Assembly (NCBI GenBank): GCA_029259415.1
Contig: JAPDIW010000040.1
Span: 1-52,235 of the forward strand
From: Archaeoglobi archaeon
GTDB lineage: Archaea > Halobacteriota > Archaeoglobi > Archaeoglobales > Archaeoglobaceae
Reading direction: 5' to 3'
DNA: 52,235 bases
Shown here one piece after another: positions 1 through 52,235 of this stretch; within the stretch, counting starts at the first letter, position 1; every line of letters starts with the position of its first letter. Under the pieces are notes generated by a model. The model saw only the letters and a list, made by a program, of their open reading frames with translations. It was not told where the DNA came from and made no database searches. A program made the translations under genes and the position numbers.

Positions 1-84
1 CACAGCAGCTATTTCCTTTACTGGAGTTCCTTTTTCGAGTTGTTTGATGATCCATCTGATTTTCTTGTTTGTTAGCTTTCTCAC
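1..84 (-). CDS. Transposase, N-terminal part only (runs off the left edge)
   Basis: Reading leftwards from a GTG at 82-84, the frame gives a short basic segment (VRKLTNKKIRWIIKQLEKG) followed by TPVKEIAAV and then the window ends. This looks like the first helix-turn-helix of a transposase of the integrase-core (IS481/IS3-like) type, which binds the element ends before DDE-catalysed transfer. The frame stays open upstream of 84, so the true start could be earlier (up to about 126). No catalytic residue is inside the window, so the family is a guess from the N-terminal HTH pattern only. Confidence 0.4.
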   Translation of the reverse strand, partial: MRKLTNKKIRWIIKQLEKGTPVKEIAAV

Positions 85-158
85 AAGAGTTGGATGTTGG
101 GTTGTGAAATAATTTTTGGATACTACACACTGAGATAAGGGGGAACAAAAATAAAAAA

Positions 159-1313
159 TTACTCCTCGCCGTACGCAGCTTCGTAAACGAGCTCGACTAT
201 ATCCTTCACGACAATCTGCTTGTCGAGCTTTTCCGTCTTCACACCGTCTTCGAGCATCAGCAGGCAAAACGGACAGGCAACTGCAAGCACATTCGCTCCG
301 GTCTCAGCAGCCTCCTGAGCCCTAACCCTTGCGGGCTGAATCTCTCCCGGATAGTCGCCAATAATGTTTCCTGCTCCTCCACCGCAGCAGAGCGACATTC
401 TTCTGTTGTTTTTCATCTCGACCAGCTCAACGCCCGGAATGAGCTTCAGCACCTCTCTCGGCAGGTCGTAGATGCCGTTGTACCTTCCGAGGTAGCAGGA
501 ATCGTGGTAAGTAACTGTAACATCCAGCTTGTTCTTTAACTCAATCTTTCCGCTCTTTATCGCATCTCTCAGAATCTCAAGGAACAGCTTTACCTCGTAG
601 CCCTCGTACCAGTTCTTAAAGGCGTTGAAGCAGTGCGGGGAGTGGGTGAGGAGTTTCTGCACTCCATACTTATCAAAGGTCTTGATGTTCTCCTCCATCA
701 GAACTTCGAAAAGTCCCTCCTCCCCTGCTCTCCTCACATCGTTTCCGCAGCAACCCTCTTCCCTACCCAGTGTTGCGAAGTTTATGCCGAGATCGTTGAG
801 TATTCTGGCAATCTTAAGCGTGACGTTGATGTTCCTGTTCTCGAAGCTATGCGCACAGCCCACGAACCACAGCCACTCAAACTCTGGGTTGTCCTTGACT
901 TTCGGAACAGCTACATCGCTCTTCTTAACCCAGTCCTCCCTCTTGAACTTCCCTATTCCCCACGGATTCTTCTGCTTCATTATGTTCTGGAAGAAGTCTC
1001 TGATGTAAGGAGGAGTCTTTCCGTTCTCTACCAGCACCCTCTTTATCGCAAGCATTGTTTCGCTCGGCTTTACATCTCTAGGACAGAACTCGGTGCAGAG
1101 GTTACACGAAAGACAGAGCCACGCTTCCTCAAAATTCTCTATAACCTCTCCAACACCGAATCTTGAAAGAAGCACGGGTTTTCTTGGAAAGTTTGCATCG
1201 GTGGTTGAGACAGGGCAGATGCCCGTACATGTACCGCATTGGTAACATCTGACGACTCTCTCCGCACCAAACTCTTTTAAAATTTCAAAATACTCGGGGT
1301 CTATCGTAATCAT
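159..1313 (-). CDS. HdrD-like iron-sulfur reductase with two CCG domains
   Basis: Soluble or peripheral electron-transfer protein of the HdrD/DsrK/GlpC-like family, about 384 residues from the chosen start. Two 4Fe-4S motifs are visible near the N-terminus (numbering from the longer ORF start): C34-x2-C37-x2-C40-x3-C44-P and C78-x2-C81-x2-C84-x3-C88-P. Two cysteine-rich CCG domains follow, ending in the CCGND and CCGGGAG motifs, which in HdrB/HdrD hold the non-cubane cluster for disulfide reduction. I chose the ATG at 1311-1313 rather than the upstream ATG at 1344-1346 because a perfect Shine-Dalgarno lies seven bases before it. The acyl-CoA synthetase gene is upstream on the same strand (gap about 90 bases). 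The electron partner and substrate are not shown by the sequence; a role in fatty-acid oxidation electron flow is an inference from the neighbour. Confidence 0.85.
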   Translation of the reverse strand: MITIDPEYFEILKEFGAERVVRCYQCGTCTGICPVSTTDANFPRKPVLLSRFGVGEVIENFEEAWLCLSCNLCTEFCPRDVKPSETMLAIKRVLVENGKTPPYIRDFFQNIMKQKNPWGIGKFKREDWVKKSDVAVPKVKDNPEFEWLWFVGCAHSFENRNINVTLKIARILNDLGINFATLGREEGCCGNDVRRAGEEGLFEVLMEENIKTFDKYGVQKLLTHSPHCFNAFKNWYEGYEVKLFLEILRDAIKSGKIELKNKLDVTVTYHDSCYLGRYNGIYDLPREVLKLIPGVELVEMKNNRRMSLCCGGGAGNIIGDYPGEIQPARVRAQEAAETGANVLAVACPFCLLMLEDGVKTEKLDKQIVVKDIVELVYEAAYGEE

Positions 1314-1320
1314 TTTATCG

Positions 1321-1328
1321 TCCTCCTT
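1321..1328 (-). promoter_or_regulatory. Shine-Dalgarno that decides the start of the HdrD-like gene
   Basis: On the minus strand the bases AAGGAGGA lie seven bases before an ATG (1311-1313). This is complementary to the archaeal 16S 3' end. It sits inside the longer ORF, so the upstream ATG at 1346 would place a strong ribosome site within the coding region; the internal start is therefore preferred. Confidence 0.65.
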
Positions 1329-1402
1329 GAGCTTTGCAGAAGCCATTCATGCTGGTTTAAAAGCATTTCTAAAAATGTCAAACAAAAAAGAAAAATAACA
1401 AT

Positions 1403-3112
1403 TTAACCTTTCATTTTTTTAACTTCTTCATCCCTCAAGACTCTTCTGAGTATTTTTCCCACTGCAGATTTCGGCAGTTCATCTCTGAACTCAACGAGCT
1501 TCGGAACCTTGTAGGCAGCAAGCCTCTCCTTGCAGAACTGGATTATCTCCTGCTCCGTAACCTTCCCTCTGTATTCTGGCTTCAAGACTATGTACGCCTT
1601 CACCGTTTCTCCTCTGTATGGATCCGGCACGCCAACAACCGCTGCTTCAACAACAGCCGGGTGCTCGTAAAGAACCTCCTCAACCTCTCTCGGGTAGATG
1701 TTATAACCTCCGGCAATTATCATGTCCTTCTTCCTGTCAACGATGTAGAAGTATCCATCCTCATCCATCTTCGCCATGTCTCCTGTAAGCAGCCAGCCGT
1801 TAACTAAGACTTTCTTCGTCTCCTCCTCCATCTTCCAGTAGCCTTTCATGACCTGGGGACCCTTTATAGCCAGCTCTCCCACCTCGCCGGAAGGTAGAAT
1901 TTTGCCCTCATCATCTATGACAACAGCATAGGTGTCCGGGAAAGGCACTCCGATACTTCCTTCCTTGTTCACACCATAGATGGGGTTCGCGTGAGTTACA
2001 GGAGAGGTCTCGCTTAGCCCGTACCCTTCAACGAGTTTTCCACCGGTAATCTCTTCAAACCTCTTTTTGATTTCAACTGGCAGTGGAGCGGCACCGCTGA
2101 TACATGCCTTTACTGAACTCAAATCATACTTTTTCAGGTCTGGATGATTCAGAATCGCTGCGTACATCGTCGGAACACCACAGAAAATGGTGGCCCTGTA
2201 CTTCTGAATGCTTTCGAGAATTCTCTTGATATCTCTTGGGTCAGGAATCAGAACAATCGTTGATCCATTTGCGATAGGAGCGTTCATAGATGTTGTCATG
2301 CCAAAGCTGTGGAAGTACGGCAGAACGCCTATGAACACGTCATCTGGTGATCTATCAACAACCCATTCCAGAGTTTGATAAACGTTGGCCACAAGGTTGA
2401 AGTGTGTTGACATAACAGCTTTCGGCACACCTGTTGTTCCTCCCGTGTAAAGGAATGTTGCGACATCTTCTTTCGGGTCAATACTGGCCCTCTCCTTTGT
2501 TGGCGGTGTTTTAAGAACATCCTTCCAGTAAACAACTCTATCAGACTTCTCAATCTTTACCTTCTCCTTCTTGAGCGGATAAAGTATGTTCAGCGGGAAT
2601 GGGAGATAATCCTCAATTTTACAGATTACCGCCTTCTTTATCTTACCTTCAGCAATAAGATTCTTTATTTTTGGATAAACGAACTCCACAAAGAACCCAT
2701 ACTGCGCCTCGCTGTTCTCCTGAATGTACCTTATCTCCCTCTCAGTGTAAAGAGGGTTGCACTGCACGACCGTTGCTCCGGTCTTGAGGACACCATAGTA
2801 TGCAGCGACATAGTGAGGGGTGTTAGGGAGATCAAGAATCACCCTACTGTCCTTTCCAACTCCGAGATTTTTGAGGAACGCCGCAATCCTATCGCTCGTC
2901 TCGTTAAGCTCCCTGTAAGAAATCTTTTTTCCTAAGAAAATTAGAGCTGTCTTATCCGGATACTTCTCCGCCGTCTCTTCAAGGATTCCATACAGCGGGA
3001 TTTCCGGGTAGTCGATGTTTGGTCTAACACCCTCATCGTAGTGTTTAAGCCATATTCTGTCTATTTCCTTCTCATCAATTTCCGTAATACTTTTTCCTTC
3101 CACACCAAGCAT
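1403..3112 (-). CDS. fadD: AMP-forming long-chain fatty acid-CoA ligase
   Basis: Activates a carboxylic acid to its acyl-CoA through an acyl-adenylate; 569 residues, the usual length for the ANL superfamily. Visible core motifs in order: the phosphate loop YTGGTTGVPKA, the GYGLSETSP motif that contacts AMP, GWLLTGD, the hinge region IIAGGYNIYPREVEE and the C-terminal KSAVGKILRR with the catalytic lysine. The ATG at 3112 sits about 26 bases after a TTTTAAAT box (about 3130-3141), which points to a leaderless mRNA. Archaeoglobus has many paralogues of this family, so the chain length preferred cannot be told. The gene precedes the HdrD-like reductase on the same strand, which fits a fatty-acid oxidation setting. 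Confidence 0.9.
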   Translation of the reverse strand: MLGVEGKSITEIDEKEIDRIWLKHYDEGVRPNIDYPEIPLYGILEETAEKYPDKTALIFLGKKISYRELNETSDRIAAFLKNLGVGKDSRVILDLPNTPHYVAAYYGVLKTGATVVQCNPLYTEREIRYIQENSEAQYGFFVEFVYPKIKNLIAEGKIKKAVICKIEDYLPFPLNILYPLKKEKVKIEKSDRVVYWKDVLKTPPTKERASIDPKEDVATFLYTGGTTGVPKAVMSTHFNLVANVYQTLEWVVDRSPDDVFIGVLPYFHSFGMTTSMNAPIANGSTIVLIPDPRDIKRILESIQKYRATIFCGVPTMYAAILNHPDLKKYDLSSVKACISGAAPLPVEIKKRFEEITGGKLVEGYGLSETSPVTHANPIYGVNKEGSIGVPFPDTYAVVIDDEGKILPSGEVGELAIKGPQVMKGYWKMEEETKKVLVNGWLLTGDMAKMDEDGYFYIVDRKKDMIIAGGYNIYPREVEEVLYEHPAVVEAAVVGVPDPYRGETVKAYIVLKPEYRGKVTEQEIIQFCKERLAAYKVPKLVEFRDELPKSAVGKILRRVLRDEEVKKMKG

Positions 3113-3221
3113 ATTGTTAATTAGTATGATGACTATTTAAAATTTTTTTAAATGAAAAACAGATTGATTATTATCAACAATTAAAATTACATTTGATTAA
3201 AGCTGAGTTAAAGCCAAATAA

Positions 3222-4193
3222 TTAAAATCCTCCCTCAAGCGGGAAATGGCAAGCAAAGCTGTGCTCCTCACCCTCAAGCTCTGGCTCCTCCTTCTTGCAC
3301 TTTTCCCTCGCAAAGGGGCAGCGCGGGTGATATCTGCAACCCGACGGAATGTCAATGGGGTTAGCTATGTCACCGATAATCTCCACCTTTCTTTCCTTCT
3401 TCACGAAGCTCGGAACGGATGATAGCAAAGCAGCTGTGTAGGGATGCTTTGGCTCGTGTATTACCTCTTTCGTCTTACCCATCTCCATTATTTTTCCGAG
3501 GTACATTACCGCAATTCTGTCTCCAACGATTCTAGCCACAGACAAATCGTGGGTGATGAAGAGCATGCTCAGGTTGTACTCATCCCTGAAGGACAGCAGA
3601 AGGTCAAGAATTGCAGCTCTCAAGCTCACGTCTATCATTGAAACAGGTTCATCAGCAACGACGAACTCTGGCTTCAGAATCATCGCCCTCGCAATGGCGA
3701 CTCTCTGCCTCTGCCCTCCGCTTAGCTGGTATGGCATTCTGGTAAAGAACTGCTCTCCTGGAAGACCGACCCTGTCGAGCATCGACATGGCCATCTCTTT
3801 TGCCTCCTCATTCTCCGCAATACCGTGAATGGTAAGGGATTCGACGAGATGCTCTCCAATCTTCATCCTCGGATTGAGAGAGGCGTAGGGATCCTGAAAC
3901 ACCATCTGAATGTATCTCCTCATCTTTCTCTGTTCTTCCTCGCGAAGAGAAGTTATTTCCTTATCTTTGAAGTAAATTTTCCCGCCTGTAGGCCTTTCAA
4001 GGCCAACGATAATCCTTCCTGTTGTGGTTTTCCCACACCCGCTCTCACCTACAAGGGATAAAACTTCTCCCCTCTTCATTTCAAAGCTCACACCATCAAC
4101 TGCCCTGATGAAATCCCTTCTCCTGCTAAGCAACACCTCAAGAGCGGACTTCTGGACTGGAAAGTACTTTTTGAGGTTCTCAACTCTCAGCAT
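3222..4193 (-). CDS. dppF: Oligopeptide/dipeptide ABC transporter ATPase (DppF/OppF type)
   Basis: Cytoplasmic ATPase that powers uptake with its partner DppD; 323 residues. Walker A (GESGCGKTT), Q-loop (VFQDPYASLNPR), signature LSGGQRQRVAIARA, Walker B (FVVADEP followed by VSMIDVS) and the H-loop (FITHD) are all present. The C-terminal oligopeptide-transporter extension with cysteines (CRYHPRCPFA and a later C) is present; in this subfamily it can bind a 4Fe-4S cluster. Last gene of the four-gene minus-strand operon; the ATG lies four bases after the dppD stop, so the two are likely translationally coupled. Confidence 0.9.
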   Translation of the reverse strand: MLRVENLKKYFPVQKSALEVLLSRRRDFIRAVDGVSFEMKRGEVLSLVGESGCGKTTTGRIIVGLERPTGGKIYFKDKEITSLREEEQRKMRRYIQMVFQDPYASLNPRMKIGEHLVESLTIHGIAENEEAKEMAMSMLDRVGLPGEQFFTRMPYQLSGGQRQRVAIARAMILKPEFVVADEPVSMIDVSLRAAILDLLLSFRDEYNLSMLFITHDLSVARIVGDRIAVMYLGKIMEMGKTKEVIHEPKHPYTAALLSSVPSFVKKERKVEIIGDIANPIDIPSGCRYHPRCPFAREKCKKEEPELEGEEHSFACHFPLEGGF

Positions 4194-4197
4194 TCTA

Positions 4198-5136
4198 TCA
4201 CCCGTAGAGCCAGCACTTCACAACCCTTCCGTCAACTTCAACCTCTGGCGGCTCTTTCATACACATTTCACTGGCATTTGAACATCTTGGCCTGAACCTG
4301 CACCCTTCAGGCGGGTTTATCAAATCTGGAGGGAAGCCCGGTAAAGGCTTGATATCTTTGTCCATCCACACGTCCGGGACTGACTGAATCAGGCCTTTCG
4401 TGTAGGGGTGAAGGGGATCGTTGGTGAGCGTCTCAGCATCACCCATCTCAACCAGCCAGCCCGCATACATAACAGCAATCCGGTCGCTCCTCTCAGCAGC
4501 GAGAGCAAAGTCGTGGGTGATGAGCATTACAGCCCTCCCCTCCCTCTTCATGTCCTCCAAAAAGTCCATGATCTTCTCCTGAACTATAACATCAAGAGCC
4601 GTAGTGGGTTCATCAGCGATTAAAAGCTTGGGATTCAGGCTTATGGCCATCGCAATCATAACCCTCTGCCTCTGTCCACCGCTGAGCTGATGGGGATATG
4701 AGTCGACTCTTTCAGGCTGTAAGCCTACTTTCTCAAGCATCTCTCTTGCCATCTGCCACGCTTCCTTCTTCGTCACATCCATGTGCTCCATTATCGTTTC
4801 TGAAATCTGATCCCCCACCTTTTCGAGGGGGTCAAGGCTTGTCATCGGGTTCTGAAAGACCATACCTATCTTGCTTCCCCTGATTTTTCTCATCTCTTCA
4901 TCACTTAAAGAAAGCAAATCCACGCCGTCGAAAGTTATTTTACCTCCCGAAATCTCACCGGGTGGGTCAATCAGCCTCATAACCGAGTGAGCAAGAGTTG
5001 ATTTACCACAACCGCTCTCCCCTACAATCGAAACGAACTCACCCTTATTTATGGACATCGTGACGTTATCCACAGCCCTCACAACCCCTCTGCGTGTCCT
5101 GAAGACTGTCGTAAGCTTTTCAATCTCCAGCAGCAT
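4198..5136 (-). CDS. dppD: Oligopeptide/dipeptide ABC transporter ATPase (DppD/OppD type)
   Basis: First of the two nucleotide-binding subunits, 312 residues. Walker A GESGCGKST, Q-loop VFQNPMTSLDP, signature LSGGQRQRVMIAMA, Walker B LLIADEPTTALD and H-loop LITHD are intact. The C-terminal CRFRPRCSNAS region matches the oligopeptide/dipeptide C-terminal domain. Its ATG shares one base with the dppC stop codon (base 5136), an overlap typical of co-translated subunits. Together with dppF it would form the heterodimeric motor of the importer. Confidence 0.9.
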   Translation of the reverse strand: MLLEIEKLTTVFRTRRGVVRAVDNVTMSINKGEFVSIVGESGCGKSTLAHSVMRLIDPPGEISGGKITFDGVDLLSLSDEEMRKIRGSKIGMVFQNPMTSLDPLEKVGDQISETIMEHMDVTKKEAWQMAREMLEKVGLQPERVDSYPHQLSGGQRQRVMIAMAISLNPKLLIADEPTTALDVIVQEKIMDFLEDMKREGRAVMLITHDFALAAERSDRIAVMYAGWLVEMGDAETLTNDPLHPYTKGLIQSVPDVWMDKDIKPLPGFPPDLINPPEGCRFRPRCSNASEMCMKEPPEVEVDGRVVKCWLYG

Positions 5137-5996
5137 TATCTCTCCCTCCCCATTGCGTATATCTCGCTAAGCCCCTCTCCGACCAGCGCAAAGCCCAATG
5201 AGAGCAACATCACCATAAGCCCCGGAAAGGTAATCATCCACCAGTAGCCTGCTGGCAGGTATGGCCTGCCTGAGGCGAGTTCAAAGCCCCAGTCCGGTGT
5301 CGGAGCGCTAACAATGAAACCTAGAAAGCTCAATCCTGCCTCAGTAAGAATTGCATCTGCAACGCTCAGGGAAAAAACGACTACAAGGGTCGGAATGAGG
5401 TTCGGGAAGATGTACTTCCTCATTATTCTCCAGTCACTCGCCCCCGTTGCCTTCGCCGCCTCTACAAAAAGCTGGGATTTGATGCTTAAGGTCTGTCCTC
5501 TTATCATCCTGAAGTATGTAGGGATGTAAACCACAGATATGGCAACAACAGCATTAAACACGCTTGGACCCAGCACTGCGGCGATTGCGATAGCCAAAAT
5601 CAGCCCAGGAAATGCGTACATGCTGTCCATCAGCATTGAAAGGACTCTATCAAGCTTACCACCAAAATAACCCGAAATTAAGCCGATTGGAACCCCAATA
5701 ACCGTAGATACAAGTGAGGCTGAGAGAACGACGGAGAGAACAACTCTTGAGCCGAAAATAATTCTTGAAAAAATGTCTCTGCCGAGGTTGTCTGTCCCCA
5801 TAATGTGCTCAGGACTTGGGGGCTGGAGAACTTCCTTCCCCGATTTTATTGGGTCATATGGAGCGATGAATGGGGCAAAAATCGCCATTAAAGCAACAAT
5901 TGTAATTATCGCGATTCCCGAAATGACCATATACCTTCCCTCAGCCTCAGGAAGGAAGCTGAATATCGTCGTTGCCAGATTTCTGACCTCTGCCAT
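5136..5996 (-). CDS. dppC: Oligopeptide/dipeptide ABC transporter permease (DppC type)
   Basis: Integral membrane permease, 286 residues. A first transmembrane segment at about residues 24-45 is followed by a loop with the DppC-family landmark HIMGTDNLGRDIFSRI, then five more hydrophobic segments. The EAA loop that docks onto the ATPase is seen as EAAKATGASDWRIMRKYIFPN. It starts nine bases after the dppB stop. The partner permease is dppB. Confidence 0.9.
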   Translation of the reverse strand: MAEVRNLATTIFSFLPEAEGRYMVISGIAIITIVALMAIFAPFIAPYDPIKSGKEVLQPPSPEHIMGTDNLGRDIFSRIIFGSRVVLSVVLSASLVSTVIGVPIGLISGYFGGKLDRVLSMLMDSMYAFPGLILAIAIAAVLGPSVFNAVVAISVVYIPTYFRMIRGQTLSIKSQLFVEAAKATGASDWRIMRKYIFPNLIPTLVVVFSLSVADAILTEAGLSFLGFIVSAPTPDWGFELASGRPYLPAGYWWMITFPGLMVMLLSLGFALVGEGLSEIYAMGRER

Positions 5997-6005
5997 TACA
6001 TCACC

Positions 6006-7016
6006 TCAGTACCTTATCCTTGGATCCAACAGTGCGTAAATCACATCCACCAGGAGACTTATCAAAGCAACAAAGACCGCATAGAAGACAATAGCCCCTT
6101 GCACAGAAGTATAGTCCCTGTACTCTATTCTTTCAATCAGGAACGTTCCCATCCCCGGCCATGAAAATGTTGATTCCGTAAGCACCGCTCCAGCCAGCAG
6201 AATGGCAAATTGCAGTCCCATGAGCGTGACTACGGGGATGAATGCGTTCTTCATCGCGTGAAACACAACTTTCCTGTTCCTAACTCCCCTCGCTCTGTAA
6301 GCTTTTACAAAATCCTGGCTGAGAACATCAATCAGGTTGTTCCTAAGAAGCCTCGTATAGGCTCCTGAGAGAACAATTCCTAAGGTTAAAGCTGGAAGGG
6401 CAAGATGGGCAAGAGCATCAACTAAAGAATTAATGTTGAGTGTTAAAATACTATCAACAACATAAAGACCGGTAATAGTTTCGGGAGTGTTGCCGGGAGT
6501 TATTCTACCACCAATCGGCAAAATCTTGAGATAAACACCAAAAAGCATCTGCAGAAGCATTCCGAACCATGGAATGAAGAGTGTGTACGCGACGATGCTG
6601 TAAATCCTCATTCCCGAGTCGACCTTGCTGCCTCTCCTGAAGGCTGCAATGGATCCGGTGGCAACTCCTATCAGAACGCTCAAAACGAAGCCAAATATTG
6701 TAAGCTCAAGCGTGGCAGGAAAGTGATCCATGATTTCCGCAATTACAGGCCTCTTTCCCCATATCATTGATTTCCCAAGATCTCCCGTAAAGACTCCTCT
6801 CAGGTAATCAATGTATTGCTCATGGTATGGCTTGTCCAGGCCTGCTTCGTGGCGCATTTTCTGGAGAATCTCTTCGGGAACTTTCTGACCAACCATCGCA
6901 GTTATAGGGTCGCCAGGAATGATACGGAGTATGAGGAAAACGATTGTCAGCAGTATTAGCACCGTCGGGATTACCATTAAAAACCTTGTTATTATGTAAG
7001 CCGGAAGTGACGACAT
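6006..7016 (-). CDS. dppB: Oligopeptide/dipeptide ABC transporter permease (DppB type)
   Basis: First gene of the minus-strand operon, 336 residues. N-terminal transmembrane helix (residues about 7-29) is followed by the DppB landmark RIIPGDPITAMVG and five further helices. The EAA motif region AYRARGVRNRKVVFHAMKNA is present. The gene starts 122 bases from the divergent binding-protein gene, so both transcription units share one control region containing an inverted repeat at 7107-7125. Confidence 0.9.
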   Translation of the reverse strand: MSSLPAYIITRFLMVIPTVLILLTIVFLILRIIPGDPITAMVGQKVPEEILQKMRHEAGLDKPYHEQYIDYLRGVFTGDLGKSMIWGKRPVIAEIMDHFPATLELTIFGFVLSVLIGVATGSIAAFRRGSKVDSGMRIYSIVAYTLFIPWFGMLLQMLFGVYLKILPIGGRITPGNTPETITGLYVVDSILTLNINSLVDALAHLALPALTLGIVLSGAYTRLLRNNLIDVLSQDFVKAYRARGVRNRKVVFHAMKNAFIPVVTLMGLQFAILLAGAVLTESTFSWPGMGTFLIERIEYRDYTSVQGAIVFYAVFVALISLLVDVIYALLDPRIRY

Positions 7017-7106
7017 CGGATACGAGTGATGTGCTTGGCTTAAAAATTTATCCCTTAGGTGAAGAAAGAATGATTAAATAAATTTTTGCCAGTTGTTTTC
7101 AAGATA

Positions 7107-7125
7107 GTGTTATATATCATAACAC
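7107..7125 (+). promoter_or_regulatory. TATA box inside a perfect inverted repeat (candidate operator) for the binding-protein gene
   Basis: The arms GTGTTAT (7107-7113) and ATAACAC (7119-7125) are perfect reverse complements with a five-base spacer. The TATA element (TTATATAT, 7110-7117) lies within the repeat and its centre is about 26 bases before the ATG at 7139, so the transcript should be leaderless. A repressor bound here would block TBP directly; the identity of such a regulator is not visible. Confidence 0.5.
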
Positions 7126-7138
7126 GAAATTTCATAGC

Positions 7139-8710
7139 ATGAAGAAAGTGTATGTTCTGGCAATTTTAGTTGCTGCAGTAGTGCTGTTGGGCTGCGCTCA
7201 GCCGACTGAGCAACCAGCAGAAGAGGCTAAGAAGGTGAAGATCGAACTCTGGTGGACACCAACTCACTATGGTGACACGGAGAAGGATCTCGCTCAGGTA
7301 CTCAAAGAGCAGCTTGAGGCCACTGGAATGATTGAAGTTGAGTTGAAGAGTGCCGAGTGGTCTACCTACGTTGACTACGCAAGAAAGAGCATGATGATGG
7401 CTTCTCTCTTCGGATGGTATCCAGACTACCTCGATCCTGATGATTACACCTCACCCTTCCTGAAGTGCACCGCAAACAACTGGCTCGGCTATCCTTACTG
7501 TGACGAGGAAATGGATCAGCTACTGGAGCAGGCTTCAGTAGCAACCACGATGGAGGAGAGAGAGCAGCTTTACAAGCAAGTACAGCAGAAGCTTGCCGAG
7601 GATGCTCCAATCATTCCATTAGTCCAGGGCAAGCTGACCATAGTTGCGAAGGATGCCATTAAGGGAATAACACTCGACCCAACAATGATTTTCAGGTACT
7701 ACCTTGTTTACTCAGAAGATGGGAAAGACACGATAACTATTGGCGTGACGGACAAGATTACAGACCTCGACCCATCCAACGCCTACGACTTCTACACCTG
7801 GGAGATACTGAACAACATCATGGGAGGATTGGTGAGATACAAGCCCGGTACAACGGAGCTTGAGCCTTACCTCGCTGAGAGCTGGAATGTAAGTGATGAC
7901 GGACTTGTCTACACCTTCAAACTAAGAGAGGACTTGAAGTTCGCCGATGGCACACCGTGCAAGGCTCAGGACGTTGTGAGGAGCATTAAGAGAGTCATGA
8001 AAATACAGGGAGACCCATCTTGGCTCGTTACAGACTTCGTTGAGGATGTAGAGGCAGTTGACGACTACACTGTCAAGTTCACGCTCAAGAAGCCAGCGGC
8101 CTACTTCATAGCGCTGCTCGCAACTCCGCCATACTTCCCGGTCCATCCAGCTTACAAGGCTGACGAAATCGATACCGACCAGACTGCAGGTGGAGTTGGG
8201 CCATACAAGATAGTCGAGTGGAAGAGAGATCAGGAGTTAATTCTCGAAGCCAACCCGAACTTCTTCGGAGATCAGCCAATGACCAAGAGAATCGTCATTA
8301 AGTTCTACAAGGATTCCACAACGCTCAGACTGGCGGTAGAAGGAGGAGAAGTGGACATCGCCTGGAGAACTCTTGCACCAATCGATATTGAGTCTCTAAA
8401 GGAGAAAGAGGGGCTGCAGGTCATCGAGGCTCCGGGTGGATTCATCAGATATCTAGTGCTCAACGCCAATGAAAGCACAGACTACCCGACCAAGAACATT
8501 TACGTCAGAAAGGCAATTGCAGCAGCAATTGACAGAGAAGATATTGTCCAGAGAGTCTACAGAGGAACTGTGGAGCCGCTCTACTCCCTCGTGCCCATCG
8601 GAATGTGGAGCCACGAGGACGTGTTCAAGGATATGTACGGTGACGGCAACATCGAACTCGCCAAGGAGTACTTGAATAAGTACTTTGAGGAGGTTGAATC
8701 TTCAAAATAA
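7139..8710 (+). CDS. dppA: Substrate-binding lipoprotein of the dipeptide ABC transporter, circularly permuted
   Basis: Extracellular family-5 substrate-binding protein that would deliver peptides or similar ligands to DppBCDF. A signal peptide ends in the lipobox LLGC with Cys19, so it is probably membrane-anchored. The order of its parts is abnormal. Residues about 33-193 (from KIELWW through FGWYPDYLDPDDYTSPF to DPTMIFRYYLVYSE) match the part that normally forms the C-terminal third of DppA/OppA. Residues about 197-523 (DTITIGVTDKITDLDPSNA, LAESWNVSDDGLVYTF, GVGPYKIVEW, YVRKAIAAAIDREDIV, ending at AKEYLNKYF) match the normal N-terminal two thirds. The total (523 residues) is that of one normal protein, with nothing missing or duplicated. 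The arrangement is read directly; fold and function are inferred from the family and the neighbouring operon. Confidence 0.88.
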   Translation: MKKVYVLAILVAAVVLLGCAQPTEQPAEEAKKVKIELWWTPTHYGDTEKDLAQVLKEQLEATGMIEVELKSAEWSTYVDYARKSMMMASLFGWYPDYLDPDDYTSPFLKCTANNWLGYPYCDEEMDQLLEQASVATTMEEREQLYKQVQQKLAEDAPIIPLVQGKLTIVAKDAIKGITLDPTMIFRYYLVYSEDGKDTITIGVTDKITDLDPSNAYDFYTWEILNNIMGGLVRYKPGTTELEPYLAESWNVSDDGLVYTFKLREDLKFADGTPCKAQDVVRSIKRVMKIQGDPSWLVTDFVEDVEAVDDYTVKFTLKKPAAYFIALLATPPYFPVHPAYKADEIDTDQTAGGVGPYKIVEWKRDQELILEANPNFFGDQPMTKRIVIKFYKDSTTLRLAVEGGEVDIAWRTLAPIDIESLKEKEGLQVIEAPGGFIRYLVLNANESTDYPTKNIYVRKAIAAAIDREDIVQRVYRGTVEPLYSLVPIGMWSHEDVFKDMYGDGNIELAKEYLNKYFEEVESSK

Positions 8711-8745
8711 AATTAATTTTTTTTATTTATTTTATTTAAGTTTGC
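8711..8745 (+). terminator. T-rich terminator after the binding-protein gene
   Basis: Immediately after the stop the plus strand carries several runs of T (one of eight) broken by single A bases, with no hairpin needed. This is the usual archaeal pattern of oligo-T termination. Confidence 0.4.
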
Positions 8746-8769
8746 CATTGGTTTTATTCTTTCACTCAT

Positions 8770-9864
8770 CTCAGTAATTTAAACTAGGGTCTTCCCCACA
8801 TCACCACTCTGACAACCTCTGAATGAACCTCTTTTCCCTGAAACCGAGCTTAATCGTCATCCCCGTCAGCAGGACAGAAAGAGAGCACCTCTCTCTCACT
8901 GGCTCGTAACCATAACAGTGCAATTGCTTCAAACTGAAAGCTTCTTTTCCCAGCTTTATCACGTCCTCTATTATGCTCCTCAATTTTTTCAGATCCTCCT
9001 TTAATCCTTCAAACAACCTTTTAACGAGCTTTCTGTACCTTTTCTTCTCCTTCTCTACGTTCTTGGAGTTAAAGATGAAGAGAGGATAGCTTATCATCCC
9101 CTCAAGCTTCTCTAATCTGAAATTCTTCCTCGGAATAATCAGAGGCACCACACCGTACCTTATCCCGATTAAGTAGTTCTTGTAGGCGTAGAAGCCCCTA
9201 TCCATAATTATTGAATCTCCAAACCTGATTAGCCTCTTTCTCTTAAGCATTTCCAGAATTAGAGGGTAAATCCTGCTTTCATGGACATTTGCTGGATAAA
9301 CGTGGAAGAACAAGGGCGTTAAAGTTCCGTATTCAATCAGAATCATCATCTTCATATCCAAGAAGAATCCTTTCGTTGAATAACCCCATTTGTAAGGCTT
9401 ATTGTTTAAATCTTTCTTTCTGAAGGGGTTTAGATCGAGGGATATATCAGTCCAGTCTAATATTAAAATGGATGGCTTATTTCGCCTTTTATTTGAATTA
9501 GCATTAAGAATTGAGAAGACAAAGCTTGTAAATTGGTCTGCTTCGAATTCTGACATGAATGAGTAGACTGATCTCAATTTAACCTCCTCTTCTATCCTCA
9601 AGAACTTTCTCAGCTCTAAACGCTTATTTACCTCGTTAACAGCATAAGAAATCTCAACTCCAAAAAACATTGCCAGAATTATGACTTTAAGAATTTTTAT
9701 AGCTTTATTGATTGGCGTAATCTTATTCCTTGCCAGAGCTTTCTTAGTTTCCCTTGATTCAAGCTTATCAACGATTTTCGATAGGATCTCCCATTTCTCG
9801 TCTCCTTTCACTGGAACAATAGGTAATTTCACCTTAATCCCCCAATAAAGCTAAAATCACTAAG
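8770..9864 (-). mobile_element. Insertion sequence of about 1.1 kb with one transposase gene
   Basis: The transposase gene is flanked by imperfect inverted repeats: CTCAGTAATTTAAACT at 8770-8785 and, on the other strand, CTTAGTGATTTTAGCT at 9849-9864 (12 of 16 bases match). The resulting size of about 1.1 kb is that of known single-gene IS elements in Archaeoglobus. I could not find a convincing target-site duplication next to these ends, so the limits are approximate. It lies between the ABC transporter and tRNA-Ala. Confidence 0.5.
8801..9832 (-). CDS. DDE transposase (IS4/IS5-like group)
   Basis: Full-length transposase of 343 residues with a GTG start. A first catalytic Asp sits in LILDWTDIS, a second in SIIMDRGFYAYKNY (the D followed by a spaced Y and K resembles the IS4-type Y-(2)-R-(3)-E-(6)-K neighbourhood), and Glu candidates lie in the C-terminal third. 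The N-terminal third is helical and basic and would bind the terminal repeats. No frameshift or internal stop is seen, so the enzyme may be active. The exact IS family cannot be fixed without an ISfinder comparison. Confidence 0.7.
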   Translation of the reverse strand: MKLPIVPVKGDEKWEILSKIVDKLESRETKKALARNKITPINKAIKILKVIILAMFFGVEISYAVNEVNKRLELRKFLRIEEEVKLRSVYSFMSEFEADQFTSFVFSILNANSNKRRNKPSILILDWTDISLDLNPFRKKDLNNKPYKWGYSTKGFFLDMKMMILIEYGTLTPLFFHVYPANVHESRIYPLILEMLKRKRLIRFGDSIIMDRGFYAYKNYLIGIRYGVVPLIIPRKNFRLEKLEGMISYPLFIFNSKNVEKEKKRYRKLVKRLFEGLKEDLKKLRSIIEDVIKLGKEAFSLKQLHCYGYEPVRERCSLSVLLTGMTIKLGFREKRFIQRLSEW

Positions 9865-10085
9865 TTTTATCAATTTTACGGTTTTTAGTTGTTTTATTTT
9901 AGATTTCGAGTTATATGGTTTTGTCCTGTTTGGATAGGAAGTGAATCAATTGTCTGTTTTTAGTATAGAGTCATCTGAATTGAGATTGAATGGTGGGTTA
10001 GTGGAATACCTTAAATTTAAACCCATGTCAACCCTCAACCGGTACCTCCTTTGATTGAAACATACCCATCAGCAGTAAAGGTAAT

Positions 10086-10095
10086 CTTTATAATC
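10086..10095 (+). promoter_or_regulatory. TATA box of the tRNA-Ala gene
   Basis: CTTTATAATC lies about 27 bases upstream of the first base of the mature tRNA (10118), the expected spacing for an archaeal promoter. Confidence 0.5.
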
Positions 10096-10117
10096 CCATC
10101 CGAACTCCTGAAACCAA

Positions 10118-10191
10118 GGGCCGGTAGCTCAGTCTGGTAGAGCGTCGCCTTGGCATGGCGAAGGCCTGGGGTTCAAATCCCCACCGGTCCA
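10118..10191 (+). tRNA. tRNA-Ala (anticodon GGC)
   Basis: A complete 74-base cloverleaf can be folded. The acceptor GGGCCGG pairs with CCGGTCC (one G-T pair), the D arm is GCTC/GAGC, the anticodon stem TCGCC/GGCGA encloses the loop TTGGCAT with anticodon GGC, and the T arm GGGG/CCCC encloses TTCAAAT. The discriminator is A and no CCA is encoded. No intron. Its 3' half is antisense to the end of a small ORF (10129-10365), the arrangement left when an SSV-type element integrates into a tRNA gene. It is the apparent left attachment site of the mobile region to its right. Confidence 0.95.
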
Positions 10192-10365
10192 TGCTGTATT
10201 TGACGTATATCCATTTTTGAGAACTGAAAGATACTGCCTGAGCTGTATTTCCAGAAAAGCTGAGAGGTTGATGCCTATCGTCTTTGCTGCATCCACCAGA
10301 TTTTTATCCACAGTAAGGGTTAATTTTTGCTTGTTGCTCTTCTGCCTTGGCATAATTTTATTCAT
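10129..10365 (-). CDS. Integrase N-terminal remnant, int(N), with ribbon-helix-helix domain, ending inside tRNA-Ala antisense
   Basis: 78 residues. Residues about 12-50 (KQKLTLTVDKNLVDAAK, then TIGINLSAFLEIQLRQYL) have the pattern of a ribbon-helix-helix DNA-binding domain. From W60 on, the protein is simply the antisense translation of the tRNA-Ala 3' half (GGDLNPRPSP...) and it stops inside the tRNA. In SSV-type integration the attachment site lies inside the integrase gene, so insertion leaves a short int(N) ending in the full tRNA on one side and a long int(C) on the other. The position and direction here fit int(N) exactly. The matching int(C) should begin with the same tRNA-Ala sequence, but the only int(C) in the window begins with tRNA-Leu. 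A free-standing antitoxin-like gene is the alternative. Confidence 0.5.
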   Translation of the reverse strand: MNKIMPRQKSNKQKLTLTVDKNLVDAAKTIGINLSAFLEIQLRQYLSVLKNGYTSNTAWTGGDLNPRPSPCQGDALPD

Positions 10366-10415
10366 ACGTATTTATTGATAAATCTACCGACCCTCGGACA
10401 AGTTTTAAGAGGACA

Positions 10416-11006
10416 TCATTTTTTATCCTTATTTTTCTTCAATATATGCTGAAAGAATTCGCGAACTTCTGAATCAATTTCTTTCTTGAGTTGTTCAATT
10501 TCTTCAGGTCTTGATTCGAGAATTTCGTTAATCTCTTTTTTAAATTCATCGTCAAAAATTTTCTCCCCCATTTTATCCAGAATAGTTACAATTTTGTCAA
10601 AGATTTTGAAAAATATTATAAAAATGAACTCCTCAGATTCCCCCCTTTCCTTTAAGTATTGGAGTAGGCCAGTATAGATGAAACCAACAGCAAAAAGGAA
10701 GGCTGATACATCATCAATTTTATATTTTTCTGCCAAGTGTCCACCAAGTTTAAGCCCCTTCTTCAGAACCCAATATGGCAAGAGGTTAAAAAGATGGGTT
10801 TTTGGATCTAGTAATTTATAGTAAACACCATCCTTGGTTGGAATTATAACCCTAATTACTTTTCCTTCTTTTTCAAGTTTTTTAAGCCATTTTGATAGTG
10901 TTGGTGGGCTTAAGCCAGTTATTTTTTCAAGATCTCCAAACCTCAGCTCCCCATGTTCTAACAATGCGAGTTTGATTTTTTCGTCAGCTCTCATTCTTTT
11001 CAACAT
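10416..11006 (-). CDS. Winged-helix transcriptional regulator of the mobile element
   Basis: 196 residues. Residues about 8-70 form a winged helix: a helix from KIKLALLEHG, then FGDLEKITGLSPPTLSKWLKK as helix-turn-helix, and a wing with VIRVIIPTKDGVYYKLLDP. The rest is helical, with a hydrophobic middle part and a charged, lysine-rich end. The gene is divergent from the AbrB-like genes and its start codon lies inside an inverted repeat with TTAAG half-sites, which suggests that it represses itself and the operon to the right. An alternative start is the ATG four codons downstream (10992-10994). No ligand can be named. Confidence 0.7.
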   Translation of the reverse strand: MLKRMRADEKIKLALLEHGELRFGDLEKITGLSPPTLSKWLKKLEKEGKVIRVIIPTKDGVYYKLLDPKTHLFNLLPYWVLKKGLKLGGHLAEKYKIDDVSAFLFAVGFIYTGLLQYLKERGESEEFIFIIFFKIFDKIVTILDKMGEKIFDDEFKKEINEILESRPEEIEQLKKEIDSEVREFFQHILKKNKDKK

Positions 11007-11081
11007 TAAGTAAACTTAACCTCCGAAACTTATATATGTTATGCATACTTAACAATATTAAGGACGATAAGGTGGGTTAAG
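11006..11081. promoter_or_regulatory. Divergent promoter region with repeated TTAAG boxes
   Basis: Three sites share the half-site TTAAG: TTAAGT-AA-ACTTAA at 11006-11019, CTTAA-5-TTAAG at 11048-11062, and a single TTAAG at 11077-11081. A TATA-like stretch (ACTTATATATG, about 11028-11038) sits between the first two and can serve both strands. For the left gene the distance predicts a leaderless mRNA; for the right gene a short leader with the SD AAGGTGGG (11069-11076). This is the likely genetic switch of the element. Confidence 0.5.
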
Positions 11082-11082
11082 T

Positions 11083-11277
11083 ATGAAGATTAGAAATCCA
11101 ATCAGAAAAGTCTCAAAAACTACCTTGGGATCAAAATACATTACAATACCAAAAGAAATCGAATTAGAACCAGGAGATTTCGTAATTTTCAAGGAAGAAG
11201 GTAATAAAGTCATTATTGAGAAAATAGAAGTTTTGAAAAATGAAGAGGGCGAAACCCATGACAGTTATCACTCTTGA
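11083..11277 (+). CDS. AbrB/SpoVT-like DNA-binding protein 1
   Basis: 64 residues. The segment SKTTLGSKYITIPKEIELEPGDFVIFKEE has the swapped-hairpin AbrB pattern (T-IPKEI followed by L-PGD and a beta strand with KVIIEKIE). Such proteins act as small dimeric transcription factors or antitoxins. It is preceded by an SD (AAGGTGGG) and is the first gene of the rightward operon; its end overlaps the next ORF. The neighbouring second AbrB-like protein suggests a pair that could form a heterodimer. Confidence 0.7.
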   Translation: MKIRNPIRKVSKTTLGSKYITIPKEIELEPGDFVIFKEEGNKVIIEKIEVLKNEEGETHDSYHS

Positions 11278-11482
11278 CCAAAATTATAAAAGGTATCGCA
11301 ATCTTGGCCAAAACTTGAAAAAAATCGATTCACACGGCAAAATCTACATCCCCAAGCTCATTCGAGATATCTTCCGTGGATATCGGTTTTGGGTTTATGT
11401 AGAAGGTGGAAAAATCATTCTCGATCCGATAAAGCTGGATGATTTTTCAGAGGTGAATGAGGATGAAGATCATCAAAGTTGA
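11240..11482 (+). CDS. AbrB-like DNA-binding protein 2
   Basis: 80 residues from the ATG at 11240, or 74 from the ATG at 11258, which has a purine-rich stretch (GAAGAGGG) in front. The region KIDSHGKIYIPKLIRDIFRGYRFWVYVEGGKIILDPI matches the AbrB fold (GKIYIPK, then a hydrophobic strand, G, and KIILDPI). It overlaps the end of the first AbrB-like gene and the start of the ATPase gene, so all three should be co-translated. Function beyond DNA binding is unknown. Confidence 0.6.
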   Translation: MKRAKPMTVITLDQNYKRYRNLGQNLKKIDSHGKIYIPKLIRDIFRGYRFWVYVEGGKIILDPIKLDDFSEVNEDEDHQS

Positions 11483-13541
11483 GAGAGTTGATGGTGGAGT
11501 AAGAGCTGACGTTGAAGTAAAAGGCTCATTTTTCTCAGTCCTCATCAAGAGAGATAAGAAGAGTTTTGAGATCGATTTCATTAATGATAAAAGCGAGATC
11601 TCAACAGTTCTGGCCAAAGACTGGCGAGATCCTGGGGTGAGGAAGGTTAAGCGAAAGCTGAAAGCAATCGGAATTGAGTTGAGGGAGGAGGAGGTTGAAA
11701 AGCTCTTTTCTGCATTAATCTCAAAAGGAGTTGGTCAACTCATCGAGAGTGAGGAGGATAGGAGGCAGGGAGGCGATGAGGAGGAGATTGATGAGGAGGT
11801 AAAGAGAGAGGCCGAGGAGCTTCTTAATGATCCATTTATCCTAAGGAAAGTAAAGGCGATTCTCGATAAGAGAATTGTGGGAGAAGACGATGTCAAGCTC
11901 CTCTTATTCCTCATCGCTCTCTCAAAAGATGTTGAGCCGCAGTCAACTCTTCTCGTGGCCGAATCATCAACCGGTAAGAGTTATATCACACACCAGATAG
12001 CTGAGCTTTTCACCGAAGATGTGTTGTGGTTTTCACGAGTGACGCCAGCAGCATTGGACAGATTAGGCCGAGATCTCACAGGCAAAATCCTCATAATCGA
12101 GGAGGAGGCCGGCATAAATCCAGAGGCTGAGGCCATCATTCGGGCATGGATTAGTGAGGGTAAACTCCGGTTGCTGACCACCGTCAAGGATGAGACGGGC
12201 AATATCCGAACTGAGGAAATAGAAACGACAGGAAGGCCCGTTATAATCTCAACGACCACAAAGGCGAAGATAGATGAAGAAAGGGCGACACGAATTTGGA
12301 TTTTGACACCTGACACATCGAGGGAGCAAACAAAGAGGATTTTGGAGTTTGAAGCGGCAATTGCAAGCGGACAGGTTCAAGATCTCGGAGATCGTGAGGT
12401 CGCAGTTCTCAAAGAGGCTTTAAAACAACTTAAAAACGGAGATAACGGAAAGAAGATTAACGTTCTTGTGCCTTATGCCAATAAGCTGGCCTCTCAATTT
12501 CCGGCAGATAGAACGAGGGCAAGGAGAGACTTCAAGAAGATTATCTCTCTCATTAAAGTTTCCGCCTATCTCCATCAGCGGAATAGGCCAATAATTGAGG
12601 GCGATGGTGAAAACATCATTATTGCTACTCTTGCCGACTTGAACATTGTTTGGTCCTTAATCAGAAAGTCGATCAAACCGACCTTAACAGGTCTTACGCC
12701 AACTCACGAGGAAATATTACAGGTCGCGAAAGAATACATGGAAAGAGTTGAGCTTAACGATTTTACTATCTACGACATTCTACCGTTCCTGAATTTTTCA
12801 AAATCTCGGCTACATGACCTAATCAGAGAGCTTGAAAGTTTCGGCTACATTGAGAAGGTTGATGGAGGGCCTGGAAAGAGAAACCGCTATCGAATTCTTG
12901 ATTCGGTAGAAAAGAAAGCTGAATTTACGACAATTTACGGTGGAAATTCAGAGCCGTTTTTCAGCGAATCCGAGCTATCAGATTGGTTGGATAGACTCTT
13001 CCAATTTTCCAGTGAGTATCAGAAAAATATTTTTGAGAGGTTCTACTCAAATATCTACGATCCACTTTCTGATAGCGAAAAAGAAAACTCTAACAATTGT
13101 ATAGAAAAGACGGATTACTCTGAGAATGTCTTAACCGAAATAGAGGGGGAAGATAAGCTTATCGGTGTGGACTCTGAAAAAATATTTTCACAAGATGGTG
13201 TGGAAAAGTGGAAGTTTGAAACGGAGGAAGCTGATATCTCCAATTCTCCAACAGAAGAAAATGAATTTACGGCGGAAATTCGTGGAAATTCAGAAGAGAG
13301 TTCAGCAGAAAACAAGGACAATGAAGCGATTTCAAATATAGCAAATGGAGATAAAATAAAGTATGTCAGAATTAGAATGATTAAGCCTGTTCCATTCAGC
13401 AAGGAGCTAATCGGAGCGGATGGAAAGTTTTACACCTTGCCAGAGGTTGGTGAAGAGATCACTCTTCCTGAGGCCAATGCTGAGCCAATTTTGAGATATG
13501 GTTATGCCATGAAGATTGGTGGTGGTAATGATGCAGATTAA
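11457..13541 (+). CDS. AAA+/P-loop ATPase of the mobile element with winged helix and GINS-like C-terminal domain
   Basis: 694 residues, probably the replicative helicase-like or initiator ATPase of the element. Walker A is AESSTGKS (168-175) and Walker B is ILIIEEE (211-217). A sensor strand PVIISTT (261-267) and a candidate arginine finger in DEERATRIW follow. Residues about 430-475 form a winged helix (DFTIYDILPFLNFSKSRLHD, then an ELESFGYIEKV strand). A long acidic, Ser/Asn/Glu-rich linker (about 480-640) looks disordered. The last 50 residues (YVRIRMIKPVP..., IGADGKFYTLPEVGEEITLP, NAEPILRYG) resemble the B domain of archaeal GINS subunits. The start ATG follows GAGGTGA; the primase gene follows directly. 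ATPase assignment is firm, helicase role is inference, and the GINS match needs a profile search. Confidence 0.75.
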   Translation: MRMKIIKVERVDGGVRADVEVKGSFFSVLIKRDKKSFEIDFINDKSEISTVLAKDWRDPGVRKVKRKLKAIGIELREEEVEKLFSALISKGVGQLIESEEDRRQGGDEEEIDEEVKREAEELLNDPFILRKVKAILDKRIVGEDDVKLLLFLIALSKDVEPQSTLLVAESSTGKSYITHQIAELFTEDVLWFSRVTPAALDRLGRDLTGKILIIEEEAGINPEAEAIIRAWISEGKLRLLTTVKDETGNIRTEEIETTGRPVIISTTTKAKIDEERATRIWILTPDTSREQTKRILEFEAAIASGQVQDLGDREVAVLKEALKQLKNGDNGKKINVLVPYANKLASQFPADRTRARRDFKKIISLIKVSAYLHQRNRPIIEGDGENIIIATLADLNIVWSLIRKSIKPTLTGLTPTHEEILQVAKEYMERVELNDFTIYDILPFLNFSKSRLHDLIRELESFGYIEKVDGGPGKRNRYRILDSVEKKAEFTTIYGGNSEPFFSESELSDWLDRLFQFSSEYQKNIFERFYSNIYDPLSDSEKENSNNCIEKTDYSENVLTEIEGEDKLIGVDSEKIFSQDGVEKWKFETEEADISNSPTEENEFTAEIRGNSEESSAENKDNEAISNIANGDKIKYVRIRMIKPVPFSKELIGADGKFYTLPEVGEEITLPEANAEPILRYGYAMKIGGGNDAD

Positions 13542-14529
13542 AGAGGAGGCAATCCGGCAGCTTGAAGCTCACTGTAAAAGCAGATGGCCGAGGGAGTTTG
13601 GGAAGAAGCTGAAAAGAGGCTTTCATCGTAATGATAGGGTTGATTCTGCAGAAGAACTTTACAACAAGGCTGAGTTTTTCGATTTTGAAGATTGCTATTG
13701 CTCGGTTTATGCGTTCAAGGAGTGGAGTGACGAGGCGGCAATCAGAAAACAATCGGTCGTTATTGACTGTTTGGTCTTTGATTTGGATCATGCGGATCCA
13801 GTGATTGCTTTCAAAGAGGCAAAGAGGTTAATAAGATGGTGCTTTGAGCACGGCATAATTCCAAGAGTTTATTTCTCAGGCTGCAAAGGCTTCCACGTTT
13901 ACGTTGATTTTAAGCCTGTTGAGCTGAAAAATCCTGAGGCAATAAAGCGGGCTGGAGTCTATATCAAAGAGAGGCTGAAGCTCAGAACCGTTGACACGGC
14001 AATCTGGGAGCTAAATAGGGTTATCAGGTTGCCGTTTACTGTGAACACAAAAACAGGGTATAAATGCACTCCTCTCAAGGCCGATAAGATCCTCAACCTC
14101 GATTTCAACTCTGTGCTGCATTTCTGCAAGCACGGTTATTGCCAGATCGAGGTTCATGAGTCCAGAACCTTCCCCAAGTTGTTGAAGTATGAGGATTTCA
14201 GGGTAACAACCAACAAAGCCCTCAGTCTGATTCTGAAAACGAGGAGGGCCGTTAAAGGCAAAGGTAGTGGATGGAGATCAAAGAGGATTCAAGAGTATGT
14301 TGAAGCTCTCAGAAAGTATGGCCGGTTAACTGCCGATCCGGTCATCGCGAAACGGCATGAGGATGAACATAAAGCAAGGCTGCACTTGAACTTTTTGATG
14401 ATTGAGGCCGGTTACTCGGATGAGGAGATTAAGGAGGTTTTCAAGCTCTGCGAAGACTATAGGCCGGAGATTGTAGAGTATCAGGTTAGATACAACCGGA
14501 ATTGGCTGAAAAGGAGGGTTGAAGCATGA
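13528..14529 (+). CDS. Primase of the archaeo-eukaryotic (PriS-like) type
   Basis: 333 residues from the ATG at 13528 (SD GGTGGT just before; the frame is open to a TTG at 13516). It would make primers for replication of the element. Motif I is FDLDHAD with Asp85 and Asp87; motif II is SGCKGFHVYVD with Ser117 and His123; the NRVIRLPFTVN segment matches the conserved R-x-P region of PriS-like proteins. The C-terminal third is helical with many Arg/Lys residues. It lies directly after the ATPase gene (their reading frames overlap by 14 bases), the common primase-helicase pairing in archaeal plasmids and viruses. Length is close to that of cellular PriS, but zinc-knuckle cysteines are not evident. 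Confidence 0.75.
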   Translation: MMQIKEEAIRQLEAHCKSRWPREFGKKLKRGFHRNDRVDSAEELYNKAEFFDFEDCYCSVYAFKEWSDEAAIRKQSVVIDCLVFDLDHADPVIAFKEAKRLIRWCFEHGIIPRVYFSGCKGFHVYVDFKPVELKNPEAIKRAGVYIKERLKLRTVDTAIWELNRVIRLPFTVNTKTGYKCTPLKADKILNLDFNSVLHFCKHGYCQIEVHESRTFPKLLKYEDFRVTTNKALSLILKTRRAVKGKGSGWRSKRIQEYVEALRKYGRLTADPVIAKRHEDEHKARLHLNFLMIEAGYSDEEIKEVFKLCEDYRPEIVEYQVRYNRNWLKRRVEA

Positions 14530-14762
14530 TCGAAATTAGGCGAAAGCAGAGGTTGAGGGCAAAACAGAGGTCGAAGAAAAGGAGAACATGCTTTACATGC
14601 CTTCACGGTTCAGCTTATGACTCCGACCTTGAGAAAACCCTTCCAAAACATGCGTATTGCCGTAAATACGGCCTTATCGTTCTTGCTGGTCATGCCAAGA
14701 TTTGTGCTTTGTTTGAGCCTTATGCTCCTCCTTCACGGAGGAAAAATGAGAGGAGGTGGTAG
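14526..14762 (+). CDS. Small basic zinc-binding protein
   Basis: 78 residues, starting in an ATGA overlap with the primase stop. An Arg/Lys-rich head (residues 5-20) is followed by C-x2-C (RTCFTCLHGS), then H-x2-YC and a further C (AKICALFEPY), enough for one zinc site. The layout suggests a nucleic-acid-binding accessory protein, perhaps working with the primase. No family recognised. Confidence 0.55.
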   Translation: MIEIRRKQRLRAKQRSKKRRTCFTCLHGSAYDSDLEKTLPKHAYCRKYGLIVLAGHAKICALFEPYAPPSRRKNERRW

Positions 14763-14763
14763 A

Positions 14764-14946
14764 ATGTTGGGAGAGCTGGAAGAGGTTTTGAAGGAGTTTT
14801 GTGAGTGGTCGGGAAGAGATAGAGAGGAGTACATCCAGCAAGCAGTTTTCGAGAGGCTGAAAGGAGATTTGGAGGAGATAGCGAGCTACAACATTCCGAA
14901 GGCCAGAGAGATGCTTAGGAACCTTAATGGAGGAGGATTAAAATGA
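14764..14946 (+). CDS. Small helical protein, ribbon-helix-helix-like
   Basis: 60 residues from the ATG at 14764, preceded by GAGGAGGTGG. The frame is open further upstream but that part overlaps the previous gene and has no ribosome site. The sequence FCEWSGRDREEYIQQAVFERLKGD could be the two helices of a CopG-like domain, although the beta strand normally in front of them is not clear. It overlaps the next ORF by an ATGA-type junction. Unknown function. Confidence 0.5.
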   Translation: MLGELEEVLKEFCEWSGRDREEYIQQAVFERLKGDLEEIASYNIPKAREMLRNLNGGGLK

Positions 14947-15257
14947 GACCAATCTTAGTGAAGGGGGAGCTGAAGAAAAGAGGAGAGTTCGGTCCATGGG
15001 CTGCAGTAGATCTGCATGACTATCCGGTAATTGAGGAGATGCATGTTGCCTTTGACGAGGGTTTAGAAATTATAGAGGTCAAGTTTGAGCCGGATTTTGA
15101 AACACCATCCGTGAAGATAGTGCTGTGTGCCGAGAATGGCCATAGAAAGATGAAGCTGGGCTTCTGGAATGATGCTGCCGAGAAACTACTGGCAGCCTTC
15201 AAAACGATTGTGGAGGAGCTTGAATGGGTCAGAGAGGAGGAGAAAGCTACAGCCTAA
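14943..15257 (+). CDS. Hypothetical protein, 104 residues
   Basis: I do not recognise this gene. It starts at the ATG at 14943, overlapping the previous stop, with GGAGGA in front. The sequence alternates strands and one long C-terminal helix (AAEKLLAAFKTIVEELEWVREEE). It is acidic overall. Its position in the tight operon supports a real gene. Confidence 0.55.
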   Translation: MRPILVKGELKKRGEFGPWAAVDLHDYPVIEEMHVAFDEGLEIIEVKFEPDFETPSVKIVLCAENGHRKMKLGFWNDAAEKLLAAFKTIVEELEWVREEEKATA

Positions 15258-15288
15258 CTTCTTTTTTATTTTTCAAGGAGGTGATAGG

Positions 15289-15333
15289 ATGGGTTATTTG
15301 CTCCTGAAATGTGATGTGGGGAGGGAAAAATGA
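15289..15333 (+). CDS. 14-codon ORF behind a perfect Shine-Dalgarno
   Basis: ATG at 15289 is preceded by AAGGAGGTGAT (15275-15285), an eleven-base perfect match to the anti-SD end of 16S rRNA, the best ribosome site in the window. The frame gives only MGYLLLKCDVGREK and then two stops. It overlaps the start of the next ORF in another frame (15314). Either it is a leader peptide that couples translation, or a one-base change has split one gene of about 65 codons. Confidence 0.4.
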   Translation: MGYLLLKCDVGREK

Positions 15334-15481
15334 TAGAATTGAGCTGGAAAAGTTTGTGAAAGGTCAAAAGTGGGAGGTTAAGAATCTCGATCTTAAGGTT
15401 GTGCTGAAGTATGGCCAGGTAGTTTTGGAGATGGATTCAGAGAGCTTTAGGCAGCTAAAGGAGGTTGTGAATGGAGCTTAA
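15314..15481 (+). CDS. Small hypothetical protein, 55 residues
   Basis: The frame runs from ATG at 15314 (or GTG at 15311) and encodes a charged peptide with LEKFVKGQKWEVKNLDLKVV and a C-terminal helix SFRQLKEVV. It has no good ribosome site of its own and lies inside and after the 14-codon ORF, so translation would depend on reinitiation or frameshifting. Function unknown. Confidence 0.4.
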   Translation: MWGGKNDRIELEKFVKGQKWEVKNLDLKVVLKYGQVVLEMDSESFRQLKEVVNGA

Positions 15482-15557
15482 AACTCTGATTCTTTGGATT
15501 CTTTATTTTCTGTTTTTATTTGCCTGTATGTACTATCTCTGGAGAGGTGAGAGGTGA
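15471..15557 (+). CDS. 28-residue single-span membrane microprotein
   Basis: Starts at ATG 15471, overlapping the end of the previous ORF, with AAGGAGGT (15459-15466) five bases before it. The peptide is almost entirely one transmembrane helix (LKTLILWILYFLFLFACMYYL) followed by WRGER, so the C-terminus should be cytoplasmic. Its stop is two bases before the next ATG. Membrane microproteins of this kind occur in archaeal viruses and plasmids, but I can assign no function. Confidence 0.45.
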   Translation: MELKTLILWILYFLFLFACMYYLWRGER

Positions 15558-15558
15558 A

Positions 15559-15753
15559 ATGAGCGAAGAGGAGTATAACGTGAGGTTTGTGGAGATCAAG
15601 GTTGGAGCTAACGATGAGCTAAGCGGAGTATCGGTTTTTGTCCGGGATGACACGGCAGATATTGAGAAGCTGGCAAAGATAGTTCTGGAATTGTATAAAC
15701 AAATTAGTGGAAGTAGAGGAGGAAAGAAGGATGAGCAGGTGGAAATCAGATGA
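15559..15753 (+). CDS. Small hypothetical protein, 64 residues
   Basis: ATG at 15559 follows GAGAGGTGA. The sequence has beta strands (NVRFVEIKVGAND, SGVSVFVRDD) and one helix (IEKLAKIVLELYKQI). It overlaps the start of the next gene by 23 bases. Part of the same operon; no family recognised. Confidence 0.5.
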   Translation: MSEEEYNVRFVEIKVGANDELSGVSVFVRDDTADIEKLAKIVLELYKQISGSRGGKKDEQVEIR

Positions 15754-15916
15754 TGTGATCATCTCGGATCGAGGTTTAAACAGGCGGAAACGGAAAACAA
15801 CAACCGTAAGGCTTGATGAGGATCTGCTGGAAATTGCGAAATCAAATCATTTAAAGCTTAGTGATCTCCTCAATCATTTACTCGAGAGATGGTTAAGAGA
15901 GAAGGGTTTTATTTAA
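15731..15916 (+). CDS. Ribbon-helix-helix (CopG-like) DNA-binding protein
   Basis: 61 residues from ATG 15731, preceded by GAGGAGGAAAGAAGG. After a basic stretch (RRKRKTTTVRLDEDL) come the beta strand and two helices typical of a ribbon-helix-helix domain (LLEIAKSNHLKLSDLLNHLL). It is the last gene of the rightward operon and may regulate copy number or integration. Confidence 0.6.
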   Translation: MSRWKSDDVIISDRGLNRRKRKTTTVRLDEDLLEIAKSNHLKLSDLLNHLLERWLREKGFI

Positions 15917-16192
15917 TTCAAATCCACCTAATAAAAGTTTCGAGTTAAAAAAGAGAGAGTCCTAACTATCTTAGTGGCTGCGAAAATTTTGACTCAACCA
16001 AAAAAGCAGCAGAGATTTTTATAACAATTGTTATTTTATTCTCTGTTGTATTCTGATATTGATAGGAATATCTAACTATGTCTTAATCTGAAATTCTGCG
16101 TCAGAGAGCCTGAGATTAAATGGGATTCAGAACTGAGTTCTGGGCGAAAGCTCGGTTCTGGTGGTTTTTCTGCCATGATGATATTTCAAAAA
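15917..16192. other. Non-coding stretch with a perfect palindrome, possible control or origin region
   Basis: About 275 bases with no convincing gene. It contains a perfect 14-base palindrome ATAACAATTGTTAT (16021-16034) in an AT-rich setting, and a smaller inverted repeat CAGAAC-TGA-GTTCTG (about 16119-16133). It lies between the converging ends of the operon and the integrase pseudogene. An operator or replication origin would fit; neither is proven. Confidence 0.35.
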
Positions 16193-17177
16193 TTAAAGAA
16201 TTGGAACGGTTTTCTTGAACTCATCAACCAAACCATAGTAAAGCCTGACGGCAGTCTGAACGTTGGCCCTGTAGTTTCTACCTCCAACATCCTTGTGGGT
16301 TCTGCCCTGCATGAATTCAATGATGCGATAAACATCGGCCGGCACACCTTCCACACTGAACGCATTATCATTCAGAAAGTTCATGTGGAAAGTCCGCAGG
16401 AGTTTTGGCTTAATCCTGCCTTCTGGTTCGAACATACGTTCAGGGTCCCAAGTCTTCTGGTGACATCCCTTCCTAAGGATTTGAACCATATTAGATCGCT
16501 GACAATCTCCTTAGGGAAGATGGCCACGTAAGTTCTCTTTGTTGTCTCCTTTCTGCCTGAGATTTTGACGGTCTCCATGTCATAAACGGCCAGCTTTTCT
16601 CTGATTTCATCAGGAATGTTAAAGGCCTTATACGTTTGCTCAAGGGTCTCCACATTGAATTGATTCATGAGGGCGATTGCCTCTTTTATTCTCAACCCTG
16701 AGAAGACGAGGAGTTTAAAGAGAGTTTGGCGAATTCTTTTATTTTCAGCCTCTCCCTGAATTGCTCTGTAAGCTCTAATAATTTCATTCACACTTATTGC
16801 TTTCTCAGTCTCACTTTTGGCATTGCTTCTTATCGTTGGAATTACGGCCCTATAATCTTCAATCTCACTGGCCCTCTTCCTTCCTGTTTTCACGAGGAAT
16901 CTGAGATAAGTTCTGACAGCATTTAAGGCGTGTCTGTCTCCCTTCTGAATGTATGGTTCGAGTATTTCCCTTAAATCCTGAGGATTTCTAATTTTTTCCG
17001 TCCGAGTATTTTTGAGAGCTTTGATGGATACATGGAGATGTTTGATGGGCTCTCTACTTTAAGCCATTCTATGAAGGTTTCAGCGAGTTTAAAGTATTCT
17101 GGAATCCCTATTTCCGATTTGGGGGATTCAGGGTCCTGTCCCGTAGGGGTTCGAGGGTTCGAATCCCTCCCCCCGCA
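16193..17177 (-). pseudogene. SSV-type tyrosine integrase, int(C), broken by frameshifts
   Basis: Read on the minus strand the gene begins in the antisense of the tRNA-Leu fragment (CGGRDSNPRTPTGQDPESP), continues EYFKLAETFIEWLK, and then needs a frame change near 17040-17060 to go on as IKALKNTRTEKIRNPQDL and TYLRFLVKTGRKRAS. The core has FSGLRIKEAIALM (first catalytic Arg) and KRTYVAIFPKE. A second frame change near 16490 is needed to reach the C-terminal part LLRTFHMNFL and FMQGRTHKDVGGRNY with the probable nucleophilic Tyr. A TAA lies just outside the tRNA boundary, as expected if int(N) was separated by integration. With two frameshifts the enzyme should be inactive, so the element is trapped. 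Confidence 0.75.
17125..17177 (+). other. 3' fragment of tRNA-Leu(CAG), right attachment site
   Basis: From GATTCAGGG onward the sequence has the anticodon loop TTCAGGG (anticodon CAG), a class II variable arm, a T arm GAGGG-TTCGAAT-CCCTC and the acceptor 3' strand ending in GCA. The 5' half of a tRNA-Leu is absent; upstream is integrase coding sequence. It is the duplicated core left by integration (attR) rather than a working tRNA. The complete tRNA-Leu gene is not in the window. Confidence 0.8.
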
Positions 17178-17237
17178 TTATGTTCAGCAAGATTTGGTTT
17201 CAAGCACTCGTTAGTCGAAATTTTAAAAACAAAAGAT

Positions 17238-18707
17238 TTAGAAGAGCATATTTATACCTTCAATGAAAGCTTCCACCGATGCCATGATTATGTCGGTCCT
17301 TGCACCTCTTGCCGTCACTATCTTGTTGTCTTTCTTAAGCTGCACGACCACATCAACGAGAGCGTCAGTTCCGCCTGTTATAGCATCTACGTGGTAGCTT
17401 ACCAGCTTTATGTCTGCAAACTCCTTTATGGCCCTTCTTATGGCGTTTATTGCCGCATCAACAGGTCCGAGACCAACAGCAGCCTCTATTCTTTCCTGAC
17501 CATTTATCCTGAGTTTCACGCTTGCCATCGGCATGACGTTTTTACCGCTGAAGATTGCCAGATCTTCCAGCTTGACTTTCTTTTCCCTCTTTATCTGCAG
17601 CACAGTCTCGATAATCGTTCTTACGTCAGCATCCGTGACTCTCTTACCTTTGTCTCCAATCTCCTTTATTCTCGCGAGAATTTCTTTCATCTGTTCTGGA
17701 GTCGCTTTGTAGCCGAGCTCGTTCATGATCGCCTCAACACTCGCCCTTCCTGCGTGCTTTCCGAGAACGATGACCCTCTTTCTTCCCACAACCTCCGGAG
17801 ATATGGGCTCGTACGACTTGGCATCTCTGAAGAGGGCGGATGTGTGGATTCCGCTTTCGTGTGTGAAGGCATTGTCTCCCACAATCGGTTTATTTGGAGG
17901 AACGACAATTCTTGAAAGCTTCTCTACGAGCTTAGATGTGTTATACAGCTTCTCTTTCCTAATCTTGGTTTTAATCCCGTAAAGGTACTCAAGGGCGATC
18001 ACAACCTCCTCTATTGCCGCATTGCCAGCCCTCTCCCCGAGACCGTTTATCGTTCCGTGGAACTCCTCAGCCCCTGCCTTGATGCCGAATATGGTGTTTG
18101 CAGTAGCAAGCCCAAAGTCGTCGTGACAGTGAATTGCGAGAGGTAGCTTAACCTCAGCTTTAATTTTTCTCACGGTCTCCTCCATCTTTTCTGGAGAAAG
18201 CACTCCTACAGTGTCCGCAAACGTGATTCTGTCCGCTTTAACCTCTTCAGCCTTTTTGAACAGCTCGATTACGAAGTTAAGATCAGCTCTTGATGCATCC
18301 TCAGCTCCGAATTCGACTATAAGCCCCCTCTCCTTTGCGTACTCGATTGCCTCGATGCTTTTCTCGATTACGTACTCCTTGCTCTTGCCGGGAAACTTGG
18401 CATTGATGTGTATATCTGATGACGGAGCAACCATGAAGATGGAGTCGGCATTGGCATCTGCTGCGGCATCTATGTCCTCCTTTTTTATCCTCGCAAAGCT
18501 GCAGATCTCAGCATTCAAACCTCTCTGTGAGATTTCCCTTATTGCCTGAAAGTCGCCTTCAGAGGCAATCGCCGTTCCTGCCTCGATGATGTCAACTCTA
18601 AGGCTGTCCAGAGCTTCAGCTATCATCACCTTCTGCTCCACGCTCAGCGATACTCCGGGTGTTTGCTCCCCATCCCTGAGTGTTGTGTCGAGGATTTTGA
18701 CTTGCAC
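17238..18707 (-). CDS. leuA: 2-isopropylmalate/citramalate synthase family enzyme
   Basis: Condenses acetyl-CoA with a 2-oxo acid. 489 residues with a GTG start. The TIM-barrel N-terminus has [17 protein letters not shown] (metal and CoA-binding family signature), the [14 protein letters not shown] metal-binding histidines and the GLGERAGNA motif. The C-terminal region after residue about 380 has the LeuA regulatory-domain layout ([15 protein letters not shown], a [17 protein letters not shown] strand, [15 protein letters not shown]). Archaea use close paralogues as 2-isopropylmalate, citramalate or homocitrate synthase, so the substrate is not certain; the GERAGNA motif and regulatory domain favour LeuA or CimA. 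It lies just outside the element's right end. Confidence 0.85.
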
Positions 18708-18784
18708 GGTTTAAGCAAATAACGACTGGGTAAAAAAACTTTGGCCTCCAATAGATTTAAATGAACTTCAAAAAGAGAGTTGTC

Positions 18785-18940
18785 ATGGATGACGAGGAGA
18801 AGGAAAAGCTTCTTGAAAAGCTCGCTTCCCAGCAGTTGAGGGCTGACTACCGAAAAGCCCTTGGAAGTGAGCACAAGAGGAGGTATATGGATTCAGAAAT
18901 CGAAAAAATATTCAAAAAGGGGAAGAAGAATGAACGCTGA
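18785..18940 (+). CDS. Small charged protein, 51 residues
   Basis: The frame starts at ATG 18785 (59 residues if the in-frame ATG at 18761 is used). A TATA-like TTTAAATG (18756-18763) centred about 26 bases before 18785 favours the shorter, leaderless form. The protein is helical and rich in Lys and Glu (KEKLLEKLASQQLRADYRKAL), ending with a basic tail. It overlaps the next gene by 11 bases, so both are probably made together. I do not recognise the family. Confidence 0.55.
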   Translation: MDDEEKEKLLEKLASQQLRADYRKALGSEHKRRYMDSEIEKIFKKGKKNER

Positions 18941-20009
18941 CGGGTTTGTAGAGGCATTTAACAATGCGAAGGATTTAACTGAGCTTGAAATACTCGCTGA
19001 AGTCGGAAAGAGCCTTTCTGAAAGCCTTGAAGGTCACGAAAAGGGGAAAGTTCTTGGAACCTTAGGAAACATCTACTACGCCATGCATAAGCTGAAAGAG
19101 GCTGAAGAGGCTTACCTTGAGGCTCTAAACATTTACATTAAGCTTTCTGAGGAGGATGAGAGCTTTCTGCCGTATGTTGTCGGTTGCCTCTACAACCTCG
19201 GCAATCTTTACCAGATTTCTCGAAAGTACGCTGAGGCTGAGAAGGCCTACACAGATGCCCTTAAACTTCTGGGGGATGTAAAAAACGACCAGAAGCTGGC
19301 GATTTTGACTGCCCTTGGAACGATGTATGCGAAGCTGGATATGAAAGAGCATGCTGAGAAAGCTCTGATTGAAGCGTTCAACATGGCAAAGGAGAAGGGA
19401 GACGCCAGAACTATGGGGATGCTTCTGAACAATCTTGCCGTGGTTTACCAGCGAGGAGGGAGAAAGAGGGAGGCAGAGATGCTGCTGAAAAAGGCTCTCG
19501 ATGCTTTAGAGCAGGTTGGAGAGGACTTAAGCATTGCAGCAGTTCTGCAGAACATGCTTCCGTATCTCGATGAAAGTGAGCTGAAAAGAGTTATGGAGCG
19601 GTTTGAGAGCTTTGGAGAGCTTCCGATAGACTTAAAGGCAAAGATAGCCTACTTCAAGGCAAGGAGAGCAGAGGAAAAGGGAGAGGACTCTGCACAGCAC
19701 TACATGGAGGCGGCATGCCTTGGCTTCATGGCGTACAGAAACTTCGGCTTTCAGTCCGTGAACTTCATGCACTGCCTGGACAAAGTCATCGAGTCGGATT
19801 CAGAGTTAAGAGAAGACGCCATCATCCTCAAAAAGCTGATTCTGAAGTATTACTATGGAAGCCAGAAGGTCGAAATTGATTTCGACACGAGAATTGGCAG
19901 GATGATCAAGGCTGTGCTGGATGGAGAGGACATATACGAGGACGGGATCGTTGAGGACACTGTCAGGCTGATAGCTGAAGACCTGCTCAAGGCGGGGACG
20001 AAGGTTTAA
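18930..20009 (+). CDS. Tetratricopeptide-repeat protein
   Basis: 359 residues from ATG 18930 (a longer frame exists but overlaps the small gene, and GGGGAAGAAG precedes the chosen ATG). At least four TPR units can be seen between residues about 30 and 210: YYAMHKLKEAEEAYLEAL, LYQISRKYAEAEKAYTDAL, MYAKLDMKEHAEKALIEAF and VYQRGGRKREAEMLLKKAL. The C-terminal 130 residues are helical without a clear motif. No signal peptide, so a cytoplasmic scaffold is likely. It lies between leuA and glnA, but nothing ties it to amino-acid synthesis. Confidence 0.8.
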   Translation: MNADGFVEAFNNAKDLTELEILAEVGKSLSESLEGHEKGKVLGTLGNIYYAMHKLKEAEEAYLEALNIYIKLSEEDESFLPYVVGCLYNLGNLYQISRKYAEAEKAYTDALKLLGDVKNDQKLAILTALGTMYAKLDMKEHAEKALIEAFNMAKEKGDARTMGMLLNNLAVVYQRGGRKREAEMLLKKALDALEQVGEDLSIAAVLQNMLPYLDESELKRVMERFESFGELPIDLKAKIAYFKARRAEEKGEDSAQHYMEAACLGFMAYRNFGFQSVNFMHCLDKVIESDSELREDAIILKKLILKYYYGSQKVEIDFDTRIGRMIKAVLDGEDIYEDGIVEDTVRLIAEDLLKAGTKV

Positions 20010-20159
20010 TTTTTTCGGGTTTTTTGTTCATCAAGATTTATCCTACTTTTTCTTTGGTATAATCTCTTTGTAACTCGCTACTAACTTGAAGTGTGATGAA
20101 ATTTCCTCAAAATAAACCACTCCTATCTGCAAATTCTTCAGAAAAAAAGGTAGAATGCA

Positions 20160-20200
20160 AAAAAATATATATCGAATGAGTCATGCGGCTGTGAGGTGAT
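20160..20200 (+). promoter_or_regulatory. Promoter and SD of glnA
   Basis: AAAAATATATATCG (about 20161-20174) is a strong TATA element; 26 bases on gives a start near 20193, and GAGGTGAT (20193-20200) is placed correctly for the ATG at 20204. The leader would be about ten bases. I looked for the methanogen NrpR operator GGAA-N6-TTCC here and did not find it. Confidence 0.5.
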
Positions 20201-20203
20201 TTG

Positions 20204-21652
20204 ATGGAAGAGGTTGAGAGAGCAAAAGCATTACTCAAAGAAAATAACGTCATGCAGGTTCTCTGTGCATTCACAGATGTAAGAGGTTACCTCCAGACGT
20301 TCTCGATTCCCGCAAGAGAGTTTCTGGACGGAGACGCCTTTGAAACAGGGATCGGCTTCGACGGCTCCTCCGTTAGAGGTTTCAGAACAATAGAGAAGAG
20401 CGACATGGTCTGGGTGCCGGAAGCGTCAACCCTTAAAATAATCCCCTGGATCGATAATCCGATCCAGAAGTCGGCGATAATGTTCGGGAATATTTACGAG
20501 GCATGGGGAAAAGAAATAGCTGATTGCGATCCCCGCGGTTACGTTGCGAAGAGATACGAAGATATGCTTAAAGCTGACGGAATGTCGGCAATCTTCGGCC
20601 CAGAAATCGAGTTCTTCGTTTTTGAAGGTGTTGATTTCACTAATCTTAGCTGGGACATGTGGGTCTCACCGAATGGTGGAGCTGGAGACAGCTGGGGGCC
20701 GCCGAGAGTCATGCCTGTCAGCCCGGAAATTGAGAGTGGATACATGATAAGGCCAAAGGAGGGTTACTTCAGGTCTCCACCTGAAGACACAACAGTTGAG
20801 TACAGAAACGAGCTTTCATATTACCTTGAAAAGTTGGGTATTGAGGTTGAATACCATCACCACGAAGTCGCGACTGCCGGTCAGGTGGAGCTGAACTTCA
20901 AGCCAAAACAACTCGTTGAAGTTGGAGATGCCTTCTACCTCTACAAGTTCGCAGCAAAGAATGTTGCGGCAATGCATGGTCTATATGCAACATTCATGCC
21001 CAAGCCGCTTTATCTGGACAACGCCAGCGGAATGCACACTCATCAGAGCCTCTGGAAGGGAGAGCCTTTCAGCGGTGATGCAATATTTGCTGATCCAGAC
21101 GACGAGTACATGCTGAGCCAGAAAGCGAGGTATTACATAGGAGGCTTGCTTGAGCACGCCAAAGCTTTAACCGCTTTATGCGCCCCAACAGTTAACAGCT
21201 ACAAGAGGCTGGTTCCTGGCTTTGAAGCTCCCATTTATATCTGCTGGAGCCTGAGAAACAGATCAGCTTTGATTAGAGTTCCGATGTACGTCAAAAAGCC
21301 TTCAGCAATCAGGGTGGAGTACAGAGGTGTGGATCCGAGCTGCAATCCATATCTTGCAATCACAGCTCAGCTTGCAGCAGGTCTGGATGGCATAAAGAAG
21401 AAGATCGACCCCGGCGATCCACTGCTGGAAGACGTTTACGAGCTCACACCAGCCCAGAAGAGGGAGCTGGGTGTTGGCGAGCTACCAACAACGCTTAGAG
21501 ACGCGATAGACCATCTGGCGAGCGATGAGGTTATGCAGGAAGTCCTCGGCTCCCACATCTTCGATGCCTTTATGGAGCTTAAAATTGATGAATGGAACCA
21601 GTACTGCCTGTATATTACGCCTTGGGAGTTCATGAAGTATTTTGATGTTTGA
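20204..21652 (+). CDS. glnA: Glutamine synthetase type I
   Basis: ATP-dependent amidation of glutamate, the main ammonium-assimilation step. 482 residues from ATG 20204 (a TTG directly before it is in frame but sits behind the SD at too short a distance). Motifs: GFDGSSVRGFR near residue 50, the glutamate/metal region GPEIEFFVFE, VEYHHHEVATAGQVELNFK, the ATP region GMHTHQSLWK, and NRSALIRVP. The length fits the dodecameric GSI. The usual adenylylation-site context (NLYxLPP) is not seen where I would expect it, so control is more likely by feedback or by protein partners such as PII. Confidence 0.93.
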   Translation: MEEVERAKALLKENNVMQVLCAFTDVRGYLQTFSIPAREFLDGDAFETGIGFDGSSVRGFRTIEKSDMVWVPEASTLKIIPWIDNPIQKSAIMFGNIYEAWGKEIADCDPRGYVAKRYEDMLKADGMSAIFGPEIEFFVFEGVDFTNLSWDMWVSPNGGAGDSWGPPRVMPVSPEIESGYMIRPKEGYFRSPPEDTTVEYRNELSYYLEKLGIEVEYHHHEVATAGQVELNFKPKQLVEVGDAFYLYKFAAKNVAAMHGLYATFMPKPLYLDNASGMHTHQSLWKGEPFSGDAIFADPDDEYMLSQKARYYIGGLLEHAKALTALCAPTVNSYKRLVPGFEAPIYICWSLRNRSALIRVPMYVKKPSAIRVEYRGVDPSCNPYLAITAQLAAGLDGIKKKIDPGDPLLEDVYELTPAQKRELGVGELPTTLRDAIDHLASDEVMQEVLGSHIFDAFMELKIDEWNQYCLYITPWEFMKYFDV

Positions 21653-21798
21653 TTTTTAGTTCATCAATTTTATCTCTCAAACGATTACTCTGACCCCAAG
21701 TCCTCAAGCATATTCAAAACTTATGGTGCACTCCACCATCTCCTTTAACATCAACCTGCCCTCAGTAGCAATCAATTCTTACAGTATCTCCTCTCATA

Positions 21799-21940
21799 AG
21801 CAAAAGGTTTAAATATATGTAGTGACCATTAAATTACGGTGGCGGCGGGTTAGCTGATGCTGTAGCTTTCCCGCCGCTAAAGAAATGGGAGAATTTATAT
21901 AGTAGTAGGTGAGATGAAAGGTGAGAAAAGGAGGTAGAGA
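21799..21940 (+). promoter_or_regulatory. Two promoters and a 5' stem-loop upstream of the S-layer gene
   Basis: Promoter 1 is GGTTTAAATATATG (21807-21819-ish), which predicts a start close to 21838. Immediately after it comes a strong hairpin: GCGGCGGGTTAGCT (21842-21855) pairs with AGCTTTCCCGCCGC (21864-21877) with a two-base internal mismatch and an eight-base loop. Promoter 2 is AATTTATATAG (21892-21902), predicting a start near 21922. The SD AGGAGGT (21929-21935) serves the ATG at 21944. The hairpin would form the very 5' end of the long transcript, fitting an mRNA stabiliser or a control element of a highly expressed gene. Confidence 0.6.
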
Positions 21941-21943
21941 AGT

Positions 21944-24718
21944 ATGAAAAGGTTAGGAATAATAGGCGTAATAATGGCAGCACTTTTAGTGATATCAGTG
22001 ACTCCAGCGATGGCAGCAAGCGTTCAAATGAGGAATTCTACTACTGGCGTCGAAGTGTGGTTCAAAAACGTAGATGAGAAAACTACAATCGCCGAACTGC
22101 CGGATGCATTGCTTGCCAAGTACTACATGACATCCACAATAAAGATTGAGATTTACAACCTCGATCCCGATAGTTCCTACACGTGGTACATAGTGGAGAA
22201 ATACAGTGGAGATGTTGAAAAAGTAGGTTCGTTCACCGACGCAGCAGCCAAGTTCATTGAGTTCCCTGCATCAGATTTGTATCCAGGTAAGTTCTACTTC
22301 AAGCTTGTCAGTGGTGGAGGAGAAGTGTTTAACTCTACTGTTGATTCTGCAGATGGCTATCCCGGCGGAACATACATCTGGGTCTACAAGACCGGAATCC
22401 CGTCCATCGAGGTTAACGTGAAGACGGCGAAAGTTGCAGAGGGTGATAAGGCAAAGATAAATATAGTTGCAGAGGATCTGAGAAGCGGAGATTTAGTCTA
22501 CTGGTGGGTAGAGGGGCCATTTGACGCCTCACAGTGTATCAGCTCGGACCCCACTGCAAACTGTAGGGTTCCAACGTCTGATCATAAAGAGTATCTAGGT
22601 AGCGGTCCTGGTAAAGTAGATGAGGATGTATATATTCCCACAAGCGAGCTAATTCTCTATGCGGGTGGAACTTACGGAATTTACAAGGTAAAGGCAATTG
22701 TTTACAATCCAGCTCAGGGTGGAGTTGTGACAAGTGCTAGTGGCAACTTCGAACTCGTCGAACTGACATTGAATGTCGTGTACCCAGACACGATCTACAA
22801 GGGTACTGAATTCTTCATCTACGGTTCAACGAACATGGCGGAATATGGTAGCGAGTATGACGATGGCACACTTAATGTAGTTAATATGACTATATACTAT
22901 CCTAACGGGACGCTATACCGAACACCTTACGGATCTAATGTGGTGATGTTTGTAAAGTCAGATGGCTCGTTCAGAATGCCTGGAACTGCCGTAATCGATC
23001 TCAGCGCTCCGACTGGTAGTTACAAGTTCGTGTTTGAGGCTGTTACCTATAGGGCAGCCAATACTGCAATCAGTGAGGAAAAGACTGTATATATAAATGT
23101 GGCTGAACCAAAGATAGAGTTTGCAATGGACAAACTCACCTTCAGCAGAGGCGAGAAGCTCTACATCAAGGGTACGGCAACTGTGAAGCAGGGCACGGAA
23201 GTGGAGATATCAGCATCCGGTGAGAGTCTTGGATCCTTCCTTGAGTATTCGGACGGTACACCAATTGGCAATACCTTGACCGTATCAGTAGGAGCCGACC
23301 AGAAGTGGAGCACAGATGAACTGAGGATCAAGTCAGATGCGGAAAGGAGAACTTACACGATAAAAGCCGAAATCACTCTTGACAGCAATACTAAGATATC
23401 CGCAACAACAACCATCAGAGTTGCGAAGGCCGTGCTTAATGCTACTATAGACAAGACCAAGGTAACTAGGGGCGGTTCGTTTACATTGAGCGGAACGACT
23501 GATTTGGATTACGTTCTGGTTTACACCGATAGGGCAGGAATTCTGAAGGACGTGACGCAGATTCCAAAGGACAATGAACCGTTTGATAAGGGAGCTGATG
23601 ACCGTGTTGTCACAGTTACTGATGGTACATTCAGTGTGAAGCTGGAAGTTAAGGATGATGCTAAGGTGGGCACATATACGCTATATGTCATCGCACCCGC
23701 AAACGTTAGTCATCCGGATCCGACAGAAGATGAGATGGCCCAACTTGCATTTGAAGTCGTTGAGTTCGGTCTTGCCGAGTATCCAAGCTACATCAAGATA
23801 GCAAGGGGAGACTCCTATGACCTCTATGTGAAGGTCGCTGGCGACCCGGACAACCTCTGTGTCCGCGCTGAAATTAAGGGCAGCGGAGTGAGGGTGTATG
23901 AAGAGAATTTCAGACTGTCTAAGTTCAATGAATCTGATGAAACGGAGACAGGTTGGGTCTTCAATACGATATATCCGTATTACAATGACAATAGTAACAA
24001 ATTGGACTCAAGCTTCGACTACGATACCAACACTCTTCTCCCGGCTGGCCTCTATACTGTGACGCTTCATCTCTATAAGGACAAGAACTGCTACTCAGAG
24101 GTAGAATCTGTAGACATTCCGATGGAAGTAGTCGTTCCAGAAATGAACGTTGTTGTTCCAGACATGGTTAAGAAGGGCGAAGACCTCAAGGTGAGAATTG
24201 AGACCAACAGAGGGGGAAGCTACGATTATCTGTATGTGGTTCTTGACCTCGGAGCCAAGCAGAAAGTCTATTCAAGAATACCGATTGATGAAAACGGTGT
24301 AGCGGAGGTAAGTATTCCAACCGGCGACGTTGAGCCAGGAGAGTACACGCTGTACGTCCGCGACGCAATGGGTACCCTTGAAGGTTACGCCGATACCTTC
24401 GACATAAAGACAATGTATGACATTGAGCCGACTGACAGCTATGCCAAGGCATACGGTGCTCACGACGACCTGCTGTTCAAGAAGGTCATAGAAGTTGTGG
24501 AGGAACTGCCAACTACAACCACAGCAGTCACAACAACTACAGCTGTAACTACAACCACAGCAGTCACGACCACAACTGCTCCAGTTGAAGAGACCACAAC
24601 CACCACAGCAGTCACGACCACAACAGCCGAAGAGGGTGGTCAAGGAGTGCCCGGCTTCGAGGCAGTGTTCGCAATTGCTGGACTGCTGGCAGTGGCGTAC
24701 CTGCTGAGGAGGAAGTAA
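21944..24718 (+). CDS. S-layer-like surface glycoprotein with Thr-rich stalk and PGF-CTERM
   Basis: 924 residues, secreted and cell-surface anchored. A signal peptide (MKRLGIIGVIMAALLVISV, cut after the AMA-A region near residue 25) leads into a series of beta-sandwich-like units; four of them begin with a similar motif (FSRGEKLYIKG, VTRGGSFTLSG, IARGDSYDLYV, VKKGEDLKVRI). Many N-x-S/T sequons are present. Residues about 857-895 form a Thr-rich stalk made of TTTTAV repeats, followed by VPGFEAVFAIAGLLAVAYLLRRK, a PGF-CTERM signal (PGF, hydrophobic helix, basic end) expected to be processed by archaeosortase A with lipid attachment. The strong leader region and this layout make it the best candidate for the main S-layer protein. 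Two coiled-coil membrane proteins follow. Confidence 0.85.
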   Translation: MKRLGIIGVIMAALLVISVTPAMAASVQMRNSTTGVEVWFKNVDEKTTIAELPDALLAKYYMTSTIKIEIYNLDPDSSYTWYIVEKYSGDVEKVGSFTDAAAKFIEFPASDLYPGKFYFKLVSGGGEVFNSTVDSADGYPGGTYIWVYKTGIPSIEVNVKTAKVAEGDKAKINIVAEDLRSGDLVYWWVEGPFDASQCISSDPTANCRVPTSDHKEYLGSGPGKVDEDVYIPTSELILYAGGTYGIYKVKAIVYNPAQGGVVTSASGNFELVELTLNVVYPDTIYKGTEFFIYGSTNMAEYGSEYDDGTLNVVNMTIYYPNGTLYRTPYGSNVVMFVKSDGSFRMPGTAVIDLSAPTGSYKFVFEAVTYRAANTAISEEKTVYINVAEPKIEFAMDKLTFSRGEKLYIKGTATVKQGTEVEISASGESLGSFLEYSDGTPIGNTLTVSVGADQKWSTDELRIKSDAERRTYTIKAEITLDSNTKISATTTIRVAKAVLNATIDKTKVTRGGSFTLSGTTDLDYVLVYTDRAGILKDVTQIPKDNEPFDKGADDRVVTVTDGTFSVKLEVKDDAKVGTYTLYVIAPANVSHPDPTEDEMAQLAFEVVEFGLAEYPSYIKIARGDSYDLYVKVAGDPDNLCVRAEIKGSGVRVYEENFRLSKFNESDETETGWVFNTIYPYYNDNSNKLDSSFDYDTNTLLPAGLYTVTLHLYKDKNCYSEVESVDIPMEVVVPEMNVVVPDMVKKGEDLKVRIETNRGGSYDYLYVVLDLGAKQKVYSRIPIDENGVAEVSIPTGDVEPGEYTLYVRDAMGTLEGYADTFDIKTMYDIEPTDSYAKAYGAHDDLLFKKVIEVVEELPTTTTAVTTTTAVTTTTAVTTTTAPVEETTTTTAVTTTTAEEGGQGVPGFEAVFAIAGLLAVAYLLRRK
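24513..24630 (+). repeat. Thr-codon tandem repeat of the S-layer stalk
   Basis: A run of ACA/ACT/ACG/ACC codons interrupted by GCAGTC or GCTGTA encodes repeated TTTTAV units. The units are imperfect at DNA level, which suggests selection on the protein. Such tracts can change length by slippage. Confidence 0.7.
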
Positions 24719-24750
24719 TTCTAAATTTTTTTAATTTTTTGTTTTTTCTG
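24719..24750 (+). terminator. T-rich terminator after the S-layer gene
   Basis: Three runs of six to seven T bases follow the stop codon within 30 bases, the archaeal oligo-T terminator pattern. It separates the S-layer gene from its downstream neighbour, which has its own TATA box. Confidence 0.45.
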
Positions 24751-24784
24751 AAAAGCTTTATTATCTGGCCGGAAAGTGTTGGAC

Positions 24785-25975
24785 ATGAAGCCGGTAAGAA
24801 CAATTGCAGTTGCAGTACTTTTGATAATTGCCTGCTCTTTAGTGTCCTTGGCTGCTGAACAAATTGGTAAGGACGATTTTACGTCAAATTTCCCGACAAT
24901 TGAGCCAAAAAAGGATTACTATAGTCCAGGCGATAAGATTACAGTTACATACGTTATTGCGCCAAAAAATATTGATAGTGAGGTGAATAGGAAGAAGCTG
25001 GATGGAAGGCAGTATCTAATATCGACAGAACTGGATCAAGCTGAATGGAATGTTAAGGTAATATACTACAAGGATATAATTGCTACATTGGGTCCCCCTA
25101 TAAAAAGTAAGGAAGCGAATATATATGTGAAGGAGTGGGATGATGGTTTACAAGAAATCGAGATTAATCTCACAGGTGTCATCCCCCAAATTAGCGGTTG
25201 GTACGAGGAAGTCACTCTACTTAGTTTTCAAATAAGTGATGCTGATGAAGACTCCCTCGAACCTGTTACTGTTAAGGTTGTTGATTCATCAAAATTTGAG
25301 GCTGAGTTGTCGGATATTGAGAATGAGTACAACGAGCTGTATTACCAACTCGAAAATGCGACGTTCGATGTATCGGATATTTTGGACTTGTTGAAAGACG
25401 TGAAGAAAGATCTGGAGTATGCGGATAAATATTATTCTGAAGGTGAATTTGAAGAAGCTGAAGACAGTTTAGATTCGGCTAAGGAAAACCTTGATAATGC
25501 GAAGGATGAGTTCTTTAAAGCAAGTCTGAATCACAGGTTTGAAGAGTTAAATAAAGAAAAAAAGGATATTTCTGCTGAACTCACACTTTTGAAGTATGAA
25601 ATAGATGAACTTGAAAAGAAGGGTTTGAATGTTGCTTTTTTGAAAGCAAATGTCAGTGAAATTGAAGACAATTTAGAAACATTGGAGGAAACTTTGTCTA
25701 AAGTTTCAGTACAACTCGAATCGGAAAATTATGCTTCGGCTGAAAAAAACATAGAAATCGCTGAGGAAAGACTAAACGACATTAAAATCGGATTAGATAA
25801 GTTAAAATCAGAAGTTTATAACTTGAAGGCTGAGCAGAAAGGATTACTCGATGTTCTGCTTCAGTATTTAGAGCATTATCTGCTCTATATCGCTGGAGTC
25901 TTAGTTGTTATTATTGGTGTTGTATTGGTGGTAAAGCTCAGAGGGAGGAGAGGAAAATGGGACGAGCTCCGCTGA
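24785..25975 (+). CDS. Secreted coiled-coil membrane protein, paralogue 1
   Basis: 396 residues from ATG 24785; a TATA-like CTTTATTATC (24756-24765) predicts a leaderless start there. Signal peptide (residues about 5-24), then a beta-rich outer domain to about residue 165 (YYSPGDKITVTYVIAP, then EIEINLTGVIPQIS), then about 180 residues of heptad-like coiled coil with the helical-pair motif ADKYYSEGEFEEAEDSLDSA, a single transmembrane helix near residues 367-387 and a short basic tail. No PGF motif. It shares its whole layout with the next gene. It follows the S-layer gene and may help anchor or assemble the envelope; that is inference. Confidence 0.75.
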   Translation: MKPVRTIAVAVLLIIACSLVSLAAEQIGKDDFTSNFPTIEPKKDYYSPGDKITVTYVIAPKNIDSEVNRKKLDGRQYLISTELDQAEWNVKVIYYKDIIATLGPPIKSKEANIYVKEWDDGLQEIEINLTGVIPQISGWYEEVTLLSFQISDADEDSLEPVTVKVVDSSKFEAELSDIENEYNELYYQLENATFDVSDILDLLKDVKKDLEYADKYYSEGEFEEAEDSLDSAKENLDNAKDEFFKASLNHRFEELNKEKKDISAELTLLKYEIDELEKKGLNVAFLKANVSEIEDNLETLEETLSKVSVQLESENYASAEKNIEIAEERLNDIKIGLDKLKSEVYNLKAEQKGLLDVLLQYLEHYLLYIAGVLVVIIGVVLVVKLRGRRGKWDELR

Positions 25976-27015
25976 CACTTCTTTCTCTCTTTCTACTTTT
26001 TGCTGCGGCCTCAGCTTACGATTTCGACTACTCCTGCTCCAAAACATTCGACGATTACTACTTCGGCGGAGAATACCTCTACTTCACCTGCACAGTAACT
26101 CCCGACTCCTCAAGCGATGCCAAGCTGGCGGATGACCTAGAGTATCATGTTTTAACCCAGCTTGACTCCTCCGCTCTCGCCGTTGTCGTCAAATATAAGG
26201 ACGGAAAGAAGGTTCTCTTCCCCACCCCTCAGGATGAGTACTGCTCAGATAAAGGCAGGACACTGCTGACCTTTTACGTCCCTGAAAGCGAGGACGGTGT
26301 GGATGAAATTGCTTTAACGGTTTCTGGATATGTGCCAGTAATCGACTCAAGGCTTGAAAACCTGACTGTGCTGAAGGTGGAAGCTGAAGATGAAGAACTC
26401 ATTGAACTGGAAATTACGGTTGTGAACAAGCAGAAATTCTACTCAGACATAAGGGATTTTGAGGATGCAGAATGTGCGGATCAGAAGAAGCTGAAGGAGG
26501 CCAAGCTGCTTTACAATGATGAAGAGTACAGAGAGGCAGAAGAATTGATGAAGGATGTAGAGCAAGCGGTCGAGGAGTGCTACGTTAGCAGCAAGATGGA
26601 GACCTATAAGTCCAAAATCGACGATCTGAAAGCTTCACTTACAGAAGTCAACAAGGAACTCATCCTCATTCAGTACAGACTTGAAAATGAGAAAGACAGG
26701 ATTGAAAATTATGAGGAGGTTAAGGCCAGGTACGAGGAGTTGTACTTAAACGCTAGTAGCATTGAGGAGGATATAGATGAGCTGGAGATGCTGGTTAACG
26801 AGGGGAAGTTTACCGCTGCGGATACAAAAATAGACGAGATTAAGGAGGTTCTATCCTCTCTGAAGCTTGAGGTTGAGGAGCTTAGAAGCTCCATCAAGGA
26901 GAAGAGCTTGATTGATGCTGACCTGACGACAATTGCCGTCGCGGGTGGAGGAATAGCGGTAGCGGTAATAGCAATAGCCGTCGTAATGGGTTCGAGAAGA
27001 AAGGACAAGTGGTAA
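25957..27015 (+). CDS. Secreted coiled-coil membrane protein, paralogue 2
   Basis: 352 residues. Starts inside the end of paralogue 1 (19-base overlap) behind GGGAGGAGAGGAAA, so the two are co-translated. Signal peptide about residues 1-20, outer beta domain with four or more cysteines that may form disulfides (YSCSKTF, FTCTVTP, DEYCSDKG), then SGYVPVIDSRLENLTVL matching paralogue 1, a coiled coil with KLLYNDEEYREAEELMKDVE, one C-terminal membrane helix and RRKDKW. The fixed pair suggests a heteromeric surface complex. Confidence 0.75.
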   Translation: MGRAPLTLLSLFLLFAAASAYDFDYSCSKTFDDYYFGGEYLYFTCTVTPDSSSDAKLADDLEYHVLTQLDSSALAVVVKYKDGKKVLFPTPQDEYCSDKGRTLLTFYVPESEDGVDEIALTVSGYVPVIDSRLENLTVLKVEAEDEELIELEITVVNKQKFYSDIRDFEDAECADQKKLKEAKLLYNDEEYREAEELMKDVEQAVEECYVSSKMETYKSKIDDLKASLTEVNKELILIQYRLENEKDRIENYEEVKARYEELYLNASSIEEDIDELEMLVNEGKFTAADTKIDEIKEVLSSLKLEVEELRSSIKEKSLIDADLTTIAVAGGGIAVAVIAIAVVMGSRRKDKW

Positions 27016-27022
27016 ATTTGGT

Positions 27023-27700
27023 TTACAGAAAGTTGGCAGAGCTTGAAGAGCCGGCTATAACTTGATCGATCATTTTTTTGGGGAAGATACCACTCTCCAC
27101 CACACCTGTTAGGAACTTCACCCTCTCCTCCATTTCTTCAACATCTCTATCATCAATCTCGCCAAAATCGCAGTCCACCACGAAATTCCCGTTGTCTGTC
27201 ACAACTGGCCCGATTTTCCCGCTTCCATGCCTGAGCTTCACTTCAGCTCCCATCTCTTTCAGCTTCCTCTCCACATACCCGTAAGCAAAGGGTAAAACTT
27301 CAACCGGGACAGGCATAGAAAGCCTCTCAACCAGCTTGCTTTCATCCACTATTATTACAACCTTCTTGCTGGCTTTTGCAACTATCTTCTCTCTCGTCAT
27401 CGCTCCTCCGCCACCCTTGATGCAGTTCATCTTGGCATCAACCTGATCAGCTCCATCAATGCACAGCTCCGGCTCGTGTTCAACCAGATCTATAATCTTC
27501 ACACCGTTTCTGATGGCCGCATAGTACGACTGGTAGGATGTTGGAATACCGTAAACCACTAGGCCCTCTTCCCTTATTCTTTCCCCAAGCAGGTTCAAGA
27601 AAATTTCGACTGTTGTTCCGCTACCAATGCCCAGAACCATCCCGTCTTTAACAAGCTTCAATGCTAGTTTTGCAGCGTTATACTTTCCATTCGAGACCAT
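27023..27700 (-). CDS. rpiA: Ribose-5-phosphate isomerase A
   Basis: Interconverts ribose 5-phosphate and ribulose 5-phosphate. 225 residues from the ATG at 27700, which follows GGAAGGTGG; the frame is open ten codons further but without a ribosome site. Signature motifs: GIGSGTTVE (phosphate binding), IDGADQVDAKMNCIKGGGGAMTREK, and VDESKLVERL. It overlaps the end of surE by 23 bases and is transcribed with it. Supplies pentose phosphate for nucleotide and pterin synthesis. Confidence 0.92.
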   Translation of the reverse strand: MVSNGKYNAAKLALKLVKDGMVLGIGSGTTVEIFLNLLGERIREEGLVVYGIPTSYQSYYAAIRNGVKIIDLVEHEPELCIDGADQVDAKMNCIKGGGGAMTREKIVAKASKKVVIIVDESKLVERLSMPVPVEVLPFAYGYVERKLKEMGAEVKLRHGSGKIGPVVTDNGNFVVDCDFGEIDDRDVEEMEERVKFLTGVVESGIFPKKMIDQVIAGSSSSANFL

Positions 27701-28463
27701 CAAACCACCTTCCAACTTTTCCAAAATCAACTCTCGCGGTTAAATCAATTGAGAGGGGGGTTATGGACACATACCCGAGCCTCAAGGCGTGTATGTCAGA
27801 CCCTTCTTCAGCATCCTCAACCTCGTCCCCGTGTATCCAGTAGTACTCCCTTCCCCTTGGGTCTAGCCTTTTCTCCACGCTGACAATGTACATCCTCCTT
27901 GCCAACCTTGTTACAGCAATTTTACCGTTCGGCCTTGCGGGGACGTTGACATTCAGCAAGTCAACGTCTTCAGGCAGCCCTTTTTCTAGCACGATCCTTG
28001 CCAGGTCCTTCAAAACTTCGGATGCGAAGCTGAAGTCCGCCTTGCTCGTTAGCTCGAACTTGCTGACGTCTGGCATCTGCAGTGATATAGCTATGGTTTT
28101 ACTTCCGTGAGTTGCTGCTTCCAGAGCAGCACCCACAGTTCCTGAAGTTGTTGCAGCCTCAGTGGAGAGGTTTTCGCCCATGTTTATCCCACTAACTGTA
28201 AGGTCGGGGATTTCGCCAATAATTTCGTACATGCCGATTATAACCGAGTCCGTTGGAGTGCCATCAACGGCATATATCTTCATTCCGTTAATTTTCAGCT
28301 CAGAGACTCTTATCGGCTCCATTATCGAGAGACTTCTCCCTACACCACTCCTCTGCACGGCTGGAGCAACAACGAAAACCTCTCCGAGCTCGCCCAATGC
28401 CTCGTATGCAGCCCTTAAACCTGCTGAGTAAAGTCCGTCGTCATTAGTGAGCAGGATTTTCAT
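27678..28463 (-). CDS. surE: 5'/3'-nucleotidase SurE
   Basis: Survival protein SurE, a metal-dependent nucleoside monophosphate phosphatase; 261 residues. The N-terminal motif KILLTNDDGLYSAGL contains the two metal-binding aspartates and the later SGINMGENL has the conserved Asn. The region GTVGAALEA also fits the family. Its ATG overlaps the stop of the upstream gene (ATGA). Operon: helical protein, surE, rpiA. Confidence 0.92.
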   Translation of the reverse strand: MKILLTNDDGLYSAGLRAAYEALGELGEVFVVAPAVQRSGVGRSLSIMEPIRVSELKINGMKIYAVDGTPTDSVIIGMYEIIGEIPDLTVSGINMGENLSTEAATTSGTVGAALEAATHGSKTIAISLQMPDVSKFELTSKADFSFASEVLKDLARIVLEKGLPEDVDLLNVNVPARPNGKIAVTRLARRMYIVSVEKRLDPRGREYYWIHGDEVEDAEEGSDIHALRLGYVSITPLSIDLTARVDFGKVGRWFDGLEWKV

Positions 28464-28804
28464 ATCTCCTTCTCAATCCTGTCAATGTAAAGTGCTATCT
28501 CGTTTATTGTCTCAGGTTCAAGTTCCTTTTCAATCTTAACCCCCTTGCTCTCTGCGAACTCTTTTAACCTCTCAAAGTGGATTGAGAGCTGAGAAACGAC
28601 GTACGTCTTGAGGAGGTAGAAGTTCCTCTGAACCTCTTCCTTCTCGGCTTTTCCGCTTTTGTAAAGGTTGAGTATCTCCTCACAATCTTTTTTGAACATC
28701 TCGAATATGTTTTTCTGCTCCAGAAGCTCATCTGCTTCTTCAACGCTTCTTTCCCCTCTGATAATTTCTCCTATTTTGTCGAGAAACGTGTTGATGTAAA
28801 GCAT
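28460..28804 (-). CDS. All-helical hypothetical protein, 114 residues
   Basis: Not recognised. From ATG 28804 the sequence is rich in Glu, Lys and Leu with long helices (GEIIRGERSVEEADELLE, EMFKKDCEEILNLYKSG). First gene of the surE-rpiA operon, with stop-start overlap to surE. It is divergent from top6A with 51 bases between the two starts. Confidence 0.6.
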   Translation of the reverse strand: MLYINTFLDKIGEIIRGERSVEEADELLEQKNIFEMFKKDCEEILNLYKSGKAEKEEVQRNFYLLKTYVVSQLSIHFERLKEFAESKGVKIEKELEPETINEIALYIDRIEKEI

Positions 28805-28855
28805 CAAAGAGAGTGTTGGTAAGGCCTATAAATCCGTTGCGATAATGAGAGAGTG

Positions 28856-29938
28856 ATGAGAGAAATCGAGCGGAGATGCCTGCAGGCTTTGATCGGTATA
28901 GTGCAAGACATTTATGATCAGATGAAAGCCGGGCAGGTTCCTGAACTTCATATCGCAACAAGAACTAAGCACAATATAGAGTTTAATGAAGAGAGCGAGG
29001 TTTGGGTTTACGGTGATAGAAAATCCGTGAGGTCTGCGAAGACCGTTAAAGGAGCATACAGAATCCTGAAGATGACCTATGTAATCGGTTTTCTCAAGGA
29101 GCAGCTAAACCTAAACAAGTCATCGACCCTGAGAGAGCTTTACTACATCTCTGAAGGTTGGGGGCCGGCGAAGTTCGAGGAGCAGCCTGAAAGCGACAGG
29201 CTCGTTGAGGATTTAGAAATTCTGACGAACTTCCAAAGAGAACACTTTCACATCCGCCCTGAAGAGGATGGAGCTACTGTTATAGGGCCTCTCAGGGTTA
29301 GGGAGGAGACGAGGAGAGGTGTTAGGGAGATACACTGCCAAGATGATGTGGGTGAGGGAGGGTATCAGATACCGGTCAACGTTGACAAGATTGAGTTTGT
29401 GGATCATGACGCAAAGTTCGTGATAGCGATAGAGACAGGCGGTATGAGGGACAGGCTTGTGGAGAACGGATTTGACGAGAAGTACAATGCGATAATAGTC
29501 CACCTGAAGGGGCAGCCTGCGAGAAGCACTCGCAGGTTGTTGAGGAGGCTCAACACCGAGCTCAATCTGCCAGTGGTTGTTTTTACGGATGGCGATCCTT
29601 GGAGCTACAGGATTTTTGCAAGCGTTGCTTATGGAAGTATAAAATCGGCCCACCTCTCAGAATATCTTGCAACTCCCGCAGCGCAGTTTGTGGGGATAAG
29701 GCCTACTGACATTACTAAATACGATTTGCCCGCGGATAAGCTCAGTGAGGAAGATATAAGGGCTTTAAGATCAATTCTTACCGATCCAAGATTTGATAGT
29801 GAGTTCTGGAAGAAGGAAGTTAACCACCAGCTTGAGATAAAAAAGAAATCAGAACAGCAGGCCTTGGCAAAGTATGGTCTGGATTACGTTACAGACGTTT
29901 ACCTGCCAGAAAGACTCTCCGAAATGGGTGTAATTTGA
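28856..29938 (+). CDS. top6A: DNA topoisomerase VI subunit A
   Basis: Type IIB topoisomerase cutting subunit (Spo11 family), 360 residues. The catalytic tyrosine lies in [11 protein letters not shown] (Tyr96 or Tyr97). The Toprim domain shows the acidic residue in [11 protein letters not shown] and the DGDPWSYRI motif that binds magnesium. TATA element CCTATAAATC (about 28824-28833) is about 26 bases before the ATG at 28856, so the mRNA should be leaderless; the in-frame GTG just before is less likely. The partner subunit B is not in the window. Confidence 0.93.
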
Positions 29939-29968
29939 GAAACTTGGCTTGTATATATAAAAAAGAAA

Positions 29969-31615
29969 TTAAAAGATTTCAGGAGCCCTAAACTCCCCGA
30001 ACACATCTCTCAGGGCGTCGGTCATCTCTCCAAGCGTAGCTCTCGCCTTAACTGCCTCAAGAACGTAGGGCATCAGATTCTCGTCCTCTTTCTCAGCGGC
30101 CTTTCTTAGCCTGTCAAGCGCCTCCTCCACCTTCTTCACATCTCTGTTCTTCCTGAACTCTTGCAGCCTCTTGATCTGCTTTTCAACCACTGCCTTGTCC
30201 ACTCTCAGAAGTTCAATCTGGATTTCCTCTTCAATCTGGTACTTGTTCACACCGACAACCGTAATCTCTCCCTCGTCGATGGCCTTCTGCTTCTCATAGG
30301 CGGATTTCTGTATCTCTCTCTGCACGTAACCGCTCTCAATCGCTTTAATCATCCCTCCCATCTCATCTATCTTCTCTATGTATTTCATTGCCTCCTCCTC
30401 TATTCTGTCCGTCAGCCACTCCACGTAGTAGCTCCCACCCAGCGGGTCAACCACATCAGCAACTCCGCTCTCCTCAGCGATTATCTGCTGAGTTCTCAGA
30501 GCGATTCTTACTGCCTTCTCGGTCGGCAGGCAGAGAGCCTCGTCGTAGCTGTTTGTGTGCAATGACTGGCAACCGCCAAGAACAGCAGCGAGAGCCTGCA
30601 GCGCAACTCTGACGATGTTGTTCTCAGGCTGCTGTGCGGTTAAAGTGCATCCTGCAGTTTGAACGTGGAAGCGGAGCATCATCGACCTCGGATTCTTTGC
30701 GTTGAACCTCTCCTTCATTATCCTCGCCCACAACCTGCGAGCGGCCCTGAACTTCGCGATCTCCTCCAAAAAGTTGTTTCCTGCGGCAAAGAAGAAGCTC
30801 AGCCTTGGCGCGAAGCTGTCAACGTCCATTCCCCTCTCAATGACCTTCTCAACGTAAGTTATGCCGTCTGCCAGTGTAAAAGCAACTTCCTGAACAGGTG
30901 TTGCTCCAGCCTCCTCCATATGGTAGCCCGAGATGCTGATGGAGTTCCACTTGGGCATTTCCTTTGCACAGTACATGATTATGTCTGTTGAAAGTCTCAA
31001 AGATGGTTCGGGTGGGAAAATGTACGTTCCACGAGCGATATACTCCTTCAGCATATCGTTCTGCACTGTTCCTCTCAGACTAGCCCTCTCGACTCCCTGC
31101 TTTTCAGCGACAGCAATATACATGCTGAGAATTTGAGCGCAGGTTGAGTTGATGGTCATCGAAGTCGAAACCTTGCCCAAGGGGATACCGTCAAAAAGAA
31201 TCTCCATGTCCTGTATCGTGTCGATTGCCACTCCAACTTTACCGACTTCTCCAAGAGCCATTGGATGATCAGAATCGTAGCCGATTTGAGTTGGAAGGTC
31301 AAATGCAACGCTCAACCCAGTCTGCCCCTGCTCAAGGAGATATCTGTATCTCTTGTTCGTCTCCTCGGCAGTGCCAAAACCGGCGTACTGCCTCATCGTC
31401 CAGAGCCTTCCGCGGTACATTGTCGGATAAACTCCCCTCGTGAAAGGATAGACCCCCGGATACCCCAGCTTCTCCTCATAGTCGATTTCAACATCCTCTG
31501 GCGTGTAAAGTCTGTCTACAACTATTCCAGAAGAGGTCTTAAACTCCTTCTTCCTTTCAGGCGACTTTTCGAGGAGGGGTTTTACGTATTTTTCCTCCCA
31601 CTCCTTCTTGTTCAT
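29969..31615 (-). CDS. mutB: Methylmalonyl-CoA mutase, large (catalytic) subunit
   Basis: Catalytic TIM-barrel half of the B12-dependent mutase that rearranges (R)-methylmalonyl-CoA to succinyl-CoA. 548 residues from the ATG at 31615, which follows AGGTGGTTTGT; a GTG three codons earlier overlaps the SD. Landmarks: [39 protein letters not shown], and [18 protein letters not shown]. The cobalamin-binding domain is a separate protein (34145-34579), the normal archaeal split. Last gene of the six-gene operon. Confidence 0.93.
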
Positions 31616-31627
31616 ACAAACCACCTA

Positions 31628-32053
31628 CTACTTAAGGTAAACAAGCACATCTCCACTCCCTACCTTGTCCCCTTCATTAACAACAATCTCGGCAATCTCT
31701 CCGTCTTCGGGAGATGTTATGGGGTTCTCCATCTTCATCGCTTCAATAATAAGCACCGTCTCGCCAGCCTTGACCTTATCTCCAACTTTCTTGAGGATTT
31801 TTGTCACAACCCCTGCCATGGGAGCGGTAATTGCCTTTCCTGTTGTCTTAACCGTTTCTGCCTTTCCTTCAGCCCTCTCTTCGGCAAATCTCCTCTCCTT
31901 AATCTCAGCTTTCTCAAACTCCTTAAACTCGAATTTTTTCTCCACCTCAATCACTGCTTTCTTTCCGTTAACCTCGACTTCAAATACCATCGGAGAGATT
32001 TCCTCCACTTCCACTTCGTACTTTTTGCCCTGAACCTTTACCTCATACTTCAT
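31628..32053 (-). CDS. mmdC: Biotin carboxyl carrier protein of propionyl-CoA carboxylase / methylmalonyl-CoA decarboxylase
   Basis: 141 residues. A beta-rich N-terminus is followed by a charged linker and a C-terminal biotinyl domain (from about residue 73, ITAPMAGVVTKILKKVGDKV) with the biotin-accepting Lys in EAMKMENPI. The ATG overlaps the stop of the 41-residue upstream gene by two bases. It carries the carboxyl group between the biotin-dependent half-reactions. Gap to mutB about 12 bases. Confidence 0.9.
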   Translation of the reverse strand: MKYEVKVQGKKYEVEVEEISPMVFEVEVNGKKAVIEVEKKFEFKEFEKAEIKERRFAEERAEGKAETVKTTGKAITAPMAGVVTKILKKVGDKVKAGETVLIIEAMKMENPITSPEDGEIAEIVVNEGDKVGSGDVLVYLK

Positions 32054-32175
32054 TCTCTCAACCTCGCTGCCATTTTCCAGTTTCTCGGAAAGTCCTTTAC
32101 CTCAATCACCCCTTCCCTTTCCTTCATGTAGCGGTTTATTGCTGCAATCGCGGCAAGAAACTCCTCTGGCGTCAT
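32050..32175 (-). CDS. 41-residue acyl-CoA carboxylase epsilon-like subunit
   Basis: A short gene between the carboxyltransferase and the biotin carrier; nine bases after the former stop and overlapping the latter start. It begins with MTPEEFLAAIAAINRYMKER and ends with FPRNWKMAARLRE. The opening TPEE-x-AAI pattern and the final W followed by arginines resemble the epsilon subunits (AccE/PccE) of actinobacterial acyl-CoA carboxylases, which link the two catalytic subunits. The MmdE subunit of decarboxylases is the other possible relative. There is no membrane helix, unlike the gamma subunit (OadG) of sodium-pumping decarboxylases. Identification rests on pattern only. Confidence 0.6.
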   Translation of the reverse strand: MTPEEFLAAIAAINRYMKEREGVIEVKDFPRNWKMAARLRE

Positions 32176-32184
32176 ACAACCACC

Positions 32185-33735
32185 TCAGAGCGGAATGTTG
32201 CCGTGCTTCTTTGGCGGAAGTTTCTCCCTCTTGCTTTCAAGAACTCTCAATGCCGAAACAATCTTCACTCTGGTGTACTTGGGGTCGATTACGTCGTCAA
32301 TGTAGCCCCTTGCAGCGGCTCTGTACGGGTTGGCGAATTTCTCCCTGTACTCTCTTATTTTCTCCTCCCTCATCGCTTTCGGGTCTTCAGCAGCCTTAAT
32401 CTCCTTCCTGAAGACAATCTCCGCCGCTCCTTCAGGCCCCATAACCGCTATCTCGGCAGTTGGGTAGGCATAGACGACATCTGCTCCCAAGTGCTTGCTT
32501 CCCATTGCGAGATAGGCTCCACCGTAGGCTTTTCTCAGAATGATCGTCACGAGAGGGACTGTGGCTTCGCTGTAGGCGAAGAGCACCTTTGCTCCGTGCC
32601 TTATTATTCCTCCATACTCCTGCTGCACTCCCGGCAGATAGCCAGGAACATCAACAAAGGTAATAATCGGGATGTTGAAGGCATCGCAGAACCTCACAAA
32701 TCTGGCAATCTTATCGCTGCTGTCAACATCCAAGCAGCCTGCAAAGTGCCTAGGGTTGTTCGCCACTATACCGACACTTCTCCCATCAACCCTCGCAAAA
32801 CCCACAACAGCATTGGGAGCGTAGTAGGGGTGAATCTCCAGAAACTCACCGTTGTCAACCACGGCCCTTATCACATCCCTCACGTCGTACGGCTTCTGCG
32901 GGTCGTCGGGCAGAACATCGTAAATCTCAGGTGTTGGGCGCGCGGGATCATCACCAGTCTTTATTACGGGCGGGTCTTCCATGTTGTTGAGGGGGAGATA
33001 GCTCAGCAACTTTCTCACAAGCATCATCGCATCTCTGTCGTCCTCAGCAACAAGGTGGCAGTTTCCGCTCTTCATCGCGTGAGCCTGCCAGCCACCGAGG
33101 TCGAAGGCGGAGACCTCCTCTCCCGTGACGGTCTTTATCACCTGAGGGCCGGTTATGAACATGTAGCAGTTCGGATTTTTTGTCATCACGATGAAGTCAC
33201 CAATTGCAGGGCTGTAAACTGCTCCTCCTGCACATGGCCCCATTATCACGCTGATCTGCGGTATAACTCCGCTCGCCAGAGTGTTGCGATAGAAGATGTC
33301 ACCATATCCTTTTAGAGCATCAACACCCTCCTGAATCCTCGCTCCTCCGCTGTCGTTCAGCCCGACAACCGGAATGCCGAGTTTCATAGCGAAGTCCAGA
33401 ATGTAGGCAATCTTGAAACCATGCATCTCTCCTAAACTTCCTCCCATCACTGTGAAGTCCTGGGCAAACACCGCCACCGGCCTTCCGTCAACAGTCCCGT
33501 AGCCGGTTACAACACCATCAGCAGGCAACTCCATCTTATCAAGGCCGAAATCGGTGTTTCTTTTCTCCACAAAGGGGTTAACTTCAACAAAGCTTCCAGG
33601 GTCGAGAAGAAGTTCTATTCTTTCCCTTGCCGTCAGCTTCCCCTGATCGTGCTGCCTCTCTATCCTCTCCTTGCCCCCCATCTGTTTGATTTTCTCCTTC
33701 CTTTTGTAGAGGTCTTCAACAAGCTCTTTCCTCAT
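32185..33735 (-). CDS. mmdA: Propionyl-CoA carboxylase / methylmalonyl-CoA decarboxylase carboxyltransferase subunit
   Basis: 516 residues, the normal length of a PccB/MmdA carboxyltransferase with two crotonase-like domains. Landmarks: [45 protein letters not shown], the oxyanion-hole region [13 protein letters not shown], and in the second half [25 protein letters not shown], and [14 protein letters not shown]. It moves the carboxyl group between biotin and propionyl-CoA or methylmalonyl-CoA. Direction in vivo cannot be decided here. Confidence 0.92.
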
Positions 33736-33744
33736 CCTATCCCC

Positions 33745-34140
33745 TCAGCCCTCCACAAACTCAAGCAGCACTCCATGCGTGCTTTTTGGATGCACAAAAG
33801 CGACCTTCTTCCCGCCTGCTCCAATTCTCGGTTTCTCGTCAATCAGCCTTAATCCCGCCTCCTTAGCCTTCTTCAACGCCTCTTCTATGTTCTCAACGTT
33901 AATTGCGATGTGGTGAATCCCCTCACCCCTCGATGAGATGAATTTGGCAATTGCACTGTCTTCAGAGGTGGCTTCCAGAAGCTCAATCCTGCTCTCTCCA
34001 ACAGGGAGCATGGCAACCCTGACCTTCTGCTCTGCAACCTCCTCTATTTCCTCAACCTCAAACCCCAAAGCTTCGTAAGTTTTCGTAGTCTCATCGAGGC
34101 TCTTTACGGCAATACCCACATGGTCAATCTTCCTTATCAA
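33745..34140 (-). CDS. mce: Methylmalonyl-CoA epimerase
   Basis: 131-residue protein of the vicinal-oxygen-chelate fold that interconverts the (S) and (R) forms of methylmalonyl-CoA. Metal ligands visible: KIDHVGIAV (His), [11 protein letters not shown] (His) and the final LLEFVEG (Glu). It starts with TTG: the SD GAGGTGAT ends three bases before it and the family N-terminus begins exactly there, so an ATG start is not available. It follows the mutase small-subunit stop by four bases. Confidence 0.9.
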
Positions 34141-34144
34141 GCTA

Positions 34145-34579
34145 TCACCTCTTCAGCTTGGGCACCTCCGCTTTAATAAAATCAATTATCTCGCTCAGCG
34201 GAGTGCCAGGGCCGAAAACCTTTGCAACACCCATTTCCTTTAACTTCGGCACGTCCTCTTCGGGAACTATTCCGCCAAGCAACACCAGCACATCCCTGTT
34301 TGGCTCCAGTCCTCTTTTTCTAAGCTCCTCAATAACCATAGGCGTGAGTTCAAGATGTGCTCCGCTCAAAATGCTCAAACCAACCACATCAGCATCTTCC
34401 TGCAGTGCAGTTTCTGCAATTTCCTCTGGAGTCCTCCTTATGCCGGTGTAGATAACCTCAAAACCCGCATCCCTAAGAGCTCTAGCAACAACCTTTGCCC
34501 CTCTGTCGTGTCCATCCAAGCCGGGCTTTGCAACTATAACCCTGATTTTTCTCGTAAGCTGTGCCTCCAAAATCCTCAC
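34145..34579 (-). CDS. mutA: Methylmalonyl-CoA mutase, small (cobalamin-binding) subunit
   Basis: 144 residues. The B12-binding motif DGHDRGAK (Asp-x-His-x2-Gly, with the His as lower cobalt ligand) is followed by the GLSILSGAH and VLLGGIVP segments of the Rossmann-like domain. Start is GTG at 34579 (ATG is absent at the N-terminus), with a TATA box about 26 bases upstream. First gene of the propionate operon; it pairs with the large subunit encoded at the operon's other end. No MeaB/ArgK chaperone gene is adjacent. Confidence 0.9.
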
Positions 34580-34591
34580 CCCAAAAGTGAG

Positions 34592-34612
34592 TGGTTGTTA
34601 TATAAGTTTAAA
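34592..34612 (-). promoter_or_regulatory. Promoter of the methylmalonyl-CoA operon
   Basis: On the minus strand AAACTTATATAACAAC gives a TATA box centred near 34602, about 26 bases before the GTG at 34579. The start would fall close to the GTG, so the mRNA is probably leaderless. Confidence 0.5.
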
Positions 34613-34679
34613 TTTTTCGGATTTATTCAGGGAAAATACTTTGTAATCGTCAAGAACAATTCTGAAAGAAAAAAGAAAA

Positions 34680-37277
34680 TCAGATTTCGACGAAAACAAC
34701 ACTGTTAGCGGTCTCCAGCATCTCCACTTCCCTGCCCTCAATGCTCTTCTCCGTAACAGCATCAAACCACTCTGCCTTCACTTCAACACTTGCACCATCA
34801 AGATTTATCTGAATCGCTCCATCCTTCAGCAACTTTTCTTTGTCTTCATCGCTGAGTGACTCGACAGCCTTGATGAGCTGCTTTGCCTTGTCCCTGAACA
34901 TCGGGCCTATGATTGCAAATTTCGGCTTTAATGCCTTGACTCTCTCCCTCACTTCGGGCATCTCCTTAACCACTTCGACCTCCGCATTCGTCGCTCCTGC
35001 AATGTCCCTGACATCCAATCCGTCTAGCTTGGAATAGACTATCAGTTTCTTCAGTGGAGCGTTAAGGGCAAGTCCCTTATCGTGCTTAAATTTCCTAACA
35101 GCTGCCACAATCTCCTTTATTTCCTCTCCGGCTTTTTCTGCCCTCTCATCCAGAAACTCCTCCTCAACCACCGGATAGCTCTGCAGGTGAACACTTCCCT
35201 CCCTAAAATGACTCCAGCACTCTTCTGCAAGGAATGGTGTGATCGGAGCTAGCAGCCTCGTCAGCACATCGAGGGCATAGTAGAGAACAAACTTGGCAGC
35301 CCTCTTCTCTTCCTCACTGCCTGAGTATAGCCTGTTCTTCACGATTTCAAGGTAGTTGTCTGCATACTCATACCATGTGAACGTTCTTATCGCCTTGATT
35401 GCCTCATCGAACCTGTATTCGTCCATGTGCTTCCTAACTTCTCCAACAAGCCTGTTCAGCTTCGAGAGAATCCATCTGTCTGCATCTCTCAGGTACTTTC
35501 TATCCTCCTCACTCGGCTTGTAGTCTGCGATGTGCATCAGCGTGAACCTGGTTATGCTCCAGAACTTCTGCTGGAATCTGCTTGCAGCTACAACATCCTT
35601 CCAGCTAAAAATGACGTCGTCTCCAATTACTCCGCTCGCCGCCCACTGCCTGAGGGCGTCAACTCCGTACTTCTCAACGACTTCTTCCGGCACTATGACA
35701 TTCCCGAGGCTCTTGCTCATCTTCCTGCCATCCTCTCCGAAAACCATTCCATTTATGACAATCTCATACCATGGAATCTGGTTTTCCAAGGCAAGAGACC
35801 TCAGAATCGTGTAGAAAGCCCATGTCCTGATGATGTCATGCCCCTGTGGACGGAGGTGGGTGGGATACTCCTTCAACTCAGGCCATCCGCATATAACGAG
35901 CGGAGTTATGCTCGAATCCATCCATGTGTCGAGAACATCTGTTTCTCCTCTGAACTCGGTCGAGCCGCACTTCGGACAAGGCTCAGGAGGTTGCGTAGCT
36001 GTTGGGTCGACAGGCAGCCACTCCTCCTTGGCAACCACAATCTCTCCGCAGTTCTTGCAGTACCAAGCTGGTATGGGTGTGGCAAAAATTCTCTGCCTGC
36101 TTATGACCCAGTCCCACTCCATCGACTGAACCCAGCTCTCCAGCCTTGAGTACATGTGTTCCGGAACCCATTTTATCTTTTTCGCAGCTTCAAGAATCTT
36201 CTCCTTCTCCACCTTGACGAACCACTGCTCGGCTGGAATGATTTCTACCGGAGTTTTGCACCTCCAGCAGGAGCCAACGTTGTGGTCGATCTCAACCTGT
36301 TTCAGCAATTTTCCTTCCTTCTCCAAGTCCTTGAGAATTGCCTCTCTAGCCTCTGGAATCGTCATTCCGGCATACTTCCCTGCCTTTTCGTTAAGCCTTC
36401 CATCCCTGCCAACGATGTTCCTAAGTTCAAGCTTGTGCTTCTTCCACCACTTCACATCCTGCCTGTCTCCAAATGTACAGATCATCACCACTCCGGTTCC
36501 GAATTCAGGATCAACTTCTTCATCGGCAATTACCTCAACATAGTAATCGGTTGTGGGAACCTTTACCTTCTTCCCGACAAGATGCCTGTTCCTCTCATCT
36601 TCAGGATGGACGGCGATTGCAACACACGCAGGAATTAGCTCTGGACGAGTGGTGGCGATTATCACGTCATCATCAAATTTTATGTAGTTAAGCTTAGTCT
36701 TTCCCTGCCTGTATTCAATCTCAGCCAAAGCGATGGTTGTTTCGCAGCGGGGGCAGAAAACGACGGGGTGATAATCCCTGTAAATTAGCCCCTTATTGTA
36801 CATTCTCACGAATGAAAGCTGAGTTTTCGAGAAGTATTCTGGATACATTGTTATGTACTCCTTGCTCCAGTCAATGCTGTAGCCCATTCTCCTTGCCGTC
36901 TCCCTCATTTTGGCGATATTCTTCTCCGTAAATTCAACGCAAAGCCTTCTGAATTCTTCTCTGGGAACATCACCCTTCTTTATCCCATAAGTCTCCTCAA
37001 CTTTAACCTCTGTCGGCAAGCCATGGCAATCCCAGCCCTGCGGGAACATCACTGCATAACCGTTCATTCTCTTGTATCTCGCGATAAAGTCGATTATACA
37101 CCAGTTCAGAGCATGACCGATATGAAAAGAGCCTGTGGGGTAAGGAGGAGGGGTATCGATTATGTAGTGAGGTTTCTCTGAATTCCAGTCGAAGTAGTAC
37201 ATCTCGTCCTTCCACAGCTTTAACCACTTCTCCTCGACCTCATGAGCATTGTAGTCCTTCCTGATTTCTTTTCCCAT
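34680..37277 (-). CDS. valS: Valyl-tRNA synthetase
   Basis: Class Ia synthetase of 865 residues. The HIGH motif is seen as FHIGHALN, the KMSKS motif as [10 protein letters not shown]. Editing domain (about residues 190-330), two zinc-finger-like cysteine groups (VFCPRCET and YCKNCGE...PCPKCGS), the anticodon-binding helical domain and a C-terminal extension are present. Its upstream neighbour on the same strand is a fumarylacetoacetase-family gene 36 bases away, so both may share one transcript. Confidence 0.95.
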
Positions 37278-37313
37278 GTGCCCACCTCCAAAACCTGAAA
37301 TATAACTTTTTGC

Positions 37314-38066
37314 TCAGCACTCACATCGAATCTGTCTGTCTATCTTTACAGCATAATTTCTCAAAACACCTATTTTTTCGATCTCAACCTCTACCACATC
37401 CCCGTCTTTGAGCATTCCAACCCCAGCAGGCGTGCCGGTGGCGATGACGTCTCCAGCTTTGAGCGTCATTACTGACGAAACGAAGGAAACGAGCTGGAAA
37501 ACGTCGAAAATCAGGTTTGAGGTGTTCGACTTCTGCACAACCTTTCCGTTCACCATCGTCTGAATGCCGAGCTTCGAAGGATTATCGACTTCAGCAATGT
37601 AAGGGCCAATGGGGGCGAAGGTGTCGAAGCTCTTTGCCCTCGTCCACTGGCCATCCTTAGCCTGCAAGTCTCTAGCTGTAACGTCGTTGAAGCATGTATA
37701 GCCTAAGATGTAATCTCCGGCCTGCGTTTCAGGCACATTCCTGCAATCCTCAGCTATGACAACAGCAAGCTCACCCTCATAATCGACTCTCTGCGAGATG
37801 TGAGGTAGGATTATGCAGTCCTCGTGGCCTATAACGGAAGTGGATGGCTTCATGAAAAGGATTGGTTCTTCCGGAACGGGCATGTTTAGCTCTTCAGCAT
37901 GATCTATGTAGTTAAGCCCTACTGCGATGATCTTGGACGGAATGACAGGCGGGAGGAACTTTACCGCCGACAATGGCACCTCGTAGCCATCGAAAATGAT
38001 TAAGTCATCATCAATTTCAAAACTCCCCTCATAAATTCTTCCATTTGCCACGAATCTCCCCAGCAT
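37314..38066 (-). CDS. Fumarylacetoacetate hydrolase family protein
   Basis: 250 residues. Metal-binding region: GHEDCIILPH then VDYEGELAVVIAEDC with the E-x-E pair, and the later FNDVTARDLQAKDGQWTRAKSFDTFAP typical of the family, followed by TGTPAGVGML. Members act as hydratases, isomerases, acylpyruvases or oxaloacetate decarboxylases, so the exact reaction is open. Upstream of valS on the same strand. Confidence 0.85.
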   Translation of the reverse strand: MLGRFVANGRIYEGSFEIDDDLIIFDGYEVPLSAVKFLPPVIPSKIIAVGLNYIDHAEELNMPVPEEPILFMKPSTSVIGHEDCIILPHISQRVDYEGELAVVIAEDCRNVPETQAGDYILGYTCFNDVTARDLQAKDGQWTRAKSFDTFAPIGPYIAEVDNPSKLGIQTMVNGKVVQKSNTSNLIFDVFQLVSFVSSVMTLKAGDVIATGTPAGVGMLKDGDVVEVEIEKIGVLRNYAVKIDRQIRCEC

Positions 38067-38124
38067 GATGCCACCCGGTGAAATTTAGAGGTAACTCTTA
38101 AAACCTTTGCTTTCTACGCCAAAC

Positions 38125-39165
38125 ATGCTCCTCATAAAAACGCAGAGAGGAATGGAGTACGTGGCAGCTTCACACATAAAGGATGCAATCGGCGATGTCG
38201 AGATCGAGATCAGACCCTCAGGCTTTTTGGGTTTGCTTATAGTTCACTGCGATGAAAGTTTGAAAGAGAAGTTGGAGGGGATTCCCGAAATCGAAACGAT
38301 AATTCCCGTGCTGACAGAATGCGAGGCAAAGCTTGACGAGATAGTTTCAAAAGCTGAGATGGTGGCTGAGAAGATTAGGGGAGCGAAAACCTTCGCAATA
38401 AGAACTAAGAGAAGGGGGACGCACGACTTCACGAGTCTTGACGTTAACCTTGATTTGGGGGACAGAATAAGGGAGCTTACGGGCTGTGAGGTTGACCTAA
38501 ACTTCCCAGATAAGGCTGTTTATGTTGAGATTATCGGAAAAAGGGCCTTCATCGGAGTTATTGATGGCAGCGAGGAGAGAAAGAAGTACACCCCTGAGAA
38601 GGTTGATTCGAGAAAGCTGTTCGGAAAAATCAGCTTCGTTCAGATGCCCTATCTTGAGGACACGAAGGCTGCTCTGGAGATAGGAGAGAGAGTTGGAAGG
38701 GCGGCACAGGCTTTCGAGATAAAGGAGCTCATCATAGCCCCCCATGACTACGTAAACGCCTTTGAACTTGAGTATTTTATAAAGGGGGTAAGGAGGGGGC
38801 AGATTGCGAGGTACAAAATTCAGGAAAGGGCGTATGCAAGAGAAGTGCGGAAGGTGCCTGTCTATGTCAGGGACATCTATCAGGCAGCGAGGGACAAGAG
38901 GAGAAAGAGGAACGTTTTAATTATCACGGATCCAACAGGAAAGCAGATTTCGGACGTTAAGGACGAGTTAGTGAGGAGGATGAAGTTCGCTGACGAGATT
39001 GTTGTTTTTGCAGGTAGTAGAGTAGGAGTCCCCAAGGGACTTTTCAGGCTCGCAGACTTCGTGATCGACCTCGCTCCCTACATAACCTTCGCTACGGAGC
39101 AGACAATCCCCGTCACACTCTCCGCCCTGCTCACCGTTTTTGAGGAAGCTGAGGGTGAGGGTTAA
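38125..39165 (+). CDS. THUMP-domain RNA-binding protein with SPOUT-like C-terminal part
   Basis: 346 residues from ATG 38125 (the TTG six codons earlier lies in the promoter). The first half has the THUMP layout (TFAIRTKRRGTHDFTSLDV, and later AVYVEIIGKRAFIGVID). The second half (FVQMPYLEDTKAALEIGERV, then VYVRDIYQAARDKRRKRN and VPKGLFRLADFVIDLAPYITFATEQTIPVTLSALL) has the look of a SPOUT methyltransferase knot. An archaeal tRNA or rRNA modification enzyme is likely; the target base is unknown. It ends in a four-base overlap with the convergent regulator gene. Confidence 0.75.
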   Translation: MLLIKTQRGMEYVAASHIKDAIGDVEIEIRPSGFLGLLIVHCDESLKEKLEGIPEIETIIPVLTECEAKLDEIVSKAEMVAEKIRGAKTFAIRTKRRGTHDFTSLDVNLDLGDRIRELTGCEVDLNFPDKAVYVEIIGKRAFIGVIDGSEERKKYTPEKVDSRKLFGKISFVQMPYLEDTKAALEIGERVGRAAQAFEIKELIIAPHDYVNAFELEYFIKGVRRGQIARYKIQERAYAREVRKVPVYVRDIYQAARDKRRKRNVLIITDPTGKQISDVKDELVRRMKFADEIVVFAGSRVGVPKGLFRLADFVIDLAPYITFATEQTIPVTLSALLTVFEEAEGEG

Positions 39166-40112
39166 ATTTTCCTGAAGTCCCTGAAATTCACAAAGAACTC
39201 GTTAACCCTAACCTCTGGATTAATTCCTTGCTCGAAAAGCGGTGCTATCATGTTCAGACCCGCACTCACAATCAGCCTAGCTCTGTTTGCAGTCGGAAGA
39301 CCAAAAATCCTGTCAGAAGGATGCAGAATTTTAATCACCCCTTTGAGACCCTTGCTTTCCGCAATTTCCAGTTCCCTTCTTGCTATGTCCATCGCATACC
39401 TGCTGAACGACCTTATCGCGACTATTATCTCTCCCCTGCCGCTTTTGCATGCAGAGTATACCGAGGTTAGGCCAGCCCTGAGCAGCAGAAGTCCGGGGCT
39501 TAAAGTAGTGCCAAAGTAGCTGATAAGCTCTGTGATTCCTCTTGCCTCATAGTTTTCAACGCTCATGAGTCCTGCATATTCTGGAGTTGTGTTCACACCT
39601 GCGGTCTTCAATATGACGTCGTAAATTGTGTTGGAGATAACCCCTAGAGCGAAGGAGTTTTCAGGGACATTATAACCACTGAGAGGCTCTCCCTCATCAG
39701 CTATAAAGATGCGATCCGAGATACAAAGGGGGAACGAGCTACACTGCTCAACGATTTCCATGACTCTGTCGAAAAGCGATTTGTCAATAAAGGCAAAGTT
39801 TGTGGGTACAAGGCCAGAAAGAGTGTAGAGGTCGAAATTGGAAAGGTAAACGTTGTACTCTATCCTCTCCGAAAACTCCCCAAGCCTCTCAAATGCGCTC
39901 TTCCTCTTAAGCTCAACCTCTCCTTTTTCCGTGAGTTCCGACTTACCGTTGCTGTTCTTTCTAACCAACCCCCTTTTCTCTAGTTTTTTCAGGTGATATC
40001 TTACAGTCCTCGCTCTGATGTTGTAACCCCTCTTTCTCAGTTCCGACTCAATCTCTTTTGAACTCAAAGCTCCCGATTCCTCCAGAATGCTGAGGATCTC
40101 GTCTTCAACCAT
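39162..40112 (-). CDS. nrpR: NrpR-like transcriptional regulator (winged helix plus DUF128 domain)
   Basis: 316 residues. Residues 1-70 form a winged helix (EILSILEESGALSSKEIESELR, RARTVRYHLKKLEKRGLV). The rest matches the NrpR regulatory domain (GLVPTNFAFIDKSLFDRVMEI, LGVISNTIYDVILKTAGV, and the final RLIVSAGLNMIAPLFEQGI). In methanogens NrpR represses nitrogen-assimilation genes and is released by 2-oxoglutarate. This protein has one regulatory domain. glnA is in the same window, but 18 kb away; no GGAA-N6-TTCC operator is evident there. A TATA element about 26 bases before the ATG predicts a leaderless mRNA. Confidence 0.8.
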   Translation of the reverse strand: MVEDEILSILEESGALSSKEIESELRKRGYNIRARTVRYHLKKLEKRGLVRKNSNGKSELTEKGEVELKRKSAFERLGEFSERIEYNVYLSNFDLYTLSGLVPTNFAFIDKSLFDRVMEIVEQCSSFPLCISDRIFIADEGEPLSGYNVPENSFALGVISNTIYDVILKTAGVNTTPEYAGLMSVENYEARGITELISYFGTTLSPGLLLLRAGLTSVYSACKSGRGEIIVAIRSFSRYAMDIARRELEIAESKGLKGVIKILHPSDRIFGLPTANRARLIVSAGLNMIAPLFEQGINPEVRVNEFFVNFRDFRKI

Positions 40113-40149
40113 TTAAAATTAAACAGAGAATAAAGTTTATATCTATTTC

Positions 40150-40382
40150 CTTATCCTTGTCACAACTGCAACTCTTGCAATCTTGGAAGGAGAAATAAGG
40201 TGTTTTTCGTCCCCTCCACCGCTTCGACCCTTCTTTAGGTAACAGAGGATATGCCGTCAACAATGCAATAACTCATCTTCAGCAACAAGCACGATGGACT
40301 TGATCATCTGCTTTTTGTTGCAACCAAGCTCTTCAGCAGCTTCTTTGAGGTCGAAGACCTGATTATGATTCTGGCCGGGCAC
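40150..40382 (-). pseudogene. Remnant of a YbaK/ProX-like aminoacyl-tRNA deacylase
   Basis: Within a 410-base gap the minus strand reads VPGQNHNQVFDLKEAAEELG and then CNKKQMIKSIVLVAEDE (40382 to about 40270), which matches the start of the YbaK/EbsC editing fold (AAExLG, then a K-S-IVLV strand). A stop follows at 40257-40259, and a shifted frame continues with VDGISSVT and, later, RSGGGDEKHLISPSKIARV. There is no ATG in front and the catalytic Lys region is incomplete. It looks like a decayed gene. The rest of 40113-40522 holds the promoters of the two flanking genes and nothing else that I can recognise. Confidence 0.4.
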
Positions 40383-40522
40383 TGAAGGACTTCAACAGCA
40401 TTTATCCAGGAATTAAGGCTGAGGTTCAAATTTGCTAGAAAACTTTGGTCAGCATGACAGGTTTTTAAGAGAGCTCGCTGTCAGACCATTAAAGTTTTTA
40501 ATTAAGCAATCATACATCATCC

Positions 40523-42298
40523 ATGAGATTCGCTCTTAAGTTTCTGACATTGATATTGATTTTGCTCACACCAGTTGGAGCGCAATTTGAGAATGCTCAG
40601 GAAGCGAGTATAAAGGCGGTAGCAGTTACAAGCGGTGACCAGCCAACAGGTGTTGTGATTAACATCTCTGTAATCGTCACCCCAGGAGAAGGGAAAGTGT
40701 TCGTCTCTACAACCCCATACACTGAAATAGACATGCAGGGAAGTGCCCAGCTTGCGGCTATTACAGCTTGCGATATGCTCGGAGTTGATTTCACCAAATA
40801 CAACTTTTTCTACATTATTGAGGCTGAAGCCCCGATTGTTGGTGGCCCCTCTGCTGGTGGAGTTATGACTGTTGCCACTATTGCTGCCCTCAAGAATCTC
40901 CAAATCAGGGATGACGTTTACATGACGGGAATGATCTACCCAGACGGCTACATCGGGCCTGTAGGAGGGCTGAAGTATAAGCTTGAGGCTGCCGCGAAAA
41001 ATGGGGCAAAGATTTTCCTCATACCCGAAGGGCAGAGGATAACCTATGTTGAAGAAAAGAAAGTCAGGAGAGTCGGTATCATCAGCTACATAGATGTGGA
41101 GTACAAAAAGTTAGATCTCGTTGAATACGGTGAGGAGCTGGGCGTTGACGTTTATGAAGTAGCAACCATCAACGAAGCTCTTAAGTTCTTTACAGGTTAT
41201 GAGATAAAGCATCCGGAAGGGCAGTTCAACATCGGGAGCTACTCCACCATTCTGAAAAAACTTGCTGACCGGATGAAATCATCTCTTGATGAGATCAGTG
41301 CTACCAACGATGATGCAGAAAAGCTGATTAAAAAGGCAGATCAATACTACAACGAGGGTAAGTATTACACTGCAACCAGCACATACTTCCAGGCAAAAAT
41401 CCTAAAGAGGTATGAAGAGTACAAGAGCAAAATCGTCACGGCCCAGCAGTTTGACGAAGAAGTTGAGAAAATCCAGAATGAGATAGACCAGATGAAAAAC
41501 TACCTCTCCGAAGAAAAGGTGGGTGTAAATTCACTCCAGATCATTGCTGCTGCGCAGGAAAGAGTTGCCGAGGCTGAAAACTTGCTTGAGGATGCAAAAA
41601 ATGCAAGGACAGATGACGAGGCACTGCAAAACCTGGCTTATGCCAAGGAAAGGGTGGAAAGCGCTAAGGTGTGGTTGTCCATACTACCCGATTTGAAAAA
41701 TGACTATGAACTCTCCAAGGAGGTTTTGAAGAGAAGGGCAGAGTTCTACGTCACTGAGGCAAGTTCTCTGCTGATATATGCCTCATCTCTGAACGGAAAC
41801 GAGTATCTCATTAGCGAGGGTTTTGAATCGCTTGAAACGGCCAAAAGGTTGCTCTCGGAGGGTCTGTATGCCGGTGCTGCTGTCATGGCCCTGGACTCGA
41901 TAACTGATGCGAGTCTGTCAATCGAAGTCACCTACGGCAAAATAGACGATAAAGTAGAGGGAGCGAGAGAGGCAGCTATGGCAGCAATTTCTGAGGCAGA
42001 GAAATCGCTGTTTCCGGTGCTGCCTGCCGCATACTTCGAGTATGCTGAAAACCTCGACAACCCGTATGTGAAGCTGATGTACTATAAGCTTTCGATGAGG
42101 CTGGCAAAGCTGCTGTCGCTCATGGTGAGTTCGGGTGAGGAGAAGGAGCTTGTCCATTCGGAGTTCAACCCCTACACCTACTATACACCGTCATCTGAAA
42201 AGTCCACGATTGAAAAAATAGTCGAAACTCCGGGTTTTGAAGGTTTAGCAGCAGTTATAGCCATTACGGTGGCTGCGATAGCAGTAAGACGCAGATAA
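40523..42298 (+). CDS. Secreted Lon-type (S16) protease with coiled coil and PGF-CTERM
   Basis: 591 residues. A signal peptide (residues about 1-20) is followed by a Lon proteolytic domain, residues about 25-215: the serine lies in VGGPSAGGVMT and the catalytic lysine in GGLKYKLEAAAKNG. No ATPase domain is present, unlike LonB. Residues about 240-530 are helical and coiled-coil, with the hairpin motif ADQYYNEGKYYTATSTYFQAK also seen in the coiled-coil proteins after the S-layer gene. The end (PGFEGLAAVIAITVAAIAVRRR) is a PGF-CTERM, so the protease should be fixed on the outer face of the membrane. TATA TTTTTAATTA about 26 bases before the ATG gives a leaderless mRNA. Confidence 0.85.
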   Translation: MRFALKFLTLILILLTPVGAQFENAQEASIKAVAVTSGDQPTGVVINISVIVTPGEGKVFVSTTPYTEIDMQGSAQLAAITACDMLGVDFTKYNFFYIIEAEAPIVGGPSAGGVMTVATIAALKNLQIRDDVYMTGMIYPDGYIGPVGGLKYKLEAAAKNGAKIFLIPEGQRITYVEEKKVRRVGIISYIDVEYKKLDLVEYGEELGVDVYEVATINEALKFFTGYEIKHPEGQFNIGSYSTILKKLADRMKSSLDEISATNDDAEKLIKKADQYYNEGKYYTATSTYFQAKILKRYEEYKSKIVTAQQFDEEVEKIQNEIDQMKNYLSEEKVGVNSLQIIAAAQERVAEAENLLEDAKNARTDDEALQNLAYAKERVESAKVWLSILPDLKNDYELSKEVLKRRAEFYVTEASSLLIYASSLNGNEYLISEGFESLETAKRLLSEGLYAGAAVMALDSITDASLSIEVTYGKIDDKVEGAREAAMAAISEAEKSLFPVLPAAYFEYAENLDNPYVKLMYYKLSMRLAKLLSLMVSSGEEKELVHSEFNPYTYYTPSSEKSTIEKIVETPGFEGLAAVIAITVAAIAVRRR

Positions 42299-43475
42299 TT
42301 CCGGCAGAGAGAGTCCCAAAAAAGTTTACGGCAGAGTTCGTTAAATACCCCTTTTTTTCAAGCGTCGCACCCAGCAAGCTGTCAACGTGAACGCCTATGA
42401 AAGATGACAGCACGACAGGAAAGAGCGTGTTGAGTTCAACAATTCCAAGGGCGAGAGCAAGTAATGCTGTAACAATACATCCAACCAATGCTGCCAACTC
42501 ACCCTTAAAAGAAACACCACCACTTGTGCCCGGCTTAACTCTCTCTAGGTTTGTTATCAAATAGACATTTTCCTCCGCTTTTCCGACTTCGCTCGCCATC
42601 GTGTCTGCAAGGGCTGCAGCAACCGCTGCTACGAAGGCTGCCGCAAAAGTTTCCTCACCCAGAACGCCGTAGTGGACTGCAAAGAAGAGAGGTGCGAGAC
42701 TGTTCCCGAAGACGTTTGCATACCCTCTCGCCCCTCCAGCTTGCTCTGCAATCCCCCTCTCCAGCTTCACGCTGTACTTATACTTCGTTATCACCGAGCC
42801 GAGAGCGTAAAAGAGCAGGATTACAGCGAAAAACCTTATGTCGGTAAAGAGTATAAGCGTTGTTCCCACAATTGTCGCACTCATAAGTCCCGACTCATCT
42901 GCAACTTTCGCGTAGAGGGCGAGGAGGCTAACTAGGAAGGAGAACAGAAAGGCAAACGTCAGACTTGGCAATGAAGCTGATGGTATGTACAACTTGAAGA
43001 TTGTGAAGACTGTTGAGAGAGCTACGAGTAAAGTTAGCCTTTTGTCTGCGTTCGTGTCAACGCTCTCTACCAATGCCGCCGTTAGACCTCCCGCTAGGGA
43101 AAGAAAAAAGACCTGAGCTAACTTTACCTCAATCCCATTTAAAGTGTAGTAGCTGAGAAAGTAAATGAGTGCGGCTGTTGTGTAGATTGCTATGTCCCAC
43201 AGAGCATTCTTTCTGAAATTGTGAATCAAGACGAGAAAAATTGATGCGAAAACAACATCTTTAGATAGTCCAAATATGCAAAGCGCTGCAAGAAATGTCG
43301 AAAACAGATATGCATTAAAGTAAGACTCCTTATCCGTCACGTTTCTCAGTTTTAAGCTGACTCCAATCTTTCTGGCGTAGATTAGGGTTGATAGGGCAAG
43401 CAATCCGACAACGAATCTTGAGTCGAGTTTAATCGCAATCAAAGCTATCGCTGCAAGCGCTACGGCTGGAAGCAT
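42264..43475 (-). CDS. DUF92 (TMEM19/VTE6-like) integral membrane protein
   Basis: 403 residues with about ten to twelve hydrophobic segments. The second half carries the DUF92 landmarks: GGARGYANVFGNSLAPLFFAV, ALADTMASEVGK, and PGTSGGVSFKGELAALVG, and ends near FIGVHVDSLLGATLEKKGY. In plants a member (VTE6) is a phytyl-phosphate kinase, and the family is related to polyprenol/CTP-dependent kinases. An archaeal role in isoprenoid phosphate salvage or polyprenol metabolism is plausible. The gene overlaps the protease end by 35 bases (convergent) and its start is next to a prenyltransferase-like gene on the other strand. Confidence 0.8.
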   Translation of the reverse strand: MLPAVALAAIALIAIKLDSRFVVGLLALSTLIYARKIGVSLKLRNVTDKESYFNAYLFSTFLAALCIFGLSKDVVFASIFLVLIHNFRKNALWDIAIYTTAALIYFLSYYTLNGIEVKLAQVFFLSLAGGLTAALVESVDTNADKRLTLLVALSTVFTIFKLYIPSASLPSLTFAFLFSFLVSLLALYAKVADESGLMSATIVGTTLILFTDIRFFAVILLFYALGSVITKYKYSVKLERGIAEQAGGARGYANVFGNSLAPLFFAVHYGVLGEETFAAAFVAAVAAALADTMASEVGKAEENVYLITNLERVKPGTSGGVSFKGELAALVGCIVTALLALALGIVELNTLFPVVLSSFIGVHVDSLLGATLEKKGYLTNSAVNFFGTLSAGIICVLLLSQPP

Positions 43476-43516
43476 TGGGAAAAGTTAAGTATTCCTTGCA
43501 TTTAAACTTTGGTGAG

Positions 43517-44071
43517 ATGCTGGTTAGAGTTTACGAAAAACTGCTCGAAAGAGAAATCCATAAGGTTCCCAAGCACATTGTTGTTGTGACTGACAGCATG
43601 GGGGAAGGGTTTCTGAGGCTTGCACGCTGGTGCAGGAAGTTTGGAGTTGACGAGATTACAATCTGTGGAAACTTCCAGCTTGACAGCTTCTTTTTCGAAG
43701 GATTCCGTGTGAGGGTTATCACGAATGAAGGTGTTGAGGTGAAAGATGGTTCCAAACCGACAATCAACATCCTCACCTTTACTGGAAGAGAGGAGATAAT
43801 CAACGTGGTTAAGAAAATCGCTAAACTTGTGGAGAAAGGAGAGTTTAATGTAGAAGATGTGGACGAGAAACTCTTTGAGAAATTTTTGACCATAAAATCT
43901 CCACCTGACATAATAATCAAGGCCGGTAACGACATCCCTGACTTTCTCATCTGGCAAAGCATATATGCTGAAATATACTTTGCAGATATTGACTGGCAGA
44001 ATCTCAGATATGTGGACTTTCTGAGAATATTGAGGGAATACCAGAGGAGGGAAAGAAGGTATGGAAGATGA
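43517..44071 (+). CDS. Degenerate cis-prenyltransferase, Nus1/NgBR-like
   Basis: 184 residues from ATG 43517 (GGTGAG just upstream; the frame is open to a TTG at 43475). The whole protein can be aligned to undecaprenyl diphosphate synthase: YEKLLEREIHKVPKHIVVVTD at the N-terminus, NILTFTGREEIINVVKKIA in the middle, and PPDIIIKAGNDIPDFLIWQS, YAEIYFADIDW and YQRRERRYGR at the end. The catalytic Asp may remain (VVTDS), but the GNxRWA motif after it is lost, the RTGGE Arg is Lys-Ala-Gly-Asn-Asp, and the RxSNF Arg is gone. The terminal RxG (RYG) is kept. This is the pattern of the non-catalytic but activating subunit of eukaryotic heteromeric enzymes. It would pair with a true UPPS encoded elsewhere. 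Confidence 0.75.
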   Translation: MLVRVYEKLLEREIHKVPKHIVVVTDSMGEGFLRLARWCRKFGVDEITICGNFQLDSFFFEGFRVRVITNEGVEVKDGSKPTINILTFTGREEIINVVKKIAKLVEKGEFNVEDVDEKLFEKFLTIKSPPDIIIKAGNDIPDFLIWQSIYAEIYFADIDWQNLRYVDFLRILREYQRRERRYGR

Positions 44072-44525
44072 AAATCTCAGGATGCTGAGAGTCATAGCAG
44101 ACTACCAGTTCGGGAAAGGTGTTGGTAGGGTACTTTTTCCAGATACGTGCAAGTTCATCCTTTCAAGCTCAGGCCGAGTCAGGCAGGTTGTTGACGGTGG
44201 TGTGAGGATAGCAACACTAAAACCCGATTCAGGATGGTTCACGCTGAGCATTGAGGGGGCGAGGAGGGTTAAGGAAGCTCTGCCTTTTCCGAAAATGAGG
44301 GTAGTGGTGCTTGATGAAGTTTCTGAGTTCATTGCCGCTGGCAAGAGCGTTTTTGCCAAGCACGTTGTTGAGGTTGATGATGAAATTAGAGCAAATGACG
44401 AGGTTGTTGTGGTCAATACAGCAGATGAGCTTCTTGCAACCGGCAAAGCTGTACTATCAGCCTTCGAAATGCGTGAGATGGAGAGAGGGATGGCTGTGAA
44501 AGTGAGGCAGGGTGTCAAAAAATGA
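44061..44525 (+). CDS. PUA-domain protein
   Basis: 154 residues. The C-terminal 75 residues (MRVVVLDEVSEFIAAGKSVFAKHVVEVDDEIRANDEVVVVN, then TGKAVLSAFEM and GMAVKVRQGVKK) form a PUA domain, which binds structured RNA; the first half looks like the pre-PUA domain of archaeosine transglycosylase (FGKGVGRVLFP, RVRQVVDGGVRIATLKPDSG). It overlaps the previous gene by 11 bases and the next by four. Probably a tRNA-modification partner or RNA-binding protein; no catalytic domain. Confidence 0.8.
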   Translation: MEDENLRMLRVIADYQFGKGVGRVLFPDTCKFILSSSGRVRQVVDGGVRIATLKPDSGWFTLSIEGARRVKEALPFPKMRVVVLDEVSEFIAAGKSVFAKHVVEVDDEIRANDEVVVVNTADELLATGKAVLSAFEMREMERGMAVKVRQGVKK

Positions 44526-44923
44526 TGCGGATAGACAGGAAGAACATGGTTTTAAGCGTTAAATCCGGGAGCGTTATCACGAAAAACTTGAAGTTCGACG
44601 GAACTGTTGTTGCCGGAATTGACTGCAGCTTTCTCGGCAGTATAGAGGCCAAAGAGGTGAATCTGGGAAGGGGTTGCGTGGTTGGCGGAGTTATCAGGGC
44701 TGAAGAGGTTACTGTTGGAGCCTACAGCAGTTTTAACGAGATTGAGGCCGAGGACGTCGTCGTTCTTGCGGGGTGCAGAGGCAACAGGATAACGGCGAAA
44801 AGTGATGTAAGGGTTGCAAAGAATTGCGAAATTGGTGAGATAAAAGCCGGAAACAGACTTTTGATTGAAGGGAACTCAAAAATTGGGAAAATGGAGGCCA
44901 GAAAGATAATTGCTTACGGTTAA
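44522..44923 (+). CDS. Bactofilin-like beta-helix protein
   Basis: 133 residues, starting in the stop codon of the PUA gene. Short repeated strands every six or so residues (VVAGIDCSFLGSIEAKEVNL, GCVVGGVIRAEEVTVGAYS, GNRITAKSDVRVAKNCEIGEI) give the right-handed beta-helix pattern of bactofilins and other polymer-forming cytoskeletal proteins (DUF583). No membrane segment. It ends with a four-base overlap with ppsA on the other strand. Function in archaea is not established. Confidence 0.65.
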   Translation: MMRIDRKNMVLSVKSGSVITKNLKFDGTVVAGIDCSFLGSIEAKEVNLGRGCVVGGVIRAEEVTVGAYSSFNEIEAEDVVVLAGCRGNRITAKSDVRVAKNCEIGEIKAGNRLLIEGNSKIGKMEARKIIAYG

Positions 44924-47178
44924 AGCTTTCTGAGCTTTTCAAGAATTATCTTCTTCTCTGCTCTGGCTACAACCTCTCTGATCTTCTGAACCGCATCGGG
45001 GTTGGCTGAAACGCTGTCGATTCCGAACTCAACAAGTTTCTCAACAACGTGCGGATAGCTTCCCGCCTGACCGCAGATTGAGCTCTTCACTCCGTGCTCC
45101 TTGCAGACCTTGATTGTTCTTTCAATGAGCTTCAGCACTGCAGGGTGAGTCTCGTCGTACAGGTAGGCAACGTTCTCGTTGTTTCTGTCAACAGCGAGGG
45201 TGTACTGGGTAAGGTCATTCGTTCCGAGGCTAACGAAGTCAATCCCCTCTTTTATTATGTCCTCAAGTATCAGAGCCGCTGCTGGCGTTTCCACCATCAC
45301 TCCGAACTCTATTTTGTCCAGCGGTAATCCCTCACTAATTGCTATCTCTTTCGCCTTTCTCACTTCTTCTGGAGATGTTATGAGGGGTAGCATAACTCCA
45401 ACATTGGTGTATCCCTCATCCACCAGCTTCTTTATTGCCCTCATCTCTGCCCTGAAGTGCTCCTCCTCTGCCAAGTCTCTCCTGATTCCTCTGAAACCCA
45501 GCATTGGGTTTGCCTCTATCGGCTCGTTCTCTCCACCCTCCATTGCTCTGAACTCATCTGTTGGAGCATCAATGGTTCTAATCCAGACGGGCCTTGGATA
45601 GAAGGCCTTTACAACCTTTTTCATTTCTTGGTAGAGCAAATCGACATACCTGTCAACCTCACCGTCCTTTATGAACTTTATCGGGTGCTTTTCAAGTCCG
45701 AGAACCATATGCTCGATTCTGAACAGTCCTACTCCATCGGCGTTGGTTTCTTTCGCGACTCTCTCAGCTACATCGGGGATTGAGATGTTTACCTTCACTT
45801 CCGTTGCGGTTATTATTGGTGCTGAAGCAACAACCGGTTTTGACTCTTCCTTTTTCTCAATCCTGCCCTCATATATAATCCCCTTCTCACCGTCAACAGT
45901 GACTATCATTCCATCTTTCAGAACCTTTGTTGCCTTCTTGGTTCCAACAACAGCCGGCACTCCAAGCTCTCTTGAAACGATGGCTGCATGGCAGGTCATT
46001 CCGCCCTCGTCGGTGACAATAGCTGCAGCCCTTTTCATTGCGGGAACCATGTCGGGTGTGGTCATCGTTGTAACCAGAATGTCTCCCTCTTCAACCTTTG
46101 AAATCTCCTTCTCACTGAAGATTACCTTTACTTTACCTGAAGCAATGCCGGGTGATGCTCCAAGCCCTTTCAAAAGGATTTTACCCTCAGCCCCCTCCGA
46201 AACCTCTTCCTCAACCTTTTTCTCCTTTTTTATGGTCGTAATTGGCCTTGACTGGACTATGTATATCTTTCCACCTTCTATAGCCCACTCAACATCCTGT
46301 GGTTTGCCGTAGTGCTCTTCTATTAGCTCGCCAAGGGTTACGAGCCTCTCTATTTCCTCATCACTCAGCACCCTCTCCTTGGCCTTCTCAGGTGGAAGTT
46401 CAACCTTAATGGTTTTTCCGTCTTTCTTAGTGAGCATGAACTCCTTCTCACCAATCTTTACTTCTTCGAGCTTCCTCTTTACTCTATCGTAAACGTAGGT
46501 GTCAGGAGTCACAAGACCACTGACAATCGCCTCTCCGAGGCCGAAAATGGCCTCGATAATGCACTTCTTCTCTCCCGTTACTGGATGGGATGTGAACATC
46601 ACTCCGCTCTTCTCGCTATTCACCATCTTCTGAACAACTACGGCGATGCTTACATCCTTATGCCTGAAACCCTTCTGAACTCTGTAGTAAATCGCTCTCG
46701 GCGTGAAAAGACTTCCCCAGCACTTCTTAACTTTCTCAACAACCTCATCCTCCCCAACAACGTTGAGATAAGTTTCCTGCTGTCCTGCGAAGCTCGCATC
46801 AGGCAAATCTTCGGCTGTGGCTGAGCTTCTTACTGCAACGTAAACTTCCTTTCCCTCTTCCTCGCACAGCTTTCTGTAAGCTTCCCTGATTTCCTTCTCA
46901 ATCTCTTCTGGCATTTTGGTTTTCTCAATAATTTCCCTGATCTGCTTTGAAACTGCATCGAGCTTATCAGTGTCCTCAACATCAAGGTCTCTGAGGAGTG
47001 AGTATATTTTCTCCCCAATCCCCGTTTTCTGGATAAATTCACGAAAAGTTCGAGCATCAACAACAAATCCATCAGGAACCGGAATTTCCGCTCTTAAAAG
47101 TTCGCCAAGATTTGCGCCTTTTCCACCCACAAGCGGGATATCATCTTTATCAACGTCTGCCAACCAGAGTACCGGCAT
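44920..47178 (-). CDS. ppsA: Phosphoenolpyruvate synthase
   Basis: Makes PEP from pyruvate, ATP and water in gluconeogenesis. 752 residues. N-terminal ATP-grasp domain (VGGKGANLGELLRA; SSATAEDLPDASFAGQQETYLNV), the swivelling phosphohistidine domain with the catalytic His in GGMTCHAAIVSRELGVPAVVG, and the C-terminal PEP-binding TIM barrel (GFRGIRRDL, GVMVETPAAAL, SLGTNDLTQY, SICGQAGSYP). Complete and slightly shorter than the bacterial enzymes. Convergent with the bactofilin-like gene. Confidence 0.95.
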   Translation of the reverse strand: MPVLWLADVDKDDIPLVGGKGANLGELLRAEIPVPDGFVVDARTFREFIQKTGIGEKIYSLLRDLDVEDTDKLDAVSKQIREIIEKTKMPEEIEKEIREAYRKLCEEEGKEVYVAVRSSATAEDLPDASFAGQQETYLNVVGEDEVVEKVKKCWGSLFTPRAIYYRVQKGFRHKDVSIAVVVQKMVNSEKSGVMFTSHPVTGEKKCIIEAIFGLGEAIVSGLVTPDTYVYDRVKRKLEEVKIGEKEFMLTKKDGKTIKVELPPEKAKERVLSDEEIERLVTLGELIEEHYGKPQDVEWAIEGGKIYIVQSRPITTIKKEKKVEEEVSEGAEGKILLKGLGASPGIASGKVKVIFSEKEISKVEEGDILVTTMTTPDMVPAMKRAAAIVTDEGGMTCHAAIVSRELGVPAVVGTKKATKVLKDGMIVTVDGEKGIIYEGRIEKKEESKPVVASAPIITATEVKVNISIPDVAERVAKETNADGVGLFRIEHMVLGLEKHPIKFIKDGEVDRYVDLLYQEMKKVVKAFYPRPVWIRTIDAPTDEFRAMEGGENEPIEANPMLGFRGIRRDLAEEEHFRAEMRAIKKLVDEGYTNVGVMLPLITSPEEVRKAKEIAISEGLPLDKIEFGVMVETPAAALILEDIIKEGIDFVSLGTNDLTQYTLAVDRNNENVAYLYDETHPAVLKLIERTIKVCKEHGVKSSICGQAGSYPHVVEKLVEFGIDSVSANPDAVQKIREVVARAEKKIILEKLRKL

Positions 47179-47271
47179 TTACTCACCTCGTTCTGAGTTG
47201 GGAAAAGTCTTAAAAAATTTTAGGTAATGTGGGGCGTAAATAATATATTAAGCACCAGATCACGACTTCTG

Positions 47272-47628
47272 ATGGTGAGCAAGGCTGTATTTTACGCTGC
47301 TGCAATCATTTCAGGCGTTATTCTCGCTGCAGCAGGAAACACCCTGTATTATGGTAGCAGTCATGATATAAACCTCCAGAACGCTAAAATTTACTTCTTC
47401 TACTCCGATTCCTGCCCTCACTGCCGCGAAGTAAAGCCTTACGTTAAGGAATTTGCTGAAAAGCACAATTTGACATGGTGCAATGTAGCGAAGATGGATT
47501 CGAACTGCTCCAAGGTAGCGGAAGAGTTGGGGATAAGATATGTGCCGACGTTGGTTGTAATAGATAAGGAAACTCACGTCTTTGTAGGTTCTGATGAGGT
47601 TATGAAGGTTATTGAGGGATTGAAATGA
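47272..47628 (+). CDS. Membrane-anchored thioredoxin-like protein
   Basis: 118 residues from ATG 47272; the TATA stretch TAAATAATATATT (about 47235-47247) predicts a leaderless start here. A membrane anchor or signal at residues about 2-24 is followed by a thioredoxin fold with the active site CPHC (Cys48, Cys51), a second pair of cysteines (WCNVAKMDSNC) and the cis-proline YVPT. The redox domain should lie outside the cell. Translationally coupled (ATGA) to the VKOR gene, so it is probably the partner that introduces or receives disulfides. Confidence 0.85.
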   Translation: MVSKAVFYAAAIISGVILAAAGNTLYYGSSHDINLQNAKIYFFYSDSCPHCREVKPYVKEFAEKHNLTWCNVAKMDSNCSKVAEELGIRYVPTLVVIDKETHVFVGSDEVMKVIEGLK

Positions 47629-47975
47629 AGAGGGTTGCAATTTTGCTATCTCTGGCAGGAATTGTGGATTCAGCGTATCTGCTGCTTGGTGATATTGTTT
47701 CATGTCCAACAGGGACGTGTGGTTCAATATCTGTTTTCTTTCTACCCCCATTCCTTCCAGCTCTTCTCGGCTTATGCTGGTTCATTCTTTCCGTTTTTAT
47801 TTTCATCAAAAACGTTAACAGAACGCTGCTTAACATCTGGAGGTTTTCAGGTGTTTTTGGTGTATCATTCTTGGGTACATACGCCATTCTGCACAGCTAC
47901 TTCTGTCCGTACTGCTTTACAGCGTATGGAATCGGAGTTTTGCTTGTGGCAATCTCTGAAAAGCTTTACGGCTAA
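47625..47975 (+). CDS. Vitamin K epoxide reductase family protein (VKOR)
   Basis: 116 residues with four hydrophobic helices. The loop cysteines (Cys27 and Cys32 in SCPTGTCG) and the CxxC active site Cys94-Pro-Tyr-Cys97 in HSYFCPYC are present. VKOR homologues oxidise a thioredoxin-like partner and pass electrons to a quinone; here menaquinone is the probable acceptor. This is at the small end of the family. Together with the thioredoxin it forms a DsbB/DsbA-like pathway for secreted proteins. Confidence 0.88.
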   Translation: MKRVAILLSLAGIVDSAYLLLGDIVSCPTGTCGSISVFFLPPFLPALLGLCWFILSVFIFIKNVNRTLLNIWRFSGVFGVSFLGTYAILHSYFCPYCFTAYGIGVLLVAISEKLYG

Positions 47976-48643
47976 AATTCTCCTTTTCTCACCAAATCAA
48001 CTGGTATTCTGCCTTTATGAATGGCTGTTGCAATCAAAGCTCCGCTGCAACCCATTTCCTTGAGCCTTTCAAGGTCTTCAATGCCGGAAATCCCACCTCC
48101 AAGCAAAACGGGATGTTCGGAAATTTCAAGAGCGCGTTCAAGGATTGAAAAGTCCGTCTTCATGGTGCCAACAGCGTGTATCGGCAGAACGATTATCCCC
48201 TCTAAGCTGAGGGAATTCAGAAACTCAACAGCTTCCTTCCAGCTTCTGAATTTCCCCGAGGCGTCCAAAAATTTTTCTTTGAGATCGATGCTCACGTAGC
48301 ATTTTCTGTCAAGCTGCGTAATGTCGAAAGTCTCAGTTCCAACCACAGGGGTGAAGGGGAGATTTTCGAGCTCTTCAGGTTTTCTGAATCCGCAGTCTGC
48401 TATGAGCTCCTCAACTCTTGTTGAGAGCTTGAGAAGGACATCCGAGTTATTCCCCTTCCCCATTATCCTGTCGAGGTCTGCAGTATACAGAAATCTGGGC
48501 TTAATTTCTTCAACTACTTCAACAGCATCATCGGAATTTACAACGCCGCTGACGGATGATATAGGAGGATACTTCTCCCTTTCACCGCTCTTACCAGCAA
48601 CAACTTTCCCATCCTTGATGTCCACGACAAAGAACACTTTCAT
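47972..48643 (-). CDS. HisA/HisF-like (beta-alpha)8 protein
   Basis: 223 residues. It resembles phosphoribosylformimino-AICAR isomerase (VDIKDGKVVAGKSGEREKY at the N-terminus; LYTADLDRIMGKGNN; ELIADCGFRKPEEL; and the C-terminal phosphate site PVLLGGGISGIEDLERLKEMG). The usual HisA catalytic Asp context (VDLDGA) reads TADLDRIMG. Methanogens and Archaeoglobus have such a HisA-like paralogue beside C1-carrier genes; mtd is its divergent neighbour. A role in histidine biosynthesis is possible, but a role in making methanopterin or methanofuran is an open alternative. Confidence 0.7.
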   Translation of the reverse strand: MKVFFVVDIKDGKVVAGKSGEREKYPPISSVSGVVNSDDAVEVVEEIKPRFLYTADLDRIMGKGNNSDVLLKLSTRVEELIADCGFRKPEELENLPFTPVVGTETFDITQLDRKCYVSIDLKEKFLDASGKFRSWKEAVEFLNSLSLEGIIVLPIHAVGTMKTDFSILERALEISEHPVLLGGGISGIEDLERLKEMGCSGALIATAIHKGRIPVDLVRKGEF

Positions 48644-48714
48644 GGTTCAAAGTTGCTATGAGATTAAAAAGGAAATGTTAAATAAACCGAAGCATACGGG
48701 CATCGGGTGATAAA

Positions 48715-49536
48715 ATGGTTGTGAAAGTTGGAGTTTTGAAGATGGGTGCTATTGGCACTGCTCTGCTTGTTGAATATCTGCTCGACGAGAGGGCTGACAG
48801 AGAGGATATCGAGGTTAGAGTTGTAACAAGTGGCGCTAAGATGCAGCCTGAAGAGGCTGTTGTAGCGGAGAAGCTCAAGGAGTTCGATCCAGATGTTATT
48901 ATTGTTGTATCTCCAAACGCTGCACTTCCAGGACCAAAGGCCGCAAGAGAAGCTTTTGAAGGCAAACCCGTGATAGTGATCAGTGACGCTCCGGCGAAGA
49001 AGGCAAAGGACGAGTTGAAGGAGAAGGGATTCGGCTACATCCTCATCAACGCAGATTCGATGATTGGTGCAAGGAGAGAGTTCCTCGACCCAACCGAGAT
49101 GGCACTCTTCAATTCAGATGTTGTGAAGGTTCTCGCAGCCACCGGAGCATTCAGACTTGTTCAGGAGGCTATTGATAAGGTTATTGAGGACATCAAGGCT
49201 GGCAAGCAGCCAGAACTCCCGCAGGTAGTGGTTACGGCAGAAAGAGCTGTTGCAGCTGGCAACTTCAGCAACCCGTACGCAAAGGCAAAGGCCATGGCAG
49301 CGTTCTACATCGCCGAGAAGGTTGCCGACATAGATGTTAAAGGATGCTTCATTGAGAAAGATCCGGAGAAGTACATCCCGCTCGTTGCCTCAGCCCACGA
49401 GATGATGAGGGTGGCAGCAATCCTTGCCGACCAGGCGAGGGAGATTGAGAAGGGCAACGATACGGTTTACAGAACCCCGCACTCTAAGGACGGAGCAATC
49501 CTGAGCAAGACCCAGCTTATGGCAAAGCCTGAATGA
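48715..49536 (+). CDS. mtd: F420-dependent methylenetetrahydromethanopterin dehydrogenase
   Basis: Reversibly oxidises methylene-H4MPT with coenzyme F420, a step of the reductive acetyl-CoA / C1 pathway of Archaeoglobus and methanogens. 273 residues, the normal length. Recognised by VKVGVLKMGAIGTALLVEYLLDERADR at the start, VVTSGAKMQPE, SPNAALPGPKAAREAF, VISDAPAKKAKDEL and AHEMMRVAAILADQAREIEKGNDTVYRTPHS. SD GGGTGAT precedes the ATG. The stop overlaps the K+ channel start (ATGA). Confidence 0.96.
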   Translation: MVVKVGVLKMGAIGTALLVEYLLDERADREDIEVRVVTSGAKMQPEEAVVAEKLKEFDPDVIIVVSPNAALPGPKAAREAFEGKPVIVISDAPAKKAKDELKEKGFGYILINADSMIGARREFLDPTEMALFNSDVVKVLAATGAFRLVQEAIDKVIEDIKAGKQPELPQVVVTAERAVAAGNFSNPYAKAKAMAAFYIAEKVADIDVKGCFIEKDPEKYIPLVASAHEMMRVAAILADQAREIEKGNDTVYRTPHSKDGAILSKTQLMAKPE

Positions 49537-50492
49537 AGTCAAGGATTTTAATCTCTATTTTAATTTTTATTTTCCTGCTCCTATTCTACTCAGCGCTTTT
49601 CGTTGCCCTCATGCAAAATTTTGAAGGGAAGTGCTACTCAATTGTCGATGGGTTTTACTGGGTCATCTCCACAATAACAACCGTTGGCTATGGAGACATC
49701 TATTTCACTACGACTATAGGGAGGATATTCTCAGTATTGGTGATGGTGAGTGGTGTACTCTACTTTTTCGGCTTCTTCTTGCCATACGCCATACTGCCAT
49801 GGGCCGAAGAGAAGCTGAAACTTGTCCTGCCCACATCGGTTAAACTGAGTAATCACATAATAATTTGCGGTTACAACCTCTTCATGGTTGAATTCTGCAA
49901 AATACTAAGCGAGTTTGGTGTTAACTACGTCGTGCTTGAAAAAGATCCAGAGAGGGTCAGGAAGGCTATGGTTGAGAAAATTGTGTGCGTTCATACTGAC
50001 GGTTCTGAGCGGTCTTTCTTGGATAATGGTGTAACGAGAGCAAACGCAATGATAATAGCATGGGAAAGACTGGAGGATATTCTCGACACGCTGCTCACAC
50101 TAAGGGAGTACGACCTTCCGAAATACGTGGTTTATGGGGACTACAAGTACACGAAGTACCTTCTTTACGCTGGAGCAAAGAAGGTATTTTTGCCGAAAAG
50201 CTTGATTGCTTCGAGCATGGCAAGGATGATACTTCAGGAGGTAGAAATCGGAAAGAAAAGGGTGATTTTTGACGGTTTGCAGGCTATTGAGATTGTATTG
50301 CCGTCAAAGGTTTCGGTCTCTGAACTTGAGGATAAGGGTTTGAAGGTCATCGCAGCATGCCGCCTAGGAAAATTGGAATTCAATCCTCCCAAGGACAGAA
50401 CACTTGAGAAGGGGTGTGTTGCACTTTTAGCTGGGACTGATGAGGCTATAAGGGGAATTGTCCATGAAGGTACTCATTTTAGGCTACGGTGA
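49533..50492 (+). CDS. Potassium channel with RCK domain
   Basis: 319 residues: transmembrane helix 1 (about 5-27), pore helix and selectivity filter TVGYGD (50-55), helix 2 (about 65-87), then an RCK/TrkA-N domain (NHIIICGYNLFMVEFCKIL with a CGYN in place of the usual GxGxxG, and a later Asp in HTDGSE) and a TrkA-C-like end. Two-helix MthK-type channel. It ends inside the start of a second RCK gene (29-base overlap). Confidence 0.9.
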   Translation: MKSRILISILIFIFLLLFYSALFVALMQNFEGKCYSIVDGFYWVISTITTVGYGDIYFTTTIGRIFSVLVMVSGVLYFFGFFLPYAILPWAEEKLKLVLPTSVKLSNHIIICGYNLFMVEFCKILSEFGVNYVVLEKDPERVRKAMVEKIVCVHTDGSERSFLDNGVTRANAMIIAWERLEDILDTLLTLREYDLPKYVVYGDYKYTKYLLYAGAKKVFLPKSLIASSMARMILQEVEIGKKRVIFDGLQAIEIVLPSKVSVSELEDKGLKVIAACRLGKLEFNPPKDRTLEKGCVALLAGTDEAIRGIVHEGTHFRLR

Positions 50493-51108
50493 TGTGGGAA
50501 GAACCGCAGCAAGAATTCTGACATCGAGAGGCGTGGATACTGTAGTTGTTGACAAGGAAGCACACAAGCCTGAGGGAAGCGTGGAATTCACAATGGCTGA
50601 TGTCACCTCTGAGTCTTTCTGGGAAAATATCGATCTCTCCGATTTTGATGCTGCAATTGTCGCACTTCCTGAAGACACACATGCAATTTTCTGCATTCTA
50701 ACCCTTCGGAAGCTGAAAGAAGACTTGAAGATATACGTCAGATGTAACGAGACGGAAAATGCTGAAAAGATGTACATTGCAGGAGCGAATTACGTTGTTG
50801 TTCTGCCAATGGTCACTGCTGAGATGATTCTCTCAGAGGTGTTTGGAGAGTCCATAAGGAGGAAAATGGGGTTCGAGAACATTGAGATTGCCGTTTATGA
50901 GGTAAAGAAAGGTTCAAAGATGATCGGAAAGGCTTTGAAGGAGCTTGAAAGCAGAGAAGTAATGGTGATTGCCGCAGAATGCAATGGTGAGATTATTACC
51001 GACTTAGATTATAGGATTAAAGAAGGCTGCAGAATCGCTGTTGCTGGAAAAATCGACAAACTCCTGGAACTTGAGGCTGAGCTAAGTATCCAAAACAAAA
51101 AGGATTAA
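50464..51108 (+). CDS. Stand-alone RCK (TrkA-like) regulatory subunit
   Basis: 214 residues from ATG 50464. Rossmann fold with GYGDVGRTAARIL and VVDKEA (acidic end of strand 2 binding NAD or ATP), then a TrkA-C domain (AVYEVKKGSKMIGKALKELESR ... YRIKEGCRIAVAG). No membrane segment. It overlaps the channel gene and should be made with it, so the two can form a mixed gating ring. Confidence 0.85.
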   Translation: MKVLILGYGDVGRTAARILTSRGVDTVVVDKEAHKPEGSVEFTMADVTSESFWENIDLSDFDAAIVALPEDTHAIFCILTLRKLKEDLKIYVRCNETENAEKMYIAGANYVVVLPMVTAEMILSEVFGESIRRKMGFENIEIAVYEVKKGSKMIGKALKELESREVMVIAAECNGEIITDLDYRIKEGCRIAVAGKIDKLLELEAELSIQNKKD

Positions 51109-51131
51109 AATGATGAAATCGCAAGTTGGTT

Positions 51132-51923
51132 ATGAAGGTTTACGTTCTCGTGGACAACAAGGTGGTTGACTTAAGACCACAGGGAATGAAAGCAGAGTGG
51201 GGTTTTTCAGCGTACATCGATTCTGAAGAGCCAGTTTTGATGGATTCAGGGCAGTCGGATATCGCCTTCAGGAACATGTTGATCAGGGAGCTTGAGTTAC
51301 CGCAAAAGATGGTGCTGAGTCACGGCCATTACGACCACACCGGAGGTCTGATGAGCATGCTGAGACCAAAGATGAAGCTCTACGCACATCCACACGCTTT
51401 TATGCCGAGATTTTACAAGGGTGTGTACATTGGCATACCTTTTGTAAGGGAGAGAATCGAGTCGGTGGCTGATGTGGTGGAAGTTAGCGAACCCACAGAG
51501 GTTGCGAAGAACGTCTGGATGCTGGGTGAAGTTCCGAGAAAGTACGAGGAGGCGGTACTTGAGGACTCCTATATTGTCGTGGACGGTAAAAAGCAGGAGG
51601 ACAGGATTCTAGATGACACCTCTTTGGCAGTGAAGACGGACAAGGGTGTGTTGTTGGTTCTAGGATGCTGCCATGCCGGGTTGAGGAATACCATCGAGTG
51701 GGCTGAGGAGGTTGTTGGCGATGAGGTGAAGTTTGTGGTTGGAGGCACTCATTTGATAGCCTTCAGGCCAAGCGAGCTTCCTGAGATAATCAAATGGCTT
51801 GATGCCAAGGTGGAGAAGATCGCTCCCTGTCACTGCACTGGGCTCGCTTACGAGTTCGTGCTCAAGGAGAAGCTGGGAGAGAAGTATGTTATGGTGGGGA
51901 GTGGGAGCGTGTTTGAAGTTTAA
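51132..51923 (+). CDS. Metallo-beta-lactamase-fold hydrolase (COG1237 type)
   Basis: 263 residues from ATG 51132; a TTAAAATG element (51104-51111) about 25 bases earlier fits a leaderless mRNA. Metal-binding motif SHGHYDHTGG, later GCCHAG (His) and a conserved Asp in LDDTSLA, and GGTHL near the end. This is the branch annotated as a dihydropterin-ribofuranosylaminobenzene phosphate synthase, that is, close to methanopterin synthesis; the annotation of the family is not well proven, so the substrate is uncertain. It follows the RCK gene by 23 bases. Confidence 0.8.
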   Translation: MKVYVLVDNKVVDLRPQGMKAEWGFSAYIDSEEPVLMDSGQSDIAFRNMLIRELELPQKMVLSHGHYDHTGGLMSMLRPKMKLYAHPHAFMPRFYKGVYIGIPFVRERIESVADVVEVSEPTEVAKNVWMLGEVPRKYEEAVLEDSYIVVDGKKQEDRILDDTSLAVKTDKGVLLVLGCCHAGLRNTIEWAEEVVGDEVKFVVGGTHLIAFRPSELPEIIKWLDAKVEKIAPCHCTGLAYEFVLKEKLGEKYVMVGSGSVFEV

Positions 51924-51942
51924 GGGTTTTTTATTTTTTTAA
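51924..51942 (+). terminator. T-rich terminator
   Basis: Two runs of six and seven T bases right after the hydrolase stop, the archaeal termination pattern. Confidence 0.4.
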
Positions 51943-51994
51943 CTGACGGTGTGAACGAAAAGCATTTATTATATAATCATACCAAAACATGCTT

Positions 51995-52117
51995 ATGAAC
52001 TGCAAATTAGAATTGGATGAACGTCAGATACCTGTACTTGGTTTACTACACAACCTTATGACAGAATCCCTGAACGAGTTGGGATTCAGCATTGCGGAGG
52101 ATTTAACCATTCTCTGA
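51995..52117 (+). CDS. Small ORF of 40 residues, uncertain
   Basis: ATG 51995 lies about 25 bases after a good TATA box (TTTATTATATAATC, 51964-51977). The peptide (MNCKLELDERQIPVLGLLHN, then MTESLNELGFSIAEDLTIL) may be part of a small regulatory protein. After the stop a second frame stays open from about 52020 to the window end (for example FTIIRTIKSISEDIIGKDRT), which could mean a frameshifted gene or a separate gene cut off by the window. I assign no function; the rest of 51943-52235 shows nothing else. Confidence 0.3.
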   Translation: MNCKLELDERQIPVLGLLHNLMTESLNELGFSIAEDLTIL

Positions 52118-52235
52118 TAAGAACTTTTACTATAATCAGGACGATTAAAAGCATATCAGAAGACATAATCGGGAAAGATAGAACGGCAATAATCAAAAAC
52201 ATTCAAAGATTAACAGAAATCGAAGATCTCCTTTT

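Follow-up and report, generated by a model that had tools for sequence, protein, structure and literature searches.

A probably functional, circularly permuted substrate-binding lipoprotein beside dppBCDF in an Archaeoglobus lineage, with permuted relatives in other archaea and alphaproteobacteria

The permuted gene and its locus

The window, the whole stretch of 52,235 nucleotides that was analysed, carries an ORF that encodes a substrate-binding lipoprotein of family 5 (SBP_bac_5, cluster C) and lies divergently to a dppBCDF gene set (Table 1). From its sequence, membership in this fold family is clear; the whole ORF matched Pfam SBP_bac_5 (PF00496) with an E value of 1.2e-91 and 308 bits, in two stretches. 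The export signal, the lipobox and the neighbouring ABC importer genes, by which a SBP_bac_5 protein is recognised, are all present.

Table 1. Features of the permuted gene and of the adjacent transporter genes (positions in the window)
Feature	Position	Strand	Basis or match
Permuted SBP_bac_5 lipoprotein gene, 523 aa	7139..8710	+	
Residues 1-19, signal peptide with lipobox LLGC; Cys19 presumably lipidated	7139..7195	+	Lipobox read by eye
Junction 1, the first linker (..PAEEAKKV), which puts the C-terminal third straight after the lipobox	7196..7237	+	
Residues 34-193, the C-terminal third of the fold, now placed first	7238..7717	+	Pfam 295-367; DppA 345-496
Asp96 (GWYPD), equivalent of E. coli DppA D436	7424..7426	+	Alignment
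Second linker VYSEDGK, residues 190-196, from old C-terminus to old N-terminus; junction 2	7706..7726	+	
Residues 197-516, the N-terminal two thirds of the fold, now placed second	7727..8686	+	Pfam 1-275
New C-terminal tail and stop	8687..8710	+	
dppB permease, divergent neighbour	6006..7016	-	
dppC permease	5136..5996	-	
dppD ATPase	4198..5136	-	
dppF ATPase	3222..4193	-	

Order of the two parts of the protein

The initial annotation had claimed that the C-terminal third of the protein comes directly after the lipobox and that the N-terminal two thirds follow, and this order was borne out by the Pfam, DppE and DppA alignments. When aligned separately to SBP_bac_5, residues 34–193 matched the end of the model (profile positions 295–367, E 1.3e-11) and residues 197–523 its beginning (positions 1–275, E 3.6e-80), both above the curated cut-off, and hence the model positions do not run in the normal N-to-C order. 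In phmmer searches against PDB, residues 20–355 of Bacillus subtilis DppE aligned with residues 195–514 of the query and residues 378–510 with 48–182, while residues 34–327 of Escherichia coli DppA (1dpp) aligned with 229–502 and residues 345–496 with the C-terminal third. Since the two segments of DppE and DppA align in reversed order, the break is placed near mature residues 328–345 of DppA. As had also been stated, nothing is duplicated and the total length is normal, any loss or duplication being limited to linker residues.

Permuted and unpermuted relatives in Archaeoglobus

A survey of Archaeoglobales homologues, which the initial annotation had proposed, revealed the permuted order end to end in two relatives, G004 (94% identical) and G001 (91% identical), the latter being a single closed contig of 2,178,400 bp. 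The window genome, a draft, consists of 104 contigs, so that an assembly error or a chimera might be suspected as the source of the order. However, two independent relatives, one of them with a closed chromosome, carry the same order, the frame is open throughout, and the junction residues of the three permuted genes have diverged as coding sequence does; thus, we rejected an artefact.

The normal order was found in four other genomes of the genus (G002, G003, G005 and G006), at 83–89% identity per part, and in all the orthologues that were checked in the rest of Archaeoglobaceae and beyond. Through the orthologues at 83–89% identity, the gene shows what marks a natural permutant, which is the same segments in reversed order relative to an unpermuted homologue. 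In a tree built from the parts restored to normal order, the three permuted proteins formed one clade (SH-aLRT 100) nested inside the genus clade (SH-aLRT 99). It is most likely that the permutation in this Archaeoglobus lineage is young and goes back to one event before the A. fulgidus-like species diverged.

The position of the gene differs as well. The permuted gene is adjacent to dppBCDF and divergent from dppB in all three permuted genomes, and in most of Archaeoglobaceae the binding protein gene heads an SBP-dppBCDF operon, while in the four unpermuted genomes of the genus it is detached from dppBCDF. Relocation and permutation may be linked in Archaeoglobus, a point which we counted against the best explanation. 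In two of the unpermuted genomes (L050 in G002 and L051 in G003), the gene adjoins what we read as a gene for a DUF1646-like membrane protein; infB and thioredoxin-like genes lie close by.

Selection on the permuted gene

Between the permuted species, dN was 0.02–0.07 against a dS of about 0.3–1.4 in both parts, and dN/dS was roughly 0.02–0.07 in both parts across the three species, with dppB in the same range for both measures. We searched the window genome (G000), G001 and G004 for an unpermuted or other copy of the binding protein and found none; in G001, there was no other SBP_bac_5 at all. Strong purifying selection together with the lack of a normal copy in the permuted genomes indicates that the permuted protein is in use, and on this evidence of selection it would be functional. 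The transposase gene directly downstream in the window genome could suggest a duplicate that is decaying or has no function, but such low dN/dS values in both parts and in three species, an intact lipobox and frame, and no other copy of the protein in the genome make decay very improbable. Given the unpermuted orthologues at 83–89% identity, the low dN/dS and the absence of an unpermuted copy from the permuted genomes, we regard the gene as a young, functional and natural circular permutant.

Fold, ligand site and lipid anchor

The AlphaFold2 model of the permuted protein reached a pLDDT of 89.6 and a pTM of 0.84. Foldseek matches to cluster C proteins in PDB had mostly 290–390 columns with TM of about 0.4–0.56, and covered mostly the N part because the alignment is sequential only; none of the best 50 matches covered the model in the model's own order. 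This result fits the permuted topology, and does not prove the overall fold.

Residues 328–345 of DppA (mature numbering) presumably lie in the C-lobe. The new ends would then be at an outer turn between helix and strand in the C-lobe, with the old N-lobe ends joined by a short linker, so that the hinge crossings should be unchanged. The initial annotation had explained the permutation by the two chain crossings of one lobe, which is not needed, since going by the mapping on DppA these crossings stay as before. It had also proposed that the new termini alter which lobe is tethered to the membrane. With the new ends in the C-lobe, the lipid anchor would indeed sit there instead of on the N-lobe; this part of the proposal would stand as a consequence here, but not as a common cause of permutation (see below).

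In E. coli DppA, D436 binds the amino group of the peptide and R383 its carboxylate (PMC12136057). The equivalent of D436 is kept as D96 in the window protein and R383 falls in a two-residue alignment gap; thus, the DppA pair is incomplete and a dipeptide ligand is not assured. The equivalog models of NCBIfam did not reach their cut-offs, with 162 bits against 1005 for DppA and 186 of 393 bits for NikA, and OppA likewise below its cut-off. The ligand is probably a peptide or a related amine.

The window protein resembles DppA, OppA, NikA and DppE in both Pfam segments, length, signal peptide and lipobox, adjacent dppBCDF and the amino-binding Asp, but differs from them in being permuted and in lacking the carboxylate-binding Arg at the DppA position. 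We consider, with a probability of about 0.9, that the adjacent DppBCDF peptide importer uses this circularly permuted lipoprotein as its working substrate-binding component. The protein would have the usual fold of cluster C binding proteins; in the N-lobe, a linker of 4–7 residues would connect the old ends, and the new ends would be in the helix-strand turn of the C-lobe. Anchored through the C-lobe, it would still close on its ligand, dock on DppB/DppC and deliver the ligand as usual.

Junctions and origin of the permutation

In the unpermuted genes, the lipobox is followed by a linker ending in (K)EEVKA, the N part from ITIGV to AGYSEDNK, and the C part from LKLELWW to YYLVYETS and the stop. 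In the permuted gene of G001, the linker ends in EEAKK and is followed by the C part from LKIELWW to YYLVYSE, then EQK, and the N part from DTITIGV to AGYSE and the stop, which is the exact point where the unpermuted relatives run on with DNKLKLELWW. Normal genes thus have one EExK linker, whereas G001 and G004 have two, EEAKK ahead of the C part and EEQKD ahead of the N part; at the second site, the window gene has EDGKD. G001 encodes the terminal serine by TCC, similar to the TCN of the internal VYSE, while normal genes with a boundary serine use AGY.

Duplication followed by deletion is a recognised model of circular permutation, and a doubled EExK linker is expected if a tandem duplication was followed by partial loss of each copy. 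Another archaeon carries an in-frame N-C-N-C fusion of SBP_bac_5 (L100, G134:C18, ORF 4310–7390) of 1026 aa, whose copies are 68% identical, which shows that a duplication intermediate can exist in nature. The duplicated linker footprint and this natural fusion agree with the model, whereas in the Archaeoglobus lineage itself the intermediate was not found. We infer an in-frame tandem duplication with later partial deletions as a fairly likely origin, in which the first copy would have lost its first two thirds, and the second its signal peptide and final third. Both arguments, from the linker and from the serine codons, concern a few residues of low-complexity linker sequence.

Alternatively, the C segment could have been excised, as a circle or a fragment, at YSE repeats and re-inserted between the lipobox and the N part, with no full-length duplicate. 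Such a cut-and-paste event takes two steps, fewer than duplication plus deletions; it would account for YSE at both new junctions, and the internal linker SEDGK/SEEQK resembles the ancestral N/C boundary SEDNK. On the other hand, the YSE repeat is three residues only, a second copy of the lipoprotein EExK linker matches the internal linker equally well, and the TCN and AGY serine codons do not suit a terminal SE that stems from the old boundary. We therefore consider cut-and-paste unlikely, and favour the tandem duplication.

Other permuted members of the family

Separate profiles of the N part and the C part were used to detect permuted members, and three cut types were found. Type A, with C before N as in the window gene, was found in L054 of G031, in all 20 of the haloarchaeal loci checked, in Halalkalicoccus jeotgali (WP_238532955.1) and in alphaproteobacteria (WP_113156578.1, WP_013385786.1 and WP_117397031.1). 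In a survey with a haloarchaeal query, collinear type A matches amounted to at least 127 loci in at least 75 of the 145 haloarchaeal genomes. L054 (G031:C2:103732-105471), from Archaeoglobaceae, is 34% identical, has a Sec-like signal with no lipobox and a C-terminal PGF-CTERM anchor, and lies alongside dppBCDF-like genes on the same strand.

Type B is cut between the halves of the C part (C2-N-C1) and comprises proteins of 706–766 aa from two Archaeoglobaceae genera, encoded in an operon with dppBCDF (L055–L060, in G008, G009, G010, G012, G013 and G026). In type C, the cut lies between two helices within the C part's second half; this type was found in 7 of 78 haloarchaeal genomes, and its loci (L094, L095, L097, L099 and L155–L157) have unpermuted relatives at 59–67% identity. 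Types B and C look normal to Pfam because its model does not reach the second half of the C part. Wherever the gene neighbourhood of a permuted member was examined, dpp-like transporter genes were adjacent. The window gene is hence not a lone oddity.

The tree requires at least five changes of order; as its deep nodes are weak, five is the count for this tree and sampling. The cut is the same, in the helix-strand turn before the KIELWW strand, in the A. fulgidus-like proteins, L054 and the haloarchaeal and alphaproteobacterial proteins, as if all type A proteins came from one ancient permutant and the Archaeoglobus copy had been acquired from that lineage. However, the fulgidus clade is nested at 83–89% identity among unpermuted Archaeoglobus orthologues, and AU tests rejected the joining of the fulgidus clade with the old type A clade (p 0.0001), of L054 with the old type A clade (p 0.004) and of L054 with the fulgidus clade (p 3e-35), which leaves a single origin highly improbable. 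The type A cut defines an old clade in haloarchaea and alphaproteobacteria, and L054 has the same cut independently.

We tentatively propose that permutation in cluster C is recurrent and possibly adaptive, with at least five events at three cut loops, all of which map to the C-lobe, and that haloarchaea and alphaproteobacteria share an unrecognised permuted subclass, which largely escapes Pfam-based annotation.

Comparison with known permuted binding proteins

The initial annotation knew of no described natural case in the SBP_bac_5 family, and our search of the open-access literature for a published permuted SBP_bac_5 or cluster C protein likewise found none. Natural circular permutations are usually old and have no close unpermuted relative.

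Tp0684 (TpMglB-2) of Treponema pallidum is a naturally permuted cluster B binding protein ('Type Ic / cluster Bc'), likewise a membrane-tethered ABC substrate-binding protein, which still binds its ligand and changes conformation (PMC4990184). However, it is a sugar binder of another SBP class whose permuted part matches poorly (13%), and close relatives from before and after the permutation are not described in that part of the paper (PMC4990184). Its authors suggested tethering as a driver of the permutation (PMC4990184). Tethering as a general driver is not supported here, since we looked by eye for a lipobox in the three alphaproteobacterial permuted proteins and saw none.

The two before/after pairs, in Archaeoglobus (83–89%) and in haloarchaea (59–67%), allow a direct comparison of how a two-lobed receptor folds, binds its ligand, is tethered and docks. 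The recurrence is more interesting than the single Archaeoglobus case; because the event recurs in one family, why the fold tolerates or favours permutation becomes testable. Two of the three permutation types are invisible to routine annotation, as Pfam covers part of the fold only.

Other features of the window and its genome

Directly downstream of the permuted gene, the window has a DDE transposase gene (IS4/IS5-like, 8801–9832, minus strand), which is not there in G001, and from this gene onward the window differs from the relatives. A 694-aa ORF (11457–13541, plus strand), with no Pfam or NCBIfam match, adjoins an ORF (13516–14529, plus strand) that weakly matches the small subunit of archaeal primase; the two look like part of an integrated element. 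A second transporter in the window's own genome (L062, G000:C19:1-8000) seems to be decaying, since its binding protein ORF is shortened at the N-terminus (412 aa) and its permease gene is interrupted by an in-frame stop.
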